Source of the DNA: an uncultured Saprospiraceae bacterium
GTDB lineage: Bacteria > Bacteroidota > Bacteroidia > Chitinophagales > Saprospiraceae
Length of the DNA: 64,000 bases
Direction of reading: 5' to 3'
NCBI GenBank assembly: GCA_937928045.1
Contig: CALFWO010000004.1
Location: 1 to 64,000 of the forward strand
How positions within the stretch are numbered: position 1 is the first letter of the stretch; each line of letters starts with the position of its first letter. The notes under the pieces are model-generated. The model saw only the letters and a list, made by a program, of their open reading frames with translations, had not been told where the DNA came from and did no database searches. Positions 1 through 64,000 of the stretch are shown one piece after another. The translations under genes and the position numbers were made by a program.

Positions 1-1
1 G

Positions 2-2749
2 GTACTCCTTGTTCTAGTAGCACAAGCTCAAAATGCTAGCGTCTCAGGTCAAATTTTGGATGAAAGAACTTCTGCTCCATTATTTGATTACGAGGTTAGG
101 GTTTCTGGAGAAAATATTCAGACGCTAACTAATCTCGATGGAAAATTCACGCTAGATAAAGTTCCAGCAGGAAATCAAGAATTACTATTCCTTTACAATG
201 GTCTTGAAAAATTCAATCTAAACGTTGATGTGCCAACTTCAGGTACAAAGGATATTGGAACTATTTCGAAAACTGTAGAGTCCAAGGATGATTTCGATGA
301 ACTTCCAACCATTAGCCTTAGTGGAGGAGATTTTGATGAAGCTGGAAACAGTAATGTTTCCGGAATCTTGAATGCGAGTGCGGATGTCTTTGTACAACAG
401 ACTCGATTCACTTGGGGCACAAGAAGATTTCGAAATCGTGGTCTTGATAGTCGAAATCAATCAGTTGTAATGAATGGTATTTCTGTGAATGATTTGGAAT
501 TCGGTCGACCCAATTGGTTTTTATGGTCCGGTTTAAATGATGTGACTAGAGCATCTTTCCAACAATATGGAATTGTCCCAATGGAATTTTCCTTTGGTGG
601 ACTGGGCGGGGGTACCAGTTTAGATCTTAGAGCTTCTTCTCAATGGAAACAAACTCGAATTTCTTACTCTTTGGCGAATGCGACTTACAAGCAAAGAGTT
701 ATGGCAACACATTCAACAGGCTGGATGGATAATGGATTTGCATTTTCTGTTTCTGGATCTAGAAGAGTTTCTCAGGAAGGATTTATTCCTGGTGTATTTT
801 ATGATGGCTACAGCTATTTTGCAGGAATAAGTAAAAAGTTGGGAAAGTATAATCAGTTGCATTTAAATTATTTCGGTGCAAATAACGATAGAGGAGCAAA
901 TGGAGCGGCTACCCAAGAATCTTATGATTTAGCTGGGTCTAATTATTATAATCCTCACTGGGGATTCCAAAATGGAAAAGTTAGAAATTCTCGAATAAGA
1001 AAAAGTCATATTCCAGTAGCGTTGCTTACCCATGATCTTAAATTTAAGAATGGAGGAAAGATGACCAATTCTGCTAGTTTTAAAACTGGTCGAAATGGTC
1101 AAACAAGAATGGATTGGTTTAACGCTGGGAACCCAGCTGCAGACTACTATAGAAGACTTCCTTCTTTCATTGAAAATCCTGAATTGGCTGATCAAGTGGC
1201 TGCTGCTTTTAGAAATGATGAAGCTTTAAGACAATTAAATTGGGATGCATTTTACATCGCTAACAACTTTGGAACGGAGACCATTGAAAATGCAGATGGA
1301 ATTGAAGGGAATACGGTAACTGGAAAACGATCTCAATATATACTTGAGGAGCAACATTACGATCCTACAACTTTTGATATTCAATCTAGTTTAACGGTTC
1401 CAATATCAGATGATATCTCTTTCAGTGGAGGGGCATCTTTTAGAGCTCAGAAAAATGAAAACTTTAAGTTGGTTGATGATTTATTGGGTGGAGATTTTTA
1501 CATCGATATCGATAGATTCGCTTTAGGAGATAATGAATTGAGAGCTGGATCTGAAATTAACAATATCAATAGCAGTAAGCAATTGTTAACAGTGGGAGAC
1601 ACGCTGGGTTATAATTACAATACGGAAATCCGCAATGTGGGTGCGTGGGGCCAGTTTGAAGGATCTACAAAAAATATTGATTATTTCTTGGCAACTTCTG
1701 TTAGTCGAACTTCCCTTTGGAGGGACGGAATATTTAAAAACGGAAAGTTCCCAGATGATTCTTTTGGCGAAAGTGAAAAAGCTGTTTTTACCAACTATGG
1801 TATAAAAGCAGGAGTGACTTATAAAATTAATGGAAGAAATTACATTTATTTAAATGCCATGACTAGCAGTCGGGCTCCTTTTGCTCGAAATGCATTTGTA
1901 TCTGCAAGAACTCGAAATGAATTGGTGCCAACCTTGAGCAATGAAAATTTGTGGGGAGCTGAACTGAGTTATTTGTGGCGATCTCCAAATTTGAAATTAA
2001 AAGCTTCAGCTTATATTAATGAAGTAAATGATCGCACCGAAATTCTGAATTTCTTCGTAGATGATGGATTGAGTTTAACCAATGGTTTATTCTTTGGGAA
2101 TTTTATTATTTCTAATATTGATCAAAGACATTTGGGAATTGAATTGGCTGCAGAGCAGAAATTAACTTCCAGCTTGAATATTACTGGGGCGCTTTCACTT
2201 GGTGAATACTTTTACACCGATCGATTTAAGTCAGCTTTGGCCATTGATAATCAAGCAGAATTTGTATTCGAAGATCGGACTGTATACTCTAAGAATTTTT
2301 TTGTTGATGGAACGCCACAAACAGCTGGAAAATTAGGATTGGCTTATCGTGGTAAGAATTTTTGGTCCGTATACTTAGATGTTAGTTATATGAGTAACTT
2401 TTGGTTAGACTTTAGTCCAATTAGAAGAACTACAAATGCCATTGAATACGCCAACGGTTCATTCGTTCAGCCTGATACCCCATTATGGAATGACATTATT
2501 AATCAAGAAAAAGTAGATGGCTTTTTACTTGTGGATTTATCGGTTAGAAAGAGTTGGAAGCTCTGGAAAAAATATTTCCTAATTGGAAATATTGGGGTTA
2601 ATAACCTTTTAAATAATCAGGATTATATCACCGGAGGTTTCGAGCAATTGAGATTTGATTTTACCGGAAAAGAAACTGATCGATTCCCAAGCAGATATTA
2701 TTACGGACTTGGCTTAACTTATTTTGCAAACGTCACCATCCGGTGGTAA
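2..2749 (+). CDS. TonB-dependent outer-membrane receptor (5' truncated by window)
   Basis: The reading frame is open from base 2, so the true start lies upstream of the window. The first visible residues (VLLVLVAQAQ) look like the end of a signal peptide, so little is missing. A carboxypeptidase-regulatory-like beta-sandwich follows (SGQILDERTSAPL to about residue 85), then a plug-like region containing RNRGLDSRNQSVVMNG, and a long beta-barrel rich in alternating aromatic residues that ends in an aromatic-rich strand (TYFANVTIRW). A TTG at 56 is in frame but cuts off the signal peptide and is not the start. The protein should import a ligand across the outer membrane with TonB/ExbBD energy. 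The substrate cannot be read from sequence. It lies 26 bp upstream of a DUF5689 lipoprotein, probably in the same operon, which suggests a receptor/lipoprotein pair. Confidence 0.88.
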   Translation, partial: VLLVLVAQAQNASVSGQILDERTSAPLFDYEVRVSGENIQTLTNLDGKFTLDKVPAGNQELLFLYNGLEKFNLNVDVPTSGTKDIGTISKTVESKDDFDELPTISLSGGDFDEAGNSNVSGILNASADVFVQQTRFTWGTRRFRNRGLDSRNQSVVMNGISVNDLEFGRPNWFLWSGLNDVTRASFQQYGIVPMEFSFGGLGGGTSLDLRASSQWKQTRISYSLANATYKQRVMATHSTGWMDNGFAFSVSGSRRVSQEGFIPGVFYDGYSYFAGISKKLGKYNQLHLNYFGANNDRGANGAATQESYDLAGSNYYNPHWGFQNGKVRNSRIRKSHIPVALLTHDLKFKNGGKMTNSASFKTGRNGQTRMDWFNAGNPAADYYRRLPSFIENPELADQVAAAFRNDEALRQLNWDAFYIANNFGTETIENADGIEGNTVTGKRSQYILEEQHYDPTTFDIQSSLTVPISDDISFSGGASFRAQKNENFKLVDDLLGGDFYIDIDRFALGDNELRAGSEINNINSSKQLLTVGDTLGYNYNTEIRNVGAWGQFEGSTKNIDYFLATSVSRTSLWRDGIFKNGKFPDDSFGESEKAVFTNYGIKAGVTYKINGRNYIYLNAMTSSRAPFARNAFVSARTRNELVPTLSNENLWGAELSYLWRSPNLKLKASAYINEVNDRTEILNFFVDDGLSLTNGLFFGNFIISNIDQRHLGIELAAEQKLTSSLNITGALSLGEYFYTDRFKSALAIDNQAEFVFEDRTVYSKNFFVDGTPQTAGKLGLAYRGKNFWSVYLDVSYMSNFWLDFSPIRRTTNAIEYANGSFVQPDTPLWNDIINQEKVDGFLLVDLSVRKSWKLWKKYFLIGNIGVNNLLNNQDYITGGFEQLRFDFTGKETDRFPSRYYYGLGLTYFANVTIRW

Positions 2750-2775
2750 CTATAAAAGATTAAAGAAATATTAAG

Positions 2776-4785
2776 ATGAAATATTTATCAATTTTATTAA
2801 TTGGATTGTTGGTTTTTACCGGATGTCGAGATGACGAATTTGATAGTCCTCCAACAGATTTTACCAACCCAGATTTGGAAGTCAATTCTACAATCGCGGA
2901 ATTGAAAGCTTCTAATATTCTAGGAGAATTTGATGAGATTACTGATGACATCATCATTTCAGGAATTGTAACTGCCGATGATGAATCTGGAAACTTTTTC
3001 CGTGAGGTAATTATTCAAGATGAAACTGGAGCCATTTCTATTGCCATGGATGCCAACGATGTTTATAATCTATATCCGGTAGGTAGGAGATTATTTATCA
3101 AAGCCCAAGGACTTTGGATTGGAGATAATAGAGGTTCGCAGCAAATTGGAGCTGGAGCTGAGGTTGATGGTAACTTTACCAATGTTGAACGTATCCCCGA
3201 GGCATTATTAAATCAACATGTTTTCCCAGGAGCTGTTGAAGGTCAGCCAGAACCTATTGTTAAATCGTTGAGTGAACTTACAACAGCGGATTATAATTCT
3301 TTGATTCGTTTAAAAGAAGTTGAAGTAGCGCCAAATTTAGTTGGCTTACCTTATGCAAATGCTGGTGGAGGATCTGGTGTGAATCAAACCATCGTAGATT
3401 GTAACGGACTAAGTGTGGTTATGAGAAACAGCGATTTTGCTGATTTCGCAGCCGAAGCAATGCCAAGTGGAAATGGAGATATCGTTTGTATCTATTCTGT
3501 ATTTGGATCAACTCCTCAATTGAAGATTCGTTCAACTGCTGATATGATCTTAGGAAATGCGTCCTGTAACATGAGCTCAGATTGTAGTGAAGTAACGATC
3601 GCTGCTTTTCGTTCTTGCTACAATGGAACGGAGACACCTGCTCCTGTTGGAGATCTGGTAGGAACCGTGATTTCAGATCGTGCAGCGAACAATATTAATT
3701 CTCAAAATTTAGTGCTACAAGATGGTAACCGAGGAATCGTTATTCGATTCACAGAAGAACATAGTTTTGATCTTGGTGATGCATTGAGCATAAACACTGC
3801 TGGTGGATTAATCGGTGATTTTAACGGTTTATTGCAAGTTTCCGAATTGGGAACTGGAGCAGCAACAGTGACTTCAACTGGCAACACAATTACTCCAAAT
3901 ATTGTCAGTGTAGATAATATCATGACAAACGGAGAGAATTTAGAGTCTACATTAGTTCAGATCAATGATGTAAGTTTATCTGGTTCGACTTGGGGTGATG
4001 GAGTAGATGTATCTGACGGAACAGGATCAATCAATGTTTTCACCTTCTTCTCATCAACCTTTGCAGATGATGCAGTACCAGGTACAGCTGAAAGCTTAGT
4101 AGCCATCGTTTCCAGATTTAACGATTTCCAATTGAACTTAAGAAATGCTTCTGATATCAACGGTGGTGGAGTTAACCCTCCTGGAGGAGATCCTGTAGAA
4201 GTGAGTATTCAATCAGTAAGAGATCTTTGGACAGGACCGGGATCAGTAGCCACAGTTGGGGTGGATCAGAAAATCACAGGAGTTGTGATTTCGGATTTTG
4301 CTAATGGTAATATTACAGGAAGAAACTTGGTGGTCCAAAATGGAGACGCAGGAATCGTAGTTCGATTTAATGATGAACATACCTTTGGAGTGGGTGATAA
4401 TATTGAGGTTATAATTTCTGGAGAAGAAGTTTCTGACTTTAATGGTTTGGTTCAATTGAATAATATTCCAAATGCTAATGCATCGACAACAACGGCAGGA
4501 GTATCCATAACGCCATTGGAGATAGGAATTGATGCAGTACTTAGCAACCCTTCAACCTATGAAAGTAGGTTAGTTAAGTTTAATGGTGTTACCATTTCTG
4601 GAGCAAGCACTTTTAATGGAGGTACGATAGTTTCAGATGGAACCAATGATATTGACATGTTTACTAGAGGTGATGCTAGTTTTTCTGGCGACGCTTTGCC
4701 AGGAGGTTCCGTTAATCTTACAGGTATTATAGGAAACTTTAATGGTGTCCAAATCAATATGCGATCAGGAGCTGACGTTGAGTAG
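2776..4785 (+). CDS. DUF5689-type surface lipoprotein with tandem beta domains
   Basis: A 669-residue lipoprotein: MKYLSILLIGLLVFTGCRDD has a clear lipobox with the lipidated Cys at residue 17. The N-terminal part (about 40-240) matches my memory of DUF5689 (STIAELKAS..., DDIIISGIVTADDESGNFF). Two further related OB-like modules follow at about residues 280-460 and 480-669. They share N-I-x-x-x-N-L-V-x-Q-x-G, GIV-[IV]-RF-x-[ED]-EH and SDFNGL/GDFNGL, so they look like an internal duplication. It probably works at the outer membrane with the TonB receptor just upstream. Three bases separate its stop from trmN6. The ligand is unknown. Family assignment is from motif memory, not a search. Confidence 0.8.
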   Translation: MKYLSILLIGLLVFTGCRDDEFDSPPTDFTNPDLEVNSTIAELKASNILGEFDEITDDIIISGIVTADDESGNFFREVIIQDETGAISIAMDANDVYNLYPVGRRLFIKAQGLWIGDNRGSQQIGAGAEVDGNFTNVERIPEALLNQHVFPGAVEGQPEPIVKSLSELTTADYNSLIRLKEVEVAPNLVGLPYANAGGGSGVNQTIVDCNGLSVVMRNSDFADFAAEAMPSGNGDIVCIYSVFGSTPQLKIRSTADMILGNASCNMSSDCSEVTIAAFRSCYNGTETPAPVGDLVGTVISDRAANNINSQNLVLQDGNRGIVIRFTEEHSFDLGDALSINTAGGLIGDFNGLLQVSELGTGAATVTSTGNTITPNIVSVDNIMTNGENLESTLVQINDVSLSGSTWGDGVDVSDGTGSINVFTFFSSTFADDAVPGTAESLVAIVSRFNDFQLNLRNASDINGGGVNPPGGDPVEVSIQSVRDLWTGPGSVATVGVDQKITGVVISDFANGNITGRNLVVQNGDAGIVVRFNDEHTFGVGDNIEVIISGEEVSDFNGLVQLNNIPNANASTTTAGVSITPLEIGIDAVLSNPSTYESRLVKFNGVTISGASTFNGGTIVSDGTNDIDMFTRGDASFSGDALPGGSVNLTGIIGNFNGVQINMRSGADVE

Positions 4786-4788
4786 AAT

Positions 4789-5523
4789 ATGAGAAAGTCA
4801 AAGATTTCAAAAGCCGTCGATTTTCGATTTAAGCAGTTTTCTTTAAATCAAGAAAAATGTTCCATGAAAATAGGAACCGATGGCGTCTTGCTCGGCGCGT
4901 GGGTGACATGTTCCGATAAAAGTGAAATATTAGATATCGGTTGCGGAACTGGCTTAATAGGAATTATGCTAGGCCAGCGAAATGGTTCGGCTCAGATTGA
5001 TGGGATAGAGATCCAGACTGATGCATTTGAAGAAGCTGCCGAAAATATGAATCAAGCGCCTTGGAAAGATCGATTGCATTGTATCTCTGGAGCTATTCAA
5101 GACTATTCTAGAGATACCAATAAAAAATACGATCTCATTGTCAGCAACCCTCCTTTTTTCACTGGTGGGACATTTTCAGATCAGGCGGGAAGAGATACTG
5201 CAAGACACACAATTAAACTTCCGCATGGTGACTTAATCTTTTCTATCCGCAGGTTATTAGCTAAAAACGGAACTTTTGCTTTGATACTTCCTTACATGGA
5301 AGGCTTGCGATTTATGGAGTTAGCGGAGCGCGCTGATTTGCATGTTCAAAGAATTACTGAAGTTTTTCCAAAAGCGAGTTTAGCCATCAACAGGTTATTG
5401 ATCGAGTTTGGTTGGGAAAAAAAAGATGCTCCACTACCAACTCAATTGGTGATCAGAAATGAGGACAATAGTTATACTAGGACCTATAAGGAATTAACCA
5501 AAGATTTCTACCTCAAATTTTAA
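4789..5523 (+). CDS. trmN6: tRNA1(Val) (adenine-37-N6)-methyltransferase
   Basis: A 244-residue class I SAM methyltransferase. The SAM-binding loop LDIGCGTGLIG is near residues 46-56, and the amino-methyltransferase motif IVSNPPFF is near residues 118-125. The N-terminal FRFKQFSLNQEKCSMKIGTDGVLLGAW matches in spirit the TrmN6/YfiC family, which makes m6A37 in tRNA1(Val). Length fits the family. It starts 3 bp after the DUF5689 gene and overlaps the convergent gene on the other strand by 4 bp (5520-5523). Specificity within the NPPF methyltransferases (for example RsmC or HemK) is inferred from length and the N-terminal motif. Confidence 0.88.
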   Translation: MRKSKISKAVDFRFKQFSLNQEKCSMKIGTDGVLLGAWVTCSDKSEILDIGCGTGLIGIMLGQRNGSAQIDGIEIQTDAFEEAAENMNQAPWKDRLHCISGAIQDYSRDTNKKYDLIVSNPPFFTGGTFSDQAGRDTARHTIKLPHGDLIFSIRRLLAKNGTFALILPYMEGLRFMELAERADLHVQRITEVFPKASLAINRLLIEFGWEKKDAPLPTQLVIRNEDNSYTRTYKELTKDFYLKF

Positions 5524-6770
5524 TTGGTTTTCACAACGTTTACCTTATCCCAAGTTAGTCCATCGATAGGAAAGATCTGTTCTTCTTTTTCTTTGTCAGT
5601 ATCGAATCTTTTGGATAGTTCTATTTGAGCTGGCGCTTCTGCTTCGATTTGATCAATGCTAAATAGCTGTTGAATATTTAATCGCTCTGTTTGTCCTTCT
5701 TGTAAGAAACTAATGAGCCCATTCTTTTGGATCTTCTTTGGATACCAGGTGCTGTCCAACCTTTGATTCTGAATATTAATTCTTTGATTTATTTCGTCTA
5801 TTTTGAAGCCAATAATCCCATGAATCAACATGTTTATGTAAAATGGAATTTTGATATTTTCTTTGTAATGTACAGCTACGATTGCTAAGTTGTTATAATC
5901 TAAATATAAACTCCCGTCGTACTTACTATTGTCTATTTTACGCTTGGAGATAAAGTTAATTGCAATTAAATCCTTTCCTTGATACGTAGTTGGTGTTCCA
6001 AAAGTATATTTGAATTTCTTAAAATGTTTTGCTTCGAGAAAAGGTAAAGACAACAAAGATCTGACTATTTCGAGCGCATCTGTTGGACCTCCACCAGTAA
6101 ATCCTTCAATATCAATATCGATATCTTCCGGATTGCCCTCCTCATCCAAATCTATTTTTCCTTTTCTTATTTTCTTCTGTATTTTCTTCCCTTCATCCAG
6201 CATGGTATCGAATTCCCCCTTTTCCGAAGTTCGAAACAACGCAAGCTGGTTTTGATCTTTTTCAGTAGTATCAATGCTAACAGATAGATAGCTTTTGAAT
6301 ACCGATTCAGATAGCTTGTAAGCATTCGTTTTGTCATTTACCATACTGGCCTTTTCGCTGAAGTAACCGCGAGTTTCAAAAGGCACTTGACTAAAGTTCT
6401 CTGGATGATTTTCTACTGCCTCGATAATAAACTGAAGTGGGGTTTTAGATCGCACAATTATTTCATCTAGGCTGAAGGTTTGCGTGCTCAGTTCAAAAAG
6501 TACTGTTTTATTGAGGTCAGTGATCTTTAGAACTTGATCTGAATATCCGATATAGCTGGCTTGAATTTCTTCTGCTGCTTCAGAGAGTTTAAGTTCAAAT
6601 TCACCATCAATATTGGTTACCGTTCCAAGAAGTGTATTTGGAACCAAGATAGTGGCAAAAGCGAGACCTTCTTTGGTATCAGAATCGATTACTTTTCCAG
6701 AAATTACAGATTGAGCAACTAAGCAAGAACAACACAGAAGGAGAAAAACAAATAAGAAAACTGATTTCAT
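5520..6770 (-). CDS. Secreted carboxypeptidase-regulatory-like domain protein
   Basis: A 416-residue protein with a signal peptide (MKSVFLFVFLLLCCSCLVAQ). A carboxypeptidase-D-regulatory-like beta-sandwich follows (SGKVIDSDTKEGLAFATI to about residue 90). The remaining 320 residues have no motif I can name. They resemble the shorter relatives of DUF5686 proteins, with SLYLDYNNLAIVAVHY and a charged insert rich in Lys, Asp and Glu around 195-225. It probably faces the periplasm or outer membrane. It is convergent with trmN6 and the stop codons overlap by 4 bp, so neither gene has room for its own terminator there. A perfect AT-rich dyad lies about 50 bp upstream of its start (6819-6838). Confidence 0.75.
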   Translation of the reverse strand: MKSVFLFVFLLLCCSCLVAQSVISGKVIDSDTKEGLAFATILVPNTLLGTVTNIDGEFELKLSEAAEEIQASYIGYSDQVLKITDLNKTVLFELSTQTFSLDEIIVRSKTPLQFIIEAVENHPENFSQVPFETRGYFSEKASMVNDKTNAYKLSESVFKSYLSVSIDTTEKDQNQLALFRTSEKGEFDTMLDEGKKIQKKIRKGKIDLDEEGNPEDIDIDIEGFTGGGPTDALEIVRSLLSLPFLEAKHFKKFKYTFGTPTTYQGKDLIAINFISKRKIDNSKYDGSLYLDYNNLAIVAVHYKENIKIPFYINMLIHGIIGFKIDEINQRINIQNQRLDSTWYPKKIQKNGLISFLQEGQTERLNIQQLFSIDQIEAEAPAQIELSKRFDTDKEKEEQIFPIDGLTWDKVNVVKTN

Positions 6771-6818
6771 TGGTGCTAAGCTTTGGTATAATAAGAAGAC
6801 GTCTGAAATTATGAATAG

Positions 6819-6838
6819 TTAACAATGAATATTGTTAA
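6819..6838. promoter_or_regulatory. Perfect 8-bp dyad, candidate operator
   Basis: TTAACAAT and ATTGTTAA flank a 4-base centre (gaat). The site lies about 50 bp upstream of the start of the minus-strand gene ending at 6770, in a promoter-like position. No U-tract follows, so it does not look like a terminator. The small HTH gene just upstream (7004-7264) is a speculative partner. Confidence 0.35.
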
Positions 6839-6965
6839 TTCCAAAATAAAAAAAATAGAGGAGCTAGTAGCTTATTTTGAATGAATTCAGCAGCTCGTAA
6901 CCTTTAAGACTTAACAGTATTTAAAAGTGATAATGAGAATTCGCGTTGAACAATAACTTGGGAAA

Positions 6966-7001
6966 ATAAAAAGGGAAGTACATTTGCACTTCCCTTTTTA
7001 T
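6966..7001 (-). terminator. Rho-independent terminator, possibly bidirectional
   Basis: A perfect 14-bp inverted repeat, ATAAAAAGGGAAGT (6966-6979) with ACTTCCCTTTTTAT (6988-7001), and an 8-base loop. It starts 2 bases past the stop of the small HTH gene on the minus strand. Confidence 0.85.
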
Positions 7002-7003
7002 AG

Positions 7004-7264
7004 CTAAGAATAATTGACCTGTTCTGATGCGGAAATTAGCTGCTTTGCCAAATCCAGAATTTTGTTGTCTTCTAATTCAACAAATCCTCCGTCCGGTCCG
7101 GGCTGAATGTGTTTTCCTACGATAGTTCCTTCTTGATACTTTTTGGCTCCGAAGTAATTCCGTACAGATTGTTCGGAAATATTTAGTTGATTAGCGATTT
7201 TTTGAATGCTTCCCGTTGGGAGAGAATGCTTGATAGTTCGAAGCTCAGAAAACGAAATGTGCAT
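7004..7264 (-). CDS. Small helix-turn-helix DNA-binding protein
   Basis: An 86-residue soluble protein. Residues about 15-40 (LPTGSIQKIANQLNISEQSV) read as a helix-turn-helix with the turn at LNIS. A short Gly-rich beta hairpin follows (QPGPDGGFVELED) and a C-terminal helix. I recall similar short DNA-binding proteins as common in Bacteroidota but know no assigned target. It stands alone, about 230 bp from either neighbour, with its own strong terminator at 6966-7001, so it is probably monocistronic. The start is an ATG at 7264. Confidence 0.72.
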   Translation of the reverse strand: MHISFSELRTIKHSLPTGSIQKIANQLNISEQSVRNYFGAKKYQEGTIVGKHIQPGPDGGFVELEDNKILDLAKQLISASEQVNYS

Positions 7265-7496
7265 AAGCTAAAGTATTTAGTGAAAAGATGTGGTGAAAGT
7301 ATATTGTATTGGTAAATTATGTAAAAATGGAAGAATATCCAAGTTTGATGGATTAAAACATGTGTATAATTTTGAAAATTGGCGATTTTGCAATTTTTAA
7401 AGTCATAGTATAGATTAGTGCTTTATCACTTTAAAATTCCAAAATCTTTACAAACTTTGTTTCATCGTAACGGATATCTCGACTATTCTAACTCAT

Positions 7497-8897
7497 TTAT
7501 TGATATCCCAATAATTTCATCATGTGCTCCGCACTTTGAGTTTCTGATGTTAACTCATGCGTAAAGTTGCCATTAGAGTCCTTATTGATCAAGATGTGTT
7601 TGGGGCCCGGTATTAAGCAATGTTTGATACCTCCAAAGCCAGAAATAGAATCCTGATAAGCGCCAGTATGGAAAAATCCTAAGTATAAAGGCTCTTTGTC
7701 GTCAACAGGATAGGAGGGCAAGAATACTTGATTCTCATGTACTTCCGAATTGTAATAATCTGAATTATCACAACTCAGTCCACCGATATTTACACGAGTA
7801 TATTCGTTTTTCCACTTGTTCAAAGGCAATAAAATAAATCGTTCGTTGATACCCCAGCTATCAGGAATGGTGTTCATCAAGGAGTTGTCAATCATATACC
7901 AAAGCTCAGATTGGTTTTGCCTTTTCTGTCCAAGAACGGAGAATATCGTTGCCCCAGATTCTCCTACGGTATATTTGCCAAATTCAGTCAATATATCTGG
8001 CTCTTCAATTCCATCAGCAACACAGGCTTGTTGAATCATCGATACAATCTCATTAACCATATATGGGTAATCAAATTCGAAACCTAGCGAGTGTCTAATC
8101 GGCATTCCGCCACCAATATTTATGGCACGAAGTTCTGGACAGATTTTTTTCAGTTCGCAATAAATTTTCACTGCCTTTTTTAATTCTCCCCAATAGTAAA
8201 GCGAGTCTTTGATCCCAGTATCCACAAAAAAGTGGAGCATTTTTAATTGTATCTTCTTGCTGCGCGCAATTCTCTTTTTTGCAAAGGAAATGATATCGTT
8301 CGCCGAAATGCCCAGGCGAGAGGTGTATACCGAAAAGTTAGGTTCTTCTTCCGTTGCTACTCTTAGTCCAATTTTTAGATCACCCTTGACTCTTTGCTTC
8401 AAGCCATCCAACTCTTCCATGTTATCTAGAACCGGAATAGAGTTCTTAAAGCCGTCATTGATCAATCCCGCGATCTTATCCAGATAATCAGCTGGCTTAT
8501 AACCGTTGTGCACCAAGATTTTAGACTTGTTTATTTTCCCTTTTTTTTCTAGTAATCGAATAATATCAATGTCGTAAGAACTAGAAGTTTCCAATTCTAC
8601 ATCGTGGCGACAAACTTCTTCCAAAATGTATCTGAAATGTGAACTTTTCGTGCAATAGCAATAGTGATAGCGCCCTTTGTAACCCAAGGACTTCATGGAC
8701 TTATGAAATAGATTTCTAGCCTTTTTTATTTGAGCCCCAATTTTTGGCAAATAGGTCAGCTTCAAAGGCGTTCCGTAGATATCGATTAGCTTCTTAAGCG
8801 GCATCCCGTGAAAGGTCAAATAGTCCTCCTCGATATCAAATCCATCTTGCGGAAAATAGAATGTTTGATCAATTAGATCAAGGTATCGGTTTTTCAA
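7497..8897 (-). CDS. speA: Arginine decarboxylase-like type III PLP decarboxylase
   Basis: A 466-residue PLP-dependent decarboxylase of the alanine-racemase fold. The PLP lysine is expected at K84 in HYCYCTKSSH. The Gly-rich phosphate loop is INIGGGMP (about 260-266). The C-terminal barrel carries the CDNSD motif (C376, D377) expected across the active site. The length fits the short Bacteroidota arginine decarboxylase rather than the roughly 650-residue enterobacterial SpeA. The product would be agmatine for polyamine synthesis. No agmatinase or deoxyhypusine synthase-like gene is adjacent. The start appears to be TTG at 8897: no ATG occurs in this frame before residue 32, and the N-terminal NRYLDLIDQTFYFPQ matches family members as I remember them. 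Substrate (Arg versus Lys or Orn) is inferred. Confidence 0.82.
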   Translation of the reverse strand: MKNRYLDLIDQTFYFPQDGFDIEEDYLTFHGMPLKKLIDIYGTPLKLTYLPKIGAQIKKARNLFHKSMKSLGYKGRYHYCYCTKSSHFRYILEEVCRHDVELETSSSYDIDIIRLLEKKGKINKSKILVHNGYKPADYLDKIAGLINDGFKNSIPVLDNMEELDGLKQRVKGDLKIGLRVATEEEPNFSVYTSRLGISANDIISFAKKRIARSKKIQLKMLHFFVDTGIKDSLYYWGELKKAVKIYCELKKICPELRAINIGGGMPIRHSLGFEFDYPYMVNEIVSMIQQACVADGIEEPDILTEFGKYTVGESGATIFSVLGQKRQNQSELWYMIDNSLMNTIPDSWGINERFILLPLNKWKNEYTRVNIGGLSCDNSDYYNSEVHENQVFLPSYPVDDKEPLYLGFFHTGAYQDSISGFGGIKHCLIPGPKHILINKDSNGNFTHELTSETQSAEHMMKLLGYQ

Positions 8898-9048
8898 TCT
8901 CTCTAAATAAAATTGGTGAAAAGAATGGCCAATTTAACAAATCTTTGATTTCAATGTTGAAAAACCATAACTTTATCGATAGCAAGCAAATATTTTTTCT
9001 CTCCGTACAGGGTTCCTCCTTTATTTACAAGACAAAAGCGTCCAGAAC

Positions 9049-10932
9049 ATGCATATCCTTAGAACTATCTTTTGTATTCACATTATCTTTTTACTGAATA
9101 CCTATTGTATTGCACAACAGTCAGTTGGTGGCAAACCTATGAGTTGCAATATTCTCCATTTAAGTACTTTTAAGAATGCTCCGGTAAAGACAATTGAATT
9201 AGCAGCATTAGATAAGACAAAATTGAGGCAAGATGATGATGCTTTGAATCTACAAGCTAGATTTTCAGCACCAATATCAACACAACTGAATCTTAAGGAT
9301 ACTGAGCATTGGACTGTATTAAAAAATGGAGATCGAATCTGGCGAGCCAAAATTGAAATTGAAAGTGCCCTTGGACTTTACATCGCCTATGAGAATTTCG
9401 AAATTCCGGATGGCGCAAAACTCTGGATGTACTCAGAAGACCTCAGTCAAATCAAAGGTGCCTATACCTCAAGGAACAATTCAACTGCTAAATCTTTTTT
9501 GACTGGAGAGATTTCAGGAACTTCCGCAATAGTAGAATATTATGAACCAGCCAATGTTGGCGGCAAAGGAAGCTTCACCATTTCTAAAGTCTATGAAGTT
9601 TATAAAAGAAAAATGGATAAGAAATCTGATCACCCTTATCAAGTCTATGAAGGATTTGGCGATGCGCTGAATTGTCATGTAAATGTGAATTGCCCGACGG
9701 GAGATAATTGGCAAGATGAAAAGAGGGGAGTGGTTAAAATTTTAAGAGTATTTGAAGAAGGAATGGGCTATTGTTCCGGCTCATTAATAAATACAACGGA
9801 AGCAGATCAAACACCCTATGTATTGAGTGCTTATCATTGTATCGATGGCCTAACACCTATTTATAATCTTTGGAAATTTTCTTTTAACTATGAAAGTTTA
9901 GATTGTAATAATCCAACCCAAGATCCTATTGACTATTCTTTACTAGGATGTAATTTTCGCTCAGGCCGTCAGCAATCAGATTTCCTTCTACTGGAACTAA
10001 CTGATCAAATTCCTTCAGGTTATGATCCCTATTTCAATGGATGGAATAGATCGGATTCCGCTGTACCATCAAGCTCTGCCATCATCAGTCATCCACAAGG
10101 AGATATTAAGAAAATTAGTATAGACAACGATGCTGCCATTATATTTAATAATAATATCAACTGGAATAATAATGTAATAACTCCTCCGAATCACCATTTC
10201 TTGATTGACTTGGATGAAGGAACATTAGAAAATGGGTCTTCAGGAAGTCCACTTTTTGATCAAAATGGAGCAATCGTTGGACAATTACATGGTGGTAATT
10301 CCGATTGCAATCAATTCATCAATTACTTTGGAAGAATGTCTAAATCTTGGGACGAAGGTACTACACCTGAGACCAGATTAATGGATTGGTTAGATCCTAA
10401 CAATTCTGGTGCAGTTTCACAAGCGCCTTTGGATCCCCCAGCAGCTACAAGCGCAACAATCTCAGGAAATATTTTAAACGCCAATGGTGTTGCCGTCCCG
10501 AATGTTGAAGTCGTCTTGTCAGGAGATGATAATCAAACAACTACTACCAATAGCGCTGGTGAATATACTTTTTCTAATTTGACTATTGGAGGCTCTTACA
10601 CCATTGACCCTAGAAAAGATACTAATCCTAGGAATGGTTTAACACCGCTGGATGTTATCCTTAGCTTTCAAGGTTTGACCTTACAAAATCCACTTTCCGA
10701 CTTAGCAGAAATAGCGGGGAATGTTTCTCCGAGCACGCCACTTAATGTCACCGATCTTGTTATTTCTAGAAGATTGCAGCTGTTTTATTTGAGCTCTTTT
10801 CCGGATGTAGATTCTTGGGAATTTTCTCCAAGTGATTTGACACTTGATAATATTCAAGGTGATATTATCAATCAGAATTTTATAGGACTAAAAATGGGTG
10901 ATGTAGATTTTTCTGCAAATCCTAATCAGTAG
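9049..10932 (+). CDS. Secreted trypsin-like serine protease with dockerin-like C-terminus
   Basis: A 627-residue protein with a signal peptide (MHILRTIFCIHIIFLLNTYCIAQ). A pre-domain of about 200 residues precedes a chymotrypsin-fold peptidase. The triad is readable: His263 in VLSAYHCIDG, Asp311 in QSDFLLLEL, and Ser398 in NGSSGSPLFD. It resembles bacterial lysyl endopeptidase-type S1 enzymes. Residues about 470-520 form a carboxypeptidase-regulatory-like domain (ATISGNILNANGVAVPNVEV). The last 100 residues hold two dockerin-like segments (NGLTPLDVILSFQGL and LNVTDLVISRRLQLF) ending in FIGLKMGDVD. No T9SS CTD is visible, so the export route past the outer membrane is unclear. A strong terminator separates it from the convergent gene. 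Confidence 0.85.
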   Translation: MHILRTIFCIHIIFLLNTYCIAQQSVGGKPMSCNILHLSTFKNAPVKTIELAALDKTKLRQDDDALNLQARFSAPISTQLNLKDTEHWTVLKNGDRIWRAKIEIESALGLYIAYENFEIPDGAKLWMYSEDLSQIKGAYTSRNNSTAKSFLTGEISGTSAIVEYYEPANVGGKGSFTISKVYEVYKRKMDKKSDHPYQVYEGFGDALNCHVNVNCPTGDNWQDEKRGVVKILRVFEEGMGYCSGSLINTTEADQTPYVLSAYHCIDGLTPIYNLWKFSFNYESLDCNNPTQDPIDYSLLGCNFRSGRQQSDFLLLELTDQIPSGYDPYFNGWNRSDSAVPSSSAIISHPQGDIKKISIDNDAAIIFNNNINWNNNVITPPNHHFLIDLDEGTLENGSSGSPLFDQNGAIVGQLHGGNSDCNQFINYFGRMSKSWDEGTTPETRLMDWLDPNNSGAVSQAPLDPPAATSATISGNILNANGVAVPNVEVVLSGDDNQTTTTNSAGEYTFSNLTIGGSYTIDPRKDTNPRNGLTPLDVILSFQGLTLQNPLSDLAEIAGNVSPSTPLNVTDLVISRRLQLFYLSSFPDVDSWEFSPSDLTLDNIQGDIINQNFIGLKMGDVDFSANPNQ

Positions 10933-10953
10933 AATTAATTGATAAGGAAAATA

Positions 10954-10989
10954 AAAAAGCTTGATTAGTATTCACTAATCAAGCTTTTT
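10954..10989. terminator. Bidirectional rho-independent terminator
   Basis: A perfect 16-bp stem (AAAAAGCTTGATTAGT at 10954-10969 with its complement at 10974-10989) and a 4-base loop. It sits between two convergent genes, with A- and T-tracts on both sides. Confidence 0.92.
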
Positions 10990-11010
10990 AAGTCTAATAT
11001 TTATAAATTC

Positions 11011-13878
11011 TTATTGGCTAATTTTAATAATTCGAGTTGGTTGATAAGCCTTTTCATTATCCAAAACTTGTAAGAAATAAATTCCAGCTCCCAGTTCTGT
11101 TCCGACATTCAATGTCCCACTTTTTCCATTCAAAGTATATTGATCAATAACTTGACCTTGAACATCCAACAATCTCATGGATCCATTTTCTAGCGTACTA
11201 AAGTCATATCTCAAATTTAATTGTCGCTCAAAAGGGTTGGGGTAGAAGGATAAAAATTCACCTGAATTGATATCGTTCGTACCAGTTAGACCGGTAAATA
11301 TTTCTTGGGTAACCGTTTGTTCACCGCAACTATTCGTAATCGTTAAACTAACAAAATACAATTCACCATCAGCATAAGTATTTGTAGGATTTTCTAAAGT
11401 ACTGGTATTACCATCCCCGAAATCCCAGAAGTAGGATGTAGCATTCGTTGCGTTTGCAGAAAAAGTTACAGCACCATTGTCAGGTGTAAATGTGAACATA
11501 GTTATTTGCGGAATATCAAGTGCTACCACTGCATTCATTTGGTTTACAATATATTCTGCTCCAGAGTTACCAGTAGCAACAAGTGTAACCGAATAAGTTC
11601 CGGCCGAAGTAATTTCTACAACCGGATTCTGTTCTGTTGATGTGAAGGTATTGGTACCATTGGTAACGGTCCAGTTCCAAGCTGAAGTAGAATCCGAATT
11701 ATCTGTTAAGTTCACCAAAAGTGGAACACATCCAGAAGTGTTTTCTAGGGTAAAATCGGGATAAGTTTGACTTGGGGTATCAGTAATGCTAAAGCCATCA
11801 ATTGCGGCTTCAGCGATGTGACCTTGACCTCGATCCACAGCAGTAAATACAACTTGAATTATTCCCGTGGCATCAATAAAATCCTTTAGAATAATACTTT
11901 CCGCAGTCCATTGCGTATTAATGTTGAAGGTTGCGACATCAAAAGTATTTCCGTTTTCCAAAATGCTTACTATGATGTCATCATTCGGCGTACCTTGCCC
12001 ACCATCATTAAACCACCAATAAGAGAAATTTAAAATTGGTTCGTTTGATCCAGTCAAGTCAATATTAGGAGTAGTCAAAATAGTACTTCCTCCATCAATA
12101 TCATCTGTACCGCCATCGCCACCACCGTTTCCAGTAACATATGCTTTGTCGCTTAAATCATCTTGTAAATCTACTTCAGGATTTGCTAGAGATCCATTAA
12201 AATCTGTTCCAACAGGTTCTCCGATTTCCCATTGTCCAGTTGAAGCATCACCTCCAACTTCCCATCCGAGGTCTAAAGCGAAATTATCCTCATATCCAGC
12301 CTCCAATTCATAAGAAACAACATCACCATCATTTATATTAAGTACTTCCGTATAGTACTTAAATCCCCATGCTCCCACAATCACAGTGTAATCTCCTGGG
12401 ACGAATCCAGACAAGGCAAAGTTGCCCTCGGAATCGGATTCAATATTCACCGCATTGTCTCCAGAATCAGTAATTTGAATTTGAGCAAATGGAATAGGAT
12501 TGCCGTTTGTATCAGCAACAACGGTCCCTGTAATAGCGGCTAATGGTTGAAGCTCAGTTACGATATCTAGTATTTCACCGTTTACCAAATCTAAACTTAT
12601 CGTTTTTGATACATATCCAAATTTAGAAAAGGTAACATCATAGGTGCCACCATCAGCCAATCCAGTCTTATATTTTCCTTCAAAATTTGAAAATTCGAAA
12701 TTGGTTTGAGTGGAAGAAATTACAACCTCAGCTCCATTGATAGGCGCAGCAGTTATTGCATCAACAACAGTACCTCTCAGTCGAGCGGCTCTTTTATAAG
12801 TAGGTGTCAATACATATAAACCAGATCCAATATCAGAAACCAGAATGGTTTGTGAAGGCAAATACGGATAAGCACCCCAAGCACCATTGAAACCTTGATT
12901 TTGAGGAATATAAGTATCAAAATTTCCGACCTCGATTAAATGATCAGGTTCTGAGGCATCAACAAGAATGCATCCATCAGAGTAATAAGAGATAATTAGA
13001 TAGTCATTCCAAACATGTGTGTTGTGGGGAATAACACCTTCGCCTAAAGTTTCGAGTGGTCTGAATTGATCCAAATTAATGATATCAGTCGGATCAGATA
13101 CATCATATGCGCCAACTGGTGCATTTGGACGTTCATCAGTTGTAAAAGCTATAGTTCCGTCATCACTCATCCAAACATTATGCGTAAATGCGGACTCAGT
13201 TTCTTGAGTACCAAGCAATACTAAATTACTTTTGTCGGTAACATCATAAATAGAAAATTCTCCAACAAAAATATCAGATGTGTACAACTTATTGTCCACT
13301 ACAAATGCATCGTGTGCATACACTGGGGGAGTTTGTCCAACATAGGCCATTTGACCAGGTGTTGGTTTCAAATCATATATAAGCACTCCACCATTATTGA
13401 TTCTGGTTCCATTTCCTTCTTGCGGAGCAGAGACGTATGCAAAACCAAATTCATCAATAAAGATATTATGGGCCTGTTCAATAATTTGATCTGTGGCCGT
13501 AGTCGGTTTTACATAATACCAGTCATCAGTTGTAATTGCTGCCGGTAATTTACTTAAGTCAATGATCAATATTCCTTGATCTCCATCTTCCGTGATACAA
13601 TAGGCATAAGTACCCCAAGTTTTCATATCTCTCCATGTGGAGGCTGGACCATCAGCTTTGCCCAAATCGACCAAATTGTCTGGATCAGTTACATCAATAA
13701 TTGATACGCCAGTGCGAAGTCCAACAATGGCATATTCTCGCCCATTCGAATCAGTGTATCCCCAAATATCATTGGCTTCTTCACCATAGTCGATACTGGA
13801 TCGGAACTCCATATTTAATTGCCCTTGAATATTTGAAAAACCAAGAACTAGTAAGGATAACAACAACAATCTTATCAT
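11011..13878 (-). CDS. Choice-of-anchor B LVIVD-propeller protein with PKD and T9SS type A domain
   Basis: A 955-residue secreted protein. Signal peptide MIRLLLLSLLVLGFSNIQGQ; then LVIVD-type propeller repeats to about residue 360 (GLRTGVSIIDVTDPDNLV, GAYDVSDPTDIINLDQF). Two carboxypeptidase-regulatory-like modules follow (about 365-450 and 450-530), then a jelly-roll-like adhesion region with aspartates (about 540-700). Two PKD-like modules come next (WNWTVTNGTNTF near 740; YFWDFGDGNTSTL near 835). The T9SS type A sorting domain is at the end (YPNPFERQLNLRYDF ... LGAGIYFLQVLDNE). It is probably surface-attached. It is paralogous through its N-terminal half to the gene at 20761-23136. Function is unknown. 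A dyad (13911-13931) lies about 33 bp upstream of its start. Confidence 0.85.
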   Translation of the reverse strand: MIRLLLLSLLVLGFSNIQGQLNMEFRSSIDYGEEANDIWGYTDSNGREYAIVGLRTGVSIIDVTDPDNLVDLGKADGPASTWRDMKTWGTYAYCITEDGDQGILIIDLSKLPAAITTDDWYYVKPTTATDQIIEQAHNIFIDEFGFAYVSAPQEGNGTRINNGGVLIYDLKPTPGQMAYVGQTPPVYAHDAFVVDNKLYTSDIFVGEFSIYDVTDKSNLVLLGTQETESAFTHNVWMSDDGTIAFTTDERPNAPVGAYDVSDPTDIINLDQFRPLETLGEGVIPHNTHVWNDYLIISYYSDGCILVDASEPDHLIEVGNFDTYIPQNQGFNGAWGAYPYLPSQTILVSDIGSGLYVLTPTYKRAARLRGTVVDAITAAPINGAEVVISSTQTNFEFSNFEGKYKTGLADGGTYDVTFSKFGYVSKTISLDLVNGEILDIVTELQPLAAITGTVVADTNGNPIPFAQIQITDSGDNAVNIESDSEGNFALSGFVPGDYTVIVGAWGFKYYTEVLNINDGDVVSYELEAGYEDNFALDLGWEVGGDASTGQWEIGEPVGTDFNGSLANPEVDLQDDLSDKAYVTGNGGGDGGTDDIDGGSTILTTPNIDLTGSNEPILNFSYWWFNDGGQGTPNDDIIVSILENGNTFDVATFNINTQWTAESIILKDFIDATGIIQVVFTAVDRGQGHIAEAAIDGFSITDTPSQTYPDFTLENTSGCVPLLVNLTDNSDSTSAWNWTVTNGTNTFTSTEQNPVVEITSAGTYSVTLVATGNSGAEYIVNQMNAVVALDIPQITMFTFTPDNGAVTFSANATNATSYFWDFGDGNTSTLENPTNTYADGELYFVSLTITNSCGEQTVTQEIFTGLTGTNDINSGEFLSFYPNPFERQLNLRYDFSTLENGSMRLLDVQGQVIDQYTLNGKSGTLNVGTELGAGIYFLQVLDNEKAYQPTRIIKISQ

Positions 13879-13910
13879 CTAAATTATTTCTTTATTTGCT
13901 TGAATAAATA

Positions 13911-13931
13911 ACTTTACAAAGCTTGTAAAGT
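13911..13931. repeat. Perfect 9-bp dyad between two minus-strand genes
   Basis: ACTTTACAA (13911-13919) and TTGTAAAGT (13923-13931) flank AGC. It lies just past the thioesterase stop and about 33 bp before the anchor B gene. It could be a weak terminator (downstream bases on the minus strand are TATTTATT) or an operator. The sequence alone does not decide. Confidence 0.4.
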
Positions 13932-13947
13932 ACGGCTTTTTTCCATT

Positions 13948-14376
13948 TTAGACTCGATTTTCAATAACGGCCAATGTCAATCGGCTGACACAGACCCTAT
14001 TCCCATTTTCATCGGTAATATCGATTTGCCAGACATGTACTGTTCGCCCAACTCGAATCGGGCTTACTTTCGCAAAAACGAAGCCCGATTTTACTGATTT
14101 TAAGTGATTTGCATTGATTTCCAATCCAACAATCGAATTTTTTGTAACATCCTTCAGACACAACATTCCGGCAAAAGATCCAACCGTTTCAGCTAGTGCT
14201 GCGGATGCTCCACCATGTAATATTCCAAATGGTTGATGGGTACGATGATCTACCGGCATTTTGGCAACCAAATAATTATCATCTTTTTCTACAAAACTGA
14301 TCCCTAAATGACCAGCTAAGGTATTCCCAATGCTATTATTTAATCCTTCTAGGGTGAACGCTTGATTCCAAATCAT
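13948..14376 (-). CDS. Hotdog-fold acyl-CoA thioesterase (PaaI/YdiI type)
   Basis: A 142-residue single-domain hotdog protein. GILHGGASAALAETVGS is the characteristic helix segment, and Glu63 falls where YdiI/MenI-type thioesterases carry their catalytic Glu. NHLKSVKSG and GRTVHVWQIDI fit the following strands. Family members hydrolyse aromatic or aliphatic acyl-CoA, including the menaquinone intermediate 1,4-dihydroxy-2-naphthoyl-CoA. No men gene is nearby, so the substrate is open. It is divergent from arsC, with 87 bp between the two starts. Confidence 0.83.
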   Translation of the reverse strand: MIWNQAFTLEGLNNSIGNTLAGHLGISFVEKDDNYLVAKMPVDHRTHQPFGILHGGASAALAETVGSFAGMLCLKDVTKNSIVGLEINANHLKSVKSGFVFAKVSPIRVGRTVHVWQIDITDENGNRVCVSRLTLAVIENRV

Positions 14377-14438
14377 CGATATTATTTATTGTTTAGAAAA
14401 CTAAAGCAGAAGTTATCGATAATGTTCAGATCGAACAC

Positions 14439-14446
14439 TAACTTTG
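14439..14446 (+). promoter_or_regulatory. -7 promoter element of arsC
   Basis: TAACTTTG is an exact match to the Bacteroidota -7 consensus TAnnTTTG, 17 bp upstream of the arsC ATG. No clear -33 TTTG is seen. Confidence 0.55.
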
Positions 14447-14463
14447 TGCTATAAATTAAGAAA

Positions 14464-14802
14464 ATGAAGATTTACCACAATCCTAGATGTAAAAAAAGTA
14501 GAGAGACATTGGCGCTTATAGAATCTAAAGGAATTAATCCCGAAATCATACTCTATTTAGAGGATACTCCTGATGAAACTCATTTGAAAAAATTATTGAA
14601 ATATCTTAAAATCAGTGCCGAGGATTTGGTGAGAAAAGGGGAGTCTATTTATAAGTCAGATTACAAAGGCAAAAAAATGACGGAAGCACAATGGATTAAA
14701 GCCATGGTCAAGCATCCAAAATTGATAGAACGTCCGATAGTAATTAAAGGAAGGAAAGGTGTTTTAGGAAGACCTCCGGAAAACGTGCTTGAATTACTAT
14801 AA
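14464..14802 (+). CDS. arsC: ArsC-family arsenate reductase
   Basis: A 112-residue thioredoxin-fold protein. The catalytic Cys is Cys9 in HNPRCKKSRET, and the C-terminal IERPIVI and GVLGRPPENV are the ArsC family signature. It would reduce arsenate to arsenite using a glutaredoxin-type thiol. No arsR, efflux pump or other ars gene is adjacent, so it may be a housekeeping relative (the YffB/ArsC group) rather than part of a resistance operon. It is convergent with miaA, 23 bp apart. Confidence 0.82.
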   Translation: MKIYHNPRCKKSRETLALIESKGINPEIILYLEDTPDETHLKKLLKYLKISAEDLVRKGESIYKSDYKGKKMTEAQWIKAMVKHPKLIERPIVIKGRKGVLGRPPENVLELL

Positions 14803-14825
14803 TTCTTCTACTGGAAATATCCGGT

Positions 14826-16094
14826 CTAATTCGACCGCTTAAAAAGACAGAGCTCTTTTTGCTCAGGAACCATTCCATCAAAAGGAAAGTATCCAGACTT
14901 TGATATCAGCAAGTAGTTTTCTTCAAATAAATAATTATAATCTGAGTGACACCAAACCATTATTGGCAAAGTGTCAGCCTGCATTTCTACTTGTTCGATC
15001 AAGAATTGACTAATTTTTTCATCCAAACTCATTGGGAATTCCCAATATGTTTGCATCATCTTTGGCTGTCTGGCAACTAGCACTTTTGCATTTTGGTTAT
15101 CATTTGATAAAGTGATGCGACTTATTTTCTCTTCTTGATGTGTTTTTCGTTTTTGATCTTTTATCCGTTCTATATTCCAAACCCATCCATCTTCAATTAA
15201 TTCTAAATATTGAATCGCATAGGATGCGAAATTAGGTTTTAATAAGACCCATTGTCCTCTTTGTCTCGCCCAAGTTAATTGACGTTTGGCATATCTTCGG
15301 CTATTCTTCTTGATCATTGTTTTGGCCTTTTGCAAATCAGAATTACCCGCTAAGTATTCAAATACCTCTTGATAGCCAACGGTTTGCAAACTCTGCAATT
15401 TAGAAAAAGATTGTAATGTTTTAACCTCTTCTTCCAAACCTGCTTCAAACATCAGTTCAACGCGTTGTTCAATCCTTTCATAAAGTTTCTCTCGATTCCA
15501 GTGAGGCTGTAAATAGACAATGTCAAATGGACGATCTTTTTCTTTACCTTTTTGATAAAAACTCATAGGATTTCCGGTAGCACGAGTGACTTCCAGTGCC
15601 CGAATAAGTCTTCTGGGATTTTCTTTATCGATTTTTTCGAAGTATGCAGGATCTGCTGATTGCAACTCAGATTGTAAGTGAGACAACCCTTTTTCTTCAT
15701 ATTCTTCATTCAATGCCCGGCGAATGCCTGGGTCGATCTCTGGAAAGTCATCTAGCCCTTCAGTAACGGCCTTTAAAAACAAGCCGGAACCACCAGCCAA
15801 AATGACATAATCTTTAGTCTGAAATAGATTGTTAATCATTGACATCGCCTCCAGCTCAAATTGTCCTGCAGAATATTCATCATGAATAGAAATATGACCA
15901 ATAAAGTGATGTGGTGCTTGCAACAATTCGTCTTTTGTAGGTTTGGCAGTTCCAATGCTCATTTCTTTATAAAATTGGCGACTATCGGCAGAAATTATTT
16001 CTGTCTTGAAATGATTGGCTAATTTGATGGCCAATGAAGTTTTTCCACTTGCAGTCGGTCCACCAATTACAATTAACATTTTTTGTCTTGCCAT
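14826..16094 (-). CDS. miaA: tRNA dimethylallyltransferase with about 120-residue C-terminal extension
   Basis: I choose the ATG at 16094 (MARQKMLIVIGG), because the longer frame begins with TTG and adds eight residues not seen in the family. Residues 1-300 are a complete MiaA: P-loop GPTASGKT (13-20), ISADSRQFY, LAGGSGLF, and the C-terminal RRYAKRQLTWAR. It transfers dimethylallyl to A37 of tRNAs reading UNN codons. The protein is 422 residues, against about 300-310 for most MiaA. The extra part (from about residue 305) is rich in aromatic residues (QTYWEFPMSL, MVWCHSDYNYLF, KSGYFPFDGMVP) and has no domain I recognise. No stop or frameshift separates the two parts. Confidence 0.9.
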   Translation of the reverse strand: MARQKMLIVIGGPTASGKTSLAIKLANHFKTEIISADSRQFYKEMSIGTAKPTKDELLQAPHHFIGHISIHDEYSAGQFELEAMSMINNLFQTKDYVILAGGSGLFLKAVTEGLDDFPEIDPGIRRALNEEYEEKGLSHLQSELQSADPAYFEKIDKENPRRLIRALEVTRATGNPMSFYQKGKEKDRPFDIVYLQPHWNREKLYERIEQRVELMFEAGLEEEVKTLQSFSKLQSLQTVGYQEVFEYLAGNSDLQKAKTMIKKNSRRYAKRQLTWARQRGQWVLLKPNFASYAIQYLELIEDGWVWNIERIKDQKRKTHQEEKISRITLSNDNQNAKVLVARQPKMMQTYWEFPMSLDEKISQFLIEQVEMQADTLPIMVWCHSDYNYLFEENYLLISKSGYFPFDGMVPEQKELCLFKRSN

Positions 16095-16129
16095 GCCGAA
16101 ATTTAAGTAAAATAACAATACTGCGTTAT

Positions 16130-16137
16130 TATCTTTG
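16130..16137 (+). promoter_or_regulatory. -7 promoter element of acyltransferase pair
   Basis: TATCTTTG matches TAnnTTTG exactly and ends 17 bp before the ATG at 16155, in the short divergent region shared with miaA. No convincing -33 element is visible. Confidence 0.5.
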
Positions 16138-16154
16138 AGGTTCGTTACCTACAA

Positions 16155-17447
16155 ATGCTATATCAAATTGTAAAACCTTTGGCTAGATGGATTCTCGGAT
16201 GGAACTTCCGAAGAATTTATATTGCTGGTAAAGAAAAGTTGCCAGCCGAAGGTCCAATCATTTTGGCTTCCAATCATCCCACAGCATTCATTGAACCTTG
16301 TGTCCTTGCCTCCTTTCAAAATAGACCTCTTTACTTTTTGGTACGTGGTGACTTTTTTAAAAAGAAGATTTTTAGTTATCTTTTGCAGAAGTTGCACATG
16401 ATTCCAGTCTATCGGTTAAAGGACGGAGGGTATAGCCAAATTAAAAATAACTACACAAGTTTCGATACTTGTTCTAAGTCCCTTGCAGAAGGCAAGGCGT
16501 TGATGATCTTAGCTGAAGGAACTTCCATTCATGAAAAGAAGTTACGGCCCATTCGTAAAGGCACTGCTAGAATTGCCTTTGGAGCTTATGAAAATTACCA
16601 AATCGAGGAGTTGCCTATTTTTCCGGTTGGCGTAAACTATACAAATTCTGATGTTTATCGCTCTGATCTTATGTTAGATATTGGCGAACCAATTTTACTT
16701 AGCCAGTTCTTTGATGAATTTAATGAGGATAACCAAAAAGGAATAAAACTGCTAACCAATTCCATTCATGAAGAAATGTCTAAAAATGTAATCCATTTAG
16801 CAAGAGATGAAGATGAATTATTTGCAGAAAAAATTTGGAAATTATGGCGCAATGATCATTTAAACCCAAAGGAAGAATTGTATGAAAATACTAATGAACG
16901 ATTGTTTAAAGAGAAAAAAATAAGTGATCAGATCAATCTAATGGATTTGCTTGAAAAAGAAAAAATCAATCAAGAATTGGAGAGCTATTTTAAATTACTA
17001 GACGAATCGGGTATTGATGATCTTGCAATTTCTAATTGCATCTATAAGAGAAAAAATATTGGTTATCTTTTTTTTGGTTTTCCAATTTTCATAGTTGGTT
17101 CAATATTGAATATTATTCCGTTACTCTTTGCTCATGCTATGGGATGGTTTTCTGCGATGTCTGTAGAATTTCGTCATGCTGTTCGTATTGCAAGCGCAAT
17201 CGGCTTTTATGGTCTCTGGATATTATTACTGATTATTATTGTTGCCCAAATAAATGCATGGATTATTCCAATAATATGTATTTTGGTGCCACTACTTTGT
17301 TGGTTAAGTATTAGGTATATTGAATATTACAACGCTTTCAAAAAAATGAATAGTATTGTTGGAAAATCTAAGGAATTGATCAACTCTGCAAGAAAGGAAA
17401 GAAAAAAACTGATTGAGAGACTCTTAGAAACTAATTTGTGGGTGTAA
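16155..17447 (+). CDS. PlsC-like lysophospholipid acyltransferase, paralog 1
   Basis: A 430-residue protein. The acyltransferase domain is at 25-215: motif I is NHPTAFIEP (His41), with Glu where the neighbour has Asp; motif III-like is LAEGTSIHEKKLRPIRKG; then FPVGVNYTNSD. Residues about 300-400 hold paired transmembrane stretches (GYLFFGFPIFIVGSILNIIPLLF and WILLLIIIVAQINAWIIPIICILV, about 295-320 and 345-375). It probably acylates glycerophosphate or a lysolipid at the inner membrane. It overlaps the next paralog by 10 bp, so the two are cotranscribed. The Asp-to-Glu change in motif I may affect activity. Confidence 0.8.
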   Translation: MLYQIVKPLARWILGWNFRRIYIAGKEKLPAEGPIILASNHPTAFIEPCVLASFQNRPLYFLVRGDFFKKKIFSYLLQKLHMIPVYRLKDGGYSQIKNNYTSFDTCSKSLAEGKALMILAEGTSIHEKKLRPIRKGTARIAFGAYENYQIEELPIFPVGVNYTNSDVYRSDLMLDIGEPILLSQFFDEFNEDNQKGIKLLTNSIHEEMSKNVIHLARDEDELFAEKIWKLWRNDHLNPKEELYENTNERLFKEKKISDQINLMDLLEKEKINQELESYFKLLDESGIDDLAISNCIYKRKNIGYLFFGFPIFIVGSILNIIPLLFAHAMGWFSAMSVEFRHAVRIASAIGFYGLWILLLIIIVAQINAWIIPIICILVPLLCWLSIRYIEYYNAFKKMNSIVGKSKELINSARKERKKLIERLLETNLWV

Positions 17448-18715
17448 TTTATTTTATTCTTAAGCATGGTGTTCGTGTTGGATTGAAAGTTTTCTTTCGA
17501 AAAATATTCTTTTCGAATAAAGAAAATATCCCAACAACAGGACCGGTCATTTATGCGCTGAACCATCCCACGGCTTTTATAGATCCCATGGTACTGGCCA
17601 GCATTGCAAAACCATCTATGCATTTTATGCTGCGTGGTGATATGTTCAAATCTTCTTTTGCCAAGTGGTTCCTCAATCAAATTCATGCCATTCCTATTTT
17701 TAGATTTCGTGATGGATTTTCAAATTTGAAAAACAATGCGGGAACAATGGAGAATGTTTACAAGAAATTAAATGAAGGTGGAAATATCATCATTCTCGCT
17801 GAAGGGCAGACCTTGCATGAGAAGAAAATGAGACCCATTCAGAAAGGAGCAGCCAGAATGGCTTTTGGCGCATTTGAAAAATTTGGAAGAGAGGATATTG
17901 TAATTGTTCCAGTTGGCGTAAACTATACAGATTCAGACAAATTTAGATCTGATGTAATGTTGGACTTTGGTCCAGCAATTGAACTTAATCAATATATCGA
18001 ATCGTATCGAGAAAATCCTAGGGCAGCGATTAAAGACGTCACCGAAGAAGTTTCTAAAAGAATGCGCGCAAGAATTATTCACATTGACGATTCCACCCGG
18101 GAACCTGCTGCGAATGTATTGCTCGAGCTCAAAAGGAATTTGTCTTCCCGTAAAATTTTGCCAATTGTAGATTCAAAGCGCGAACCTTTACAGGAAGAAT
18201 GGGAACTAGGAGAAAAAATTAATGCTTTCTCAAGTTCTAAGTTTGAACTAGTTGCATCCCAAGCCAAGGAATATAAATCAATGCTTCGTGGTTTGAATTT
18301 AACAGACAAAGCTTTGGCCCGATTAAGTTCTTATAATTGGAAAAATTCATTAATTCTACTTGTTGGATTGATTCCATTTATTGTAGGCGTAATCATGAAT
18401 ATACTTCCAGTTTTACTGGCAAAGCAAGTAGCAGAGAAAAAAGTAAAAAAAATCGAATTCGGTTCTTCGGTAAGATTCGCAGTGGGCTTTTTTGGATGGA
18501 TGATTTATTTCGGACTTTTGGTTTTACTATTGAATTATTTAGGATGGAGTTGGTGGATGATTCTAGCCATTCCTTTTTTAGGATATTTCTCTTTAGTCTG
18601 GTTGGATTTGTTTCATGTTTGGAATGGTGCTCGAATTTATCAAGATTTACCGAATTCAGTTAAAGAAGAATTTGTTGAGTTGAGAAATCGACTCTTGGAG
18701 ATTGTAAAGGATTAA
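17438..18715 (+). CDS. PlsC-like lysophospholipid acyltransferase, paralog 2
   Basis: A 425-residue paralog of the preceding gene with the same layout. NHPTAFIDP keeps the Asp in motif I, then LAEGQTLHEKKMRPIQKG and VPVGVNYTDSD, then C-terminal membrane helices (LILLVGLIPFIVGVIMNILPVLL and MIYFGLLVLLLNYLGWSWWMILAI). The start is a GTG at 17438 inside the end of the upstream gene. The two proteins share long near-identical stretches (SNHPTAF/LNHPTAF, HEKK-RPI-KG-AR-AFGA-E), which points to a tandem duplication followed by divergence. It is convergent with proC, 8 bp apart, with no terminator between. Confidence 0.8.
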   Translation: MGVIYFILKHGVRVGLKVFFRKIFFSNKENIPTTGPVIYALNHPTAFIDPMVLASIAKPSMHFMLRGDMFKSSFAKWFLNQIHAIPIFRFRDGFSNLKNNAGTMENVYKKLNEGGNIIILAEGQTLHEKKMRPIQKGAARMAFGAFEKFGREDIVIVPVGVNYTDSDKFRSDVMLDFGPAIELNQYIESYRENPRAAIKDVTEEVSKRMRARIIHIDDSTREPAANVLLELKRNLSSRKILPIVDSKREPLQEEWELGEKINAFSSSKFELVASQAKEYKSMLRGLNLTDKALARLSSYNWKNSLILLVGLIPFIVGVIMNILPVLLAKQVAEKKVKKIEFGSSVRFAVGFFGWMIYFGLLVLLLNYLGWSWWMILAIPFLGYFSLVWLDLFHVWNGARIYQDLPNSVKEEFVELRNRLLEIVKD

Positions 18716-18723
18716 TTTTAGTT

Positions 18724-19527
18724 CTATTTGTTACCTAATTCAATAGCTCTCTTTAACGCTGCCTCTGCACCTTCAAGGATATCATCGTGAACTTTATTTT
18801 TAATAAACGAAGCCAAGGCTGCTTCGGTAGTTCCACCTTTCGAAGCCACTCGATCAATCCAATCTTGAGCATCTAAACTAGATTTTGAATATAAATCGAC
18901 GGCTCCTTTAAAAGTTTGAGCTACGAGTAATTCCGATTGGGATTTAGTGAACCCCATTTTTTTAGCACTTTCCATCATGGCTCCCATAAAATAAAACACA
19001 TAGGCAGGTCCTGAACCTGAAATAGCTGTTGCTGCATCAATTGCATGTTCAGTCTCAACGTAAACCGTTTTGCCTGTGGTATTAATCAAATTTTGAACCA
19101 TCACTAACTCAATCCTTGTTACAGCCTCAGAAGATGTAAATGCAGTCATTCCCATTCCTATCTGAGCTGGTAAGTTCGGCATTGCTCGAATAACTTTCTC
19201 GACGCCTAAGGATTTGCAAATCGTTTCTATTTTTACACCTGCCATAATCGATAGAAACACTTGTTGTTTATCAATGTGTGGACGAAGCGTTTCAAAAAGA
19301 TCAGGAGTATCTTGTGGTTTGACAGCTAAGATGATAATGTCAGCTTTGTGAAGGCAATCCTCCGCTTTACCATATACTGTACCAATATCCTTTTTGGCAA
19401 GCATAGATGCTTTCTCTGGAGACTTTTCTAAGATCATCATGTCCTCCTTCACAGAAATATGCGAACGCAAAAAACTTTGCGCATAAGTCAAACCCATGTT
19501 TCCTCCACCAATCACTAGGATCTTCAT
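18724..19527 (-). CDS. proC: Pyrroline-5-carboxylate reductase
   Basis: A 267-residue NAD(P)-dependent enzyme for the last step of proline synthesis. The N-terminal dinucleotide loop is VIGGGNMGLTYA (residues 5-16). IMAGVKIETICKSLG and RAMPNLPAQIGMGMTAF are typical ProC segments. The C-terminal helical domain carries AISGSGPAYVFYFMGAM and DRVASKGGTTEAAL, the family signature. Length and motifs are complete. No other proline gene is nearby. Confidence 0.93.
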   Translation of the reverse strand: MKILVIGGGNMGLTYAQSFLRSHISVKEDMMILEKSPEKASMLAKKDIGTVYGKAEDCLHKADIIILAVKPQDTPDLFETLRPHIDKQQVFLSIMAGVKIETICKSLGVEKVIRAMPNLPAQIGMGMTAFTSSEAVTRIELVMVQNLINTTGKTVYVETEHAIDAATAISGSGPAYVFYFMGAMMESAKKMGFTKSQSELLVAQTFKGAVDLYSKSSLDAQDWIDRVASKGGTTEAALASFIKNKVHDDILEGAEAALKRAIELGNK

Positions 19528-19650
19528 ATCAATTGCTTTAAAAAGGTTTTATCAAATTACAGCCCTAAGGTTACACCTTTAATGAATTTAATTACTTTCA
19601 GGACAAAGAAATTGAATATTTTTCCATCCAAACCATTTAACAGTCTAAAA

Positions 19651-20688
19651 ATGAAAAATTCATTGATTTTATTCACGCTCTTATTCCTTTGTGCTTGTAG
19701 CCCGATATCTGAAGGGGATAAGGATGCAAAATCCAACTTAGAATCATCCGTTCGGCCTGATTATGTGATCGTTTTACATGGAGGGGCAGGAACTATTGTC
19801 AAAGAGAATTTGACTCCCGAGCTCGAAAAATCCATTACCAAAACGATGAATGATGCATTAGAAATTGGAAAATTTGTTTTGGATTCAAATGGAACGGCAA
19901 TGGATGCTATTCAAAAAGTCATTATGCATTTGGAAAACAGTCCGCATTTCAATGCTGGAAAAGGTGCGGTATTTACACATGATGGAGAGCATGAATTGGA
20001 TGCTTCAATCATGGATGGCAAAACAATGGATGCGGGCGCTGTTGGAGGAATAAAAGGATTTAAAAACCCAATTTTAGCAGCAAAGGCGGTAATGGATAAT
20101 TCCCCGCATGTGATGTTGTCTGGAACCGGTGCAAATACTTTTTGCAAAGAACAAGGTTTAGAAATGGTAGATAAGGAATATTTCTACACTGAAAGAAGAT
20201 GGAAGTCTTTGCAGAGTGTTTTGGAGAAAGAGAAAAACAAGATGGGAGCCATTCTTGAAAATCAAGACTACAAATATGGAACTGTTGGATGTGCTGTTTT
20301 GGACAAACACGGGAATTTGGCAGCCGGTACTTCAACAGGAGGAATGACCAACAAAAGATGGGGTAGAATTGGGGATGCTCCCATTATTGGTGCTGGTACT
20401 TATGCAAATAATAATACTTGTGCAATTAGTGCTACGGGACATGGAGAATATTTTATTCGTTATGCAGTCGCGCATGATATCTCGGCACGAATGGAACATG
20501 GTGGAGTCAGTTTTAACGAAGCTTCAAAAGCAGTAGTAAATAATGTGCTCGTTGATGCTGGTGGTAGTGGTGGAATAATTGGTGTAGACAAGGATGGTAA
20601 TGTGGCGATGCCTTTCAATACAAAAGGAATGTATAGGGCGTACTTAAAATCAACTGGTGAAAGATATATTGGAATGTTTAAAGATTAG
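19651..20688 (+). CDS. Isoaspartyl peptidase / L-asparaginase lipoprotein (Ntn hydrolase)
   Basis: I choose the ATG at 19651, which yields a lipoprotein signal (MKNSLILFTLLFLCACSP, lipidated Cys16); the frame could be extended to 19582 but that would bury the signal. The mature part matches the plant-type asparaginase fold: VLHGGAGT (42-49), NAGKGAVFT, ELDASIMDG, and the autocleavage site YGTVG, which frees Thr211 as nucleophile. GTSTGGMTNKRWGRIGDAPIIGAGTYA follows in two blocks. It would degrade isoaspartyl dipeptides or asparagine in the periplasm or at the membrane. The lipid anchor is less usual, since many relatives are cytoplasmic. A strong terminator follows. Confidence 0.87.
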   Translation: MKNSLILFTLLFLCACSPISEGDKDAKSNLESSVRPDYVIVLHGGAGTIVKENLTPELEKSITKTMNDALEIGKFVLDSNGTAMDAIQKVIMHLENSPHFNAGKGAVFTHDGEHELDASIMDGKTMDAGAVGGIKGFKNPILAAKAVMDNSPHVMLSGTGANTFCKEQGLEMVDKEYFYTERRWKSLQSVLEKEKNKMGAILENQDYKYGTVGCAVLDKHGNLAAGTSTGGMTNKRWGRIGDAPIIGAGTYANNNTCAISATGHGEYFIRYAVAHDISARMEHGGVSFNEASKAVVNNVLVDAGGSGGIIGVDKDGNVAMPFNTKGMYRAYLKSTGERYIGMFKD

Positions 20689-20703
20689 TCGAATCCAAAA
20701 TCA

Positions 20704-20743
20704 TAAAAAAGCAGTTTGGTAATTTGCCCAAACTGCTTTTTTA
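20704..20743. terminator. Bidirectional rho-independent terminator
   Basis: A 16-bp perfect stem (20704-20719 with 20728-20743) containing GCAGTTTGG, with A- and T-tracts at the ends and an 8-base loop. It lies between the asparaginase and the convergent anchor B gene. Confidence 0.92.
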
Positions 20744-20760
20744 ATATTGATTTATTGTAA

Positions 20761-23136
20761 TCACTGCTTAATCAGCTTAATTGTTTTTACAATTTCTTGG
20801 TCAATAGAAAATTGAGCTAAGTAAATTCCAGTAGAATAATTTTCTCCCAATTGAATTTCATTTTGGAAGGCTGATACCTCAAATTTCTCAATCGGCCGGC
20901 CAAGAATTGAGAATATTTCTAACGAGCTATTTTTGAGATTTTGTCCATCCCATTTTACACTGAAAAAGTCATTGGTCGGATTCGGTTGTGCCTTGATATT
21001 TAATTCACCTTGGATATCTGATGTGCTAGATATTGGGTCTGCATCCCAAGCTGAAAAGTTATCAACTCCACCTTCCGTGATATCTCCATTTAAATTGGAA
21101 ATCGAAAAAGAAATTTGCATATTCTCTGAGGGTGTAAGATATGCTGCAACATCTATTTCAGACACTTCCCAAAAAGGAGCGGCAAGTTCTCCCATACTGA
21201 AACTGGCCACAAAGGCAGTGGTGTCTCCATTGGAAATCTCAACGCGCATATTGTCATTTCCTCCATCTCCAGAATTCGGGTCTACAGAAAAGAACCAAGT
21301 CGAGAATTTAACCATTGGTTTACCCGTATTCGAAAGATCGAAAACAGGAGAAGTCAATTTAGTTCCACCACCTGAAACTCTGTCTTCAAAAATGTCTAAT
21401 CCGTTATCAGTGACATAAGCTCCGGATCCTTCATCGTTATCATCTTCATCTGGAGTAATAAAAAGTCCTCCAGCTTGACTTACGAAAACACCATTAGGAT
21501 CTGCCAATTCCCAATCTCCAGTAGCTGCATTTCCTGTCACTTCCCAACCTAAATCAACAGAAAATATATCTTCAATTCCCTTGCTCAATTCAACACTCGG
21601 AACTGTAGTTCCGTTGTTCACATTTAGTGATGACAATAATTTGGTTTTATATCCCCACTTTCCAGCTGCTAAATCGTATGACCCCTCATATATGCCATTG
21701 AAACTCGCAACTCCTTGGTCATTAGAAATTGCTTCAAAATTAAAATCATCATTAATCAATGAGATTGAAGCATTTGGTATTGGAGCACCTGTTTCCTCAT
21801 CAGTTACATTAGCTGTAATGGAGAAAGAAGAGAGTGCATCTAAGCCAACGTTCAGCATTACGGTTGAATCATTCGCAATATCTACGGTAATCGTTTTTGA
21901 AATATAACCTGGTTTGCTAAAAGTAAAATCATAAGTTCCTCCAGTATGATACCCAGTTTTATACAATCCATCTATAGCAGTAAATTCTTTCGTGGTAGTT
22001 CCATCTATAGCAGCGGCCGCGTTTGGAAGTGGAGTATTATTAGCACTATCGAAGATTAATCCCTCTATTCTTGCTGCCCTAACATAGGTAGGCGTCATCA
22101 CATAAAGTCCATTAGCTTGATCTGTTACGAGAACAGTTTGGGATGGTAAAAAAGGGTAGGCTCCCCAAGCACCATTAAAACCCGTTCCTCCACCGAGCCA
22201 GGTATCAAAGTTTCCGACCTCTACTAAATTGTCAGGTTCAGATCCATCTATTACGATACAGCCATCTGAATAATAGGATACAATTATCCAGTCATTCCAA
22301 ACATGAACATTATGGGGAACAACTCCATCTTGTAAAGTTTCGAAGGGCCTGAATTGATCCAATTCAATTATGTCCGTTGGGTTAGAAACATCATATGAAC
22401 CTATTGGAGCATTGCCAGTCTCATCAGTAGTAAAAAGGTAATTTCCATCATCACTGAGCCAAGCATTGTGCGTGGTAGAGGCTGCCGTTGCCTGTGTCCC
22501 TAAAGCAATTGTATTGCTCTTATCAGTAACGTCATAAATAGTAAAAACGCCAATTTCTATTTCAGATGAATAAGCTAAATTGTCCCGAACATAAACATCA
22601 TGTGAATATTCATTTGTTCCTTTATCAATATACTCAGGAGCACCATCAGGTGTGTCGACATTTACATATAGCAAGCCTCCATTATTCAGATTACAACCTG
22701 TTAAATAGGCAATACCAAATTCATCAATAAATATATTATGGCATGGGCCGAGTGTTCCAAGCCCAGGAAGATTTGGTTCCCAATTATAAGCAGTGGCGGT
22801 GTCTGGCAACATCGAAAGATCGATGACCATTACGCCTTCACCTGTCTCGTTGGTAACATAAGCATTGGTACCCCAAGTTTTTAAATCACGCCACATCGAA
22901 CCAACGCCCGGAAGATAGGCTACTTCGGATGGAGCATCTGGATCAGTAACATTAACAATAGAAACGCCATTGAACGCTCCGACTAGAGCGTATTCGTTGC
23001 CTTGGTCATCAGCATAACCCCAGATGTCATTCAACTGCTGAGTATATTCAACCTGACCTCTTAAGGTCATGTTAAGTTGAGAAAAAAGAGAAATACTGAA
23101 AAAGAAAAAACAGAGAAGGGTAATGATTGATTTCAT
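20761..23136 (-). CDS. Choice-of-anchor B LVIVD-propeller protein, T9SS type A
   Basis: Start at the ATG at 23136, giving signal peptide MKSIITLLCFFFFSISLFSQ (a longer frame to 23181 adds an unlikely leader). The N-terminal 370 residues are LVIVD propeller repeats closely similar to the gene at 11011-13878, sharing SYYSDGCI, GFNGAWGAYPFLPSQT and GSYDVSNPTDIIELDQF. Two carboxypeptidase-regulatory-like modules follow (about 375-455 and 460-535), an Asp/Gly-rich jelly-roll-like region (545-700), and a T9SS type A CTD (QPNPTNDFFSVKW ... STGIYLAQFS). It lacks the PKD pair of its paralog. It is probably surface-exposed; its role is unknown. Confidence 0.84.
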   Translation of the reverse strand: MKSIITLLCFFFFSISLFSQLNMTLRGQVEYTQQLNDIWGYADDQGNEYALVGAFNGVSIVNVTDPDAPSEVAYLPGVGSMWRDLKTWGTNAYVTNETGEGVMVIDLSMLPDTATAYNWEPNLPGLGTLGPCHNIFIDEFGIAYLTGCNLNNGGLLYVNVDTPDGAPEYIDKGTNEYSHDVYVRDNLAYSSEIEIGVFTIYDVTDKSNTIALGTQATAASTTHNAWLSDDGNYLFTTDETGNAPIGSYDVSNPTDIIELDQFRPFETLQDGVVPHNVHVWNDWIIVSYYSDGCIVIDGSEPDNLVEVGNFDTWLGGGTGFNGAWGAYPFLPSQTVLVTDQANGLYVMTPTYVRAARIEGLIFDSANNTPLPNAAAAIDGTTTKEFTAIDGLYKTGYHTGGTYDFTFSKPGYISKTITVDIANDSTVMLNVGLDALSSFSITANVTDEETGAPIPNASISLINDDFNFEAISNDQGVASFNGIYEGSYDLAAGKWGYKTKLLSSLNVNNGTTVPSVELSKGIEDIFSVDLGWEVTGNAATGDWELADPNGVFVSQAGGLFITPDEDDNDEGSGAYVTDNGLDIFEDRVSGGGTKLTSPVFDLSNTGKPMVKFSTWFFSVDPNSGDGGNDNMRVEISNGDTTAFVASFSMGELAAPFWEVSEIDVAAYLTPSENMQISFSISNLNGDITEGGVDNFSAWDADPISSTSDIQGELNIKAQPNPTNDFFSVKWDGQNLKNSSLEIFSILGRPIEKFEVSAFQNEIQLGENYSTGIYLAQFSIDQEIVKTIKLIKQ

Positions 23137-23181
23137 ATTAGGGGTTTTATTAAAGACTTTTTGAAACGTCAATGGTTGCAA

Positions 23182-23937
23182 TTATCCATTAACTTTTTTA
23201 TTTACGGTAATGGTTCCAACAATCGCTGCTAAAGGAGGAGCAATAAGAAATCCTATGCCAATAGACAATAGCAATAAGAAAACAGCTCCATTTCCTATGG
23301 CCATTCCTCTATTGTTTCGTATAAACCGAATGCTTTCTTTTCTGTTAAAATACCTTTCTAAAGTAAAATCCATATTCCCGGCACCAGCATAATATGCTTG
23401 TACAATAAAAATTAATATTGCGGCGGGAACTGAAAACAGTGGGAACAATCCAAAGATAAATAGTACTGCTACGATCAGACTTTCTTTAATTATATTTCTA
23501 ATGGCCAGCGTTATTCCTCTCACAAAGCTTTTGAAAAAAGGAGGAGATTGTCTCTTCATACCGGTCAATTCATATTCAACTTTTTCGGAAAGTGGAGATA
23601 AAAAAGGACCAATAAAAGCGATGACTAAATTTTTGTATAAAATTATTGAGATGGCTAGAATCAAAATGGAGCCCATCCAACCTGCAATGGACTGAAGTCC
23701 ACCATTTATCCAATTCCAAATATTAGCCAGCCATCCATCACCGTTGGAAGTCGGGATCAAATTGGAAAGTAGTTGTCCTAGATCGTCTCCGAGAAAAAAA
23801 CTAATTGAGCCAATTCCCAGCGCAAGTAAGAGGCTAATCAATCCTGGGACCAGCAGGTAGGACCAAAGTCCATACTTAGGAATCATTTTCAGTGCTTGGA
23901 AATATGCTCCTATCGATTTTGTAAATCCAGAAATCAT
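23182..23937 (-). CDS. EI24/CysZ-like integral membrane protein
   Basis: A 251-residue protein with about six hydrophobic segments (LLVPGLISLLLALGIGSISFFL, MGSILILAISIILY, LIVAVLFIFGLFPLFSVPAAILIFIVQAYY, GNGAVFLLLLSIGIGFLIAPPLAAIVG). The segment FIGPFLSPLSEKVEYEL followed by a long membrane pair fits the EI24 domain, which includes the sulfate transporter CysZ. No cysteine or sulfate genes are close, so transport of sulfate should not be assumed. It lies 45 bp upstream of the anchor B gene and 77 bp downstream of the trehalose gene on the same strand. Confidence 0.74.
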   Translation of the reverse strand: MISGFTKSIGAYFQALKMIPKYGLWSYLLVPGLISLLLALGIGSISFFLGDDLGQLLSNLIPTSNGDGWLANIWNWINGGLQSIAGWMGSILILAISIILYKNLVIAFIGPFLSPLSEKVEYELTGMKRQSPPFFKSFVRGITLAIRNIIKESLIVAVLFIFGLFPLFSVPAAILIFIVQAYYAGAGNMDFTLERYFNRKESIRFIRNNRGMAIGNGAVFLLLLSIGIGFLIAPPLAAIVGTITVNKKVNG

Positions 23938-24014
23938 TTACAGGCTTTTTTACAATGTAACACTAGAATTGTCGTCCTTGGAATTTCTTTCTACAAGTGG
24001 AATCAAATTATCGA

Positions 24015-26192
24015 CTAGTCAGTTAATCGTTTCAATAGCGTTCTTACTTCTCCAACGCCGATGAGATTATAGTTAGCCTCAGTTTGAGAGAGACCCACCT
24101 TGATGGCATAGTGTCCAGTAGGAATCACTTTAAAAGTATCTTCATCAGTATAGTCATCTCCAATAGCCAGAATGAAATCCCAGTCCTTTCGATTAATCCA
24201 GTTTAATGCCGCTTTTCCTTTGTTTACGCCTGCATTTTTTATTTCGACAACTTTATTTCCTTCTAAGACTTGCAGATCCAAATTGGCCGTCAAGTATTGC
24301 AGGACGTCTCTATATTCTCTTATTCTTTTTTCACCAAGCGCTTTGTCAATCATTCGATAATGCCAAACCAAAGAGTAGTCTTTGTCTTCAATAAATGACC
24401 CAGGAGTTCTTTCTACCATACTTTCTAAGATTGGTCTTACTTTTTCTTTCCAATCTTTTGACAATCCGCGATTCACTTTCCAGCCTTTTCCCCGATTGTA
24501 CCAAACCCCATGTTCTGCTGCCATTTCAAATTGAAATTCTTTCATCCAAAGATCCAAAGTGTGGCGATCTCTTCCGCTAATAATTATCGTCTCTGTTCCT
24601 GATTCTGCTTTTAATTTTCGAAGAATTGATAGCAATTCATCATCAGGAGAAGCATCGTCTGGGTTTGAATGAAACTTAGTCAAGGTGCCATCATAATCTA
24701 ATAGCAATAATCTTGATGAGGCATTTTTATATCGAGAAATTAATTCATCGTAGGATTTATTTTTTAACACTCTTGTTTTTCTTTCCTCCTTGGAAGCGAT
24801 CAACTTTGTTTGTTCTGCGATAAAAGTTTTAGCCCAGTGTTTGACATCGTATTTTTTCAATCGCGCTTGCATTTTCTCAAGCCGATCTTTTTGTTCTTCC
24901 AGAGGCATAACAATCGCTCTTTCGATCGCAGCAACCATTTCATTACTGTCCTGCGGATTAATTAAGATGGCATCTGTCAATTCATTTGCGGCGCCTGCCA
25001 TTTCGCTGAGAATCAATACTCCTTTTTTACTCTCTTCCTTACTGGCGACAAATTCTTTGGCGACCAAATTCATTCCATCTCTTAGTGGAGTGATCATTGC
25101 GATATCCGCAGATTTGTATAAAGCACATAGATCGGCAAAGTCAAATGGTCTATAATAATATTGAATAGGGGACCAACGAAATGATCGGAACTCTCCATCA
25201 ATTTGTCCGACTAAAGTATCAACTTCGCTTTTAAGTTCTTGATATTGATCAACATTGGATCTAGATGGAACTACAATCAGCATCAGGGTTACTCTATCGT
25301 GAAATTCAGGGTTCTCGTATAGAAATTCTCGATAAGCACGTAAGCGTTGAGGAATCCCTTTAGTGTAATCTAATCGATCGATACTGATAATTAGCTTTCT
25401 ATTTTTTGATAGAAAGTTTGAAATCTTGGTAGCTATGTTGACTCCATCCAAATGTCTTTCGGGAAAAGCATATTTATCATATTCAATTCCCATTGGAAAA
25501 ACATCCACATTGATGATTCGGTTATCAACAGCCAGCTTCCCAAAGTTCTGTTCAATACCAAGTATTCGATAAGCAGCTGATAGAAAATGACGCATGTAGC
25601 CATAGGTATGGAAGCCGATTTGATCAGCGCCCATTAATCCCAAAAGAATTTCTTCCCGCCAAGGAAGTATCCTAAATATTTCAAAACTAGGGAAGGGGAT
25701 ATGGAGAAAAAAACCAATAGACTGATTGGGAAATGCCTTTCGAACCATACCCGGTAACAACATCAGTTGGTAGTCGTGAATCCAAACCAAATCGTTGGGC
25801 TTCAAATGCCTTTGTAAAACCGCCAAGAATTTTTCATTCACTTTTTTATATGCTTCCCAAAAATCTTCATTGTATTTGGTAAACTGAGTGAAGTAATGAA
25901 AATGAGGCCAAATTGTTTTATTGCTAAAACCCTCGTAATAGGCATCAATTTCATTTTTTGTTAGAAAAACAGGAATTAGGCCATCCTTTTTTAAATTCTT
26001 TTCTACTCGTTGAGACTCTTCCTTAGAATTTGGAATAGTGCCTGGCCATCCAATCCAGATTCTTTCATAGTGATCTTTCAAAGAATTTAATCCAGTGGCT
26101 AATCCTCCAGCTGATGGGTGGAAAAAAAGTGCTCCGTCCTTCTTGTCTATAGTAACAGGAAGTCTATTGGATAGAATAACCAGTCTGCCCAT
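24015..26192 (-). CDS. Bifunctional trehalose-6-phosphate synthase / phosphatase
   Basis: A 725-residue fusion. Residues 1-465 are a GT20 synthase (OtsA-like): RLVILSNRLPVT (3-14), VWIHDYQLMLLPG (136-148), FFLHIPFPSFEIFRILPWR, SIDRLDYTKGI (270-280) and TPLRDGMNLVAKEF (368-381). Residues 490-725 are a HAD trehalose-phosphatase (OtsB-like), with LLDYDGTLTKF (nucleophile region 499-503), IISGRDRHTL and AIGDDYTDEDTF. It makes trehalose from UDP-glucose and glucose-6-phosphate in one polypeptide, for osmotic or desiccation tolerance. Both active-site sets look complete. A perfect dyad (26213-26231) sits 20 bp upstream of the start. Confidence 0.94.
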   Translation of the reverse strand: MGRLVILSNRLPVTIDKKDGALFFHPSAGGLATGLNSLKDHYERIWIGWPGTIPNSKEESQRVEKNLKKDGLIPVFLTKNEIDAYYEGFSNKTIWPHFHYFTQFTKYNEDFWEAYKKVNEKFLAVLQRHLKPNDLVWIHDYQLMLLPGMVRKAFPNQSIGFFLHIPFPSFEIFRILPWREEILLGLMGADQIGFHTYGYMRHFLSAAYRILGIEQNFGKLAVDNRIINVDVFPMGIEYDKYAFPERHLDGVNIATKISNFLSKNRKLIISIDRLDYTKGIPQRLRAYREFLYENPEFHDRVTLMLIVVPSRSNVDQYQELKSEVDTLVGQIDGEFRSFRWSPIQYYYRPFDFADLCALYKSADIAMITPLRDGMNLVAKEFVASKEESKKGVLILSEMAGAANELTDAILINPQDSNEMVAAIERAIVMPLEEQKDRLEKMQARLKKYDVKHWAKTFIAEQTKLIASKEERKTRVLKNKSYDELISRYKNASSRLLLLDYDGTLTKFHSNPDDASPDDELLSILRKLKAESGTETIIISGRDRHTLDLWMKEFQFEMAAEHGVWYNRGKGWKVNRGLSKDWKEKVRPILESMVERTPGSFIEDKDYSLVWHYRMIDKALGEKRIREYRDVLQYLTANLDLQVLEGNKVVEIKNAGVNKGKAALNWINRKDWDFILAIGDDYTDEDTFKVIPTGHYAIKVGLSQTEANYNLIGVGEVRTLLKRLTD

Positions 26193-26212
26193 TGGAGTGG
26201 GTTTAATAAAAA

Positions 26213-26231
26213 GTTAATAGTTACTATTAAC
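26213..26231. promoter_or_regulatory. Perfect 8-bp dyad upstream of the trehalose gene
   Basis: GTTAATAG and CTATTAAC flank tta, 20 bp upstream of the trehalose gene start. On the minus strand the dyad overlaps TAACTTTT, a one-mismatch -7 element. It could be an operator; it lacks the G+C stem of a terminator. Confidence 0.4.
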
Positions 26232-26259
26232 CAAGTCCTTATGAAATACTAAGCAAGAA

Positions 26260-27648
26260 TTAAGCAGTCTCTGCTGGTTTCTTCTTACGCTTAGTTTTAA
26301 ATAATTCTACAATCTGCTTTTCTTTCATAAACTTTAAGTCAACGAAAGTCGTTTTGACGAATTTCTTAATGTCTTGATAGTCTCTTCCTCTTTTGTCAGT
26401 AAAACGTTTTTGTAATCGTTTCACATAAGTAAGACAAGCAGATTTAATTTCTTGGTTAAACTCTTGGTTAGAGAAGGCCTCGATGTAGACCGGGAAAATT
26501 TTTCCTAATTCGAACCATTCAGCATATTCTTCTTCTGAAAGGTTGCTTATAATACCTGAAATGTAATTTGAAATTGTATTTCTTACAATCCTATTATTCT
26601 CAGACAATCCTTCAAATTGAGGATAGTATTTCTTGACTGATTCTACGGCATCTTCATGGATAAATCCTTTCGTATGAACAGAATCCATTAAAGTGTAGTA
26701 TTTGCTCAAGTCATCATCTTTAGTCAGATCCATAACTTGAGAAACATTTGAATCTGAAGCCGCCGTGATCAATCCTCTTTTCTGCAGTCGTGCAATTGAA
26801 GCTACCCATTGATCAGAGAATGCATCTATATTTCGACACGCTTCTAATGTAGCTTTGGTTTTCTTTAATTCATCTGAAGATTTTTCAAAGAAGCTGCAGA
26901 AAATATTCAAAATATGCGTGTGCTCAAAAGTTCCAAAGTATTCTTTGTTTCCAATGAATGCACTAAGTTCATTGATAAATGAGCTGTTATCTAATTTGTT
27001 TGCAACTCTGTATAATAGAAATTCAGTTAAGCTATTTGCACGTATTTTTAGCTCCACCTTATTGCTCGGAAAATCTGCGGCATAGAAATTTTCATTCTTG
27101 AATTGCTTCTTATACAAATGTAAGCCTGCAGCGCGTCCTGGTTGATTTCTAAAGCGAGGCAATTTTTGACTAACTAGAAATTGCTTAATTTTTTTATTCG
27201 AAAACTCATTGACGAAATTCGTAATCCAAATATCACTACTTAATCCAAATCCAATCTGAATGGTTTGACCTATTCGTTTTTTAATTAGATCAAAGTTTGA
27301 AGAATCACAGATTGCCCTTAAAATTTTTCTAAAGTGATTTTGCGGATGAACATACTTGAATTCTGGTCCTACCTCTCCACGTAACACAGAAAATCCCAAA
27401 ATCTTTGAAAGATACATGCCTTCTAATTCTGGAACTAAAAGCGCTTCTTCAAAAGGAATAATTTGAAGGGGATTATTATTAGCGATATCGGCATAGATTT
27501 CTGCAATCTGAGGTTCAAAGTTTTTTCTAAGATTTAGAAAATATTCTTCTTCTTCTTCCTCGAGATATTTCGCTAGATCATCTGATGCTTGGAGGTCTTG
27601 CTGAATTTTTTGCAATTGTATGTTGTATCGCTCTTCTAAAATCGCCAT
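26260..27648 (-). CDS. Unrecognised 462-residue helical protein
   Basis: I do not recognise this protein. It has no signal peptide and no membrane segment. It is predominantly charged and helix-prone, with an acidic run (YLEEEEEEYF, about 28-37) and a basic C-terminal tail (FKTKRKKKPAETA). Possible landmarks are RFRNQPGRAAGLHLYKKQF (about 185-203), FEHTHILNIFCSFF (about 250-263) and ARLQKRGLI. It is probably cytoplasmic. It has its own predicted promoter (TATATTTG at 27739-27746, minus) and a leader with a perfect 12-bp hairpin (27676-27711), which suggests regulated expression. It lies upstream of the trehalose gene on the same strand, 67 bp away, but function by context is not justified. 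Confidence 0.7.
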   Translation of the reverse strand: MAILEERYNIQLQKIQQDLQASDDLAKYLEEEEEEYFLNLRKNFEPQIAEIYADIANNNPLQIIPFEEALLVPELEGMYLSKILGFSVLRGEVGPEFKYVHPQNHFRKILRAICDSSNFDLIKKRIGQTIQIGFGLSSDIWITNFVNEFSNKKIKQFLVSQKLPRFRNQPGRAAGLHLYKKQFKNENFYAADFPSNKVELKIRANSLTEFLLYRVANKLDNSSFINELSAFIGNKEYFGTFEHTHILNIFCSFFEKSSDELKKTKATLEACRNIDAFSDQWVASIARLQKRGLITAASDSNVSQVMDLTKDDDLSKYYTLMDSVHTKGFIHEDAVESVKKYYPQFEGLSENNRIVRNTISNYISGIISNLSEEEYAEWFELGKIFPVYIEAFSNQEFNQEIKSACLTYVKRLQKRFTDKRGRDYQDIKKFVKTTFVDLKFMKEKQIVELFKTKRKKKPAETA

Positions 27649-27675
27649 GGTGGGATAGGTTTGATATTTTAAAGC

Positions 27676-27711
27676 CGAACCTAGTAGCGCATTTAAGCCC
27701 TACTAGGTTCG
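27676..27711 (-). promoter_or_regulatory. Perfect 12-bp leader hairpin
   Basis: CGAACCTAGTAG (27676-27687 on +) pairs with CTACTAGGTTCG (27700-27711) around a 12-base loop. On the minus strand it lies between the predicted promoter (27739-27746) and the ATG at 27648, so it is in the 5' leader. After it comes only a short U-run, so it is not a clear terminator. Confidence 0.5.
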
Positions 27712-27738
27712 AATAATTAGTTTCTGTTTTATTTTCCA

Positions 27739-27746
27739 CAAATATA
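27739..27746 (-). promoter_or_regulatory. -7 promoter element of the 462-residue gene
   Basis: Read on the minus strand this is TATATTTG, an exact match to TAnnTTTG, about 90 bp upstream of the ATG at 27648 and downstream of the rpsP terminator. Confidence 0.45.
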
Positions 27747-27765
27747 ACGATACTTATGGAAAATG

Positions 27766-27795
27766 AAAAGGGCTAACCATTTGGTCAGCCCTTTT
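27766..27795 (-). terminator. Rho-independent terminator of rpsP
   Basis: AAAAGGGCT (27766-27774) pairs with AGCCCTTTT (27787-27795). The upper stem ACCA/TGGT has one mismatch below it. It lies 30 bp past the rpsP stop. A- and T-tracts flank both sides. Confidence 0.82.
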
Positions 27796-27824
27796 TCTTT
27801 ATTCTAATCGTGGAAAAGTCAGAG

Positions 27825-28703
27825 TTACTTTGCTTTTCCGCCGTCTAATTCATCTTGCCACTTCTTCAATTCATCCCATTTACCTTCAGCAGCCATTTTT
27901 GCTTGGTCTGGCCAAGTTGTAGGATCCATTGCTTGGTATACACCACCAGCCTCGGTTAAGAATTCTTTGATTTTGGCAGCCTCGGTAGTTGAAAGGGCCG
28001 CAAATGTTGAAATGCCTTTTCCTACTAGCATTTCCTTCACTTTAGGTCCAATTCCTTCCACTTTTGTCAAATCATCAGCTTCAGCGGCCGGAGCAGCTGG
28101 TGCTTCAGGAGCCGCAGCTTCAGCTGCTGGAGCTTCAGGCGCTTTTTCTTCAACTGCCGGTGTTTCTTCAACAGTTGGAGTTTCTCCAGATGCTGATTCA
28201 ACAGTAGTTTGCTCAACAGAATCAGCGAATGACTTATTATCTTCTTCAGCTGGCTTGTGCTCATCTACAACAACCTCTTTGACTTTTACGGCTTTCTTTT
28301 CACCTGCACGTGCTGCATGCATTGCCTTGATTTCAGCTAAAGTTTCTTGCTTTCTTGCTTCAATTTTGGCTTCTTTCTCAGTAATCCAAGCCTGATATTT
28401 TTCATCAGCTTGTTCTTCAGTTAAAGCTCCTTTAGAAACACCTCTCATCAGGTGCTTGCGGTACATTACTCCTTTGAATCTAAGCATCGCTCTAACTGTA
28501 TCAGTAGGCTGCGCACCTTTCATCAACCAATCAAAAGCTCTATCTCTATCGATTTCGATAGTTGCAGGCTTTGTCATTGGGTTGTATGTCCCTAATTTTT
28601 CAATGAATTTACCATCACGAGGTGCTCTGGCATCAGCTACCACTACATGGTAGAAAGGTCGTTTCCGCCGACCATGGCGTTGTAATCTAATTTTTGCTGG
28701 CAT
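27825..28703 (-). CDS. rpsP: 30S ribosomal protein S16 with C-terminal helix-hairpin-helix domain
   Basis: A 292-residue protein. Residues 1-85 are canonical S16 ([52 protein letters not shown]). A helical basic extension follows to about 145, then an Ala/Pro/Glu low-complexity linker (about 150-209), then an 83-residue domain starting [17 protein letters not shown]. That segment is a helix-hairpin-helix with the GIGPK hairpin, ending in [21 protein letters not shown] recall similar tails fused to other ribosomal proteins (such as L21) in Bacteroidota. Typical S16 is 80-100 residues. The usual neighbours rimM and trmD are absent. Confidence 0.93.
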
Positions 28704-28776
28704 TTTTGCTAAAATTTACTTGGTTTAACCATACCCATTCTTGCTCATAAAGAGCTCACGGGTTTCTAACGAGGCG

Positions 28777-28784
28777 CAAAGATA
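28777..28784 (-). promoter_or_regulatory. -7 promoter element of rpsP
   Basis: On the minus strand TATCTTTG matches TAnnTTTG exactly, about 74 bp upstream of the rpsP ATG. No -33 TTTG is obvious. Confidence 0.55.
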
Positions 28785-28942
28785 AGGGTTTTTAATTATA
28801 AATTGCCATAATGTTTTGGCCTTTTTATTGGCGGAAAATTTTGAGCTGAATTGAAAATAGGAAGGTGTTTTTTGATGGTTCTTTTGCTTGAAAATCAGTA
28901 AGTTATTCTGATCATTGGATTTCGTAAAAATCCGTAGCCGCA

Positions 28943-29106
28943 AAACCTATCCGCACATATGACTCATCCTTTGTTAATAACTTTTTAATAGTATTGGCAG
29001 CGCACATTTACCCCCATTCGTTTTGAAGTCACAATGTCACAATACTGACTTGTGTATGAAACTTAATGTGCGGGACTCCTAGAAATAGGTTGTCCCCATT
29101 TTTTTT
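28943..29106 (+). ncRNA. Candidate structured small RNA with own terminator
   Basis: No + strand gene exists between rpsP (start 28703, minus) and the response regulator (stop 29105, minus). Yet a + strand terminator with an 8-T tract ends here (29072-29106). Upstream bases pair in a long-range way: AACCTAT (28944-28950) with ATAGGTT (29085-29091), CCGCACAT (28951-28958) with ATGTGCGG (29066-29073), and AGTATTG (28990-28996) with CAATACT (29040-29046). This leaves a large internal bubble, a rod-with-bubble outline like 6S RNA. A second CGCACATT (29001-29008) can compete for AATGTGCG (29065-29072). The 5' end is uncertain; TTTG (28970) and TAGTATTG (28989) form only a poor promoter for a shorter form. 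The 6S identity is an inference. Confidence 0.45.
29072..29106 (+). terminator. Rho-independent terminator on + strand, no protein gene upstream
   Basis: GGGAC (29072-29076) pairs with GTCCC (29092-29096). An inner CCTA/TAGG stem (29078-29081, 29086-29089) is capped by a GAAA tetraloop. Eight T residues follow at 29099-29106. On the minus strand no U-tract follows, so the direction is +. Confidence 0.75.
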
Positions 29107-29785
29107 ACCCCACAAATCGATAGCCAACTCCTCTTACTGAAATAAAAAACTGAGGATTCGAAGGATCTACTTCAAAGTATTTTCTAAAATTCAAGATGAA
29201 ATTATCAATCGTTCTAGTAGAAGGGTAGACGTCATAGCCCCAAACCGATTGTAAAATTTGCTGGCGAGATACTACCTCATTTTTTCTATCCACCAACAAC
29301 TTTAAAAGCATCGCTTCTTTCTTTGTTAAAGTAAACGCTGAGCGCAATCCTTTGGCTTCAAAAGTTAAAAAGTTGACTTCATTTTCTCCAAAACTGTACT
29401 TTTCATGATTTGCAGCCTCTTCCTTATTGCTTCGTCTGAGCAAATTATGCACCCGAAGTAGCAATTCTTCTAGATTAAATGGCTTGGTCAAATAGTCATC
29501 TGCTCCTCTTTTTAATCCAGCTATTCTATCCGAGGCGGCATCTTTGGCTGTTAAAAATATGATTGGAACTTCCATATTCGTCAAGCGAACTTGTTCGCAA
29601 ATTTGGAAACCATCCATATCAGGCAACATTACATCTAGAATCAATAGATCGAAATGTTGTTCATGAAAGAGTTTTACTGCATCTTTCCCATTGCCCGTCG
29701 CGATCACTTCAAATTCTTCTAACTCGAGGTTCAATTTGACTAATGAGCGAATATGTTCTTCGTCCTCTACTAATAAGATTCTCAT
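29105..29785 (-). CDS. OmpR/PhoB-family response regulator
   Basis: A 226-residue regulator. The receiver domain (1-120) has VEDEE acidic pocket residues (7-10), phospho-acceptor Asp51 in LLILDVMLPDMDG, Thr in FLTAKD and the Lys in YLTKPF. A winged-helix trans_reg_C domain covers about 130-226 (TLTKKEAMLLKLLV, SRQQILQSVWG, TIDNFILNFRKYF, VRGVGYRFVG). It overlaps the histidine kinase gene by 4 bp (29782-29785), so the two are translationally coupled and form a cognate pair. The genes it controls are unknown. Confidence 0.92.
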   Translation of the reverse strand: MRILLVEDEEHIRSLVKLNLELEEFEVIATGNGKDAVKLFHEQHFDLLILDVMLPDMDGFQICEQVRLTNMEVPIIFLTAKDAASDRIAGLKRGADDYLTKPFNLEELLLRVHNLLRRSNKEEAANHEKYSFGENEVNFLTFEAKGLRSAFTLTKKEAMLLKLLVDRKNEVVSRQQILQSVWGYDVYPSTRTIDNFILNFRKYFEVDPSNPQFFISVRGVGYRFVG

Positions 29786-30816
29786 GATTTATTATTTGAA
29801 ATGGTTGCTTTTCTCTCTGTAAACCGTTTTCTGGGGAAAAAGATCTCAAATCTAGTGCCTTTAGGTGAATTTGACAATACATTGATTTTTCCGTCGTGCG
29901 CATTCACTACGCGTTGAACAATAAAAAGACCCAATCCAGTTCCTTTGGCTCGCCGAGTATCCTCGTTTCCTATCCGATAAAACTGGTCAAATATTCGCTT
30001 TCGTTCGGAAGGTGGTATGCCATAACCTTCGTCTTTGATGTAGAGAAAAAGTTGATTGTCATCAATCCCAGTTTCTAATTCAACATTTGCCGGATCTGGA
30101 CTATATTTTATGGCATTCTCGATTAGGTTGATAACTATGGACCGAATTCCAAAATCATCTCCTTCGAATTCACCTTCGTTTAAATTAAATTCTAAGCTCA
30201 GATTAGCGGATGGATATTTTTCAGTTAATCTATCAATGGTCTCTGTAAAAAGTAGATTCAAATCCAAGGATTCCATGACCGGTTGATAAGCAGATTCAAC
30301 TTTTGCGGCTAGAAGTAAGTTATTTACTAAGTCATTCAATCGATCTGATTCTTTTATACCAGATGTAGAAAGCATGTTAACTTTTTCTTTGTCTAAGTCC
30401 CTTCGGAAAATAGTTTCAAACGCCAATCGAATTGAGGCGATTGGAGATTTTAATTCATGGGTAATGGACAGTAAAAAATTTCTTCTCTGTTGTGCAGCAA
30501 ACATCGCATTTCTATATCCTCTATTAATTAACCAAATGCCTAAAATTAAACTTATAATGAAGAAGGTTGCTTCGCCAAAAATCATCCACTCTTGTCGCTC
30601 ATATTCTTTCGCAAGGCTTTTGTAAATATCGGATTTGTAAAACTCTTCACGCGTGTCAACATTACCTTCAGCCACCATTACAATTTGTAAATATTCAGAC
30701 TTCGCATTGAATGCATCTCTGTTTTTTACAAACAACAAAACCGACCACCATGCAAACGCCACTAGCATATATGCTATCACGATATTCGAAAGCAGGCGCA
30801 TGCGTTTATCTTGCAT
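29782..30816 (-). CDS. Membrane sensor histidine kinase
   Basis: A 344-residue kinase with two transmembrane segments (about 10-30 and 78-97) enclosing a short extracytoplasmic loop of about 45 residues, too small for a large ligand-binding domain. HisKA has the phospho-acceptor His120 in LLSITHELKSPIASIR. The ATPase has the N box VINLIENAIKYS, G1 IKDEGYGIPP, F box KRIFDQFYRIG and G2 GTGLGLFIV. No HAMP domain is obvious. It starts 2 bp after hemL and overlaps its response regulator, so hemL-kinase-regulator read as one operon. Confidence 0.91.
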   Translation of the reverse strand: MQDKRMRLLSNIVIAYMLVAFAWWSVLLFVKNRDAFNAKSEYLQIVMVAEGNVDTREEFYKSDIYKSLAKEYERQEWMIFGEATFFIISLILGIWLINRGYRNAMFAAQQRRNFLLSITHELKSPIASIRLAFETIFRRDLDKEKVNMLSTSGIKESDRLNDLVNNLLLAAKVESAYQPVMESLDLNLLFTETIDRLTEKYPSANLSLEFNLNEGEFEGDDFGIRSIVINLIENAIKYSPDPANVELETGIDDNQLFLYIKDEGYGIPPSERKRIFDQFYRIGNEDTRRAKGTGLGLFIVQRVVNAHDGKINVLSNSPKGTRFEIFFPRKRFTERKATISNNKS

Positions 30817-30818
30817 AA

Positions 30819-32117
30819 TTAAGATTTAAAAGAGATATCCAAAGCTGCTTTCATGTGAATCAATGCTTCTTTCAAATCATCCATAGTATGAGCTGCAGAT
30901 ACAAATCCTACCTCATAACCGGAAGGTCCTAAATAAACACCTCGCTCTAACAATTCATGATGCAATGTTTTGAAATATTCCATTCCTTCCGCCTGGATTT
31001 CATCAGCTCGAGTGATTCGATCATTGGAAAAATTCAGCCAGAAAATTGAACCAATTCTTGGTACGGTAAGGGTATAGCCTTTTTTTATGGCATAGGCTTC
31101 TATCTCATTGGCCAGCCAATTGGTTTTATCAGCTAGTTCCTCATAGAAATTTGGTGCACTTAGAATATTTAGAGCTGAGAATCCTGCAGCCATTGCTACG
31201 GGATTTGCACTCAAAGTTCCAGCTTGGTATACTGGACCGTCTGGAGAAATATGGGCCATTATTTCATGACTAGCACCATAGGCTCCGACCGGCATTCCTC
31301 CTCCAATAATTTTTCCATAGGTAATAATATCTGGTTGGATATCATAGTAGCCAGCAGCACCCTCAAAGCCTACTCTAAATCCAGAAATCACTTCATCAAA
31401 TATTAACAAGCAATCGTATTTGTATGACTTAATTCTTAGACATTCTAAGAATGATTTATCTTGAAGCAACAAGCCATTGTTGGCCGGAACTGGCTCAATA
31501 ATTATAGCTGCAATATCATGCCCGTGTTCTGCCAAGCAATTTTCTAAAGCCGCTGGATCATTTAACGGCAATACCAATGTTTCTTTTGCAAATGCCGCTG
31601 GAATACCGGCTGAAGTACTTTCACCAAAGGTGGCCAATCCTGATCCCGCTTTTACCAGCAAGGAATCGACATGGCCATGATAACAACCTTCGAATTTTAT
31701 GATCTTATTTTTTCCGGTGCAACCTCTAGCCAATCTGATTGCCGACATCACGGCTTCCGTTCCAGAACTTACAAATCGCATTTTATCGATGTACTTATTC
31801 TTGGATAAAATGAGCTCGGCCAATTGATTACCCAGTTTATTTGGAGTACCAAATGAAGTGCCTTTCGCAACAGTTTCGCAAATGAAATCTCTGACTACAG
31901 GGTTATTGTGTCCTAAGATCAATGGTCCCCAAGAGCAGCAGAAATCGATGTATTCATTTTGATCGACATCAGTAATACGACATCCGTTTCCTTTTTCAAT
32001 AAACAAGGGAGGACCAGAAACTGATTTAAAAGCGCGAACTGGAGAATTTACACCTCCAGGAAAATATTTTTTTGCCTCTTCGAAAAGTTCGGCAGATTTA
32101 CTTCGATCTAGACTCAT
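30819..32117 (-). CDS. hemL: Glutamate-1-semialdehyde 2,1-aminomutase
   Basis: I choose the ATG at 32117 (MSLDRSKSAELF); the longer frame starts with TTG at 32135 and has no support. It is a 432-residue fold-type I PLP enzyme converting glutamate-1-semialdehyde to 5-aminolevulinate in the C5 haem pathway. Motifs: GGVNSPVRAF (21-30), VSSGTEAVMSAIRLARG, YHGHVDSLLVKAGSG, LIFDEVISGFRVG, and PLP-Lys269 in ITYGKIIGGGMPVGAYG. All family features are present. Competing hairpins lie right before the start. No other hem gene is nearby. It is followed at 2 bp by the histidine kinase. Confidence 0.95.
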   Translation of the reverse strand: MSLDRSKSAELFEEAKKYFPGGVNSPVRAFKSVSGPPLFIEKGNGCRITDVDQNEYIDFCCSWGPLILGHNNPVVRDFICETVAKGTSFGTPNKLGNQLAELILSKNKYIDKMRFVSSGTEAVMSAIRLARGCTGKNKIIKFEGCYHGHVDSLLVKAGSGLATFGESTSAGIPAAFAKETLVLPLNDPAALENCLAEHGHDIAAIIIEPVPANNGLLLQDKSFLECLRIKSYKYDCLLIFDEVISGFRVGFEGAAGYYDIQPDIITYGKIIGGGMPVGAYGASHEIMAHISPDGPVYQAGTLSANPVAMAAGFSALNILSAPNFYEELADKTNWLANEIEAYAIKKGYTLTVPRIGSIFWLNFSNDRITRADEIQAEGMEYFKTLHHELLERGVYLGPSGYEVGFVSAAHTMDDLKEALIHMKAALDISFKS

Positions 32118-32125
32118 ATCGCAAA

Positions 32126-32160
32126 AATACGCCAAAGGTGGCGGAGAGGTTATACTCCGC
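32126..32160 (-). promoter_or_regulatory. Overlapping hairpins and U-run just upstream of hemL
   Basis: On the minus strand GCGGAG/CTCCGC (32141-32160 in + coordinates, 8-base loop) is followed by CGCCA/TGGCG (32130-32143) and then TATTTTTG. The two stems share 32141-32143 and cannot both be full. The second one with its U-run looks like a weak terminator. The same TATTTTTG (32122-32129) also fits a -7 element, which would put the transcription start at or next to the ATG. These are alternatives. Confidence 0.35.
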
Positions 32161-32221
32161 GCGAATTGATCCTATTTTTTACAATGGATCGACAAACCTT
32201 CATCAAAATGAGTCGAATTCT

Positions 32222-32974
32222 TTAGAAAAGCCAACCAGCTCCAAGGCTGTATCTAAATATGGTAATGTCTTCCACAGCATTCCATCCAACAAATGATACT
32301 TTTTGAATTTTTAGTCCAGCTTCAAGAATGAATTTAGATTTTCGTCTAGTAGCACTTTTTAATCCGATTATTGGATGCATCAATAATCCACCTGAGCTAT
32401 CTTCATTGAACCAAAGATTTCCAGGATTTAGTAAAAATGAACCCCCTAATTTTCCACCAACGAAAAAAGCAGTTGGTTTTTTATTCATATAATATCTTAA
32501 TTCTGCGAACAAAGGAATGAATGGTCCATAACTAGTAAATACATCAAGTCCAGTACCAGCACCGACTTCAAAATTTTGATTGATTCTATAACCGGCAGAA
32601 AAGTTTATTGGACTAAAATCAAATTCAAATGGGCTCCAAAAATCATTTGAATTTTGTCCATAGTAGGTGTTAATCATAAAGGAAAAATACCTTCCTTTTG
32701 TAGGCGTAAATCTTCCATTTGGATAAAAATGATACTCCTTTTTTTTATCAATGATGCCTCCTACACTTTGCGCACTGAGTGAAATCGTATCGCCTGAGAG
32801 CAATGCAATCTGATAATCATTTTCGTTTTGATTAATGATCTTTCCAAGAAAGGCTCCTCCAGCTTTGAGTCTAATAATTTGGGCATTCTCAGTTTGCTGA
32901 GCAGTTGAGCTAAAAGAGGTCCCCAGCATTATGCTGAGGACAAATATACGGGCGATAATTAAGTTCCTTTTCAT
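32222..32974 (-). CDS. Predicted outer-membrane beta-barrel protein
   Basis: A 250-residue protein with a signal peptide (MKRNLIIARIFVLSIMLGTSFSSTAQ). Residues 30-75 look like a small SH3-like beta domain (IIRLKAGGAFLGKIINQNENDYQIALLSGDTISL across two strands). The rest has alternating hydrophobic strands typical of an 8-stranded barrel (FSAGYRINQNFEVGAGTGLDVF, AFFVGGKLGGSFLL, FRYSLGAGWLF). No catalytic motif is visible. It is 6 bp downstream of the LVIVD lipoprotein on the same strand, so the pair is probably cotranscribed and may act together at the outer membrane. Confidence 0.7.
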   Translation of the reverse strand: MKRNLIIARIFVLSIMLGTSFSSTAQQTENAQIIRLKAGGAFLGKIINQNENDYQIALLSGDTISLSAQSVGGIIDKKKEYHFYPNGRFTPTKGRYFSFMINTYYGQNSNDFWSPFEFDFSPINFSAGYRINQNFEVGAGTGLDVFTSYGPFIPLFAELRYYMNKKPTAFFVGGKLGGSFLLNPGNLWFNEDSSGGLLMHPIIGLKSATRRKSKFILEAGLKIQKVSFVGWNAVEDITIFRYSLGAGWLF

Positions 32975-32980
32975 TTGATT

Positions 32981-34240
32981 TTAGTTGGCTACAGGGATGG
33001 TACTTAATAACTTAAGTCGTTTTGGGTTGTCATAATTATATTGCTGCAGACCGGTATTTCCTATGACCATTAAAACATTTGATTCTCCCGGAATGGCAAT
33101 GGCATCAACAGCATGAAGTGACTTTAAATATTCAATGCGATTTCTATCTAATTTTTCAGGGTCCTCGATATTAAAAACTTTTAGGCCAAATTCCCCTTCG
33201 CATAAAAACAAATTATCTCCATCTATTGAAAGTCCATGGGGATTTTCCATTTCAAAACTCTCCAATAGGATTGGATTTGTTACGTTTGAAATGTCCAGCA
33301 AATCCAGTTGGTTAATTGTCGAACCGTTGCAAGTGGTTCCAGAGCGAAGCGTCACATAAGCGTAATTGTCTTTAACAAATACCGGATCACATGAAGTGAA
33401 ATGGCCATAACCACCCAGTCTAAAGGGCATACTGGGGTTTTCTATGTTATAGATTTCCATTCCATTTTGAGATCCAATGAAAAGTTTATTTTCATACGGA
33501 AAAATGGTTTCAATTCCCCATCCGAGGCTTATGGTATTTCCAGCTTGAGGAACACCGTTATATCCTAAATCAAATAGATGTAAATCGGTATTATCGACAG
33601 TATACAAATGATTCCCGGCAATGGTAAATCTGGCAAGAGAGCCACCTACACCAACATCTGCAGAGCCATTTGAGTTGTTGGCCCATCCACTGCTTGCGTC
33701 CAAAGCTGTTTCAAATGCTCTTCCTCTTCTTCCTGCACCATTACATTCTACTTCCTCAGTAATGATCTCATGTTCATAAGCAACGATGATTTTACCATTT
33801 GAGGTCTCACCAAAATGAGGAAAAACATCCTCAGATCGATTAGTAAGTGACGGATTCAGGATATCATCTATACTGATCGTAAGAAGGTCAGTATAACTAT
33901 CTGCATAAAGGATCTTGTTTTGAATGGCCATGTCTACATTCCCAGGAATTGAAATGAATCCCAAGCTTATCGGCTGAGTTGGGTTAGAATTATTAAAGAG
34001 ATGGATGCCTCGATACAATTCATTGATTAATAACAGGTCATTGTAAAAGTAAATTTTGCCCTGCCTGCTTAGATTCTTTGGACCTTCAAAAACTACAGGA
34101 GTTCTATATTCCTCGGGTGCCAGTTCAATTGGATGTTGAACAGTATAAGTGATTGTCCTCGTACATTGGTCATCAATACAACCTGTTGAAAGCAATATTA
34201 TGGCAACGAAAAGCAATAGGATGTTCGATTTTACTTCCAT
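32981..34240 (-). CDS. LVIVD-repeat propeller lipoprotein
   Basis: A 419-residue lipoprotein with lipobox LLSTGC (lipidated Cys21). The mature part is a set of beta-propeller repeats of LVIVD type (LFNNSNPTQPISLGFISI, YNIENPSMPFRLGGYGHF, LLDISNVTNPILLESFEM, VFNIEDPEKLDRNRIEYL), each ending in a short D/N-x-[ST]-x-P turn. It resembles the propeller halves of the two choice-of-anchor B proteins in this window, but here it is lipid-anchored and has no T9SS domain. It is cotranscribed with the beta-barrel protein. Function is unknown. Confidence 0.8.
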   Translation of the reverse strand: MEVKSNILLLFVAIILLSTGCIDDQCTRTITYTVQHPIELAPEEYRTPVVFEGPKNLSRQGKIYFYNDLLLINELYRGIHLFNNSNPTQPISLGFISIPGNVDMAIQNKILYADSYTDLLTISIDDILNPSLTNRSEDVFPHFGETSNGKIIVAYEHEIITEEVECNGAGRRGRAFETALDASSGWANNSNGSADVGVGGSLARFTIAGNHLYTVDNTDLHLFDLGYNGVPQAGNTISLGWGIETIFPYENKLFIGSQNGMEIYNIENPSMPFRLGGYGHFTSCDPVFVKDNYAYVTLRSGTTCNGSTINQLDLLDISNVTNPILLESFEMENPHGLSIDGDNLFLCEGEFGLKVFNIEDPEKLDRNRIEYLKSLHAVDAIAIPGESNVLMVIGNTGLQQYNYDNPKRLKLLSTIPVAN

Positions 34241-34792
34241 TTTTACAATTTTTTGTTGAATGATCTAATGGTATATTTTCAGTAACGGAATATTCTAATA
34301 GAAGGAAGCTTTGCCAACAAGAATTTAACAATAAGATCGAGTTAGATTCCAGTTCAGTAACCTAATATTGAATTTTTGATGCAATTATCCAAAGGCACAT
34401 TATCCATGTTAATGACTTAAATTATATGTTGTGAAACCAATTTTTTGCCGATTAAAGATTGGCGAGATTAACTTTTTGGCCAATTATTTTGCAGGAAAGC
34501 GACAAAACTGTATATTTACTAGACAAGGAGCAGACATTTCTTTAATAAATTGTAATCCTTTTCACCTAAAGCAACCTCAGCTAAACCAAACCTATTTGTT
34601 AGTGACTAAGCGGTCAACAACAATTCCAAATTGCTGCTCTAGTGTAGTTAATCCGGCGATGTATTTACACGAAATAAATCGAGGATGAATTGAATATTCA
34701 AAGATTAACTAAGACTGTAAAAAATAATTTCTAGCGATAGCTAAGATCATTAAACTATTATTAATTATTAATCTATTTTAAAACAGAAACTA
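34241..34792. other. Intergenic region without a supported gene
   Basis: This 550-bp stretch separates divergent genes. One 85-codon frame with a GTG start (34431-34688) has no homology I know, no clear ribosome binding site and a composition like the surrounding noncoding DNA. I saw a short ATTGGC/GCCAAT inverted repeat around 34460-34485. The promoters of the two flanking genes must lie here, but I could not place them. Confidence 0.5.
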
Positions 34793-36550
34793 ATGAGAAA
34801 AATTTACTTAAATGGGGGATCATTGTTGATCTTTCTTTTATTCTCTTTCACCATGTCCAGTCAAACTTTTAGTGGTGCAGGAGGTTTGGACTTGCCGGAT
34901 AGCAACTGTGATGCTACTAATCAACAGACTGTTACGGTAAGTGGTATTGGTGTAATGACAACTACTTCTCTAACTAATGTCACCTTGGATATATTTCATC
35001 CTTTCACCGGAGATCTTGACATTTCACTTATTTCGCCGACGGGTACGGCAGTGGATTTATCCTCAGATAATGGATCCTCAGGCGATAACTATACCAATAC
35101 TCAATTTGAGGACAATGGTGTGGATGGACCTATTACTGCCGGTACACCACCTTTTACTGGAATTTATATTCCTGAGCAACCTCTTTCTACTTTTTGTGGA
35201 GAAAATGCAGATGGTGATTGGATTTTGCAGGCTTGTGACGATGGGTCCGGTGACACAGGTACTTTGCTTTCTTGGTCAATAACTTTCGGGAGCAGCACAG
35301 CGTGCTCTTGTACTGCACCTACGGCGACTGCTGCAGCTGTTAGCAATTGCCCAACTCCAACTTATGATATTACTGTTGATTTAACGGATGTTGGATCTGC
35401 AACAACAGTTGATATCACGGAATCTACGGGTACTGATAGTGAATTAGGTGTAGTTGCTGGAATGTATACACTAACAGGAATTCCGGCTGGTTCGGGTGCC
35501 GTAGATGTAACAATAGCCGATGCTGCCGATCCAACTTGTTCGGTTCTTCTAACTGTTCAGGTGCCAAATTGTCCTCCGGCTAATGATCTTTGTGCTGATG
35601 CAACTAGCATTGCTATTGGAGGTGTATTAAATGGAACAAATATAAGTGCAGGAAATGTTGGAGACCCAGGTACTTGCGCTGCAGGTGGTGGAGCTCCTGG
35701 TTCAGCACAAGTATGGTTTGTTGTTACTAGTAATGCCGCAGAAACCATTACCGCTGAATTGTGTAGTGCAACTGATACAGATTTTGACACCAAAATGTAT
35801 GCATATTCTGGAAGTTGTGGAGCACTTGTTTGTGAAGCTGGTAATGATGATTCTTGTGAAAATACTACTACCGCTACTAGAGCTTCAAGTATTTCTTGGG
35901 TTTCACCTTTGAACTTTGCACCAATTGATTACTATATTTTAGTAACAGGTTTTAACGCGGCAGAAGGTAATTTCCTTTTATCGGTGAGTGCGGCTCCTTT
36001 ACCAATTGAATTAATGTCCTTTGAGGGAACATCAATGGAAAATGGAAACAAATTAACTTGGTCAACCTCTACAGAGCTCAACACTGAATTCCATGTTATT
36101 GAGCGTTCAGTAAATGGAGAAAATGGATGGGATGAAATCGGAAGAGTAGCAGCTGCCGGTGAGTCTTTTGAAACTATGCAATACACTTTCATGGACGAAA
36201 AGCCTTTGGCTAAAGGATACTACAGACTAGTTACTGTGGATTTAGACAAATCTGAACAATTATCAGATGTATTGTCTCTTGAAAGAGAAGAAGCAGGATT
36301 CACAATTGCCACTGCTTTCCCTAATCCAACATCAGAATATGTAAATGTTCAATACCATTCGCCTAAGAATGTATCGGTAGAAGTAACTGTTACAGATCTT
36401 TCTGGAAAAATAGTTCAGATCTACGAAGTAGATGCTAATAATGGAATGAACAACCTTGAGGTAAATATGACTGAATTAGCTTCAGGTACTTACTTCCTAA
36501 GTTTATCAAATTCTATTGACAAGGTTGTGGAGCGTTTGATCAAACATTAA
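34793..36550 (+). CDS. P-domain (Homo B) protein with T9SS type A sorting domain
   Basis: A 585-residue secreted protein. Signal peptide (about 1-23); then directly a proprotein-convertase P domain (about 25-170: TLDIFHPFTGDLDISLISPTGTA in two parts, GDWILQACDDGSGDTGTLLSWSITF in two parts). A beta module follows (175-265), then a PPC-like domain (270-400: NDLCADATSIAIGG, AQVWFVVTSNAAETITAELC), a FN3-like module (WSTSTELNTEFHVIERS, about 420-500), and a T9SS type A CTD (FPNPTSEYVNVQY ... ASGTYFLSLS). No protease domain precedes the P domain, so this is an orphan P-domain protein. The C-terminal half is related to the gene at 38281. Confidence 0.85.
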   Translation: MRKIYLNGGSLLIFLLFSFTMSSQTFSGAGGLDLPDSNCDATNQQTVTVSGIGVMTTTSLTNVTLDIFHPFTGDLDISLISPTGTAVDLSSDNGSSGDNYTNTQFEDNGVDGPITAGTPPFTGIYIPEQPLSTFCGENADGDWILQACDDGSGDTGTLLSWSITFGSSTACSCTAPTATAAAVSNCPTPTYDITVDLTDVGSATTVDITESTGTDSELGVVAGMYTLTGIPAGSGAVDVTIADAADPTCSVLLTVQVPNCPPANDLCADATSIAIGGVLNGTNISAGNVGDPGTCAAGGGAPGSAQVWFVVTSNAAETITAELCSATDTDFDTKMYAYSGSCGALVCEAGNDDSCENTTTATRASSISWVSPLNFAPIDYYILVTGFNAAEGNFLLSVSAAPLPIELMSFEGTSMENGNKLTWSTSTELNTEFHVIERSVNGENGWDEIGRVAAAGESFETMQYTFMDEKPLAKGYYRLVTVDLDKSEQLSDVLSLEREEAGFTIATAFPNPTSEYVNVQYHSPKNVSVEVTVTDLSGKIVQIYEVDANNGMNNLEVNMTELASGTYFLSLSNSIDKVVERLIKH

Positions 36551-36572
36551 ATAGATTTCTCGATTAATAATT

Positions 36573-36604
36573 AAGACCCTGATTCACTTGTGAGTCGGGG
36601 TTTT
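36573..36604 (+). terminator. Rho-independent terminator
   Basis: ACCCTGATTCA (36576-36586) pairs with TGAGTCGGGGT (36591-36601) with two G-U wobbles and a CTTG loop, followed by a short T-tract. It lies about 25 bp past the P-domain gene. Confidence 0.75.
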
Positions 36605-36697
36605 GATTTTTATATCCGTACTGAGTTTGTAATACCATCAAATAATAATGTTTCCTCTATTCTTGGAGGTGTTTTTCAAATATTCTACCTAGCTTCT

Positions 36698-36728
36698 TTT
36701 GGTCGCTGATTGAAAACAATTACTTTTG
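36698..36728 (+). promoter_or_regulatory. Promoter of sucC (-33 TTTG, 19 bp, -7 TACTTTTG)
   Basis: TTTG at 36698-36701 and TACTTTTG at 36721-36728 match both halves of the Bacteroidota housekeeping promoter with a 19-bp spacer. The start codon is 63 bp beyond the -7 element. This is the best promoter match in the window. Confidence 0.75.
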
Positions 36729-36790
36729 TGGGCATTTAAAGTCACCCAGTATGGGGTATTACTCATTGAATCTATTAAAGCGCAAATAAT

Positions 36791-37996
36791 ATGAATCTTC
36801 ACGAATATCAAGGAAAAGAACTATTGGCAAAGTTTGGAGTAGCTATTCCTTTGGGAATTGTTGCTAGTAACTTAGACGAAGCCGTTGCGGCCTATGAAAA
36901 AGTAACCGCTGAGAGTGGTGCTTCTGCAGCCATTGTCAAAGCGCAAATTCATGCTGGTGGACGTGGGAAAGGTGGAGGAGTGAAGTTTTCAAAGGATTTG
37001 GATGCTTTAAAAGAAAATGCTGGGAACATTTTAGGGATGATGTTAAAGACTCCACAGACACCTGGAGGTATGGAAGGAGCTGGCAAATTGGTTAGCAAAA
37101 TTTTGATTCAAGAAGATGCTTATCGTCCTACTTTTGAAAGCTGCAAAGAATACTATGTTTCTATTTTAATGGATAGAGAGCGGAAGCAAAATGTTATCAT
37201 TTACTCGACTCAAGGAGGAATGGATATCGAGGCTGTCGCAGAAGAAACACCACATTTGGTACATAAAGAATACATTGATCCTACCTTAGGTCTTCAAAGT
37301 TTTCAGTTGAGAAAAGTAGCTTTTAATCTGGGGCTATCAGGGAAGGCTTTCAAAGGAATGACGAAGTTTATTAGTTCACTGTACAAAGCATTTGTGCAAT
37401 CGGATGCATCTTTATTTGAAATTAATCCATGTTTACACACTGGTGAAGATGACATCTACGCAGTAGATTGCAAAGTGTCCTTGGATGAAAACGCCCTTTT
37501 CAGACATCCGGATTTGGCAGAGTTGAGAGATACTAGTGAAGAAGACCCGACAGAAGTAGAGGCAAAGAGCTATGGTTTGAACTATGTAAACCTAGATGGT
37601 AATGTTGGATGCATGGTGAACGGAGCGGGTCTCGCTATGGCAACAATGGATATTATCAAATTAAGTGGGGGCGAACCTGCTAATTTTTTGGATGTTGGAG
37701 GTACTGCGGATGCCGAAAGAGTAGAAAAAGCATTTAGAATCATCTTGAAGGATCCAAAGGTCAAGGCAATTTTGATTAATATTTTTGGAGGAATAGTTCG
37801 TTGCGATAGAGTAGCACAAGGAGTAGTTGATGCCTATAAAAATTTAGGTGACGTAAAAGTCCCAATCATTGTTAGATTACAAGGAACAAATGCTGATATC
37901 GCAAAAAAGATTATTGATGAATCAGGACTAGAAGTGAAATCTGCGATCTTATTGCAGGAAGCTGCGGACAGAGTTTCAGAGGTGCTTCAAGCATAG
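36791..37996 (+). CDS. sucC: Succinate-CoA ligase (ADP-forming) subunit beta
   Basis: A 401-residue ATP-grasp subunit of the TCA-cycle enzyme that forms succinate and ATP from succinyl-CoA. The N-terminus [17 protein letters not shown] is typical. [18 protein letters not shown] is the ATP-grasp glycine loop. ALFEINP-type metal/nucleotide residues appear in [14 protein letters not shown], and the C-terminal flavodoxin-like half has [16 protein letters not shown] and [13 protein letters not shown]. The alpha subunit gene sucD is not adjacent. It has its own promoter and terminator and so reads as a single-gene transcript. Confidence 0.96.
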
Positions 37997-38021
37997 TAGC
38001 AACTTAAATATCAGGTGCTAT

Positions 38022-38053
38022 AAAAGGCCAATCCTTTCGAGGATTGGCCTTTT
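38022..38053 (+). terminator. Rho-independent terminator of sucC
   Basis: AAAAGGCCAATCC pairs with GGATTGGCCTTTT (13 bp, plus a U-A pair closing a TTCG tetraloop), 25 bp past the sucC stop, with a T-rich tail. Confidence 0.92.
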
Positions 38054-38280
38054 GTTTTGCGCTTATGAGTCCAAAATCTCTTGAGTATTAGTTGAATAAT
38101 CTTAGAAAATTATTCCGGAGATTATGGATGATTACATTTAAGAAATAAATATGTAAATACTACTGAATTGAACTACAAAACGATACATATCGCAATGAAA
38201 AATATGTAAAAAAATGGCGCAATTGTAGCAAGACCATGTGTAAGGGAAAAATCTAAAAGAAATAAAAATTAAAAATTGAG

Positions 38281-39372
38281 ATGAAAAATCTTTACACTCT
38301 TTGCCTAATATTTACGCTTACATCTAACTTATTTGCGCAACCAGCAAATGATGATTTAACGGATGCTCTAAGCATTAATATTAATGGACTTGAAGCAATT
38401 GGAAATAATAATGGTGCCACTGAAGATACTTATGGATCTTGGACACCTCCAGTTTCTGACATTTCTCTGGGCGGAGAAAATTTGCACAACTCTGTCTGGT
38501 ACAAATTCACAGGCAACGGAAATCCAGTTTCAATTTCTACTTGTAGTCCTACTGCAACTTTTGATACAGATCTTGCGGTCATGGAACTTGATCAAACATA
38601 TCTAACTTTTTTCGGAATTGCTGTTCCAGGCAATGGAGTCGGAGCATTCTCTGGTCCGAATACGCCAGCTTGTAATTATAATGGTGGCTCTGGAAACCTA
38701 GCGCTTATTGATAATTTTGAAACAACAGTTGGAGTAGAATACTACATTCGAGTTTCAAGTCATTTTTTAAATGATACAGGAGATTTTGGTGTTATAGTTG
38801 AAGACTTGGCTGTTGCACCAATAGTGCTTAAAGGATTTTGGGCAGATACTTGGGAAAAAGGTAACACGATTAATTGGGAAACTTCTTCAGAAGAAAACGT
38901 TTTATGGCATGTCATTGAAAGATCTGCAAATGGGTTTGGCGATTGGCAAGAAGTTGGAAAATTGGTTTCTGAATCCGCCGCAAGAAATGGAGCCTTCTAT
39001 GAATTGGTCGATAACCAACCATTTAATACAACATACTACAGATTGAGAACCGTCGATTACGATACATCAGAACAATTATCAGAAGTAATCTCAGTAAAAA
39101 GAGATCGACCAGAATTTGAAATCACCAAGGTATATCCAAATCCCATTATGGAAGGTGAGGTCACAATTCAAATAGACAGTGATCGTAACGAAGACATCAA
39201 TATTAGAATAGTTGATGTAAGCGGACAGACCATCCAAAAGTTTGAATACCCAATTCGAGATGGGCTTAACGAAATGAAAATTGATGTTACTGATTTTAGA
39301 TCAGGAGTATACTTTGTACAATTTCAAAGTAGGCAAGGATACAGCACCAGAAAAATATTCAAACAAGAATAA
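38281..39372 (+). CDS. Secreted PPC-like protein with T9SS type A sorting domain
   Basis: A 363-residue protein. Signal peptide MKNLYTLCLIFTLTSNLFAQ; PPC-like beta domain (20-180: PANDDLTDALSI, HNSVWYKFTGNGNPVSISTC, YYIRVSSHF); FN3-like module (190-275: WETSSEENVLWHVIERSANG, YYRLRTVDYDTSEQLSEV); T9SS type A CTD (YPNPIMEGEVTIQIDS ... FRSGVYFVQFQS). It is a shorter relative of the protein at 34793, lacking the P domain, and sits on the other side of sucC. It has no recognised catalytic domain, so it may act as a surface or adhesion component. Confidence 0.82.
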   Translation: MKNLYTLCLIFTLTSNLFAQPANDDLTDALSININGLEAIGNNNGATEDTYGSWTPPVSDISLGGENLHNSVWYKFTGNGNPVSISTCSPTATFDTDLAVMELDQTYLTFFGIAVPGNGVGAFSGPNTPACNYNGGSGNLALIDNFETTVGVEYYIRVSSHFLNDTGDFGVIVEDLAVAPIVLKGFWADTWEKGNTINWETSSEENVLWHVIERSANGFGDWQEVGKLVSESAARNGAFYELVDNQPFNTTYYRLRTVDYDTSEQLSEVISVKRDRPEFEITKVYPNPIMEGEVTIQIDSDRNEDINIRIVDVSGQTIQKFEYPIRDGLNEMKIDVTDFRSGVYFVQFQSRQGYSTRKIFKQE

Positions 39373-39403
39373 TAGAACTATAAGAATTTAGAATAATTTT
39401 GGA

Positions 39404-39438
39404 AGGCCTTTTATCGTTCGATGAAAGGCCTCTTTTTA
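39404..39438 (+). terminator. Rho-independent terminator
   Basis: AGGCCTTTTATC (39404-39415) pairs with GATGAAAGGCCT (39420-39431) with one G-T wobble and loop GTTC. It is followed by CTTTTTAT, 31 bp past the PPC-like gene stop. Confidence 0.88.
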
Positions 39439-39440
39439 TT

Positions 39441-39818
39441 CTAAGAACCAGTTTCTTGTCTTAATACTTGGATCTGAGATTCCCAAAGTTGTTTTTGATC
39501 TTCCACTTCATCTTCATCACAGTAATCTATAATTTCGAGAATTGTTTCGTTTGTAACGGGCGAAGTAGAAAAATTAAATTCTAGATATTCATTTTCATCT
39601 GCATCTTCCCATTGAAAGCGAAGTCTTTCGTTTTCATTATCTTCAATCAATGTGGCTACTTCTTCAGTACCACTCCAAATGAATGTATATACCTTATCTT
39701 GTATGTCTGCTTCATCACAGAACCATCTGATAAGACAAGAAGGTGTTGTCAAAAATTGATAGAGAATCGTTGGCGAAGCTCTAAAAAGGAATTCGAGCGT
39801 TATTTTGACTCTTTTCAT
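39441..39818 (-). CDS. START-like (SRPBCC/AHSA1-type) domain protein
   Basis: A 125-residue soluble protein of the Bet v1/SRPBCC helix-grip fold: ITLEFLFRASPTILYQFLTTPSCLIRWFCDEADI, then strands YTFIWSGTEEVATLIEDNE and RLRFQWEDADENEYLEFNF, then a C-terminal helix (EDQKQLWESQIQVLRQE). I recall START-like proteins of this length as common across Bacteroidota with no known ligand. It is highly acidic (many Asp/Glu in the strands). It stands alone and is convergent with the PPC-like gene. Confidence 0.75.
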   Translation of the reverse strand: MKRVKITLEFLFRASPTILYQFLTTPSCLIRWFCDEADIQDKVYTFIWSGTEEVATLIEDNENERLRFQWEDADENEYLEFNFSTSPVTNETILEIIDYCDEDEVEDQKQLWESQIQVLRQETGS

Positions 39819-40142
39819 TGGAAAGAGTTTAGCATTTAGAGTAATAATTTCCCAAAATAGCTTGGGGTGCCCGCAATAAAATTTAATTTTCCGACTTATC
39901 CAAATTTCTTTCGAAATCAGCTAGTTATGTTGCTTTTTTTGGACCCATTAAAGTTACTCAGTCAAAACACTGACAGATTAAAAAAAATATTAATATGGTT
40001 CTGGTAAATTATTTTCACATATTTTTGCGTTATAGGGAAATATAATTGGGAATTTAAGCTTGTTAATCAATTAATTACAAATTTTATTTTTTCTCTGCAC
40101 TATAATTTGGTGTAGGTATGACACTTTCAAGACTAGAATTAC

Positions 40143-40173
40143 TTGATTGGTATGCTTAAAGCCTTTATTTTTG
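40143..40173 (+). promoter_or_regulatory. Candidate promoter of rpoD
   Basis: TTG (40143-40145) and TATTTTTG (40166-40173) are separated by 20 bp, close to the Bacteroidota consensus. It would give a leader of about 180 nt. Confidence 0.55.
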
Positions 40174-40308
40174 TGATGTAAAAAGAATTGAACGTTCGCC
40201 AAGCCTGAACAACTTGGAATCTATGCGAAAAGAAATTTTAATCGCACAAGACAAATTGCCCATCACATATTCATCTTCATCCTGAAGAACCGACTAAACC
40301 AAAATGAT

Positions 40309-40326
40309 AATACCCATTTGGGTATT
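40309..40326 (+). promoter_or_regulatory. Hairpin in the rpoD leader
   Basis: AATACCC and GGGTATT form a 7-bp stem around ATTT (an 8-bp dyad if the loop is reduced to two bases), 34 bp upstream of the rpoD start. No T-tract follows, so it is not a terminator. It could be a stability element or a protein site. Confidence 0.4.
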
Positions 40327-40359
40327 TGTGTAGCTTTATTTGTTAACCATAATTTGTAA

Positions 40360-41229
40360 ATGAGACAGCTTAAAATCACGAAGTCTATAACCAATCGTGA
40401 AAGTCAATCCTTGGAGAAATATCTGCAAGAGATTGGTAAAGTAGACTTACTAACCCCCGAAGAAGAGGTGGATTTAGCCAAACGTATCAAGCAGGGAGAT
40501 CAAATTGCCCTGGAAAAACTTACGAAGGCCAACCTAAGATTCGTGGTATCCGTAGCGAAGCAGTATCAAAATCAAGGTCTTTCCCTTTCTGACCTTATCA
40601 ATGAAGGGAATCTTGGGCTGATTAAAGCAGCTCAACGTTTTGATGAAACACGAGGATTTAAATTTATCTCCTATGCGGTTTGGTGGATTAGACAATCTAT
40701 TCTCCAAGCATTGGCTGAGCAATCTCGTATTGTTCGACTTCCTTTAAACAAGGTAGGATCCCTTAACAAGATTAATAAGGCATTCTCCGAATTGGAACAA
40801 GAATACGAAAGAGAGCCATCATCTGAAGAATTGGCAGAGCAATTAGAAATTCCTACTGAAGAAGTGGAAACAACCCTTGGGGTAGCAGCTCGCCATGTTA
40901 GTATGGATGCACCGTTTGTAGAAGGTGAAGACAATTCACTTTTAGATGTTTTAGAAAATAGTGCAACTCCGACTACGGATAGTGCACTTGAGTACAAAGA
41001 ATCTTTGAGTAGAGAAATTGACAGGTCCTTGAGTACCTTAACTGACCGACAGTGCGATGTCATTAAATTGTACTTCGGAATTGGTGTCGAACACCCAATG
41101 TCTTTAGAAGATATCGGAGAAAAATTTGGACTAACTCGTGAAAGAGTAAGACAGATTAAAGACAAAGCCATCAATAAATTAAGGAACACTTCGCGATCCA
41201 AATTATTGAAAAATTACTTAGGAGCTTAA
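40360..41229 (+). CDS. rpoD: Primary sigma-70 factor RpoD/SigA
   Basis: A 289-residue sigma factor that is short because it lacks region 1.1 and the non-conserved insert, as usual in Bacteroidota. Region 1.2 has [20 protein letters not shown] (about 17-36). Region 2 has [36 protein letters not shown] and [16 protein letters not shown]. Region 3 follows with [15 protein letters not shown]. Region 4 has [16 protein letters not shown] and a final [23 protein letters not shown]. It directs RNA polymerase to TTTG-N19-TAnnTTTG promoters. The roughly 520-bp upstream region and its own terminator show independent transcription. Confidence 0.95.
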
Positions 41230-41249
41230 TAGCTTTGAAGTTTAAAAAT

Positions 41250-41280
41250 AAAAGCATCCGTCCTTGACGGGTGCTTTTTT
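41250..41280 (+). terminator. Rho-independent terminator of rpoD
   Basis: AAAAGCATCCGTC pairs with GACGGGTGCTTTT (13 bp, one T-G wobble) around CTT, followed by T residues, 20 bp past the rpoD stop. Confidence 0.92.
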
Positions 41281-41352
41281 ATTTTATACTTGTTCTAACG
41301 CTTAATATTTCCGAATTTTGCAGTCCTAACCATACTAACTAATACCAAATTA

Positions 41353-42828
41353 ATGGAAGATCCAACTTTAAAAATCCGGGTAGACTCTGATCGCTCTTTA
41401 GAAAAATGGAGAGAATCCGAGAAAACCGCATTAGACTTGTTGCAAATCGTTGGCGAGCTTCGATTTGACAAAAATGTCGAACTCGTCTTTTTCAGACATG
41501 ATATTTATGATACTAGACCTTCAGAATTATTAAATATTCATCGAGGAGGTAAAAAATTCGCAGCTCAACCAATCTCCATCAATACTACATTAACAATCGC
41601 TCACAGTATTGCTAATTATGAAGGTCTAGCTCCAGCCAAAATTGACTTGGGTAAATTAGCTTTTGAATGGATTGATGAAGCTAAAAACTATAATGGAATA
41701 GAAGAATTTATTCATGATCGATTAAATTCAATTTTTGCTGAAGAAAGAAAAACCATTCAATCTAAAGATGTAGTTCTTTATGGCTTTGGAAGAATCGGAC
41801 GTCTTGTTACCAGAAGAATAATTAGCCAAACCGGAAAAGGAGAGCAGTTAAGAATTAAAGCTATTGTGCTGAGACCAAAAATGAAAGACCTCTACGACGA
41901 TGCGCGTAAAAGAGCTGATCTTTTGTTGAGGGATTCTGTCCATGGCGATTTCGGAGGGGTAATTGAAGTAGCTCCTGATGGAAGTGAACTCATATTAAAT
42001 GGGAACAGAATCAAATTGATTTATGCCAAACAACCATCAGATATTGATTACACCATGTATGGAATAAAAGATGCCTTGTTGATTGACAATACCGGGGTCT
42101 GGAGAAATAAAGAAGAACTTAGTGTTCATTTAAGACCAGGAATTTCTAACGTATGTTTGACAGCACCTGCTCCAGATATTCCTAACATCGTGTATGGTGC
42201 TAATCAACATTCCTTAAATATTGAGGATACAAAAATCTTTTGTGCAGCTTCTTGTACTACGAATGCGATCGCTCCAGTTCTTCAGTTGATCAATGAAAAA
42301 TGGGGAGTACAAAAAGGACATATTGAAACCATCCATGCTTATACAAATGATCAAAACTTGCTGGATAACTTTCATAAAAAACCGAGAAGGGGTAGAGCAG
42401 CTCCATTGAATATGGTAGTCACTTCAACAGGCGCTGCGAAAGCAGTAACCAAAGTTGTTCCAAGTCTTGAAGGTAAACTTACCGGAAATGCCATTAGGGT
42501 GCCAACTCCCAATGTTTCTTTAGCCATTATGAGCATCTGCTTGGATGGTTCCACAAGCCAAGCAGAATTAAACCAATACTTAAAGGATGCTGCATTAAGT
42601 GGAAACTTTGTAGAACAGATTCATTATTCGGAATCCACAGATTATGTTTCTTCTCAAGCAGTGGGAATGACTTCTACTTCTGTTATTGATGCGCCTTCTA
42701 CGAAAGTGAGTCCTGATGGAAAAATGATTACGATTTATGCTTGGTATGATAACGAATATGGATATTCTTGTCAAGTAGTTCGGCTTGCAAAGTTTGCAGC
42801 AGGAGTAAGAAGACCTTTCTACTACTAG
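41353..42828 (+). CDS. Glyceraldehyde-3-phosphate dehydrogenase, long form
   Basis: A 491-residue enzyme. Residues 1-135 are an N-terminal extension not present in the usual roughly 335-residue GAPDH. From 138 the NAD-binding domain starts, VVLYGFGRIGRLV (GFGRIGR 144-150). The catalytic Cys301 sits in FCAASCTTNAIAP, with the partner His in ETIHAYTNDQNLLD. DSVHGDFGG and the C-terminal WYDNEYGYSCQVVRL are intact. Long GAPDHs of this length occur in Bacteroidota beside a standard one, so this may be the second isozyme, possibly gluconeogenic or NADP-linked. That role is inferred. It overlaps the convergent CARDB gene by 4 bp. Confidence 0.9.
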   Translation: MEDPTLKIRVDSDRSLEKWRESEKTALDLLQIVGELRFDKNVELVFFRHDIYDTRPSELLNIHRGGKKFAAQPISINTTLTIAHSIANYEGLAPAKIDLGKLAFEWIDEAKNYNGIEEFIHDRLNSIFAEERKTIQSKDVVLYGFGRIGRLVTRRIISQTGKGEQLRIKAIVLRPKMKDLYDDARKRADLLLRDSVHGDFGGVIEVAPDGSELILNGNRIKLIYAKQPSDIDYTMYGIKDALLIDNTGVWRNKEELSVHLRPGISNVCLTAPAPDIPNIVYGANQHSLNIEDTKIFCAASCTTNAIAPVLQLINEKWGVQKGHIETIHAYTNDQNLLDNFHKKPRRGRAAPLNMVVTSTGAAKAVTKVVPSLEGKLTGNAIRVPTPNVSLAIMSICLDGSTSQAELNQYLKDAALSGNFVEQIHYSESTDYVSSQAVGMTSTSVIDAPSTKVSPDGKMITIYAWYDNEYGYSCQVVRLAKFAAGVRRPFYY

Positions 42829-43931
42829 TCTTTTTGAGCCGATTCACTTTCTAATAAATTGATAGTATTGACATTATTAGTTTCGTCACATTCGATCAGT
42901 TGTTGATAAGGATCGACTTGTAATACAACATACGGAGTAAATTTGGTGAGTTTGTATAATGGTAATTTTATAATTCCAATGTACTGCTCACCAGATTTTA
43001 ATTGTTGCTGATCATCAGACAATTTTAATATTTCACCACCTAAAGTAATGGCTCCTCTTGAGAGTTTATTACTGCTTGAAAGAAAAGCCCTAACCGCTAA
43101 GTTTTGTTCGTTTTTACTTTGCTTACTCAACTGGGCTCTGCCTTCACCATTATTTACAATTGTGTATCGAATGGTTGCGGTCTTTTTTGTTTGCTTTACA
43201 ATTTCTAAATTTTGAATCATTAGATCAGAACATTTATTCTTTTCTAAATTTTCAAGCTCATCGTTAGTTGGTTCCTCCGAAATAGTTTCTTTTGAATTTT
43301 CTTCCACTTCGGTATTCACAAGTGCTAATTCTTCCAAGTCCTCCTGAACCACTTCCTGCTCAGAATGCTTTTCTTCCACTTCTATTTTGGTTTTAACTTT
43401 CGGATCTTCCTCAATGATTTCAATCTTGTCGATTATTTTCTGAGTCATCAATTCATTTTCTTCCGCTTTATCTGATTCAATCTGCTTAGCTTCCTTTTCT
43501 AATTTGGAATCTGTAATTTTCGAATACTCAGTCTCATTTTCCTGGGGTTGGATAGATTTTACCGGCTTTTTGATAAGATCGAAAGAAAGAGATAAGGTTT
43601 GTCCAATAGCTAAGTTCCACTTTTCATTCGCTACAGAATAGTATAAGTCTTCAAGTCCTTTCTGTCCAATCGTTTTTATAACTCCTTGATGTGTGTTTAG
43701 GAGCACACTTTGGTTGGAAAAAAAAATGTTATTCAATTCAACTTTTCCAGTGTTAATCAGCTTCGCTGTTACCTTACTCTTACCTTTTTTGCCTTGTTTG
43801 ATTTCGACTGTTTCCAAGAATATACGTTGCCCATCATACGAAATAGCTGGATAGGATAGCTCCTGTTGTCCTAAGATCATAGAAACAAACAAAAAATGAA
43901 ATATCACAACGGAAATACAACTTTTCCTCAT
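42825..43931 (-). CDS. Secreted protein with acidic coiled middle and CARDB-like domain
   Basis: A 368-residue protein with a signal peptide (MRKSCISVVIFHFLFVSMILGQ). The N-terminal 100 residues form a beta domain (FLETVEIKQGKKGKSKVTAKLINTGKVEL in two pieces). The middle (about 115-235) is very rich in Glu and Lys and probably extended or coiled. The C-terminal 125 residues look like a CARDB adhesion domain (IRYTIVNNGEGRAQL, LQVDPYQQLIECDETNNVN). The same NNG/ETNNVN pattern recurs in many secreted Bacteroidota proteins. There is no T9SS domain, so it may remain periplasmic. It is convergent with GAPDH, with a 4-bp overlap. Confidence 0.75.
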   Translation of the reverse strand: MRKSCISVVIFHFLFVSMILGQQELSYPAISYDGQRIFLETVEIKQGKKGKSKVTAKLINTGKVELNNIFFSNQSVLLNTHQGVIKTIGQKGLEDLYYSVANEKWNLAIGQTLSLSFDLIKKPVKSIQPQENETEYSKITDSKLEKEAKQIESDKAEENELMTQKIIDKIEIIEEDPKVKTKIEVEEKHSEQEVVQEDLEELALVNTEVEENSKETISEEPTNDELENLEKNKCSDLMIQNLEIVKQTKKTATIRYTIVNNGEGRAQLSKQSKNEQNLAVRAFLSSSNKLSRGAITLGGEILKLSDDQQQLKSGEQYIGIIKLPLYKLTKFTPYVVLQVDPYQQLIECDETNNVNTINLLESESAQKD

Positions 43932-43996
43932 ATAGCACTAGTCAAACGACTGATTTTCAACGACATTGCATGTCTTATCCTGTATGTATGCAATTT

Positions 43997-44464
43997 TTAT
44001 TCCACATCAGGTGAAATCAAGGTCAAGGGTCGGTCTATTGATTCTTCTAGAGAGATAAAGGTTTCAGTGCGCTGAATTCCCGGAATTTGCTGAAGTTTGT
44101 CATGCAATACCTGCCGAAGGTGAGTAGTATCTCTACATACTATTTTAGCGAAGATGCTATAGTTTCCAGTTGTATAATGTGCTGCCACAATCTCAGGTAT
44201 GGATTTCATGGCCTCAGAAACTTCTTCATATAAGCTAGACTTGTCGAGGTATATTCCTAAAAAGGCAGTGATATCATAGCCCAATTTTTCATAATCAACT
44301 CTTATACTCGAGCCTTTTAACACCCCTAGTTTTTCTAGCTTTTTTACCCGAACATGCACGGTGCCTCCAGAAACATGGATTAACTTTGCGATATCGCCAA
44401 ATGACCTTTTGGCATCTTGAAGATAAAGGGAAAGGATCTTAAGATCAATTTCGTCGACTGCCAT
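43997..44464 (-). CDS. Lrp/AsnC-family transcriptional regulator
   Basis: A 155-residue regulator. The N-terminal HTH (VDEIDLKILSLYLQDAKRSFGDIAKLIHVSGGTVHVRVKKLEKLG in pieces) is followed by the RAM/AsnC effector domain (ITAFLGIYLDKSSLYEEV, HYTTGNYSIFAKIVCRD, GIQRTETFISLEES). It would bind DNA as an octamer-type assembly and sense an amino acid. The gene stands alone; the target is unknown. An exact TAnnTTTG element lies 17 bp upstream of the ATG (44481-44488, minus). Confidence 0.92.
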   Translation of the reverse strand: MAVDEIDLKILSLYLQDAKRSFGDIAKLIHVSGGTVHVRVKKLEKLGVLKGSSIRVDYEKLGYDITAFLGIYLDKSSLYEEVSEAMKSIPEIVAAHYTTGNYSIFAKIVCRDTTHLRQVLHDKLQQIPGIQRTETFISLEESIDRPLTLISPDVE

Positions 44465-44480
44465 ATTGATGCTTTAGTCT

Positions 44481-44488
44481 CAAATTTA
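44481..44488 (-). promoter_or_regulatory. -7 promoter element of the Lrp-type gene
   Basis: On the minus strand TAAATTTG matches TAnnTTTG exactly, 17 bp upstream of the ATG. No -33 element is clear. Confidence 0.5.
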
Positions 44489-44568
44489 ATTGAATTGACT
44501 TAAATATCATCCTAAACTGCTCAACGATTCTTCTAATTTTTCGTTTATAAATTAATGAACAATTGATT

Positions 44569-44576
44569 TATCTTTG
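44569..44576 (+). promoter_or_regulatory. -7 promoter element of the S41 protease
   Basis: TATCTTTG matches TAnnTTTG exactly, 28 bp before the ATG at 44604. It overlaps the TTG at 44574 that begins the longer reading frame, which supports the later start. Confidence 0.55.
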
Positions 44577-44603
44577 ATCAAAATAAAGACTAGAATTAGT
44601 TCT

Positions 44604-46277
44604 ATGCCCGAACAGAATATGTTAAACGAGAGTGGAGGAGGAAAAAAGCAGTTAAATATTTGGCTTCCCTTGTTATTTTCTTTGGTATTAGTGATTGGAA
44701 TGCTTCTGGGTTCTAGGCTTACGGAAACGATGGGTCCTAAGCCGAATAAAAATGCAAATAAAATATTGCCTGTCAAGGAACCAGGAACACTAGAGGAACT
44801 AGTAAGATTCATTGATGCCAGGTATGTCGATGATGTTAATATTCAAGAATTATCAGAAGATGCCATTCATCATATTTTAGATCAACTCGACCCTCATTCT
44901 ACATACATTTCTGCGGAAAAAGTATCGGAAGTTCGAGAGCAGCTTGATGGAAGTTTTGTAGGTGTTGGTATTGAATTTATTGTAGTGGATGACACCATTA
45001 CCGTGTTAAAACCTTCGGATAAAGGTCCTGCAGCCCAAGCTGGTGTTTTGGCTGGAGATCAAATCTTAACCATAAATGATAGTCTGATCGCAGGACAAGA
45101 TTTGCAGAGTAGTGAATTCATGAAATTATTTCGTGGGGAAAGAGGAACCAAGGCGAATGTAGGAGTAAAAAGAAAAGGCGAATTGCATGAGTTTGAAATC
45201 ACAAGAGATGAAGTCAAATTGCCTTCGCTAGACGTTGCCTATGAAATTGAGTCAGGAATAGGATTCATAAAACTTTCAAGATTTAGCTCTGAGACATCTG
45301 CAGAATTTATTCAAGCTTTGGAGCGATTGGTTGAGCAAGATGAAGTGAAAAAATTGATCATTGATCTGAGAGACAATCCAGGAGGTTATCTGACTGAGGC
45401 TGTAGAGATTTTAAGCCAATTATTTACGGAAAAGGATAGATTGTTAGTATTTACTGAAGGGGAAAAGTCTACTCGATTGGAATACAAAACGACTGGCCGA
45501 CCATTCTATCAAATTGATGAAGTTGCAGTATTGGTAAATGAAAATTCAGCTTCAGCGAGTGAAATTATTGCTGGTGCAATACAAGACTGGGATAGAGGAT
45601 ACATTGTAGGAAGGAGGACTTTTGGAAAAGGTTTGGTACAGGAAGAATACAGCTTGAGAGATGGATCCGCTTTGAGACTGACTATAGCAAGATATTATAC
45701 ACCTTCAGGGAGATCCATTCAAAAGGATTACGATGCTGGAGAAGATCGTTACAATGCTGAATTTGATCAAAGATGGGCAAGTGGAGAATTATTTGTTTCA
45801 GATAGTATCAAGCAAGTCGACAGCTTAGCTTTTGAAACACCATCTGGAAGAATAGTTTATGCTGGTGGGGGAATTACTCCAGACTATTTTATTCCATTGG
45901 ATTCGATCCTTCTGAATGATAATTATATAGCTCTTAGACCTTTTGTTCAGGAATATGCTTTCAGATATTTTAGAGAAAATGAATCCGTTTTAACTTTTGA
46001 ATCTGCTGAGGATTTTGACAAAAATTTTATTGTTCCAGATGATGTCATAGATGATTTTATTGCCTTTGCCAAGGAGGGTGGTGTTAACAAAGTTGTCGAA
46101 CTCATTGGATCTACAAAGCGATATTTTAAGAGTCATTTAAAATCGCAAATCGCATTTCTTAAATATGATTACGAAGCTCAGTTCACAGAGATTAATGCCA
46201 ATGACGAATTTGTATTGAAAGCGCTTCAGTTGCTTCGGGATGGCATTCCAATTGCCAAACAGGAATCTTCAAATTAA
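44604..46277 (+). CDS. C-terminal processing protease (S41, CtpA-type)
   Basis: The ATG at 44604 is chosen because a TTG at 44574 falls within the -7 promoter element. It is a 557-residue protein with an N-terminal anchor (LNIWLPLLFSLVLVIGMLLG, about 17-36). A PDZ domain spans about 110-200 (FVGVGIEFIVVDDTITVLKP, GDQILTINDSLI). The tail-specific protease core follows, with LIIDLRDNPGGYLTEAVEI, the Ser nucleophile in NENSASASEIIAGA (near 316) and the catalytic Lys342 in RRTFGKGLVQ. A C-terminal extension covers about 400-557. It should cleave substrates in the periplasm at exposed C-termini. Confidence 0.9.
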   Translation: MPEQNMLNESGGGKKQLNIWLPLLFSLVLVIGMLLGSRLTETMGPKPNKNANKILPVKEPGTLEELVRFIDARYVDDVNIQELSEDAIHHILDQLDPHSTYISAEKVSEVREQLDGSFVGVGIEFIVVDDTITVLKPSDKGPAAQAGVLAGDQILTINDSLIAGQDLQSSEFMKLFRGERGTKANVGVKRKGELHEFEITRDEVKLPSLDVAYEIESGIGFIKLSRFSSETSAEFIQALERLVEQDEVKKLIIDLRDNPGGYLTEAVEILSQLFTEKDRLLVFTEGEKSTRLEYKTTGRPFYQIDEVAVLVNENSASASEIIAGAIQDWDRGYIVGRRTFGKGLVQEEYSLRDGSALRLTIARYYTPSGRSIQKDYDAGEDRYNAEFDQRWASGELFVSDSIKQVDSLAFETPSGRIVYAGGGITPDYFIPLDSILLNDNYIALRPFVQEYAFRYFRENESVLTFESAEDFDKNFIVPDDVIDDFIAFAKEGGVNKVVELIGSTKRYFKSHLKSQIAFLKYDYEAQFTEINANDEFVLKALQLLRDGIPIAKQESSN

Positions 46278-46286
46278 TTTCAAAAT

Positions 46287-46745
46287 TTATCTAAGTCCGT
46301 AAATTTTCTTAGCTCCTTCAATCTGATCCTCTTCCGTTGTCGTATCTGGATATAGTCTATAACTTGGAGCTACTATCTCTTTAATTTTTTCAACTTTAAT
46401 TCGAGTTATTGATGAAAATGGAAATTTTCCGTTTGTCATGATGAGCAATATCTTTTCCATCTCTGGAAACTCATTATGGGTCGGAAGAATAATCTCAGCC
46501 ATTCCTTTTATCTGATATCCTTTCTGTACGAGAATGTCGATAAAACTAATACAAACTTTGGAGTTTTGTTTAATGTTTTTTACCGTTTGTGGAGAAGCGA
46601 TATTCGCAACGATAATAAATTCCTCTTGGTATATATTGAATATTTGTTTTGGAGAAACATTTGGCATAGCATCTCTAGAAACAGTTGCTAGCCAACACAA
46701 AATACTGTTGTCAATTGAGGCTTTTACTTCTTTGGTTATTTTCAT
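46287..46745 (-). CDS. Pyridoxamine 5'-phosphate oxidase-like FMN-binding protein
   Basis: A 152-residue split-barrel protein. SILCWLATVSRDAMPNVSPKQIF and IIVANIASPQTVKNIKQNSKVCISFID are the typical first strands and FMN-phosphate contacts. YQIKGMAEIILPTH follows. Family members bind FMN or F420 and many reduce small substrates. The substrate is unknown. Its start codon directly abuts the stop codon of the GH36 gene (46745/46746), so the two are cotranscribed. Confidence 0.8.
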   Translation of the reverse strand: MKITKEVKASIDNSILCWLATVSRDAMPNVSPKQIFNIYQEEFIIVANIASPQTVKNIKQNSKVCISFIDILVQKGYQIKGMAEIILPTHNEFPEMEKILLIMTNGKFPFSSITRIKVEKIKEIVAPSYRLYPDTTTEEDQIEGAKKIYGLR

Positions 46746-48458
46746 CTAGACAATTATTGATTCAAATGGAGCCAACTCAAATTCATCTTCAAGCTTCTTC
46801 ATTTTCGTTTTCCGATTGGTCAAATTAAACCAAGCAGTTTTCTGAATGTTTTCATTCGTGAAAATAACTTCGTAGACATCAATATCTAATTGATGTACTG
46901 ATTGGACTTCCGCCAATTGTAAGGACTTGATTGAAATGAAATCCTCCTTTTCTTTTTTATTCCATTGCTCAGGATTGTCCGAGGTAAAAACTAAACTTCC
47001 CAAGAGGGCATTGGCCCTGAGAATACTTTGTTTTTGATACTCACTGAGCTTATTTCCTTCTTTTCGCAATAAAATTACGTCCGGGTCATTTCCAAAGGCT
47101 AAACCGTCAAGGCTCCATCTCGAGAAAATAGAACGCATGGCAGCTCTGCAACTTACGCGCTCTCTTTTTCTTAAGAAATTCAATAGCTTGTGTTCCCATT
47201 CCAAGTGAATATCAGCACCAATTCTGCAATAGTCCACCATACCAAATGCACTGCCTAAGGGAACACCGCATCCAATAATTTTCTTATCTCCAACTTGCGT
47301 TCTGATAAAGGTCATAGCATCATTCATCACTTGTCCTGCAGTCCGATTTGGCGGAGGAGCAATACAGGCAGCAAATAAAAAATCAATTTTAACCAAATCG
47401 AAATTCCATTTCTGCATCAGACTATGAAATACACCAATCAAATATTCTTGAAACTTTACTTGATAAAAATCTAATGCATAAAACCAGCCACCCCACATGG
47501 GATTGTATCCAACCTTAATGGGTTTTCCCTTTTGATCTTTTAGAATCCAAGAAGGCTGATTTTTAAAAATTATTGAGTCTTTTGAACAGACAAATGGTGC
47601 AATCCAAATTCCGGGTTGAAATCCTGCATTTCGAATGGAACGCGAAATATGCCCCATACCGTTTGGAAATTTTTCCTGATCCACATCCAACCAGTCACCA
47701 ACATTTTTTTGATAGCCGTCATCAATTTGGAAAAAATCTAGCGGAATTTTTTCTTCGACAAATGCATTTAAATTATCTAGAATAATCTTTTCACTAATGT
47801 CCGTATAGTGCTGATACCAACTGGTCCAGCCAGTTACTTTTGGCGGAGTCACCTTAGTATTCATTTCTGAGAAGTATCTTTCTAGAACAGAACGTTCTTG
47901 GCCTGAGGCAACCCAAATGTCAAGTATGGGAAAGGAGTGTTGCAATTCTAACCCTTTACAATCAATTTCTACAGTGATTTGATTGATTTCCGGAGTATAG
48001 TTAATAATTGTGAATCCTGTTTTTTCATTTAAAGAGCCGATGAAATTGATTTCATCTTTTGATGCAACATATCCATAAGACCAAGAGTGTAATTGTTGAC
48101 CTTGTTTTGTGCGGAGTAGTTTATTACTACTGTCCCCGTAATATTTAAAAAAGGGTCGAGCAATTTTGCGAAGTTTTGGAATTGATTCCTTGAGTCCATA
48201 ATTCCGAGAAGAAGTCCAAGATTGAAATCCATTGCAGAAAACTTTTGCATCGCTAGGATAAGTAAAACTAAAATGTGCTTTAATTGAGTTCATTTGCAGA
48301 TTCACTTTGGGATGAATTTGCAATTGGTATCGAACACCTTTATTCCGTTCTTCTCGCGTAAAATCTAAGTAACAGTCATCGAGAAATGTTTTTTTCCCAA
48401 GTGGGACATCGAGGTGCTGATCGCCCCAAGAAATATTGCATGATTTTAAATGAATCAT
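46746..48458 (-). CDS. GH36-type alpha-galactosidase
   Basis: A 570-residue glycoside hydrolase without a signal peptide, so probably cytoplasmic. The barrel starts near residue 205 with KVTGWTSWYQHYTDIS; then DFFQIDDGYQKNVGDW, the nucleophile region LVKIDFLFAA (Asp359), and acid/base Asp416 in YCRIGADIHLEW. The N-terminal 200 residues match the GH36 super-sandwich domain (VFCNGFQSWTSS). It should release galactose from alpha-galactosides such as raffinose or melibiose, or act on related alpha-linkages. No transporter or susC/D pair is adjacent. Confidence 0.85.
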   Translation of the reverse strand: MIHLKSCNISWGDQHLDVPLGKKTFLDDCYLDFTREERNKGVRYQLQIHPKVNLQMNSIKAHFSFTYPSDAKVFCNGFQSWTSSRNYGLKESIPKLRKIARPFFKYYGDSSNKLLRTKQGQQLHSWSYGYVASKDEINFIGSLNEKTGFTIINYTPEINQITVEIDCKGLELQHSFPILDIWVASGQERSVLERYFSEMNTKVTPPKVTGWTSWYQHYTDISEKIILDNLNAFVEEKIPLDFFQIDDGYQKNVGDWLDVDQEKFPNGMGHISRSIRNAGFQPGIWIAPFVCSKDSIIFKNQPSWILKDQKGKPIKVGYNPMWGGWFYALDFYQVKFQEYLIGVFHSLMQKWNFDLVKIDFLFAACIAPPPNRTAGQVMNDAMTFIRTQVGDKKIIGCGVPLGSAFGMVDYCRIGADIHLEWEHKLLNFLRKRERVSCRAAMRSIFSRWSLDGLAFGNDPDVILLRKEGNKLSEYQKQSILRANALLGSLVFTSDNPEQWNKKEKEDFISIKSLQLAEVQSVHQLDIDVYEVIFTNENIQKTAWFNLTNRKTKMKKLEDEFELAPFESIIV

Positions 48459-48521
48459 ATGACAAAGTTTGGTACTAGGCGAAGTAAACTTTGTTGGTCA
48501 CAATCAGCTTTTCCCCAAATC

Positions 48522-49121
48522 CTATTTTCTTAAGAAAACCAATTCTTCTTTCTCTGAAAGACAAACCATTACTGATGGAGATCCATTTTCTTTTTCTACT
48601 TGCCTAAAAGGAACAATGTAATCAACATTCGTCAATACTTTCGAAGAAATTTCTCCATAATTTTTGGGAAATGGTTTATCCGCAATGTTAGCTGAAGTGG
48701 CTACAAGAGGTCTGTCGAATTTGGACAATAACGCTTGACAAAATGCTTCATGCGGAATTCGGAAAGCAATACTACCCGAAGCGTGAACCGCTAGCTTAGG
48801 TAAGTTCTTGGCATTAGGGTACACTACCGTCATCGGGCGCTTGTTGTAATGCAAGATTTGATCAATTTTTGGATGAATTTCTTCAACATACCGTTCAATC
48901 ATTTCGGTATCTTTTGCTAATAGAACAAAAGGTTTATCCTTGGGTCGTTCTTTTAATGAGAAAACACGTTCTAAGGCTGTTTCATTGGTCGCATCACAAC
49001 CAATGCCCCATATTGTGTCGGTTGGAAAGAGAATGGTCCCATCATTCTCTAAAATTTCACAGCATTTGTTAACCCATGGATCAAATAGATCCTGATCAAA
49101 ATCAGTTGGTCTTTTTTTCAT
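48522..49121 (-). CDS. Threonylcarbamoyl-AMP synthase (Sua5/YrdC family)
   Basis: A 199-residue YrdC-domain protein. ILFPTDTIWGIGCDATNETALERVFSLKERPKDKPF is the core nucleotide-binding region (in pieces: TDTIWGIGCDA, KERPKDKPF). RPMTVVYP and SIAFRIPHEAF and ATSANIADKP follow as the expected blocks. It forms threonylcarbamoyl-AMP for t6A37 in ANN-reading tRNAs. Short single-domain form (TsaC-like) without the Sua5 C-terminal domain. Divergent from the adhesin trio. Confidence 0.9.
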   Translation of the reverse strand: MKKRPTDFDQDLFDPWVNKCCEILENDGTILFPTDTIWGIGCDATNETALERVFSLKERPKDKPFVLLAKDTEMIERYVEEIHPKIDQILHYNKRPMTVVYPNAKNLPKLAVHASGSIAFRIPHEAFCQALLSKFDRPLVATSANIADKPFPKNYGEISSKVLTNVDYIVPFRQVEKENGSPSVMVCLSEKEELVFLRK

Positions 49122-49332
49122 TTTCCCTTAAAGTGCTTTAGAACTCGAAATTTTATTAACTAGCAGCTGAAAGACGAAAATTGTCTTGTTTCACATACTA
49201 ATTCCGATTTCTTTTATATTATATACCTATCCGGTAGGAAAAACGGAAAGATCGAGACAAAAATTTCTTTTGAAGCCAAAAAGATTAATTTTTTTTCGAC
49301 TTTATTGCATACCTTGATAGAAAGACTGTTAC

Positions 49333-51591
49333 GTGCTGAAAAATCGATTGAATAGATTCATTTTATTGTCCCTCTTGCTAATACTCGGAGCAGTATCATC
49401 AGGTGCTCGTCATATTATTGGAGGAGATATATCCTACCGATGTAATGGACAAGAAAATTACACTTTTACCTTTACCATCTATAGAGACTGTTCCGATTTG
49501 GAAGGGGCAGAATTGGATGATCCTGCTGTATTTACTGTTTATCGGGGAACGGAGACAAACAATACATTTTTCAGAAGTATCAATCAACCGCTAGACGGTC
49601 CAGCTGTGCTAATTGATATTCCTGAAAATGATTGTCAAGACATTGATGCTAGTCTTTGTGTACAGAGAGGGATATACACTTTTGATTTAAATCTTCCTAA
49701 TGTTGGAGAAAGCTACCATATCGTTTATCAAAGATGTTGTAGAAATAATTCTATTACAAACATTGAAGATCCTATGGGTACTGGAGCGACCTATACCATT
49801 GAATTGTTACCGGAAGCTCAAAATGTTTGCAATAACTCGCCTGTCTTCACAGAATACCCGCCTGCTCTAATTTGTGCGAATCAACCAATAAACTATGATC
49901 ATTCGGCAGTTGACCAAGAAGGAGATCAATTGGTTTATAGTTTTTGTACTCCTTTAAATGGTGGAGGATTGGCAGGTGTTTCTCCAGCTTTACCAAATAC
50001 GCCAAATGCTTGTAATGGGGTAAGACCTGATCCGGCATGTCCGCCGCCTTTCGAACCTGTTTTATTCAGGTTGCCAGATTTTTCAGAAACCCAACCAATG
50101 GGAGGAGATCCTATTATTGATATCGATCCGGTAACGGGGCTAATTACAGGAACTCCAATCTTTACCGGACAATATGTAGTAGGGGTATGTGTGGAAGAAT
50201 ATCGAAATGGTGTTTTGATGAGTAGGTCTTTAAGAGATTTTCAATTCAACGTAACCGACTGTCTTCCTTTTGTAAGAGCTATTTTAGAAAATGGACAACA
50301 AAGAGGAGATACAATTATTCTTGATTATTGTGGAGTAACGGATGTGGAAATTACCAACTTGTCTGTTCAAGAATCTTTAATTGAAAGCTTTGAGTGGAAT
50401 ATAGATTCTGATGGTGATGGTATTAAAGAACCTTTTACTAACTGGAGTCCTTTCATTTCTTTCCCAGGTGTAGGCACTTACTATGGGGAGTTAGAATTAA
50501 GGGGTGCTAACAATTGTAATGATCAAGCTTTTGTTGAAATAAATATATATCCAGGTCTTGTAGCTAATTTTGATTTCAGCTATGATACTTGTGTTGCCGG
50601 TCCGGTAACTTTTGGAAATTCAAGTTTGACAGGAGCATCCTTTATTGATTCTTATTTATGGGATTTCGGAGATGGAAATACAAGTGAAGAACAATTTCCA
50701 GTACACGAGTATATGATTCCAGGAAATTTACCAATAACCTTAACTATTACCGACAACAATGGTTGTATGGATACTTCTGTTCAAACTATAAATTATTTTC
50801 CGGTACCAGCTCAATTGTTGATAGAGCCATCTGAGGTCTTAGGATGTGTCCCCCAAGAAGTACTTATCGATAATTTATCCTTTCCTATTGACGAGACTTA
50901 CACGATAAATTGGGACTTGGGAGATGGTTCAAATTCAACGGCTGTCAGTCCTTTGTATACCTATACAGAACCTGGGACGTATTCCCTGAGTGTTGATATT
51001 ACTTCTCCGATTGGCTGTAGTACATCTGGCGCTTGGTCCAATATCATAGTTATGAGAGTAACTCCGGAAGCTGGCTTTTCATTTAATCCCACTGAGGTGA
51101 ATGAATTGAACAGTGGAGTACAGTTCAATGATGAATCCTTTAATGCCACTTTTTATACCTGGCTATTTAGCGAAGAAGCTGAATCATTTGAAGCCAATCC
51201 TTTTTATGAATTTAGAGATACAGGCAGACAAGTAATTACTCAAATTGTAGAGCACCCAGATGGATGTTTAGATACGCTAACTAAAATCATTGATGTATCA
51301 CCATTTTGTTCTTGGTTTTTTCCAAACGCATTTACACCAAATGGAGATGGCAAAAATGATCTTTTCAAAGGAGTAGGATTTGATAAAAACATCGAACAGT
51401 TTAACATTTGGATATATAACCGTTGGGGAGAATTGGTGTTTGAATCTGATAATAGAGAGGAAGGTTGGAACGGAAAAAAGAACAATGTTGGACAAGATTC
51501 GCCTCAAAGTGGATATGTCTATATAGCCGAAATAAGAGGGCCGCGTAATACTTTCAAAAAATTTGAAGGTATCATAACATTGCTGCGCTGA
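49333..51591 (+). CDS. T9SS type B surface protein 1 of a tandem trio
   Basis: A 752-residue protein, start GTG at 49333, with a signal peptide (MLKNRLNRFILLSLLLILGAVSSGA). The N-terminal module starts RHIIGGDISYRC and contains YHIVYQRCCRN (about 133-143). It is followed by NQPINYDHSAVDQEGDQLVYSFC and a cadherin-like ITGTPIFTGQYVVGVCVEEYRNG segment. PKD-like modules follow (YLWDFGDGNTSEEQF near 445; NWDLGDGSNSTAVSP near 530). A gliding-motility-associated type B C-terminal domain ends it (PNAFTPNGDGKNDLF, IYNRWGELVF). It is probably a surface adhesin or gliding-related component. It shares order and motifs with the next two genes. Confidence 0.85.
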   Translation: MLKNRLNRFILLSLLLILGAVSSGARHIIGGDISYRCNGQENYTFTFTIYRDCSDLEGAELDDPAVFTVYRGTETNNTFFRSINQPLDGPAVLIDIPENDCQDIDASLCVQRGIYTFDLNLPNVGESYHIVYQRCCRNNSITNIEDPMGTGATYTIELLPEAQNVCNNSPVFTEYPPALICANQPINYDHSAVDQEGDQLVYSFCTPLNGGGLAGVSPALPNTPNACNGVRPDPACPPPFEPVLFRLPDFSETQPMGGDPIIDIDPVTGLITGTPIFTGQYVVGVCVEEYRNGVLMSRSLRDFQFNVTDCLPFVRAILENGQQRGDTIILDYCGVTDVEITNLSVQESLIESFEWNIDSDGDGIKEPFTNWSPFISFPGVGTYYGELELRGANNCNDQAFVEINIYPGLVANFDFSYDTCVAGPVTFGNSSLTGASFIDSYLWDFGDGNTSEEQFPVHEYMIPGNLPITLTITDNNGCMDTSVQTINYFPVPAQLLIEPSEVLGCVPQEVLIDNLSFPIDETYTINWDLGDGSNSTAVSPLYTYTEPGTYSLSVDITSPIGCSTSGAWSNIIVMRVTPEAGFSFNPTEVNELNSGVQFNDESFNATFYTWLFSEEAESFEANPFYEFRDTGRQVITQIVEHPDGCLDTLTKIIDVSPFCSWFFPNAFTPNGDGKNDLFKGVGFDKNIEQFNIWIYNRWGELVFESDNREEGWNGKKNNVGQDSPQSGYVYIAEIRGPRNTFKKFEGIITLLR

Positions 51592-51613
51592 CCACTTTTA
51601 TGTATCTTGAAAA

Positions 51614-53863
51614 ATGAAAACGAACCAACTTTTACTGACTTTAATACTATTCCTGTTTACAAGTAACTTAGGATGGGCAAGTCACATTGTTGGTGGTTAT
51701 ATGAAATATGAGTGCGTTTCTTCAGGAAAATACCATATAACTTTAACGGTTTATCGAAATTGCAACAGCCAAGCTCAAGATAATTTTGATTTTGTAGCAC
51801 CAATTACGATCTACAGAGGAAATGTGGGGGAGGATTATGAATTGGTTCATGATATGCAGATTTCGCTGAATCAACCCGTTTTTACTATCCCAACCTTATT
51901 AAACAATCCTTGTATTGAACCTCCGGATGATTTTTGTGTAGAAGAAGGGACTTATGACTTTGAAATAGATTTGCCTATTTCTAATAAGCCTTATCACATT
52001 ACCTATCAAAGGTGTTGTCGAAATTGGAATATTGCAAATATTGATGATCCTAGAAACATTGGCTCAACTTTTACAATAGAAATTACTCCTGCTGCTCAAA
52101 CGGTATGTAACAGTTCTCCTGATTTCAATGATTATCCGCCTCCAATTATTTGTGTAAATCAACCTTGGTTTTTTGATCACTCTGCATCCGATCCAGATGG
52201 AGATCAATTGGTGTATGAGTTTTGTGCGCCACTAGAAGGGGCGGGGATTGTAGGTGCTTATGAGCCTGGAGATCCAACGGGATGTGATGGTTATCGACCT
52301 AATCCAAGTTGTGCGCCACCATATGAAGGGGTTCAATTTATTTTGCCAGAATACTCTCCAATAGAACCAATGGGTGGGGATCCAAAGATTGAAATGAATC
52401 CTTTCACCGGAGAAATTACAGGAACCCCTCAATTTGAAGGACAATATTCAATTGGAGTTTGTGTTTCAGAATATAGAAATGGCCAACTGATGAGTGTGTT
52501 AAGAAGAGATGTCCAGTTTACCGTTGTGAAATGTACTCAACTAGTCGATGCGATCTTGGACAACAATATTTTTGAATTAGAAAACAACACTTATTCTGTA
52601 AAGCAATGTGGAGCCGAGCCGTTGATTATTGACAACTTTAGTATCGGAGAAAACTTTGTCGATGACTTTTATTGGGAAATTTATGGCAACGGAAATACTT
52701 GGAACTTTAATACTTGGGATATTAATTTAGGAACTCTTGAGGCGGGACATTATGATGGCACGTTATTTTTGAACCCCGGAGCTACTGGCTGTAGTGATTC
52801 TACTTTTCTATCAATTGATATCTTTGAAAACCCTGAGGCCGGATTTCAATATGCTTATGACACCTGTAGTATCGATCCTATTAACTTTAGTAATGCTTCT
52901 ATACCATTTGGAGGGGCAATTGCAAAATGGAATTGGGACTTCGGTGAGGCACAATCAACTGACCAAAATCCCAGTTACCAATTCCCAGATCCGGGAGATT
53001 TTCAAATTAAGTTGGCTGTAGAAGATATTAACGAATGTACAGACTCTATTGAGCAAATGATTAGTTGGTATCCCGCGCCGGAAGTTATAGTTATTGAGCC
53101 CAATACTTTTGATGGATGCGCTCCTTTGTTTATTGGCTTCGAAAATTTATCATGGCCGATTGATGAAACCTATGATTTACAATGGGACTTCGGACAAGCA
53201 GGACAATCCAATCAAATTAGTCCTTTTGTAAATTTTGAAGAAATTGATACTTACGATGTAAGTTTAAAAATAATTTCTCCGTTCAATTGTGAGATCAGCG
53301 AAAGCTGGGAACAATGGATCACTGTTCATCCAGATCCGACTTCTTCCTTTGAAGTTGTAATGAGTCCAGAGGATATAAGAAATCCAAATGCGACGGTTGC
53401 AACCACATCTCCTGATGGAAGATTTTGGGATTGGATTATTGAAGGTCAGGCAACACAATATGGCCCAAGTGCAAACATTGAGCTAAGAGACACTGGTTAT
53501 TGGAACATTCTTCATGTTGTTGAAAATGAGTTTGGCTGTTTAGATTCTGTTTATCAATCTCTCTATGTCAAACCGTACAATAGTTTTTTCCTTCCAAATG
53601 CCTTCACTCCTAACGGAGATGGAAAGAACGAGTTGTTCATGGGAAAAGGTATTCTGATGGGATCGTCTAAATTTTCACTTACTGTTTGGAATCGCTATGG
53701 CCAACAAATCTTTCAAACCACTAGCCCTGAAATTGGTTGGAATGGAAAGATAAATAATGTTGGTAAAAGAGCGATTCAAGGTGCATATCCTTTTGAATTG
53801 CAATATACTAGATTTGATGGCCAACTGGTTACCGAACGCGGATTGGTCACTTTGTTAAGATAG
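51614..53863 (+). CDS. T9SS type B surface protein 2 of a tandem trio
   Basis: A 749-residue protein with the same architecture as its neighbours, starting 22 bp after the first. Signal peptide (MKTNQLLLTLILFLFTSNLGWA); SHIVGGYMKYECV, then YHITYQRCCRNW, SDPDGDQLVYEFCAP, ITGTPQFEGQYSIGVCVSEYRNG. PKD-like modules carry WNWDFGEAQSTDQNP and LQWDFGQAGQSNQIS, where the usual GDG is changed to GEA or GQA. The type B CTD is PNAFTPNGDGKNELF and VWNRYGQQIF. It is probably cotranscribed with paralogs 1 and 3. Confidence 0.85.
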   Translation: MKTNQLLLTLILFLFTSNLGWASHIVGGYMKYECVSSGKYHITLTVYRNCNSQAQDNFDFVAPITIYRGNVGEDYELVHDMQISLNQPVFTIPTLLNNPCIEPPDDFCVEEGTYDFEIDLPISNKPYHITYQRCCRNWNIANIDDPRNIGSTFTIEITPAAQTVCNSSPDFNDYPPPIICVNQPWFFDHSASDPDGDQLVYEFCAPLEGAGIVGAYEPGDPTGCDGYRPNPSCAPPYEGVQFILPEYSPIEPMGGDPKIEMNPFTGEITGTPQFEGQYSIGVCVSEYRNGQLMSVLRRDVQFTVVKCTQLVDAILDNNIFELENNTYSVKQCGAEPLIIDNFSIGENFVDDFYWEIYGNGNTWNFNTWDINLGTLEAGHYDGTLFLNPGATGCSDSTFLSIDIFENPEAGFQYAYDTCSIDPINFSNASIPFGGAIAKWNWDFGEAQSTDQNPSYQFPDPGDFQIKLAVEDINECTDSIEQMISWYPAPEVIVIEPNTFDGCAPLFIGFENLSWPIDETYDLQWDFGQAGQSNQISPFVNFEEIDTYDVSLKIISPFNCEISESWEQWITVHPDPTSSFEVVMSPEDIRNPNATVATTSPDGRFWDWIIEGQATQYGPSANIELRDTGYWNILHVVENEFGCLDSVYQSLYVKPYNSFFLPNAFTPNGDGKNELFMGKGILMGSSKFSLTVWNRYGQQIFQTTSPEIGWNGKINNVGKRAIQGAYPFELQYTRFDGQLVTERGLVTLLR

Positions 53864-53911
53864 TGACAAATTTTCCATTAATAAGTCGTTTAATTCGATT
53901 AAATTTATGGA

Positions 53912-56128
53912 GTGAATAAAATTGTAGGTCTAATACTATTTTTCTTTGTAAGTATCTCGCTTAGTGCGCGTCACATAGTTGGAGGAGATTTTTCTTATTC
54001 GTGTGTTGGCCCAGGTCAATACAACTTTACGCTTACAATGTTTCGGGATTGCGATCCCAATGCTAATGGAGCTAACTTTGATTCTTCAGGCCCCGGACTT
54101 CAGGCTTCAATTACCGTGTATCGAGGAAGTGAACAGTTGCCTTTTGATGATTTCAATCTAGATGCACCTTTGGTCACTGACCTTGAATTTGATGATGCCA
54201 ATCCATGCGTGGAAGTTCCACCGAATATTTGTGTTGAACAAGGTATTTATAATTTTTCTAGAGATCTTCCAATTTCAAACGAATCCTACTTTGTAGTTTA
54301 CCAAAGATGTTGTAGAAATGGAACAATTACAAATATTGTTGATCCAGGTTCTGCAGGAATGACTTATGTGCTTGAAATTACTCCTGAGGCTCAAACAGTT
54401 TGCAACAATAGCCCAAGGTTCAATACTTTTCCAGCAGAGTTAATTTGTACAAATTTTCCAATCAACTTTGACAATGGTGCGACGGATGCAGATGGCGATC
54501 AATTAGTATATGAATTCTGTAGTCCATTGTATGGAGGATCACAACAAAATGTGGCTCCAAACCCAGAACCTCCGCCACCATACAATCCTGTTTTATTCGA
54601 ATTACCCGAATTTTCAGCTTTAAATCCAGTAGGAGGAAATCCACAAATTTCAATAGATCCGCTAACTGGAATTATTACAGGAACACCTACGGTAGACGGA
54701 CAATTTGTTCTCGGAGTTTGTGTTTCTGAATATCGTAATGGAGTCCTGCTTTCGACAGTACAAAGAGATATTCAATTGAATATTACCAGCTGTGAGCCAG
54801 TGATTCAAGCTGGAATTCAAGGAGAAGTAACTGCCGGAGTGGCGACCATAGATATTAATCTCTGTGGTTCCAGGTCGGTGAGTATTATTAACCAAAGTAC
54901 GGATGTAGCTTTCATTGATGAGTACCTCTGGGAGGTAGAAATACCAGGAGCTAATAATTTTATTTTTGATTCTAGAGATGTTAATTTCCTTTTACCTGAT
55001 TTTGGAATTTACGAAGGCACAATGGTTTTGAATCCAAATTCTACTTGTTCTGACTCCGTTCAATTCTTGATCAAATCTTCACCTGAAGTAGAGGTTAATT
55101 ACACTGCAAATTATGATACCTGTGTAGTTGGTCCAGTGCAATACGTAGATTTGAGTCCATTTCGTCCTGATTTTCCAATTGTCGATTGGACATGGGATTT
55201 GGATGATGGTTTTGCAAGTAGTGATCGCTATCCAGCAATTGAATACCAAATTGCTGGGGTTAAAGACATATCTCTGACCATAGTTGATACGGTAGGCTGT
55301 GAGGCAACTTTGGATACTTTTATAGAATGGTTACCCGCTCCAGAAATAATAATTATTGAACCCGGTGACTTTAAAATTTGTCCAGAAACAAATGTATTTT
55401 TTGAGGACGCCTCTTTTCCTGTGGATAATTCTTATACATTAAATTGGACTTTTGGAGATGGAAATATAGGTTCAGGACTGGTTACTTCAAATTTTTATCA
55501 AGATCCCGGAATTTATAATGTCAATTTAGAGATTATTAGTCCTATTGGATGTCAAGCGGAACAAAATTTCATAGGACTCATCGATGTAGATTCATTCCCA
55601 GTTTCTGATTTTTACTGGGAAGTTGGGCCAGATTTTGATATTAGGAATGCAGATATCAATCTTTTTGAAGATTCTAGACGTGCAATCGGGTGGGATTGGC
55701 TAGTACCCGTGGGAGATCCGCTGGAAGGACCCGAAGCTATATACACTTTCAGAGATACTGGGCTTCAAACGATTGGCTTAGTGGTAGAACATATTTATGG
55801 TTGTTATGACACTTTGTTCAAACAAATAGATGTACCCCCTTTTAATACATTTTTTGTACCTAATGCATTAACTCCTAACGGGGATGGAAAAAATGAGTTT
55901 TGGAAACCCAAAGGCTTGTTTTTGGATCAATTAGAGGAGTATGAGGTTTTCATTTATAATCGTTGGGGAGAATTGCTTTTTAATTCAACCGATCCAGAGT
56001 TGGGATGGAATGGAAGAGGAAGAGATAATAAGCTGGTGAATCAAGGTGGATATGTCTATACACTCCGTTATAAACCGCCTAGAAAGCCAATGGAAGAGCT
56101 AAAAGGGATCATTATGGTCGTTTATTAG
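53912..56128 (+). CDS. T9SS type B surface protein 3 of a tandem trio
   Basis: A 738-residue protein, start GTG at 53912 (an ATG at 53908 runs straight into a stop). Signal peptide (MNKIVGLILFFFVSISLSA); RHIVGGDFSYSCV, YFVVYQRCCRNG, ATDADGDQLVYEFC, ITGTPTVDGQFVLGVCVSEYRNG. PKD-like segments WTWDLDDGFASSDRYP and LNWTFGDGNIGSGLV. The type B CTD is PNALTPNGDGKNEFW and IYNRWGELLF. All three N-terminal modules conserve YQRCCRN and EYRNG, so the genes are tandem duplicates. Function is inferred from T9SS type B families only. Confidence 0.85.
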   Translation: MNKIVGLILFFFVSISLSARHIVGGDFSYSCVGPGQYNFTLTMFRDCDPNANGANFDSSGPGLQASITVYRGSEQLPFDDFNLDAPLVTDLEFDDANPCVEVPPNICVEQGIYNFSRDLPISNESYFVVYQRCCRNGTITNIVDPGSAGMTYVLEITPEAQTVCNNSPRFNTFPAELICTNFPINFDNGATDADGDQLVYEFCSPLYGGSQQNVAPNPEPPPPYNPVLFELPEFSALNPVGGNPQISIDPLTGIITGTPTVDGQFVLGVCVSEYRNGVLLSTVQRDIQLNITSCEPVIQAGIQGEVTAGVATIDINLCGSRSVSIINQSTDVAFIDEYLWEVEIPGANNFIFDSRDVNFLLPDFGIYEGTMVLNPNSTCSDSVQFLIKSSPEVEVNYTANYDTCVVGPVQYVDLSPFRPDFPIVDWTWDLDDGFASSDRYPAIEYQIAGVKDISLTIVDTVGCEATLDTFIEWLPAPEIIIIEPGDFKICPETNVFFEDASFPVDNSYTLNWTFGDGNIGSGLVTSNFYQDPGIYNVNLEIISPIGCQAEQNFIGLIDVDSFPVSDFYWEVGPDFDIRNADINLFEDSRRAIGWDWLVPVGDPLEGPEAIYTFRDTGLQTIGLVVEHIYGCYDTLFKQIDVPPFNTFFVPNALTPNGDGKNEFWKPKGLFLDQLEEYEVFIYNRWGELLFNSTDPELGWNGRGRDNKLVNQGGYVYTLRYKPPRKPMEELKGIIMVVY

Positions 56129-56194
56129 TGCCTTTTCCCGGTATTTTATTTAAATCTATGCCCAATGGACTAGCATTTAATAAGAATTAATGCA

Positions 56195-56202
56195 TATCTT
56201 TG
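56195..56202 (+). promoter_or_regulatory. -7 promoter element of rplS
   Basis: TATCTTTG matches TAnnTTTG exactly, 45 bp upstream of the rplS ATG. No -33 TTTG is clear. Confidence 0.6.
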
Positions 56203-56247
56203 CGCACCGAAATAGAAAATCAAGATATCTATTAAAAATTTTCCAAA

Positions 56248-56607
56248 ATGGACGCTATTAAATACGTAGAGGAGCAAATGAAAATTGAAGGAGCAAAAAA
56301 GCTTCCTGAATTTCGCCCTGGAGACGCTGTTTCTGTAAACTATAAAATTATTGAAGGATCGAAGGAGAGAATCCAGTCTTTCAAAGGTGATGTAATACAA
56401 ATCAGTGGATCAGGAGAATCAAGAACTTTCACTGTTCGTAAAATGTCGAACGGAGTTGGAGTTGAAAGAATTTTCCCAATGTTTTCTCCTTCTATAGCTA
56501 GTTTGGAAATCTTGAAGCGTGGTAAAGTAAGAAGAGCAAAGCTTTATTATCTGAGAGAATTGGTCGGTAAAAAGGCCAGAATCAAAGAGCGTAAAAGAGT
56601 TAAGTAA
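56248..56607 (+). CDS. rplS: 50S ribosomal protein L19
   Basis: A 119-residue ribosomal protein. [56 protein letters not shown] and [23 protein letters not shown] are the conserved blocks of L19, which sits at the interface between 30S and 50S subunits. It is complete and of normal length. Its usual partners trmD and rpsP are not adjacent. It has its own promoter and terminator. Confidence 0.97.
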
Positions 56608-56622
56608 TCCATATTGCTTCAA

Positions 56623-56660
56623 TAAAAAAGCCTTGAACTTCATTGTTCAGGGCTTTTTTA
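56623..56660 (+). terminator. Rho-independent terminator of rplS
   Basis: A 16-bp stem with one wobble, containing GCCTTGAAC and GTTCAGGGC, around a 6-base loop with A- and T-tracts on both sides. It lies 16 bp past the rplS stop and about 30 bp before the end of the convergent peptidase, so it may serve both. Confidence 0.92.
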
Positions 56661-56688
56661 TTTTGAATTCTCATACCGATTAATCCTC

Positions 56689-58377
56689 TCAAGGAGCTTT
56701 AACTTCTTTTACGTTGATTAAAAATAATTCTCTTCTCACCCTAAAAGCCTTCTTATCAGAATCTCTTATTTCAAGTTTCTGCCAGGAAGTTGTTGGATCT
56801 ATTCTTATATAACCACTTTTGGGTCCTACTTCTATTGGCATATCAAAATCTTTGACAGCTGCGGACCACTTATAGTTCAAAAAGCTTTTTCCCTCAGTTT
56901 CAGATAGATAATATTCGAAAGTTGGTAGGCTGGCATGATAAAAGTATTGGTTGAAAAAACTGGTGAAATCTTTTCCCGTTTTATCATTTACATGGTTGAA
57001 AAAATCTGCTGATCTTACAATTGACTTTTTATGTTTTTGGTAAAATGACTTCAGCAAATCGAACCAAAGGACATCGTCATTGATCGAATTACGCAGTGTA
57101 TGGAGAATCCATGATCCTTTGAAATAATGATCAGAAGAATTCCATGCCGTCCAATTCACATCTAATGGACCAATGATCGGTTGACGATTTTGAATGTAGA
57201 GTCGATTCCGGAAATGAACCATGTATTGTAGGTATTCCTGATACCCTGCAGTACATTCTACATATAGAGCTTCCATGTATGTGGTAAATGACTCGTGAAT
57301 CCACATTTCAGCATGATCGGCTACAGAAATGGAATTTCCGAAATACTCATGTCCAGTTTCATGGACGATGATGTAATCCCAGTTCATATGTTTGGGGATC
57401 ATTCCTCCTCGATAACCTCTTTGATACCCATTACCATATGCAATAGCAGATTGATGTTCCATACCTAAATAAGGAGTTTCTACCAAAGCAAATCCATCTT
57501 CCCAAAAAGGATATTTACCAAATATATCTTCATAGCATGCAAGCATCGGTTTCACTTGTTGAAAGTGTTCTTTTGCTTTATCAAAATTCTGCGGCAAAAC
57601 ATAGTAATCCAAAGCCAAACTATCCCCATTTTTATTCACATAGAAATCAGAGAAATGCTTGTAGACAGCGATGTTTAAGGTTACGTTATAGTTGTTGATA
57701 GGGTAGCGAACTTTCCAATGATGTTTTGCCAAACCATTGTCTAATACTTTTCTCGAGATAAGATTCCCGTTTGAATTTGCAAAAAGTGAAGCAGGTACAG
57801 AGATGGTTATATCCATGCTATCTGGCTCATCCCCGAGGTAGTCTTTATTTGGCCACCATAATGATGCTCCTGTTCCTTCGCAAGCTACACCAATCCATGG
57901 TGTTCCGCCTTCATTCTGTTCCCAAACAAAGCCACCGTCCCATGGAGCATTTTCAGCTGTTAATGGATTTCCGCGATATTTCACCACGATAGTATCTTCT
58001 TCATCTTTCTGTAGAGGTGGAGTGCTAACAAAAAAAGCATTTCCATTTCGCTCATAGGATAATTCATTCCCAGAAAGATCAAGCACCTTGACAATTTCCA
58101 TATTTTCAAACAGATCCAATTGAATCTTAGAAAGGTCTTCCAGCGCTTTGAATCTAATTACATTTTTTCCAATAACCATTCTCTGTTCTGGATCTACCTG
58201 GATTGATAAGTCATAATGCAGAATATCATTATTCACTCGGAATGGACCATTTGTTCCTCTTAAACTATCCTGGGAAGAAAACTCAAATTGATGATAGAAA
58301 TCTTTTTGAGACCAACATTCAGTAGTTACGAATAGTATACATAAGAGGAATAGAATTATTTTGTAAGAAAAAGTCAA
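56689..58377 (-). CDS. M1-family metallopeptidase (aminopeptidase N-like)
   Basis: A 562-residue secreted peptidase. The start is a TTG at 58377, which gives a proper signal peptide (MTFSYKIILFLLCILFVTTECWS); no ATG occurs in frame before it. N-terminal beta domain; substrate-binding GMEH (305-308, GMEN in classic members); zinc site HETGH (339-343) with third ligand Glu362 in MWIHESFTTYMEALY. YFYHASLPTFEYYL follows near the end. It lacks the ERAP-like C-terminal domain, as in many Bacteroidota forms. It would trim peptides in the periplasm. Confidence 0.9.
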   Translation of the reverse strand: MTFSYKIILFLLCILFVTTECWSQKDFYHQFEFSSQDSLRGTNGPFRVNNDILHYDLSIQVDPEQRMVIGKNVIRFKALEDLSKIQLDLFENMEIVKVLDLSGNELSYERNGNAFFVSTPPLQKDEEDTIVVKYRGNPLTAENAPWDGGFVWEQNEGGTPWIGVACEGTGASLWWPNKDYLGDEPDSMDITISVPASLFANSNGNLISRKVLDNGLAKHHWKVRYPINNYNVTLNIAVYKHFSDFYVNKNGDSLALDYYVLPQNFDKAKEHFQQVKPMLACYEDIFGKYPFWEDGFALVETPYLGMEHQSAIAYGNGYQRGYRGGMIPKHMNWDYIIVHETGHEYFGNSISVADHAEMWIHESFTTYMEALYVECTAGYQEYLQYMVHFRNRLYIQNRQPIIGPLDVNWTAWNSSDHYFKGSWILHTLRNSINDDVLWFDLLKSFYQKHKKSIVRSADFFNHVNDKTGKDFTSFFNQYFYHASLPTFEYYLSETEGKSFLNYKWSAAVKDFDMPIEVGPKSGYIRIDPTTSWQKLEIRDSDKKAFRVRRELFLINVKEVKAP

Positions 58378-58530
58378 ACGTTTAATTTTTGTAAACTAAA
58401 TATGGATTCTTAAAGGTAAGTCAAAAGGCTTATTCTGTTGATCTGAAAATGATCTATCTTCGTCTATAATTGGACTAAATGAAAAACATTTTGGAATGAA
58501 ATTTATTTAGATATCAATAATTCAACTAAA

Positions 58531-59766
58531 ATGCCCAACATCATTCGAATACTACCACTGATTATCTTAATCGGAATAGTAGACTTTAGTTTTTATTCGA
58601 CTATATTATTGCCCATCTTAAATCCTAACGATTGGTGGCTTAAAACTATTTTTTGGGCAATTCCTTTTTTAGCCATAGGTGCATTATTCTTTTTTCCCAG
58701 AAGATCTCAAAGGGCTATTCATGAGCCTATTCGCCGAGATACTCATTCAAGTATTTTAATCATTTACTTAGCTAAAGTGTTGGGAATCATATTTTTTTCA
58801 GTATTTAGCTTAATCATTGGTGCAACTTTTGGGCTCTTAGATTTATTAAATTTAATGGCTTTGAATACTTCATCGATGTATGAATATTTGAGACTGATAG
58901 CCTTTGGAATATCATCAGTGATGATTATCAGTTTGTTCTGGGGTATGTACTTCAATCGTTATAGATACAAAATCCACAAAATAGAAGTGCCAATAAAAGC
59001 ACTTCCGAGTGATTTGGAAGGATTTACTTTAGTTCAGCTTTCTGATATTCATTCTGGCTCCTTTACACGACCAGAGTATCTGGATAAAGGGATTGAAAAA
59101 ATAAATTCCATTAACGCCGATATGGTAGTTTTTACCGGAGATTTGGTTAATAATGTAGCGGAGGAAATTGAGCCATATATTGATAGTTTTTCTAAGATTA
59201 AATCAAAAAATGGGGTTTATGCTATTCTTGGTAATCACGACTATGGAGATTATGTCCGCTGGGGAAATAGCATGGCTAAATCCCAGAATCTAAAGAATTT
59301 AATAGAAGTTCATGGACGTCTTGGTTGGCAACTTTTGCGAGATGAATCAAGACAGATTAAAGTCGGTAATTCGAAAATTTCTTTGCTTGGAGTAGAAAAT
59401 GTCTCGGCCAAAGGAAGGTTTAAGAATTATGGAAGCTTAAGTCAAGCTTACAAATCATCATCAGCTGCCGATCTTAAAATATTGCTTTCTCACGATCCTT
59501 CTCATTGGCGCGATGAAGTGTTGAATTATCCGGATATTCAACTGTGCTTGTCAGGACATACGCATGGTATGCAGTTCGGTGTGGAGTTGAGTAAGTTGCT
59601 AAAATGGTCTCCAGTAAAGTATGTTTATAAGGAATGGGCGGGTCTTTATAAAGATGGGGAACAATATCTATACGTTAATAGAGGTTTCGGATTTCTAGGT
59701 TATCCTGGTAGAGTAGGTATACTACCAGAAATTACCGAAATACGTTTTGTTAGAGCTGTTGGATAA
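58531..59766 (+). CDS. Membrane-anchored metallophosphoesterase
   Basis: A 411-residue protein with several N-terminal membrane segments (about 5-25, 33-52, 76-105, 123-143) and a C-terminal calcineurin-like phosphoesterase. Metal-binding motifs: LVQLSDIHSGSF (about 168-179), VFTGDLVN, ILGNHDYGDY, LLSHDPSHW and LSGHTHGMQFG. The arrangement resembles YkuE/YaeI-type enzymes that act on phospholipid-like substrates at the membrane. The substrate is not assigned. The start at 58531 is an ATG. The small lipoprotein gene begins 28 bp after its stop. Confidence 0.87.
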   Translation: MPNIIRILPLIILIGIVDFSFYSTILLPILNPNDWWLKTIFWAIPFLAIGALFFFPRRSQRAIHEPIRRDTHSSILIIYLAKVLGIIFFSVFSLIIGATFGLLDLLNLMALNTSSMYEYLRLIAFGISSVMIISLFWGMYFNRYRYKIHKIEVPIKALPSDLEGFTLVQLSDIHSGSFTRPEYLDKGIEKINSINADMVVFTGDLVNNVAEEIEPYIDSFSKIKSKNGVYAILGNHDYGDYVRWGNSMAKSQNLKNLIEVHGRLGWQLLRDESRQIKVGNSKISLLGVENVSAKGRFKNYGSLSQAYKSSSAADLKILLSHDPSHWRDEVLNYPDIQLCLSGHTHGMQFGVELSKLLKWSPVKYVYKEWAGLYKDGEQYLYVNRGFGFLGYPGRVGILPEITEIRFVRAVG

Positions 59767-59787
59767 TCGAAATGATTATTACTTTTG
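59759..59787 (+). promoter_or_regulatory. Promoter of the small lipoprotein gene
   Basis: TTG (59759-59761) and TACTTTTG (59780-59787) with an 18-bp spacer. The -7 element lies 7 bp before the ATG at 59795, so the leader is very short or absent. Confidence 0.55.
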
Positions 59788-59794
59788 TTGTTAT

Positions 59795-60199
59795 ATGATG
59801 AAATTGATTTCCTTCTTACTGCTTTCGATCAGCTTTCTTTTTTGCTTTGTGTCCTGTAATGATGATACAAAGGAAGAAGAAAATGAAGCCAAAATTGATG
59901 TGCCTAGTTTGGTCTCTCATTACTGGAAGTGCGATAAGGCAGAAAGAAACGGAAAAATAGCGGCATCGATTGATGGCCTTTTCTTTGATTTTTCGACTAA
60001 AGACACCCTTAAGACCAATATGATGGGCGATTTGTACTCTAACCCATACTCAATCGAAGGAGACACGATCGTTCAAAAAGGAACATTTCCAATGAAATTT
60101 GCACTGGTCAGTGTTGATTCCAACCGCATGCAACTTAACATGGAAATGAATGCTACCAAATTTGCCTTTTATTTAATAAAAGAGGTAAAAGGAGAGTAA
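59795..60199 (+). CDS. Small lipoprotein of unknown function
   Basis: Start at ATG 59795 (or 59798; the two Met codons are adjacent). The longer frame from 59747 adds 16 residues that run into the metallophosphoesterase gene and lacks a signal logic. Lipobox FCFVSC with the lipidated Cys about 21 residues in, followed by an acidic stretch (NDDTKEEENE). The rest is a small beta domain (HYWKCDKAERNG, LFFDFSTKDTLKTN, RMQLNMEMNATKFAFYL), lipocalin-like in feel. I recognise no family. Confidence 0.68.
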   Translation: MMKLISFLLLSISFLFCFVSCNDDTKEEENEAKIDVPSLVSHYWKCDKAERNGKIAASIDGLFFDFSTKDTLKTNMMGDLYSNPYSIEGDTIVQKGTFPMKFALVSVDSNRMQLNMEMNATKFAFYLIKEVKGE

Positions 60200-60291
60200 C
60201 CGAACTTGGTCTGAAATCTGACTATTCCTTAAAATTAGGTTACGATTAACCACCTAAAGCCGTATCTTTCTAACGTTAAACTTTAGCTAAT

Positions 60292-61737
60292 ATGTTAACA
60301 AGGATCACAATATTTTGCCTAGCTATTTTATTTGCTTTGCAAACACGTGCAATGGACGCTAGTTTGTCTTATGCGACTTTTAATGCTCAAGGACAGCCTT
60401 TCGTAGAGCTGTACTTGCATGTTATAGGTCAATCCGTAGCTTTTGCTCAAGCAGACGTAGTCAATAACCAAGCTTCAATTGAAGTAATGGTGCTTTTCAA
60501 AAAAGGAGAAGAAATTGTAAAATTTGACAAGTATAATTTGCAATCGCCTTTAACAAAAACGTTGGTTAATTTTGTTGATCAAAAAAGATATGCCTTACCA
60601 AACGGGGAATATTCCATTGAAGTTGTCTTAACTGATTTGAATCAAACTGGGAATGTTAAGAAATGGAATCAAGCCATTTCACTTGACTATTCTACAGAAA
60701 AATTAGAACAATCGGATATTCAGTTACTCGGTAATTTCAAGGAATCTGAACCTATAGCCGGATTCACTAAAAATGGTTATTACCTGGAGACACTACCATT
60801 CAGTTTTTACAACAAGAAAACAGAAAGACTGAGTTTCTACAATGAGATTTATAATGCTGACAAAGCAATTGGTGATGATTTTCTAGTAAGATATTTCATA
60901 GACGAAGTGGGAAATAATGATTCCCGAACAACAGTTAAACTTGGTAATAAAAAAAGAAAAGCAGAATCAGTCAATGTCATTTTGTTACAGATGGATATTA
61001 AATCCTTGCCTTCCGGAAATTATTATCTAACAGTTGAAGTTCGAAACAGGAACGGTGAATTACTCTCCTCCAAAGAAGTATTTTTTCAGCGATCGAATCC
61101 TTATATGGAAGTGGTAGCATTAGAAAACGCGGAAATAGATAAGGAGTTTGTAAAGGACTTAACGGAGAAAGAATTGATATATGGATTAAAAGCAATCTCC
61201 ATGAAGGTTGCTGATAAGAACACCGAAATACTAAATGTAATTCTGAAAGAGCGAAAGCCAAATGCCATGAGGACATTTCTGTTTGCTCATTTCGCTGGTA
61301 TGAATCCCAATAATCCAAAGGCTGCATACGATCGCTACATTGAAGTCGCAAATGCGGTTGACAATACGTTTAAATCGGGATTGGGATATGGATTTGAGAC
61401 CGACCGTGGGGTGATTTTTATGAAATATGGAAAACCTAATAATAGAGTTGTAGTAGATACTGAACCTGCTGCTCCGCCTTATGAGATTTGGGTATATGAA
61501 GAATTTCCCTGGACTTCGCAAAATCATGTTAAGTTTCTATTTTACAATCCTTCACTTGCTGGTGGTCACTTTCAATTGTTGCATTCTACTGCTCGAAATG
61601 AAATTAGTAATCGGCAATGGGAAGTTGAATTGTATAGTGATGCCCCACAAGATTTTGATGGAAATGGGACGTTCGAATCTACAACAGTAAGTGATAATTT
61701 CTTAAGACAAGCTCGAAGACTTTGGGAAGATATGTAG
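60292..61737 (+). CDS. GWxTD-domain secreted protein
   Basis: A 481-residue protein with a signal peptide (MLTRITIFCLAILFALQTRA). The N-terminal part is two beta-sandwich-like regions (about 20-270). The C-terminal GWxTD domain spans about 350-455: GFETDRGVIFMKYGKPNNRV (with F in place of the first W) and PYEIWVYEEFPW. No catalytic residues are known for the domain. GWxTD proteins occur widely in Bacteroidota, often with periplasmic or outer-membrane proteins. A near-consensus -7 element (TATCTTTC, 60263-60270) lies upstream. Confidence 0.8.
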   Translation: MLTRITIFCLAILFALQTRAMDASLSYATFNAQGQPFVELYLHVIGQSVAFAQADVVNNQASIEVMVLFKKGEEIVKFDKYNLQSPLTKTLVNFVDQKRYALPNGEYSIEVVLTDLNQTGNVKKWNQAISLDYSTEKLEQSDIQLLGNFKESEPIAGFTKNGYYLETLPFSFYNKKTERLSFYNEIYNADKAIGDDFLVRYFIDEVGNNDSRTTVKLGNKKRKAESVNVILLQMDIKSLPSGNYYLTVEVRNRNGELLSSKEVFFQRSNPYMEVVALENAEIDKEFVKDLTEKELIYGLKAISMKVADKNTEILNVILKERKPNAMRTFLFAHFAGMNPNNPKAAYDRYIEVANAVDNTFKSGLGYGFETDRGVIFMKYGKPNNRVVVDTEPAAPPYEIWVYEEFPWTSQNHVKFLFYNPSLAGGHFQLLHSTARNEISNRQWEVELYSDAPQDFDGNGTFESTTVSDNFLRQARRLWEDM

Positions 61738-61767
61738 TGAGCAAACAGGGTCTATTACATAAATATT

Positions 61768-62040
61768 TTAGGCAGTCCTATCTATTAAATGATCTTCAAT
61801 ACCATTTGGTTTAACATCTTTAGTGGCCATTCCTGAAAGTATATTCTGACACTTTTCACATATCCCTAAATGTGTTATCAAATGGTCGTAACTTTCTTTA
61901 TCTCTTTTTTTTAACCTGCCTTCAAAATAATCCTGAATCTTCAATTCATTTGGACATTGATAATGACCTTTTATTTCCATTAATCTGCGAAATACAAAAA
62001 CCGCCAATCCGCATGAAATAATGATAAGAACAATGGACAT
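61768..62040 (-). CDS. Small membrane protein with anti-sigma-like zinc motif
   Basis: A 90-residue protein. One N-terminal membrane segment (MSIVLIIISCGLAVFVF) is followed by a cytoplasmic part with DHLITHLGICEKCQ, an H-x3-C-x2-C arrangement like the zinc anti-sigma (ZAS) motif. Classic anti-sigma proteins have the zinc motif before the membrane helix, so here the order is reversed. No ECF sigma gene is adjacent. The zinc role is inferred from spacing only. Confidence 0.6.
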   Translation of the reverse strand: MSIVLIIISCGLAVFVFRRLMEIKGHYQCPNELKIQDYFEGRLKKRDKESYDHLITHLGICEKCQNILSGMATKDVKPNGIEDHLIDRTA

Positions 62041-62190
62041 GATTGAGATTTAAACTGAAAAGTGGTTTTACAAAAGTACAGATTTCTTGTTTATTGTCTT
62101 TAGAAATGCTAATTGAAAGAAATGACCGTAGTTTTAATCAATTCACATTCTAAAACCTTAAATTTAGCATACTTAAAATAGGAATCAGAA

Positions 62191-64000
62191 TGAAAACACA
62201 ACTTACATTGATTTGCTGTCTGTTTACCATGATAGCTTTCGGACAAAATGTTCCAGGAAACATTTCAAATGTTTTATTGAACAGAATGGAAACGATGCCT
62301 GGTGAATCTCAATCGGTAATTATAGTGATGCAAGAACAAGCAGATCTAGAAGAAATGGACAATCGATTCCGCAGAGATCGAACTCCTCAAAAAGAAAGAG
62401 TTCAGGAATTGTTACCGTTGCTTCAAAATTCGGCGGAACGATCTCAAAAGAATTTGATCGAGTTTTTGACAACTAAGGAAGGCTATGATAGCAAAGATAT
62501 TCGTAGCCTTTGGATTTCTAGCTTGGTGGTTATCGAAGCCAAGGAACAATTGATTCATGAGTTGGCGGGAAGACAGGATGTAAACATGGTCATGTGGAAT
62601 TCACCGACTTTTGTTGAAGAACATGATTGCGAGGAAATTGCTCCAGAAGATATGGTTGTAGAACCTAATAACGCGGAAAGAGGGCTCAAGCGAATTAATG
62701 CAGACAAACTTTGGGCGATGGGATATACTGGTTATGGAGCTATTGCTTTTGGTTCAGATACTGGAATCGAACCTTTTCATCCTTCCTATAACAATAGATG
62801 GCTGGGGCTTTACGGAGATAAAAATTTGTCATGGTATGAGTGGAATAGCAACAATACTATACCTTTTGAGTGTGGAGATCATGGCATGCATACCTTAGGA
62901 ACTATGGTTGGTGTTGATCAATTGACACGAGATACGATCGGAGTAGCACCTCAAGCAAATTGGGTAGGAGCTCCTACTTTGTGTACAGGTGGAGGAACAG
63001 CAGATAATATCGGCGCTTTCGAATGGTCACTAAATCCAGATGGAGATGCTAATACAATAAGTGATATGCCTACCGTTATCAACAATAGCTGGTGGGATCC
63101 TTCACAGCAAGGAAATGATTGTTCCAGTGTTTACATTCAACCACTAATTGTAGCTGAAATGGCCGGTGTAGCGATTGTATTTTCGGCAGGTAATGGAGGT
63201 CCTGGTCCTTCAACCATTACTGCCCCTAAGAACATAAACGTTTCAGAGATTAATTCTTTTACGGTAGGAAATTTGAATGGAAATGCTAACTCACTTCTTA
63301 TAAGTTCGGGCTCCAGTCGAGGGCCTTCAATTTGTGGTGGAGATAGTTCAATTCTAATTAAGCCTGAAGTCAGTGCTCCGGGGACGTCAGTACGTTCTTC
63401 TGAACTTGATCGTACATACGGAAACAAAACAGGGACATCAATGGCTGCTCCTCATGTAGCTGGTGCTATGCTTTTATTAAAAGAGGCTTTTCCTGATTTA
63501 TTATCCGAAGATTTCAAATTAGCCTTGTATTTAACAGCAAGAGATCTTGGTCCTTTAGGAGAAGACAATGACTACGGCATGGGAATCATAGATTGTGAAG
63601 CTGCCTTTAATTATCTCGTAGACCTAGGTAATACACCTACAATACCAAATACAGATTTAGATCTTATAGGAGCAGACACCGATGCCCAATTGGAATACTG
63701 TACCACAGAAATGAACTTATCCTTTTTTGTCAAAAATGGAGGAAGTACAACCATCAATTCGTTTGACTATGAGTTGGATATAGAATCTTTGAACGGAAAC
63801 ATTGCCTTCCAATTTGGAGGCAGTTGGACAGGATCTATAGCCAAAAATGAAATTACCAGAATAGAGATTCCAGTAACAGATGATGACTTAAACAATGGAA
63901 ATTACTTGGTTATTTTTCGCTCTTTGAATCCAAATGGAGAACAAGACCCTAGACCATTAAATAACGCGCTTGGAAAGTTAATAACATTTGATGCTTCTAC
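62191..64000 (+). CDS. S8 subtilisin-like protease (3' truncated by window)
   Basis: Start ATG 62191 gives a signal peptide (MKTQLTLICCLFTMIAFGQ). A pro-region-like segment runs to about 165. The catalytic triad is Asp190 in AFGSDTGIEPFHP, His231 in CGDHGMHTLGT and Ser417 in KTGTSMAAPHVAG. The oxyanion Asn is likely in NNSW near 299. A CARDB-like beta region begins near residue 500 (YCTTEMNLSFFVKNGGSTTINSF). The frame is open to base 64000, so the C-terminus and probably a T9SS domain are missing. It would be a secreted endoprotease. Confidence 0.9.

Follow-up and report, generated by a model that had tools for sequence, protein, structure and literature searches.

Intergenic small RNAs (sRNAs) are common in the Bacteroidetes. 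In Bacteroides thetaiotaomicron 124 intergenic sRNAs are counted, and an intrinsic terminator is given for 49 (PMC7366714); for Flavobacterium psychrophilum 85 new RNAs are listed, of which 40 are antisense, with a median length of 176 bp (PMC9723704). As described there, such RNAs are intergenic, short and without an ORF; GibS and the 49 'high-confidence' sRNAs also end in a hairpin and a U run, and Rfp18 of F. psychrophilum is a further intergenic sRNA for comparison (PMC7366714, PMC9723704). The candidate described here shares these features; it differs in being predicted from sequence alone, and no conservation was found beyond its own genome. The second group of described systems consists of the 6S-type families of Rfam, namely 6S (RF00013), 6S-Flavo (RF01685) and Bacteroidales-1 (RF01693), the last of which is annotated there with the words '6S-Bacteroidales RNA suggested'. 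6S RNA acts as a global regulator. B. thetaiotaomicron is reported to have 6S and product RNAs (PMC7366714), and identity of that gene with RF01693 is not assumed here.

The window that we analysed is a stretch of 64,000 nucleotides from an uncultured Saprospiraceae bacterium, whose genome assembly (G000) comprises 5,175,009 bases in 75 contigs. A gap at 28704-29104 is flanked by two minus-strand genes: rpsP, encoding ribosomal protein S16 (27825-28703; Ribosomal_S16, E 1.2e-27), and an OmpR-type response regulator (29105-29785; Response_reg and Trans_reg_C), which turns its 3′ end towards the candidate RNA and is followed by its histidine kinase and then a class-III aminotransferase. The named records closest to the regulator are from Saprospiraceae. 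No plus-strand ORF of at least 40 residues lies in the gap, and a minus-strand ORF of 72 residues occupies 28725-28943.

The rpsP product itself is 292 residues long. It carries a long C-terminal extension in which alanine and glutamate abound, and near the C-terminus HHH_5 (helix-hairpin-helix) matches weakly, at 25.4 bits where the cut-off is 27. The stretch 5′ of rpsP (28703-28800, minus strand) is conserved in relatives, at nine loci in eight genomes, with 74-84% identity over 75-122 nt. It includes a perfect copy of the -7 element TAnnTTTG, TATCTTTG, which starts at 28784 of the minus strand. We read this conserved stretch as promoter and leader, perhaps with an added regulatory role.

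The sequence-only reading of this DNA had noticed a terminator on the plus strand between rpsP and the regulator with no plus-strand gene before it, and this can be read directly from the letters. The element spans 29072-29106: a stem at 29072-29096 (GGGAC.CCTA-GAAA-TAGG..GTCCC, 5 + 4 pairs) with a GAAA loop at 29082-29085 is followed by CA and by eight T at 29099-29106. A scan in which the bases before each T-rich octamer were folded across the whole 64-kb window placed it, at -14.6 kcal/mol, 11th of 29 sites. Judged against dinucleotide shuffles, as were the folds of the candidate below, the hairpin 29070-29098 alone has a z-score of -3.34 with one of 300 shuffles as good, and the terminator pair 29074-29094 has a probability of 0.985 in the full RNA. 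A simple terminator scanner returned no site in 28000-30000, probably because of the bulge in the stem.

Eight of the 12 strongest hairpin-plus-T sites in the window lie 50-61 nt past the stop of a same-strand ORF of at least 110 residues, so in this genome such sites mark where transcripts end. The remaining four are the candidate's own site, 27798 and 28144 on the plus strand and 6969 on the minus strand. The 27798 site is the second face of the rpsP terminator (27768, minus strand), the 28144 site is strong and unexplained and falls within the repetitive rpsP tail, and the 6969 site is intergenic. Because three of the 11 other strongest sites have no same-strand gene within 61 nt, orphan sites of this kind are not rare. 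The 6969 site (region 6771-7496, -17.0 kcal/mol) has no same-strand ORF of at least 110 residues in the 500 nt before it, and possibly belongs to another orphan transcript or small gene.

The reading that we favour, tentatively, is that the candidate (28943-29106, plus strand) is a lineage-specific orphan sRNA ending in its own intrinsic terminator. It is preferred because a complete terminator with eight T is joined to a compact fold, and it draws support from the use of the hairpin-plus-T pattern at transcript ends in this genome, from the lack of a plus-strand ORF in the gap, from a whole fold that beats most shuffles, and from the frequency of such RNAs in the phylum (PMC7366714, PMC9723704). 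By sequence, the candidate has the predicted 3′ intrinsic terminator, with no same-strand coding gene, that is looked for in an orphan intergenic sRNA. We infer both the transcription of the RNA and its start site: the product would be about 105 nt (from near 29001; 29001-29106 is the shortest plausible form) to 165 nt long, ending at the terminator. It might act on other transcripts by pairing with them along the unpaired segment 29009-29019 (TACCCCCATTC), a mode of action that is usual for intergenic bacterial small RNAs.

The signals for initiation are faint. The putative start near 29001 follows a weak match with one mismatch, TAGTATTG at 28989-28996, to the Bacteroidetes -7 element TAnnTTTG, with no -33 element (3 mismatches). 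Eight such one-mismatch matches occur on the plus strand within the 561 bases of 28600-29160, none of them exact, so any single one is weak; the -7 match at 28836 is preceded, at a distance of 17 nt, by a perfect TTTG. A scan for promoters of the sigma-70 type gave six sites where 4.0 were expected. The absence of a good plus-strand promoter counts against the orphan sRNA, as does the finding that orphan hairpin-plus-T sites are not rare.

The same terminator allows a second reading that is possible, and nearly as likely as an orphan sRNA. The hairpin would belong to the 3′ end of the regulator mRNA on the minus strand, its T run on the plus strand would stop stray antisense transcription arriving from the rpsP promoter region, and the RNA upstream of it would have no function. 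The eight T end within the stop codon of the regulator gene. Since the scan lists no terminator for the minus strand from the regulator to rpsP, the regulator mRNA may also end at this hairpin. The rpsP terminator is likewise two-faced, and the minus strand of the 164-nt segment folds too (-37.3 kcal/mol, z -1.59, 15 of 200 shuffles as good). In two relatives (L066 and L091) an opposing terminator stands 110 and 140 nt past the regulator. On the minus strand, however, the hairpin is followed by GCACATTAAG, without a T run. Moreover, an opposing terminator within 100 nt of the regulator was found in only one of 22 relatives (L084), and the next ORF there is convergent, which argues that guarding the regulator in this way is not a general need. 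The 22 relatives, all with sequence past the regulator, are what is left of the 25 of 30 regulator loci that were read (all but L067, L072, L075, L077 and L079), after removal of our own and of two (L074, L076) that end at the regulator.

The arrangement in these relatives also raises the idea, which we consider unlikely, that the terminator is a relic of a lost plus-strand gene that once faced the regulator. The first ORF of at least 90 residues past the regulator is convergent in 13 of the 22, and in L084 the distance from the regulator to the opposing terminator is 13 nt. A decayed protein gene in the gap was nevertheless rejected, the six-frame peptides of the gap having no convincing similarity to the ORFs of the loci compared (L033-L104); the best match, the window's own ORF aside, covers 8 residues (E 6.4e-4) and lies in the conserved rpsP leader.

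For the fold of the RNA, the sequence-only reading had proposed three long-range complementary stretches arranged as a rod with a large bubble. All three stretches are there, letter by letter: 28951-28958 with 29066-29073 (8 pairs), 28944-28950 with 29085-29091 (7) and 28990-28996 with 29040-29046 (7). Its further statement that the outer stem and the terminator exclude each other was borne out. The rod itself did not survive folding: with the rod pairs kept, the RNA reaches at best -23.7 kcal/mol against -35.3 kcal/mol for the free fold, a penalty of about 12 kcal/mol in the full RNA, and the three rod stretches alone give -18.1 kcal/mol. Pair probabilities in the full RNA are 0.009 for the outer pair 28947-29088, 0.0 for the inner pair 28993-29043 and 0.72 for 28954-29070. 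What stands of that reading is the orphan RNA with its own terminator, a plausible element given that its T8 site is among the stronger ones and no plus-strand gene precedes it; the rod and, as set out below, the 6S assignment are not supported.

In the free fold, either of two (C)CGCACAT copies closes a stem of 6 to 8 bp, a hairpin forms at 29020-29062, and the terminator follows; the longer form of the RNA gains a second, A+T-rich hairpin. The closing stem is 29001-29008/29065-29072 or 28953-28958/29066-29071. The inner hairpin (CACAA.GUCA / UGACUUGUG) is unexceptional by itself (29012-29062, z -0.99, 40 of 300 shuffles as good). The 5′ strand CGCACATT at 29001-29008 is a second copy that competes for 29065-29072 (pair 29003-29070, probability 0.28) with the alternative strand CCGCACAT at 28951-28958, which pairs with 29066-29073. 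Upstream of the latter, AACCTAT at 28944-28950 is complementary to 29085-29091 in the terminator and pairs only when the terminator is incomplete or open. Folding of the piece 28943-29092, in which the terminator is incomplete, accordingly places the whole outer stem of 15 pairs in the minimum-energy fold (-32.3 kcal/mol, z -2.08, 13 of 300 shuffles as good), with local hairpins inside it and the inner pair absent.

These alternative pairings would also suit a regulatory RNA specific to this genome whose 5′ arm switches between two states: the nearly identical strands 28951-28958 and 29001-29008 would compete for 29065-29073, and AACCTAT of the longer form would pair into the terminator. We hold this to be improbable. 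Were it true, the choice of start site, the speed of RNA polymerase or a ligand could switch termination, and switched termination would expose the response-regulator region to antisense transcription.

The 164-nt candidate folds better than most shuffles (z -2.76, one of 200 as good; z -2.55, seven of 300 in a repeat run). With the terminator left off, the piece 28943-29071 is no better than shuffles (z -0.98, 43 of 300), and since the excess vanishes in this way it is mostly due to the terminator. The extended piece 28900-29106 reaches only z -1.6 (13 of 300); a fold from 28999 on gives z -3.9 with none of 300 shuffles as good, a start chosen after the pairing had been seen. The ordinary part before the terminator and the modest score of the extended piece weigh against the orphan sRNA. 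They also bear on a reading to which we give a low probability, that a hairpin and a T run have arisen by accident in A+T-rich intergenic DNA and no transcript exists: the fold is ordinary once the terminator is removed, and the repetitive rpsP tail, too, holds an unexplained strong site. Against accident stand the score of the hairpin taken alone, matched by a single shuffle in 300, and eight T in a row after it.

Relatives of the candidate were sought in 147 other genomes by DNA similarity and with a single-sequence covariance model of its structure (R2), and the lack of any by either route is a further point against the orphan sRNA. No convincing DNA homologue was found by blastn, the best other match having an E-value of 0.0019. 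At E up to 1, blastn matches fell in 113 of 148 genomes, our own included, and among the matches listed all were short apart from the candidate's own locus; the four that touch the terminator part (L005, L009, L017 and L029) were inspected and judged to be chance, and the others were judged by length and E-value. R2, run with strict filters, found no structural homologue in the 147; besides the candidate itself it returned two weak matches among the 148 genomes (E 0.2 and 0.4), taken as chance. Among the loci compared, a single relative shares the gene order (L082, in genome G075); its gap is 238 nt long, and no segment like the candidate was seen in it. Within the genus, the regulator of G001 (a genome 73% complete) is 93% identical over residues 1-175 and its contig (G001:C487) ends within the regulator gene; no rpsP was seen in G001 or in G002, the two other genomes of the genus. 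An inverted repeat of the MITE or transposon type was also considered and dropped, because the candidate is present in a single copy in the genome.

The sequence-only reading had gone on to infer that the candidate is 6S RNA, on an outline that is all it shares with RF00013 and RF01685. Rfam gave no match at gathering scores over the window, and the covariance check proposed with that reading, run over 28600-29400 at E up to 10, gave three matches, all to unrelated families (E 1.4-9.5) and none of 6S type. With strict filters and E up to 1, RF00013 had no match in the 90 neighbourhood genomes searched, and RF01685 gave only two chance-level matches in our own genome (E 7.8 and 8.5). Of 40 genomes searched with RF01693, 11 had a match at E up to 1. 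No match passed the cut-off, and our own genome was not among the 11; two of them fell below E 0.01, both outside Saprospiraceae.

Two genomes of the order to which ours belongs gave RF01693 scores of 40.1 and 32.5 bits, and the core shared by both matches furnished a pattern, AANGGCGGGC...GATTAC, that was searched in the 148 genomes. It occurred in 35, against 18 for the reversed control, so about half of the matches are chance. Eleven were retained by eye, where the surrounding similarity continues, and the others were dropped, one of them (L216) after reading; the match on contig 24 of our own genome (L203) was not retained as a member. A covariance model, R1, was built from seven of the 11 members, its training alignment having 20 pairs, 15 with change on both sides. 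R1 found matches in 57 of the 148 genomes at E up to 1 and in 53 at E up to 0.001, with the seven training genomes counted in. It gave none in G001 or G002, where a miss is no proof of absence, the filters losing weak matches and the genomes being incomplete.

In our own genome R1 has exactly one match, G000:C54:5657-5806 on the plus strand (68.7 bits, E 5.3e-12). This contig-54 RNA (L263:1458-1607) folds into a rod (-58.1 kcal/mol, z -2.59, none of 200 shuffles as good) with a long closing stem that leads into a U run. Rfam gave no match to it at E up to 1, and none at gathering scores to any of the 11 family members tried, our own copy included. In Saprospiraceae and neighbouring families (L217-L246) the RNA appears as a rod of about 190 nt with a conserved GGCGGGCCUCA...ACAAGGGGAUUAC core and a U run.

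The family has strong covariation, and the rod is supported. For RNAalifold, 23 sequences from outside the R1 training set were aligned with MAFFT, one further match (L232) being left out. The result was 37 pairs, of which 30 have at least one change on both sides, including 12 of the 14 closing-stem pairs; this count has no shuffle control. In a model-fitted alignment of all 24, which leans towards R1, the share of cells that pair is 88.4%, compared with 75.4 (sd 1.0) after shuffling and at most 58.5 after sliding, and the covariation score, subject to the same leaning, is 0.511 against 0.256 shuffled and at most 0.153 slid. The assignment of the family to 6S follows Rfam's label and the outline, and the contig-54 RNA is the likely 6S counterpart of this organism. 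No publication on 6S RNA in Saprospiraceae was found by title or abstract opening. The group may already be included in an earlier wide survey of bacterial 6S RNA, so we make no claim of first discovery for the family.

It is therefore to contig 54, where the genome's 6S-like RNA sits, that the evidence for 6S leads, and it is very unlikely, the least probable of the readings weighed, that the candidate at 28943-29106 is the 6S RNA of this organism. Its length, its terminator and its long-range stem, which is present in the best fold of 28943-29092, do recall 6S, and with Bacteroidales-1 and the R1 relatives it shares the length class and the 3′ T run. The R1 family has a 14-bp closing stem, a bubble and a GGCGGGC...GATTAC core, whereas the candidate has no such core, no plus-strand match and no preference for the rod. 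The core does not occur in the window, over which R1 has one match (8890-8950, 14.3 bits, E 1.6). With filters off over 28500-29300, R1 found no plus-strand match across 28943-29106; on the minus strand it gave 28971-29069 (7.8 bits) and 29099-29151 (3.8 bits).

The window also carries one copy of a palindromic intergenic repeat, GGATTTCGTAAAAATCCG, specific to this genome (28917-28937, plus strand; 28913-28937 lie within the copy), which ends 5 bases upstream of the candidate; no link between the two was seen beyond position. Allowing up to two mismatches, there are 44 copies in our own genome against none for the reversed control, one in G001, inside an ORF, and none in G002. With up to one mismatch there are 38 in our own genome and a single one in 297 other family genomes. 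One of the one-mismatch matches (L293) falls within an ORF and probably has no relation to the repeat. The copies examined form arrays between genes, the period being near 52-53, 98 or 177, and the spacers of tandem arrays are alike inside one array and different between arrays. Arrays were observed on contigs 15, 20, 28, 39, 43 and 72 (L265-L268, L278, L279, L286 and L289). The copy in the window (28886-28937) is a solo one, perhaps with a decayed neighbour beside it.

As an orphan sRNA, the candidate would be one of many in the phylum, and it matters little while it is known from sequence alone. The 6S-like family and the palindromic repeat outrank it, and its main use was the check that it prompted, which led to that family. 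The 6S-like RNA of Saprospiraceae and neighbouring families is now located, with a rod supported by covariation, so there are defined loci at which 6S biology can be tested in this group.
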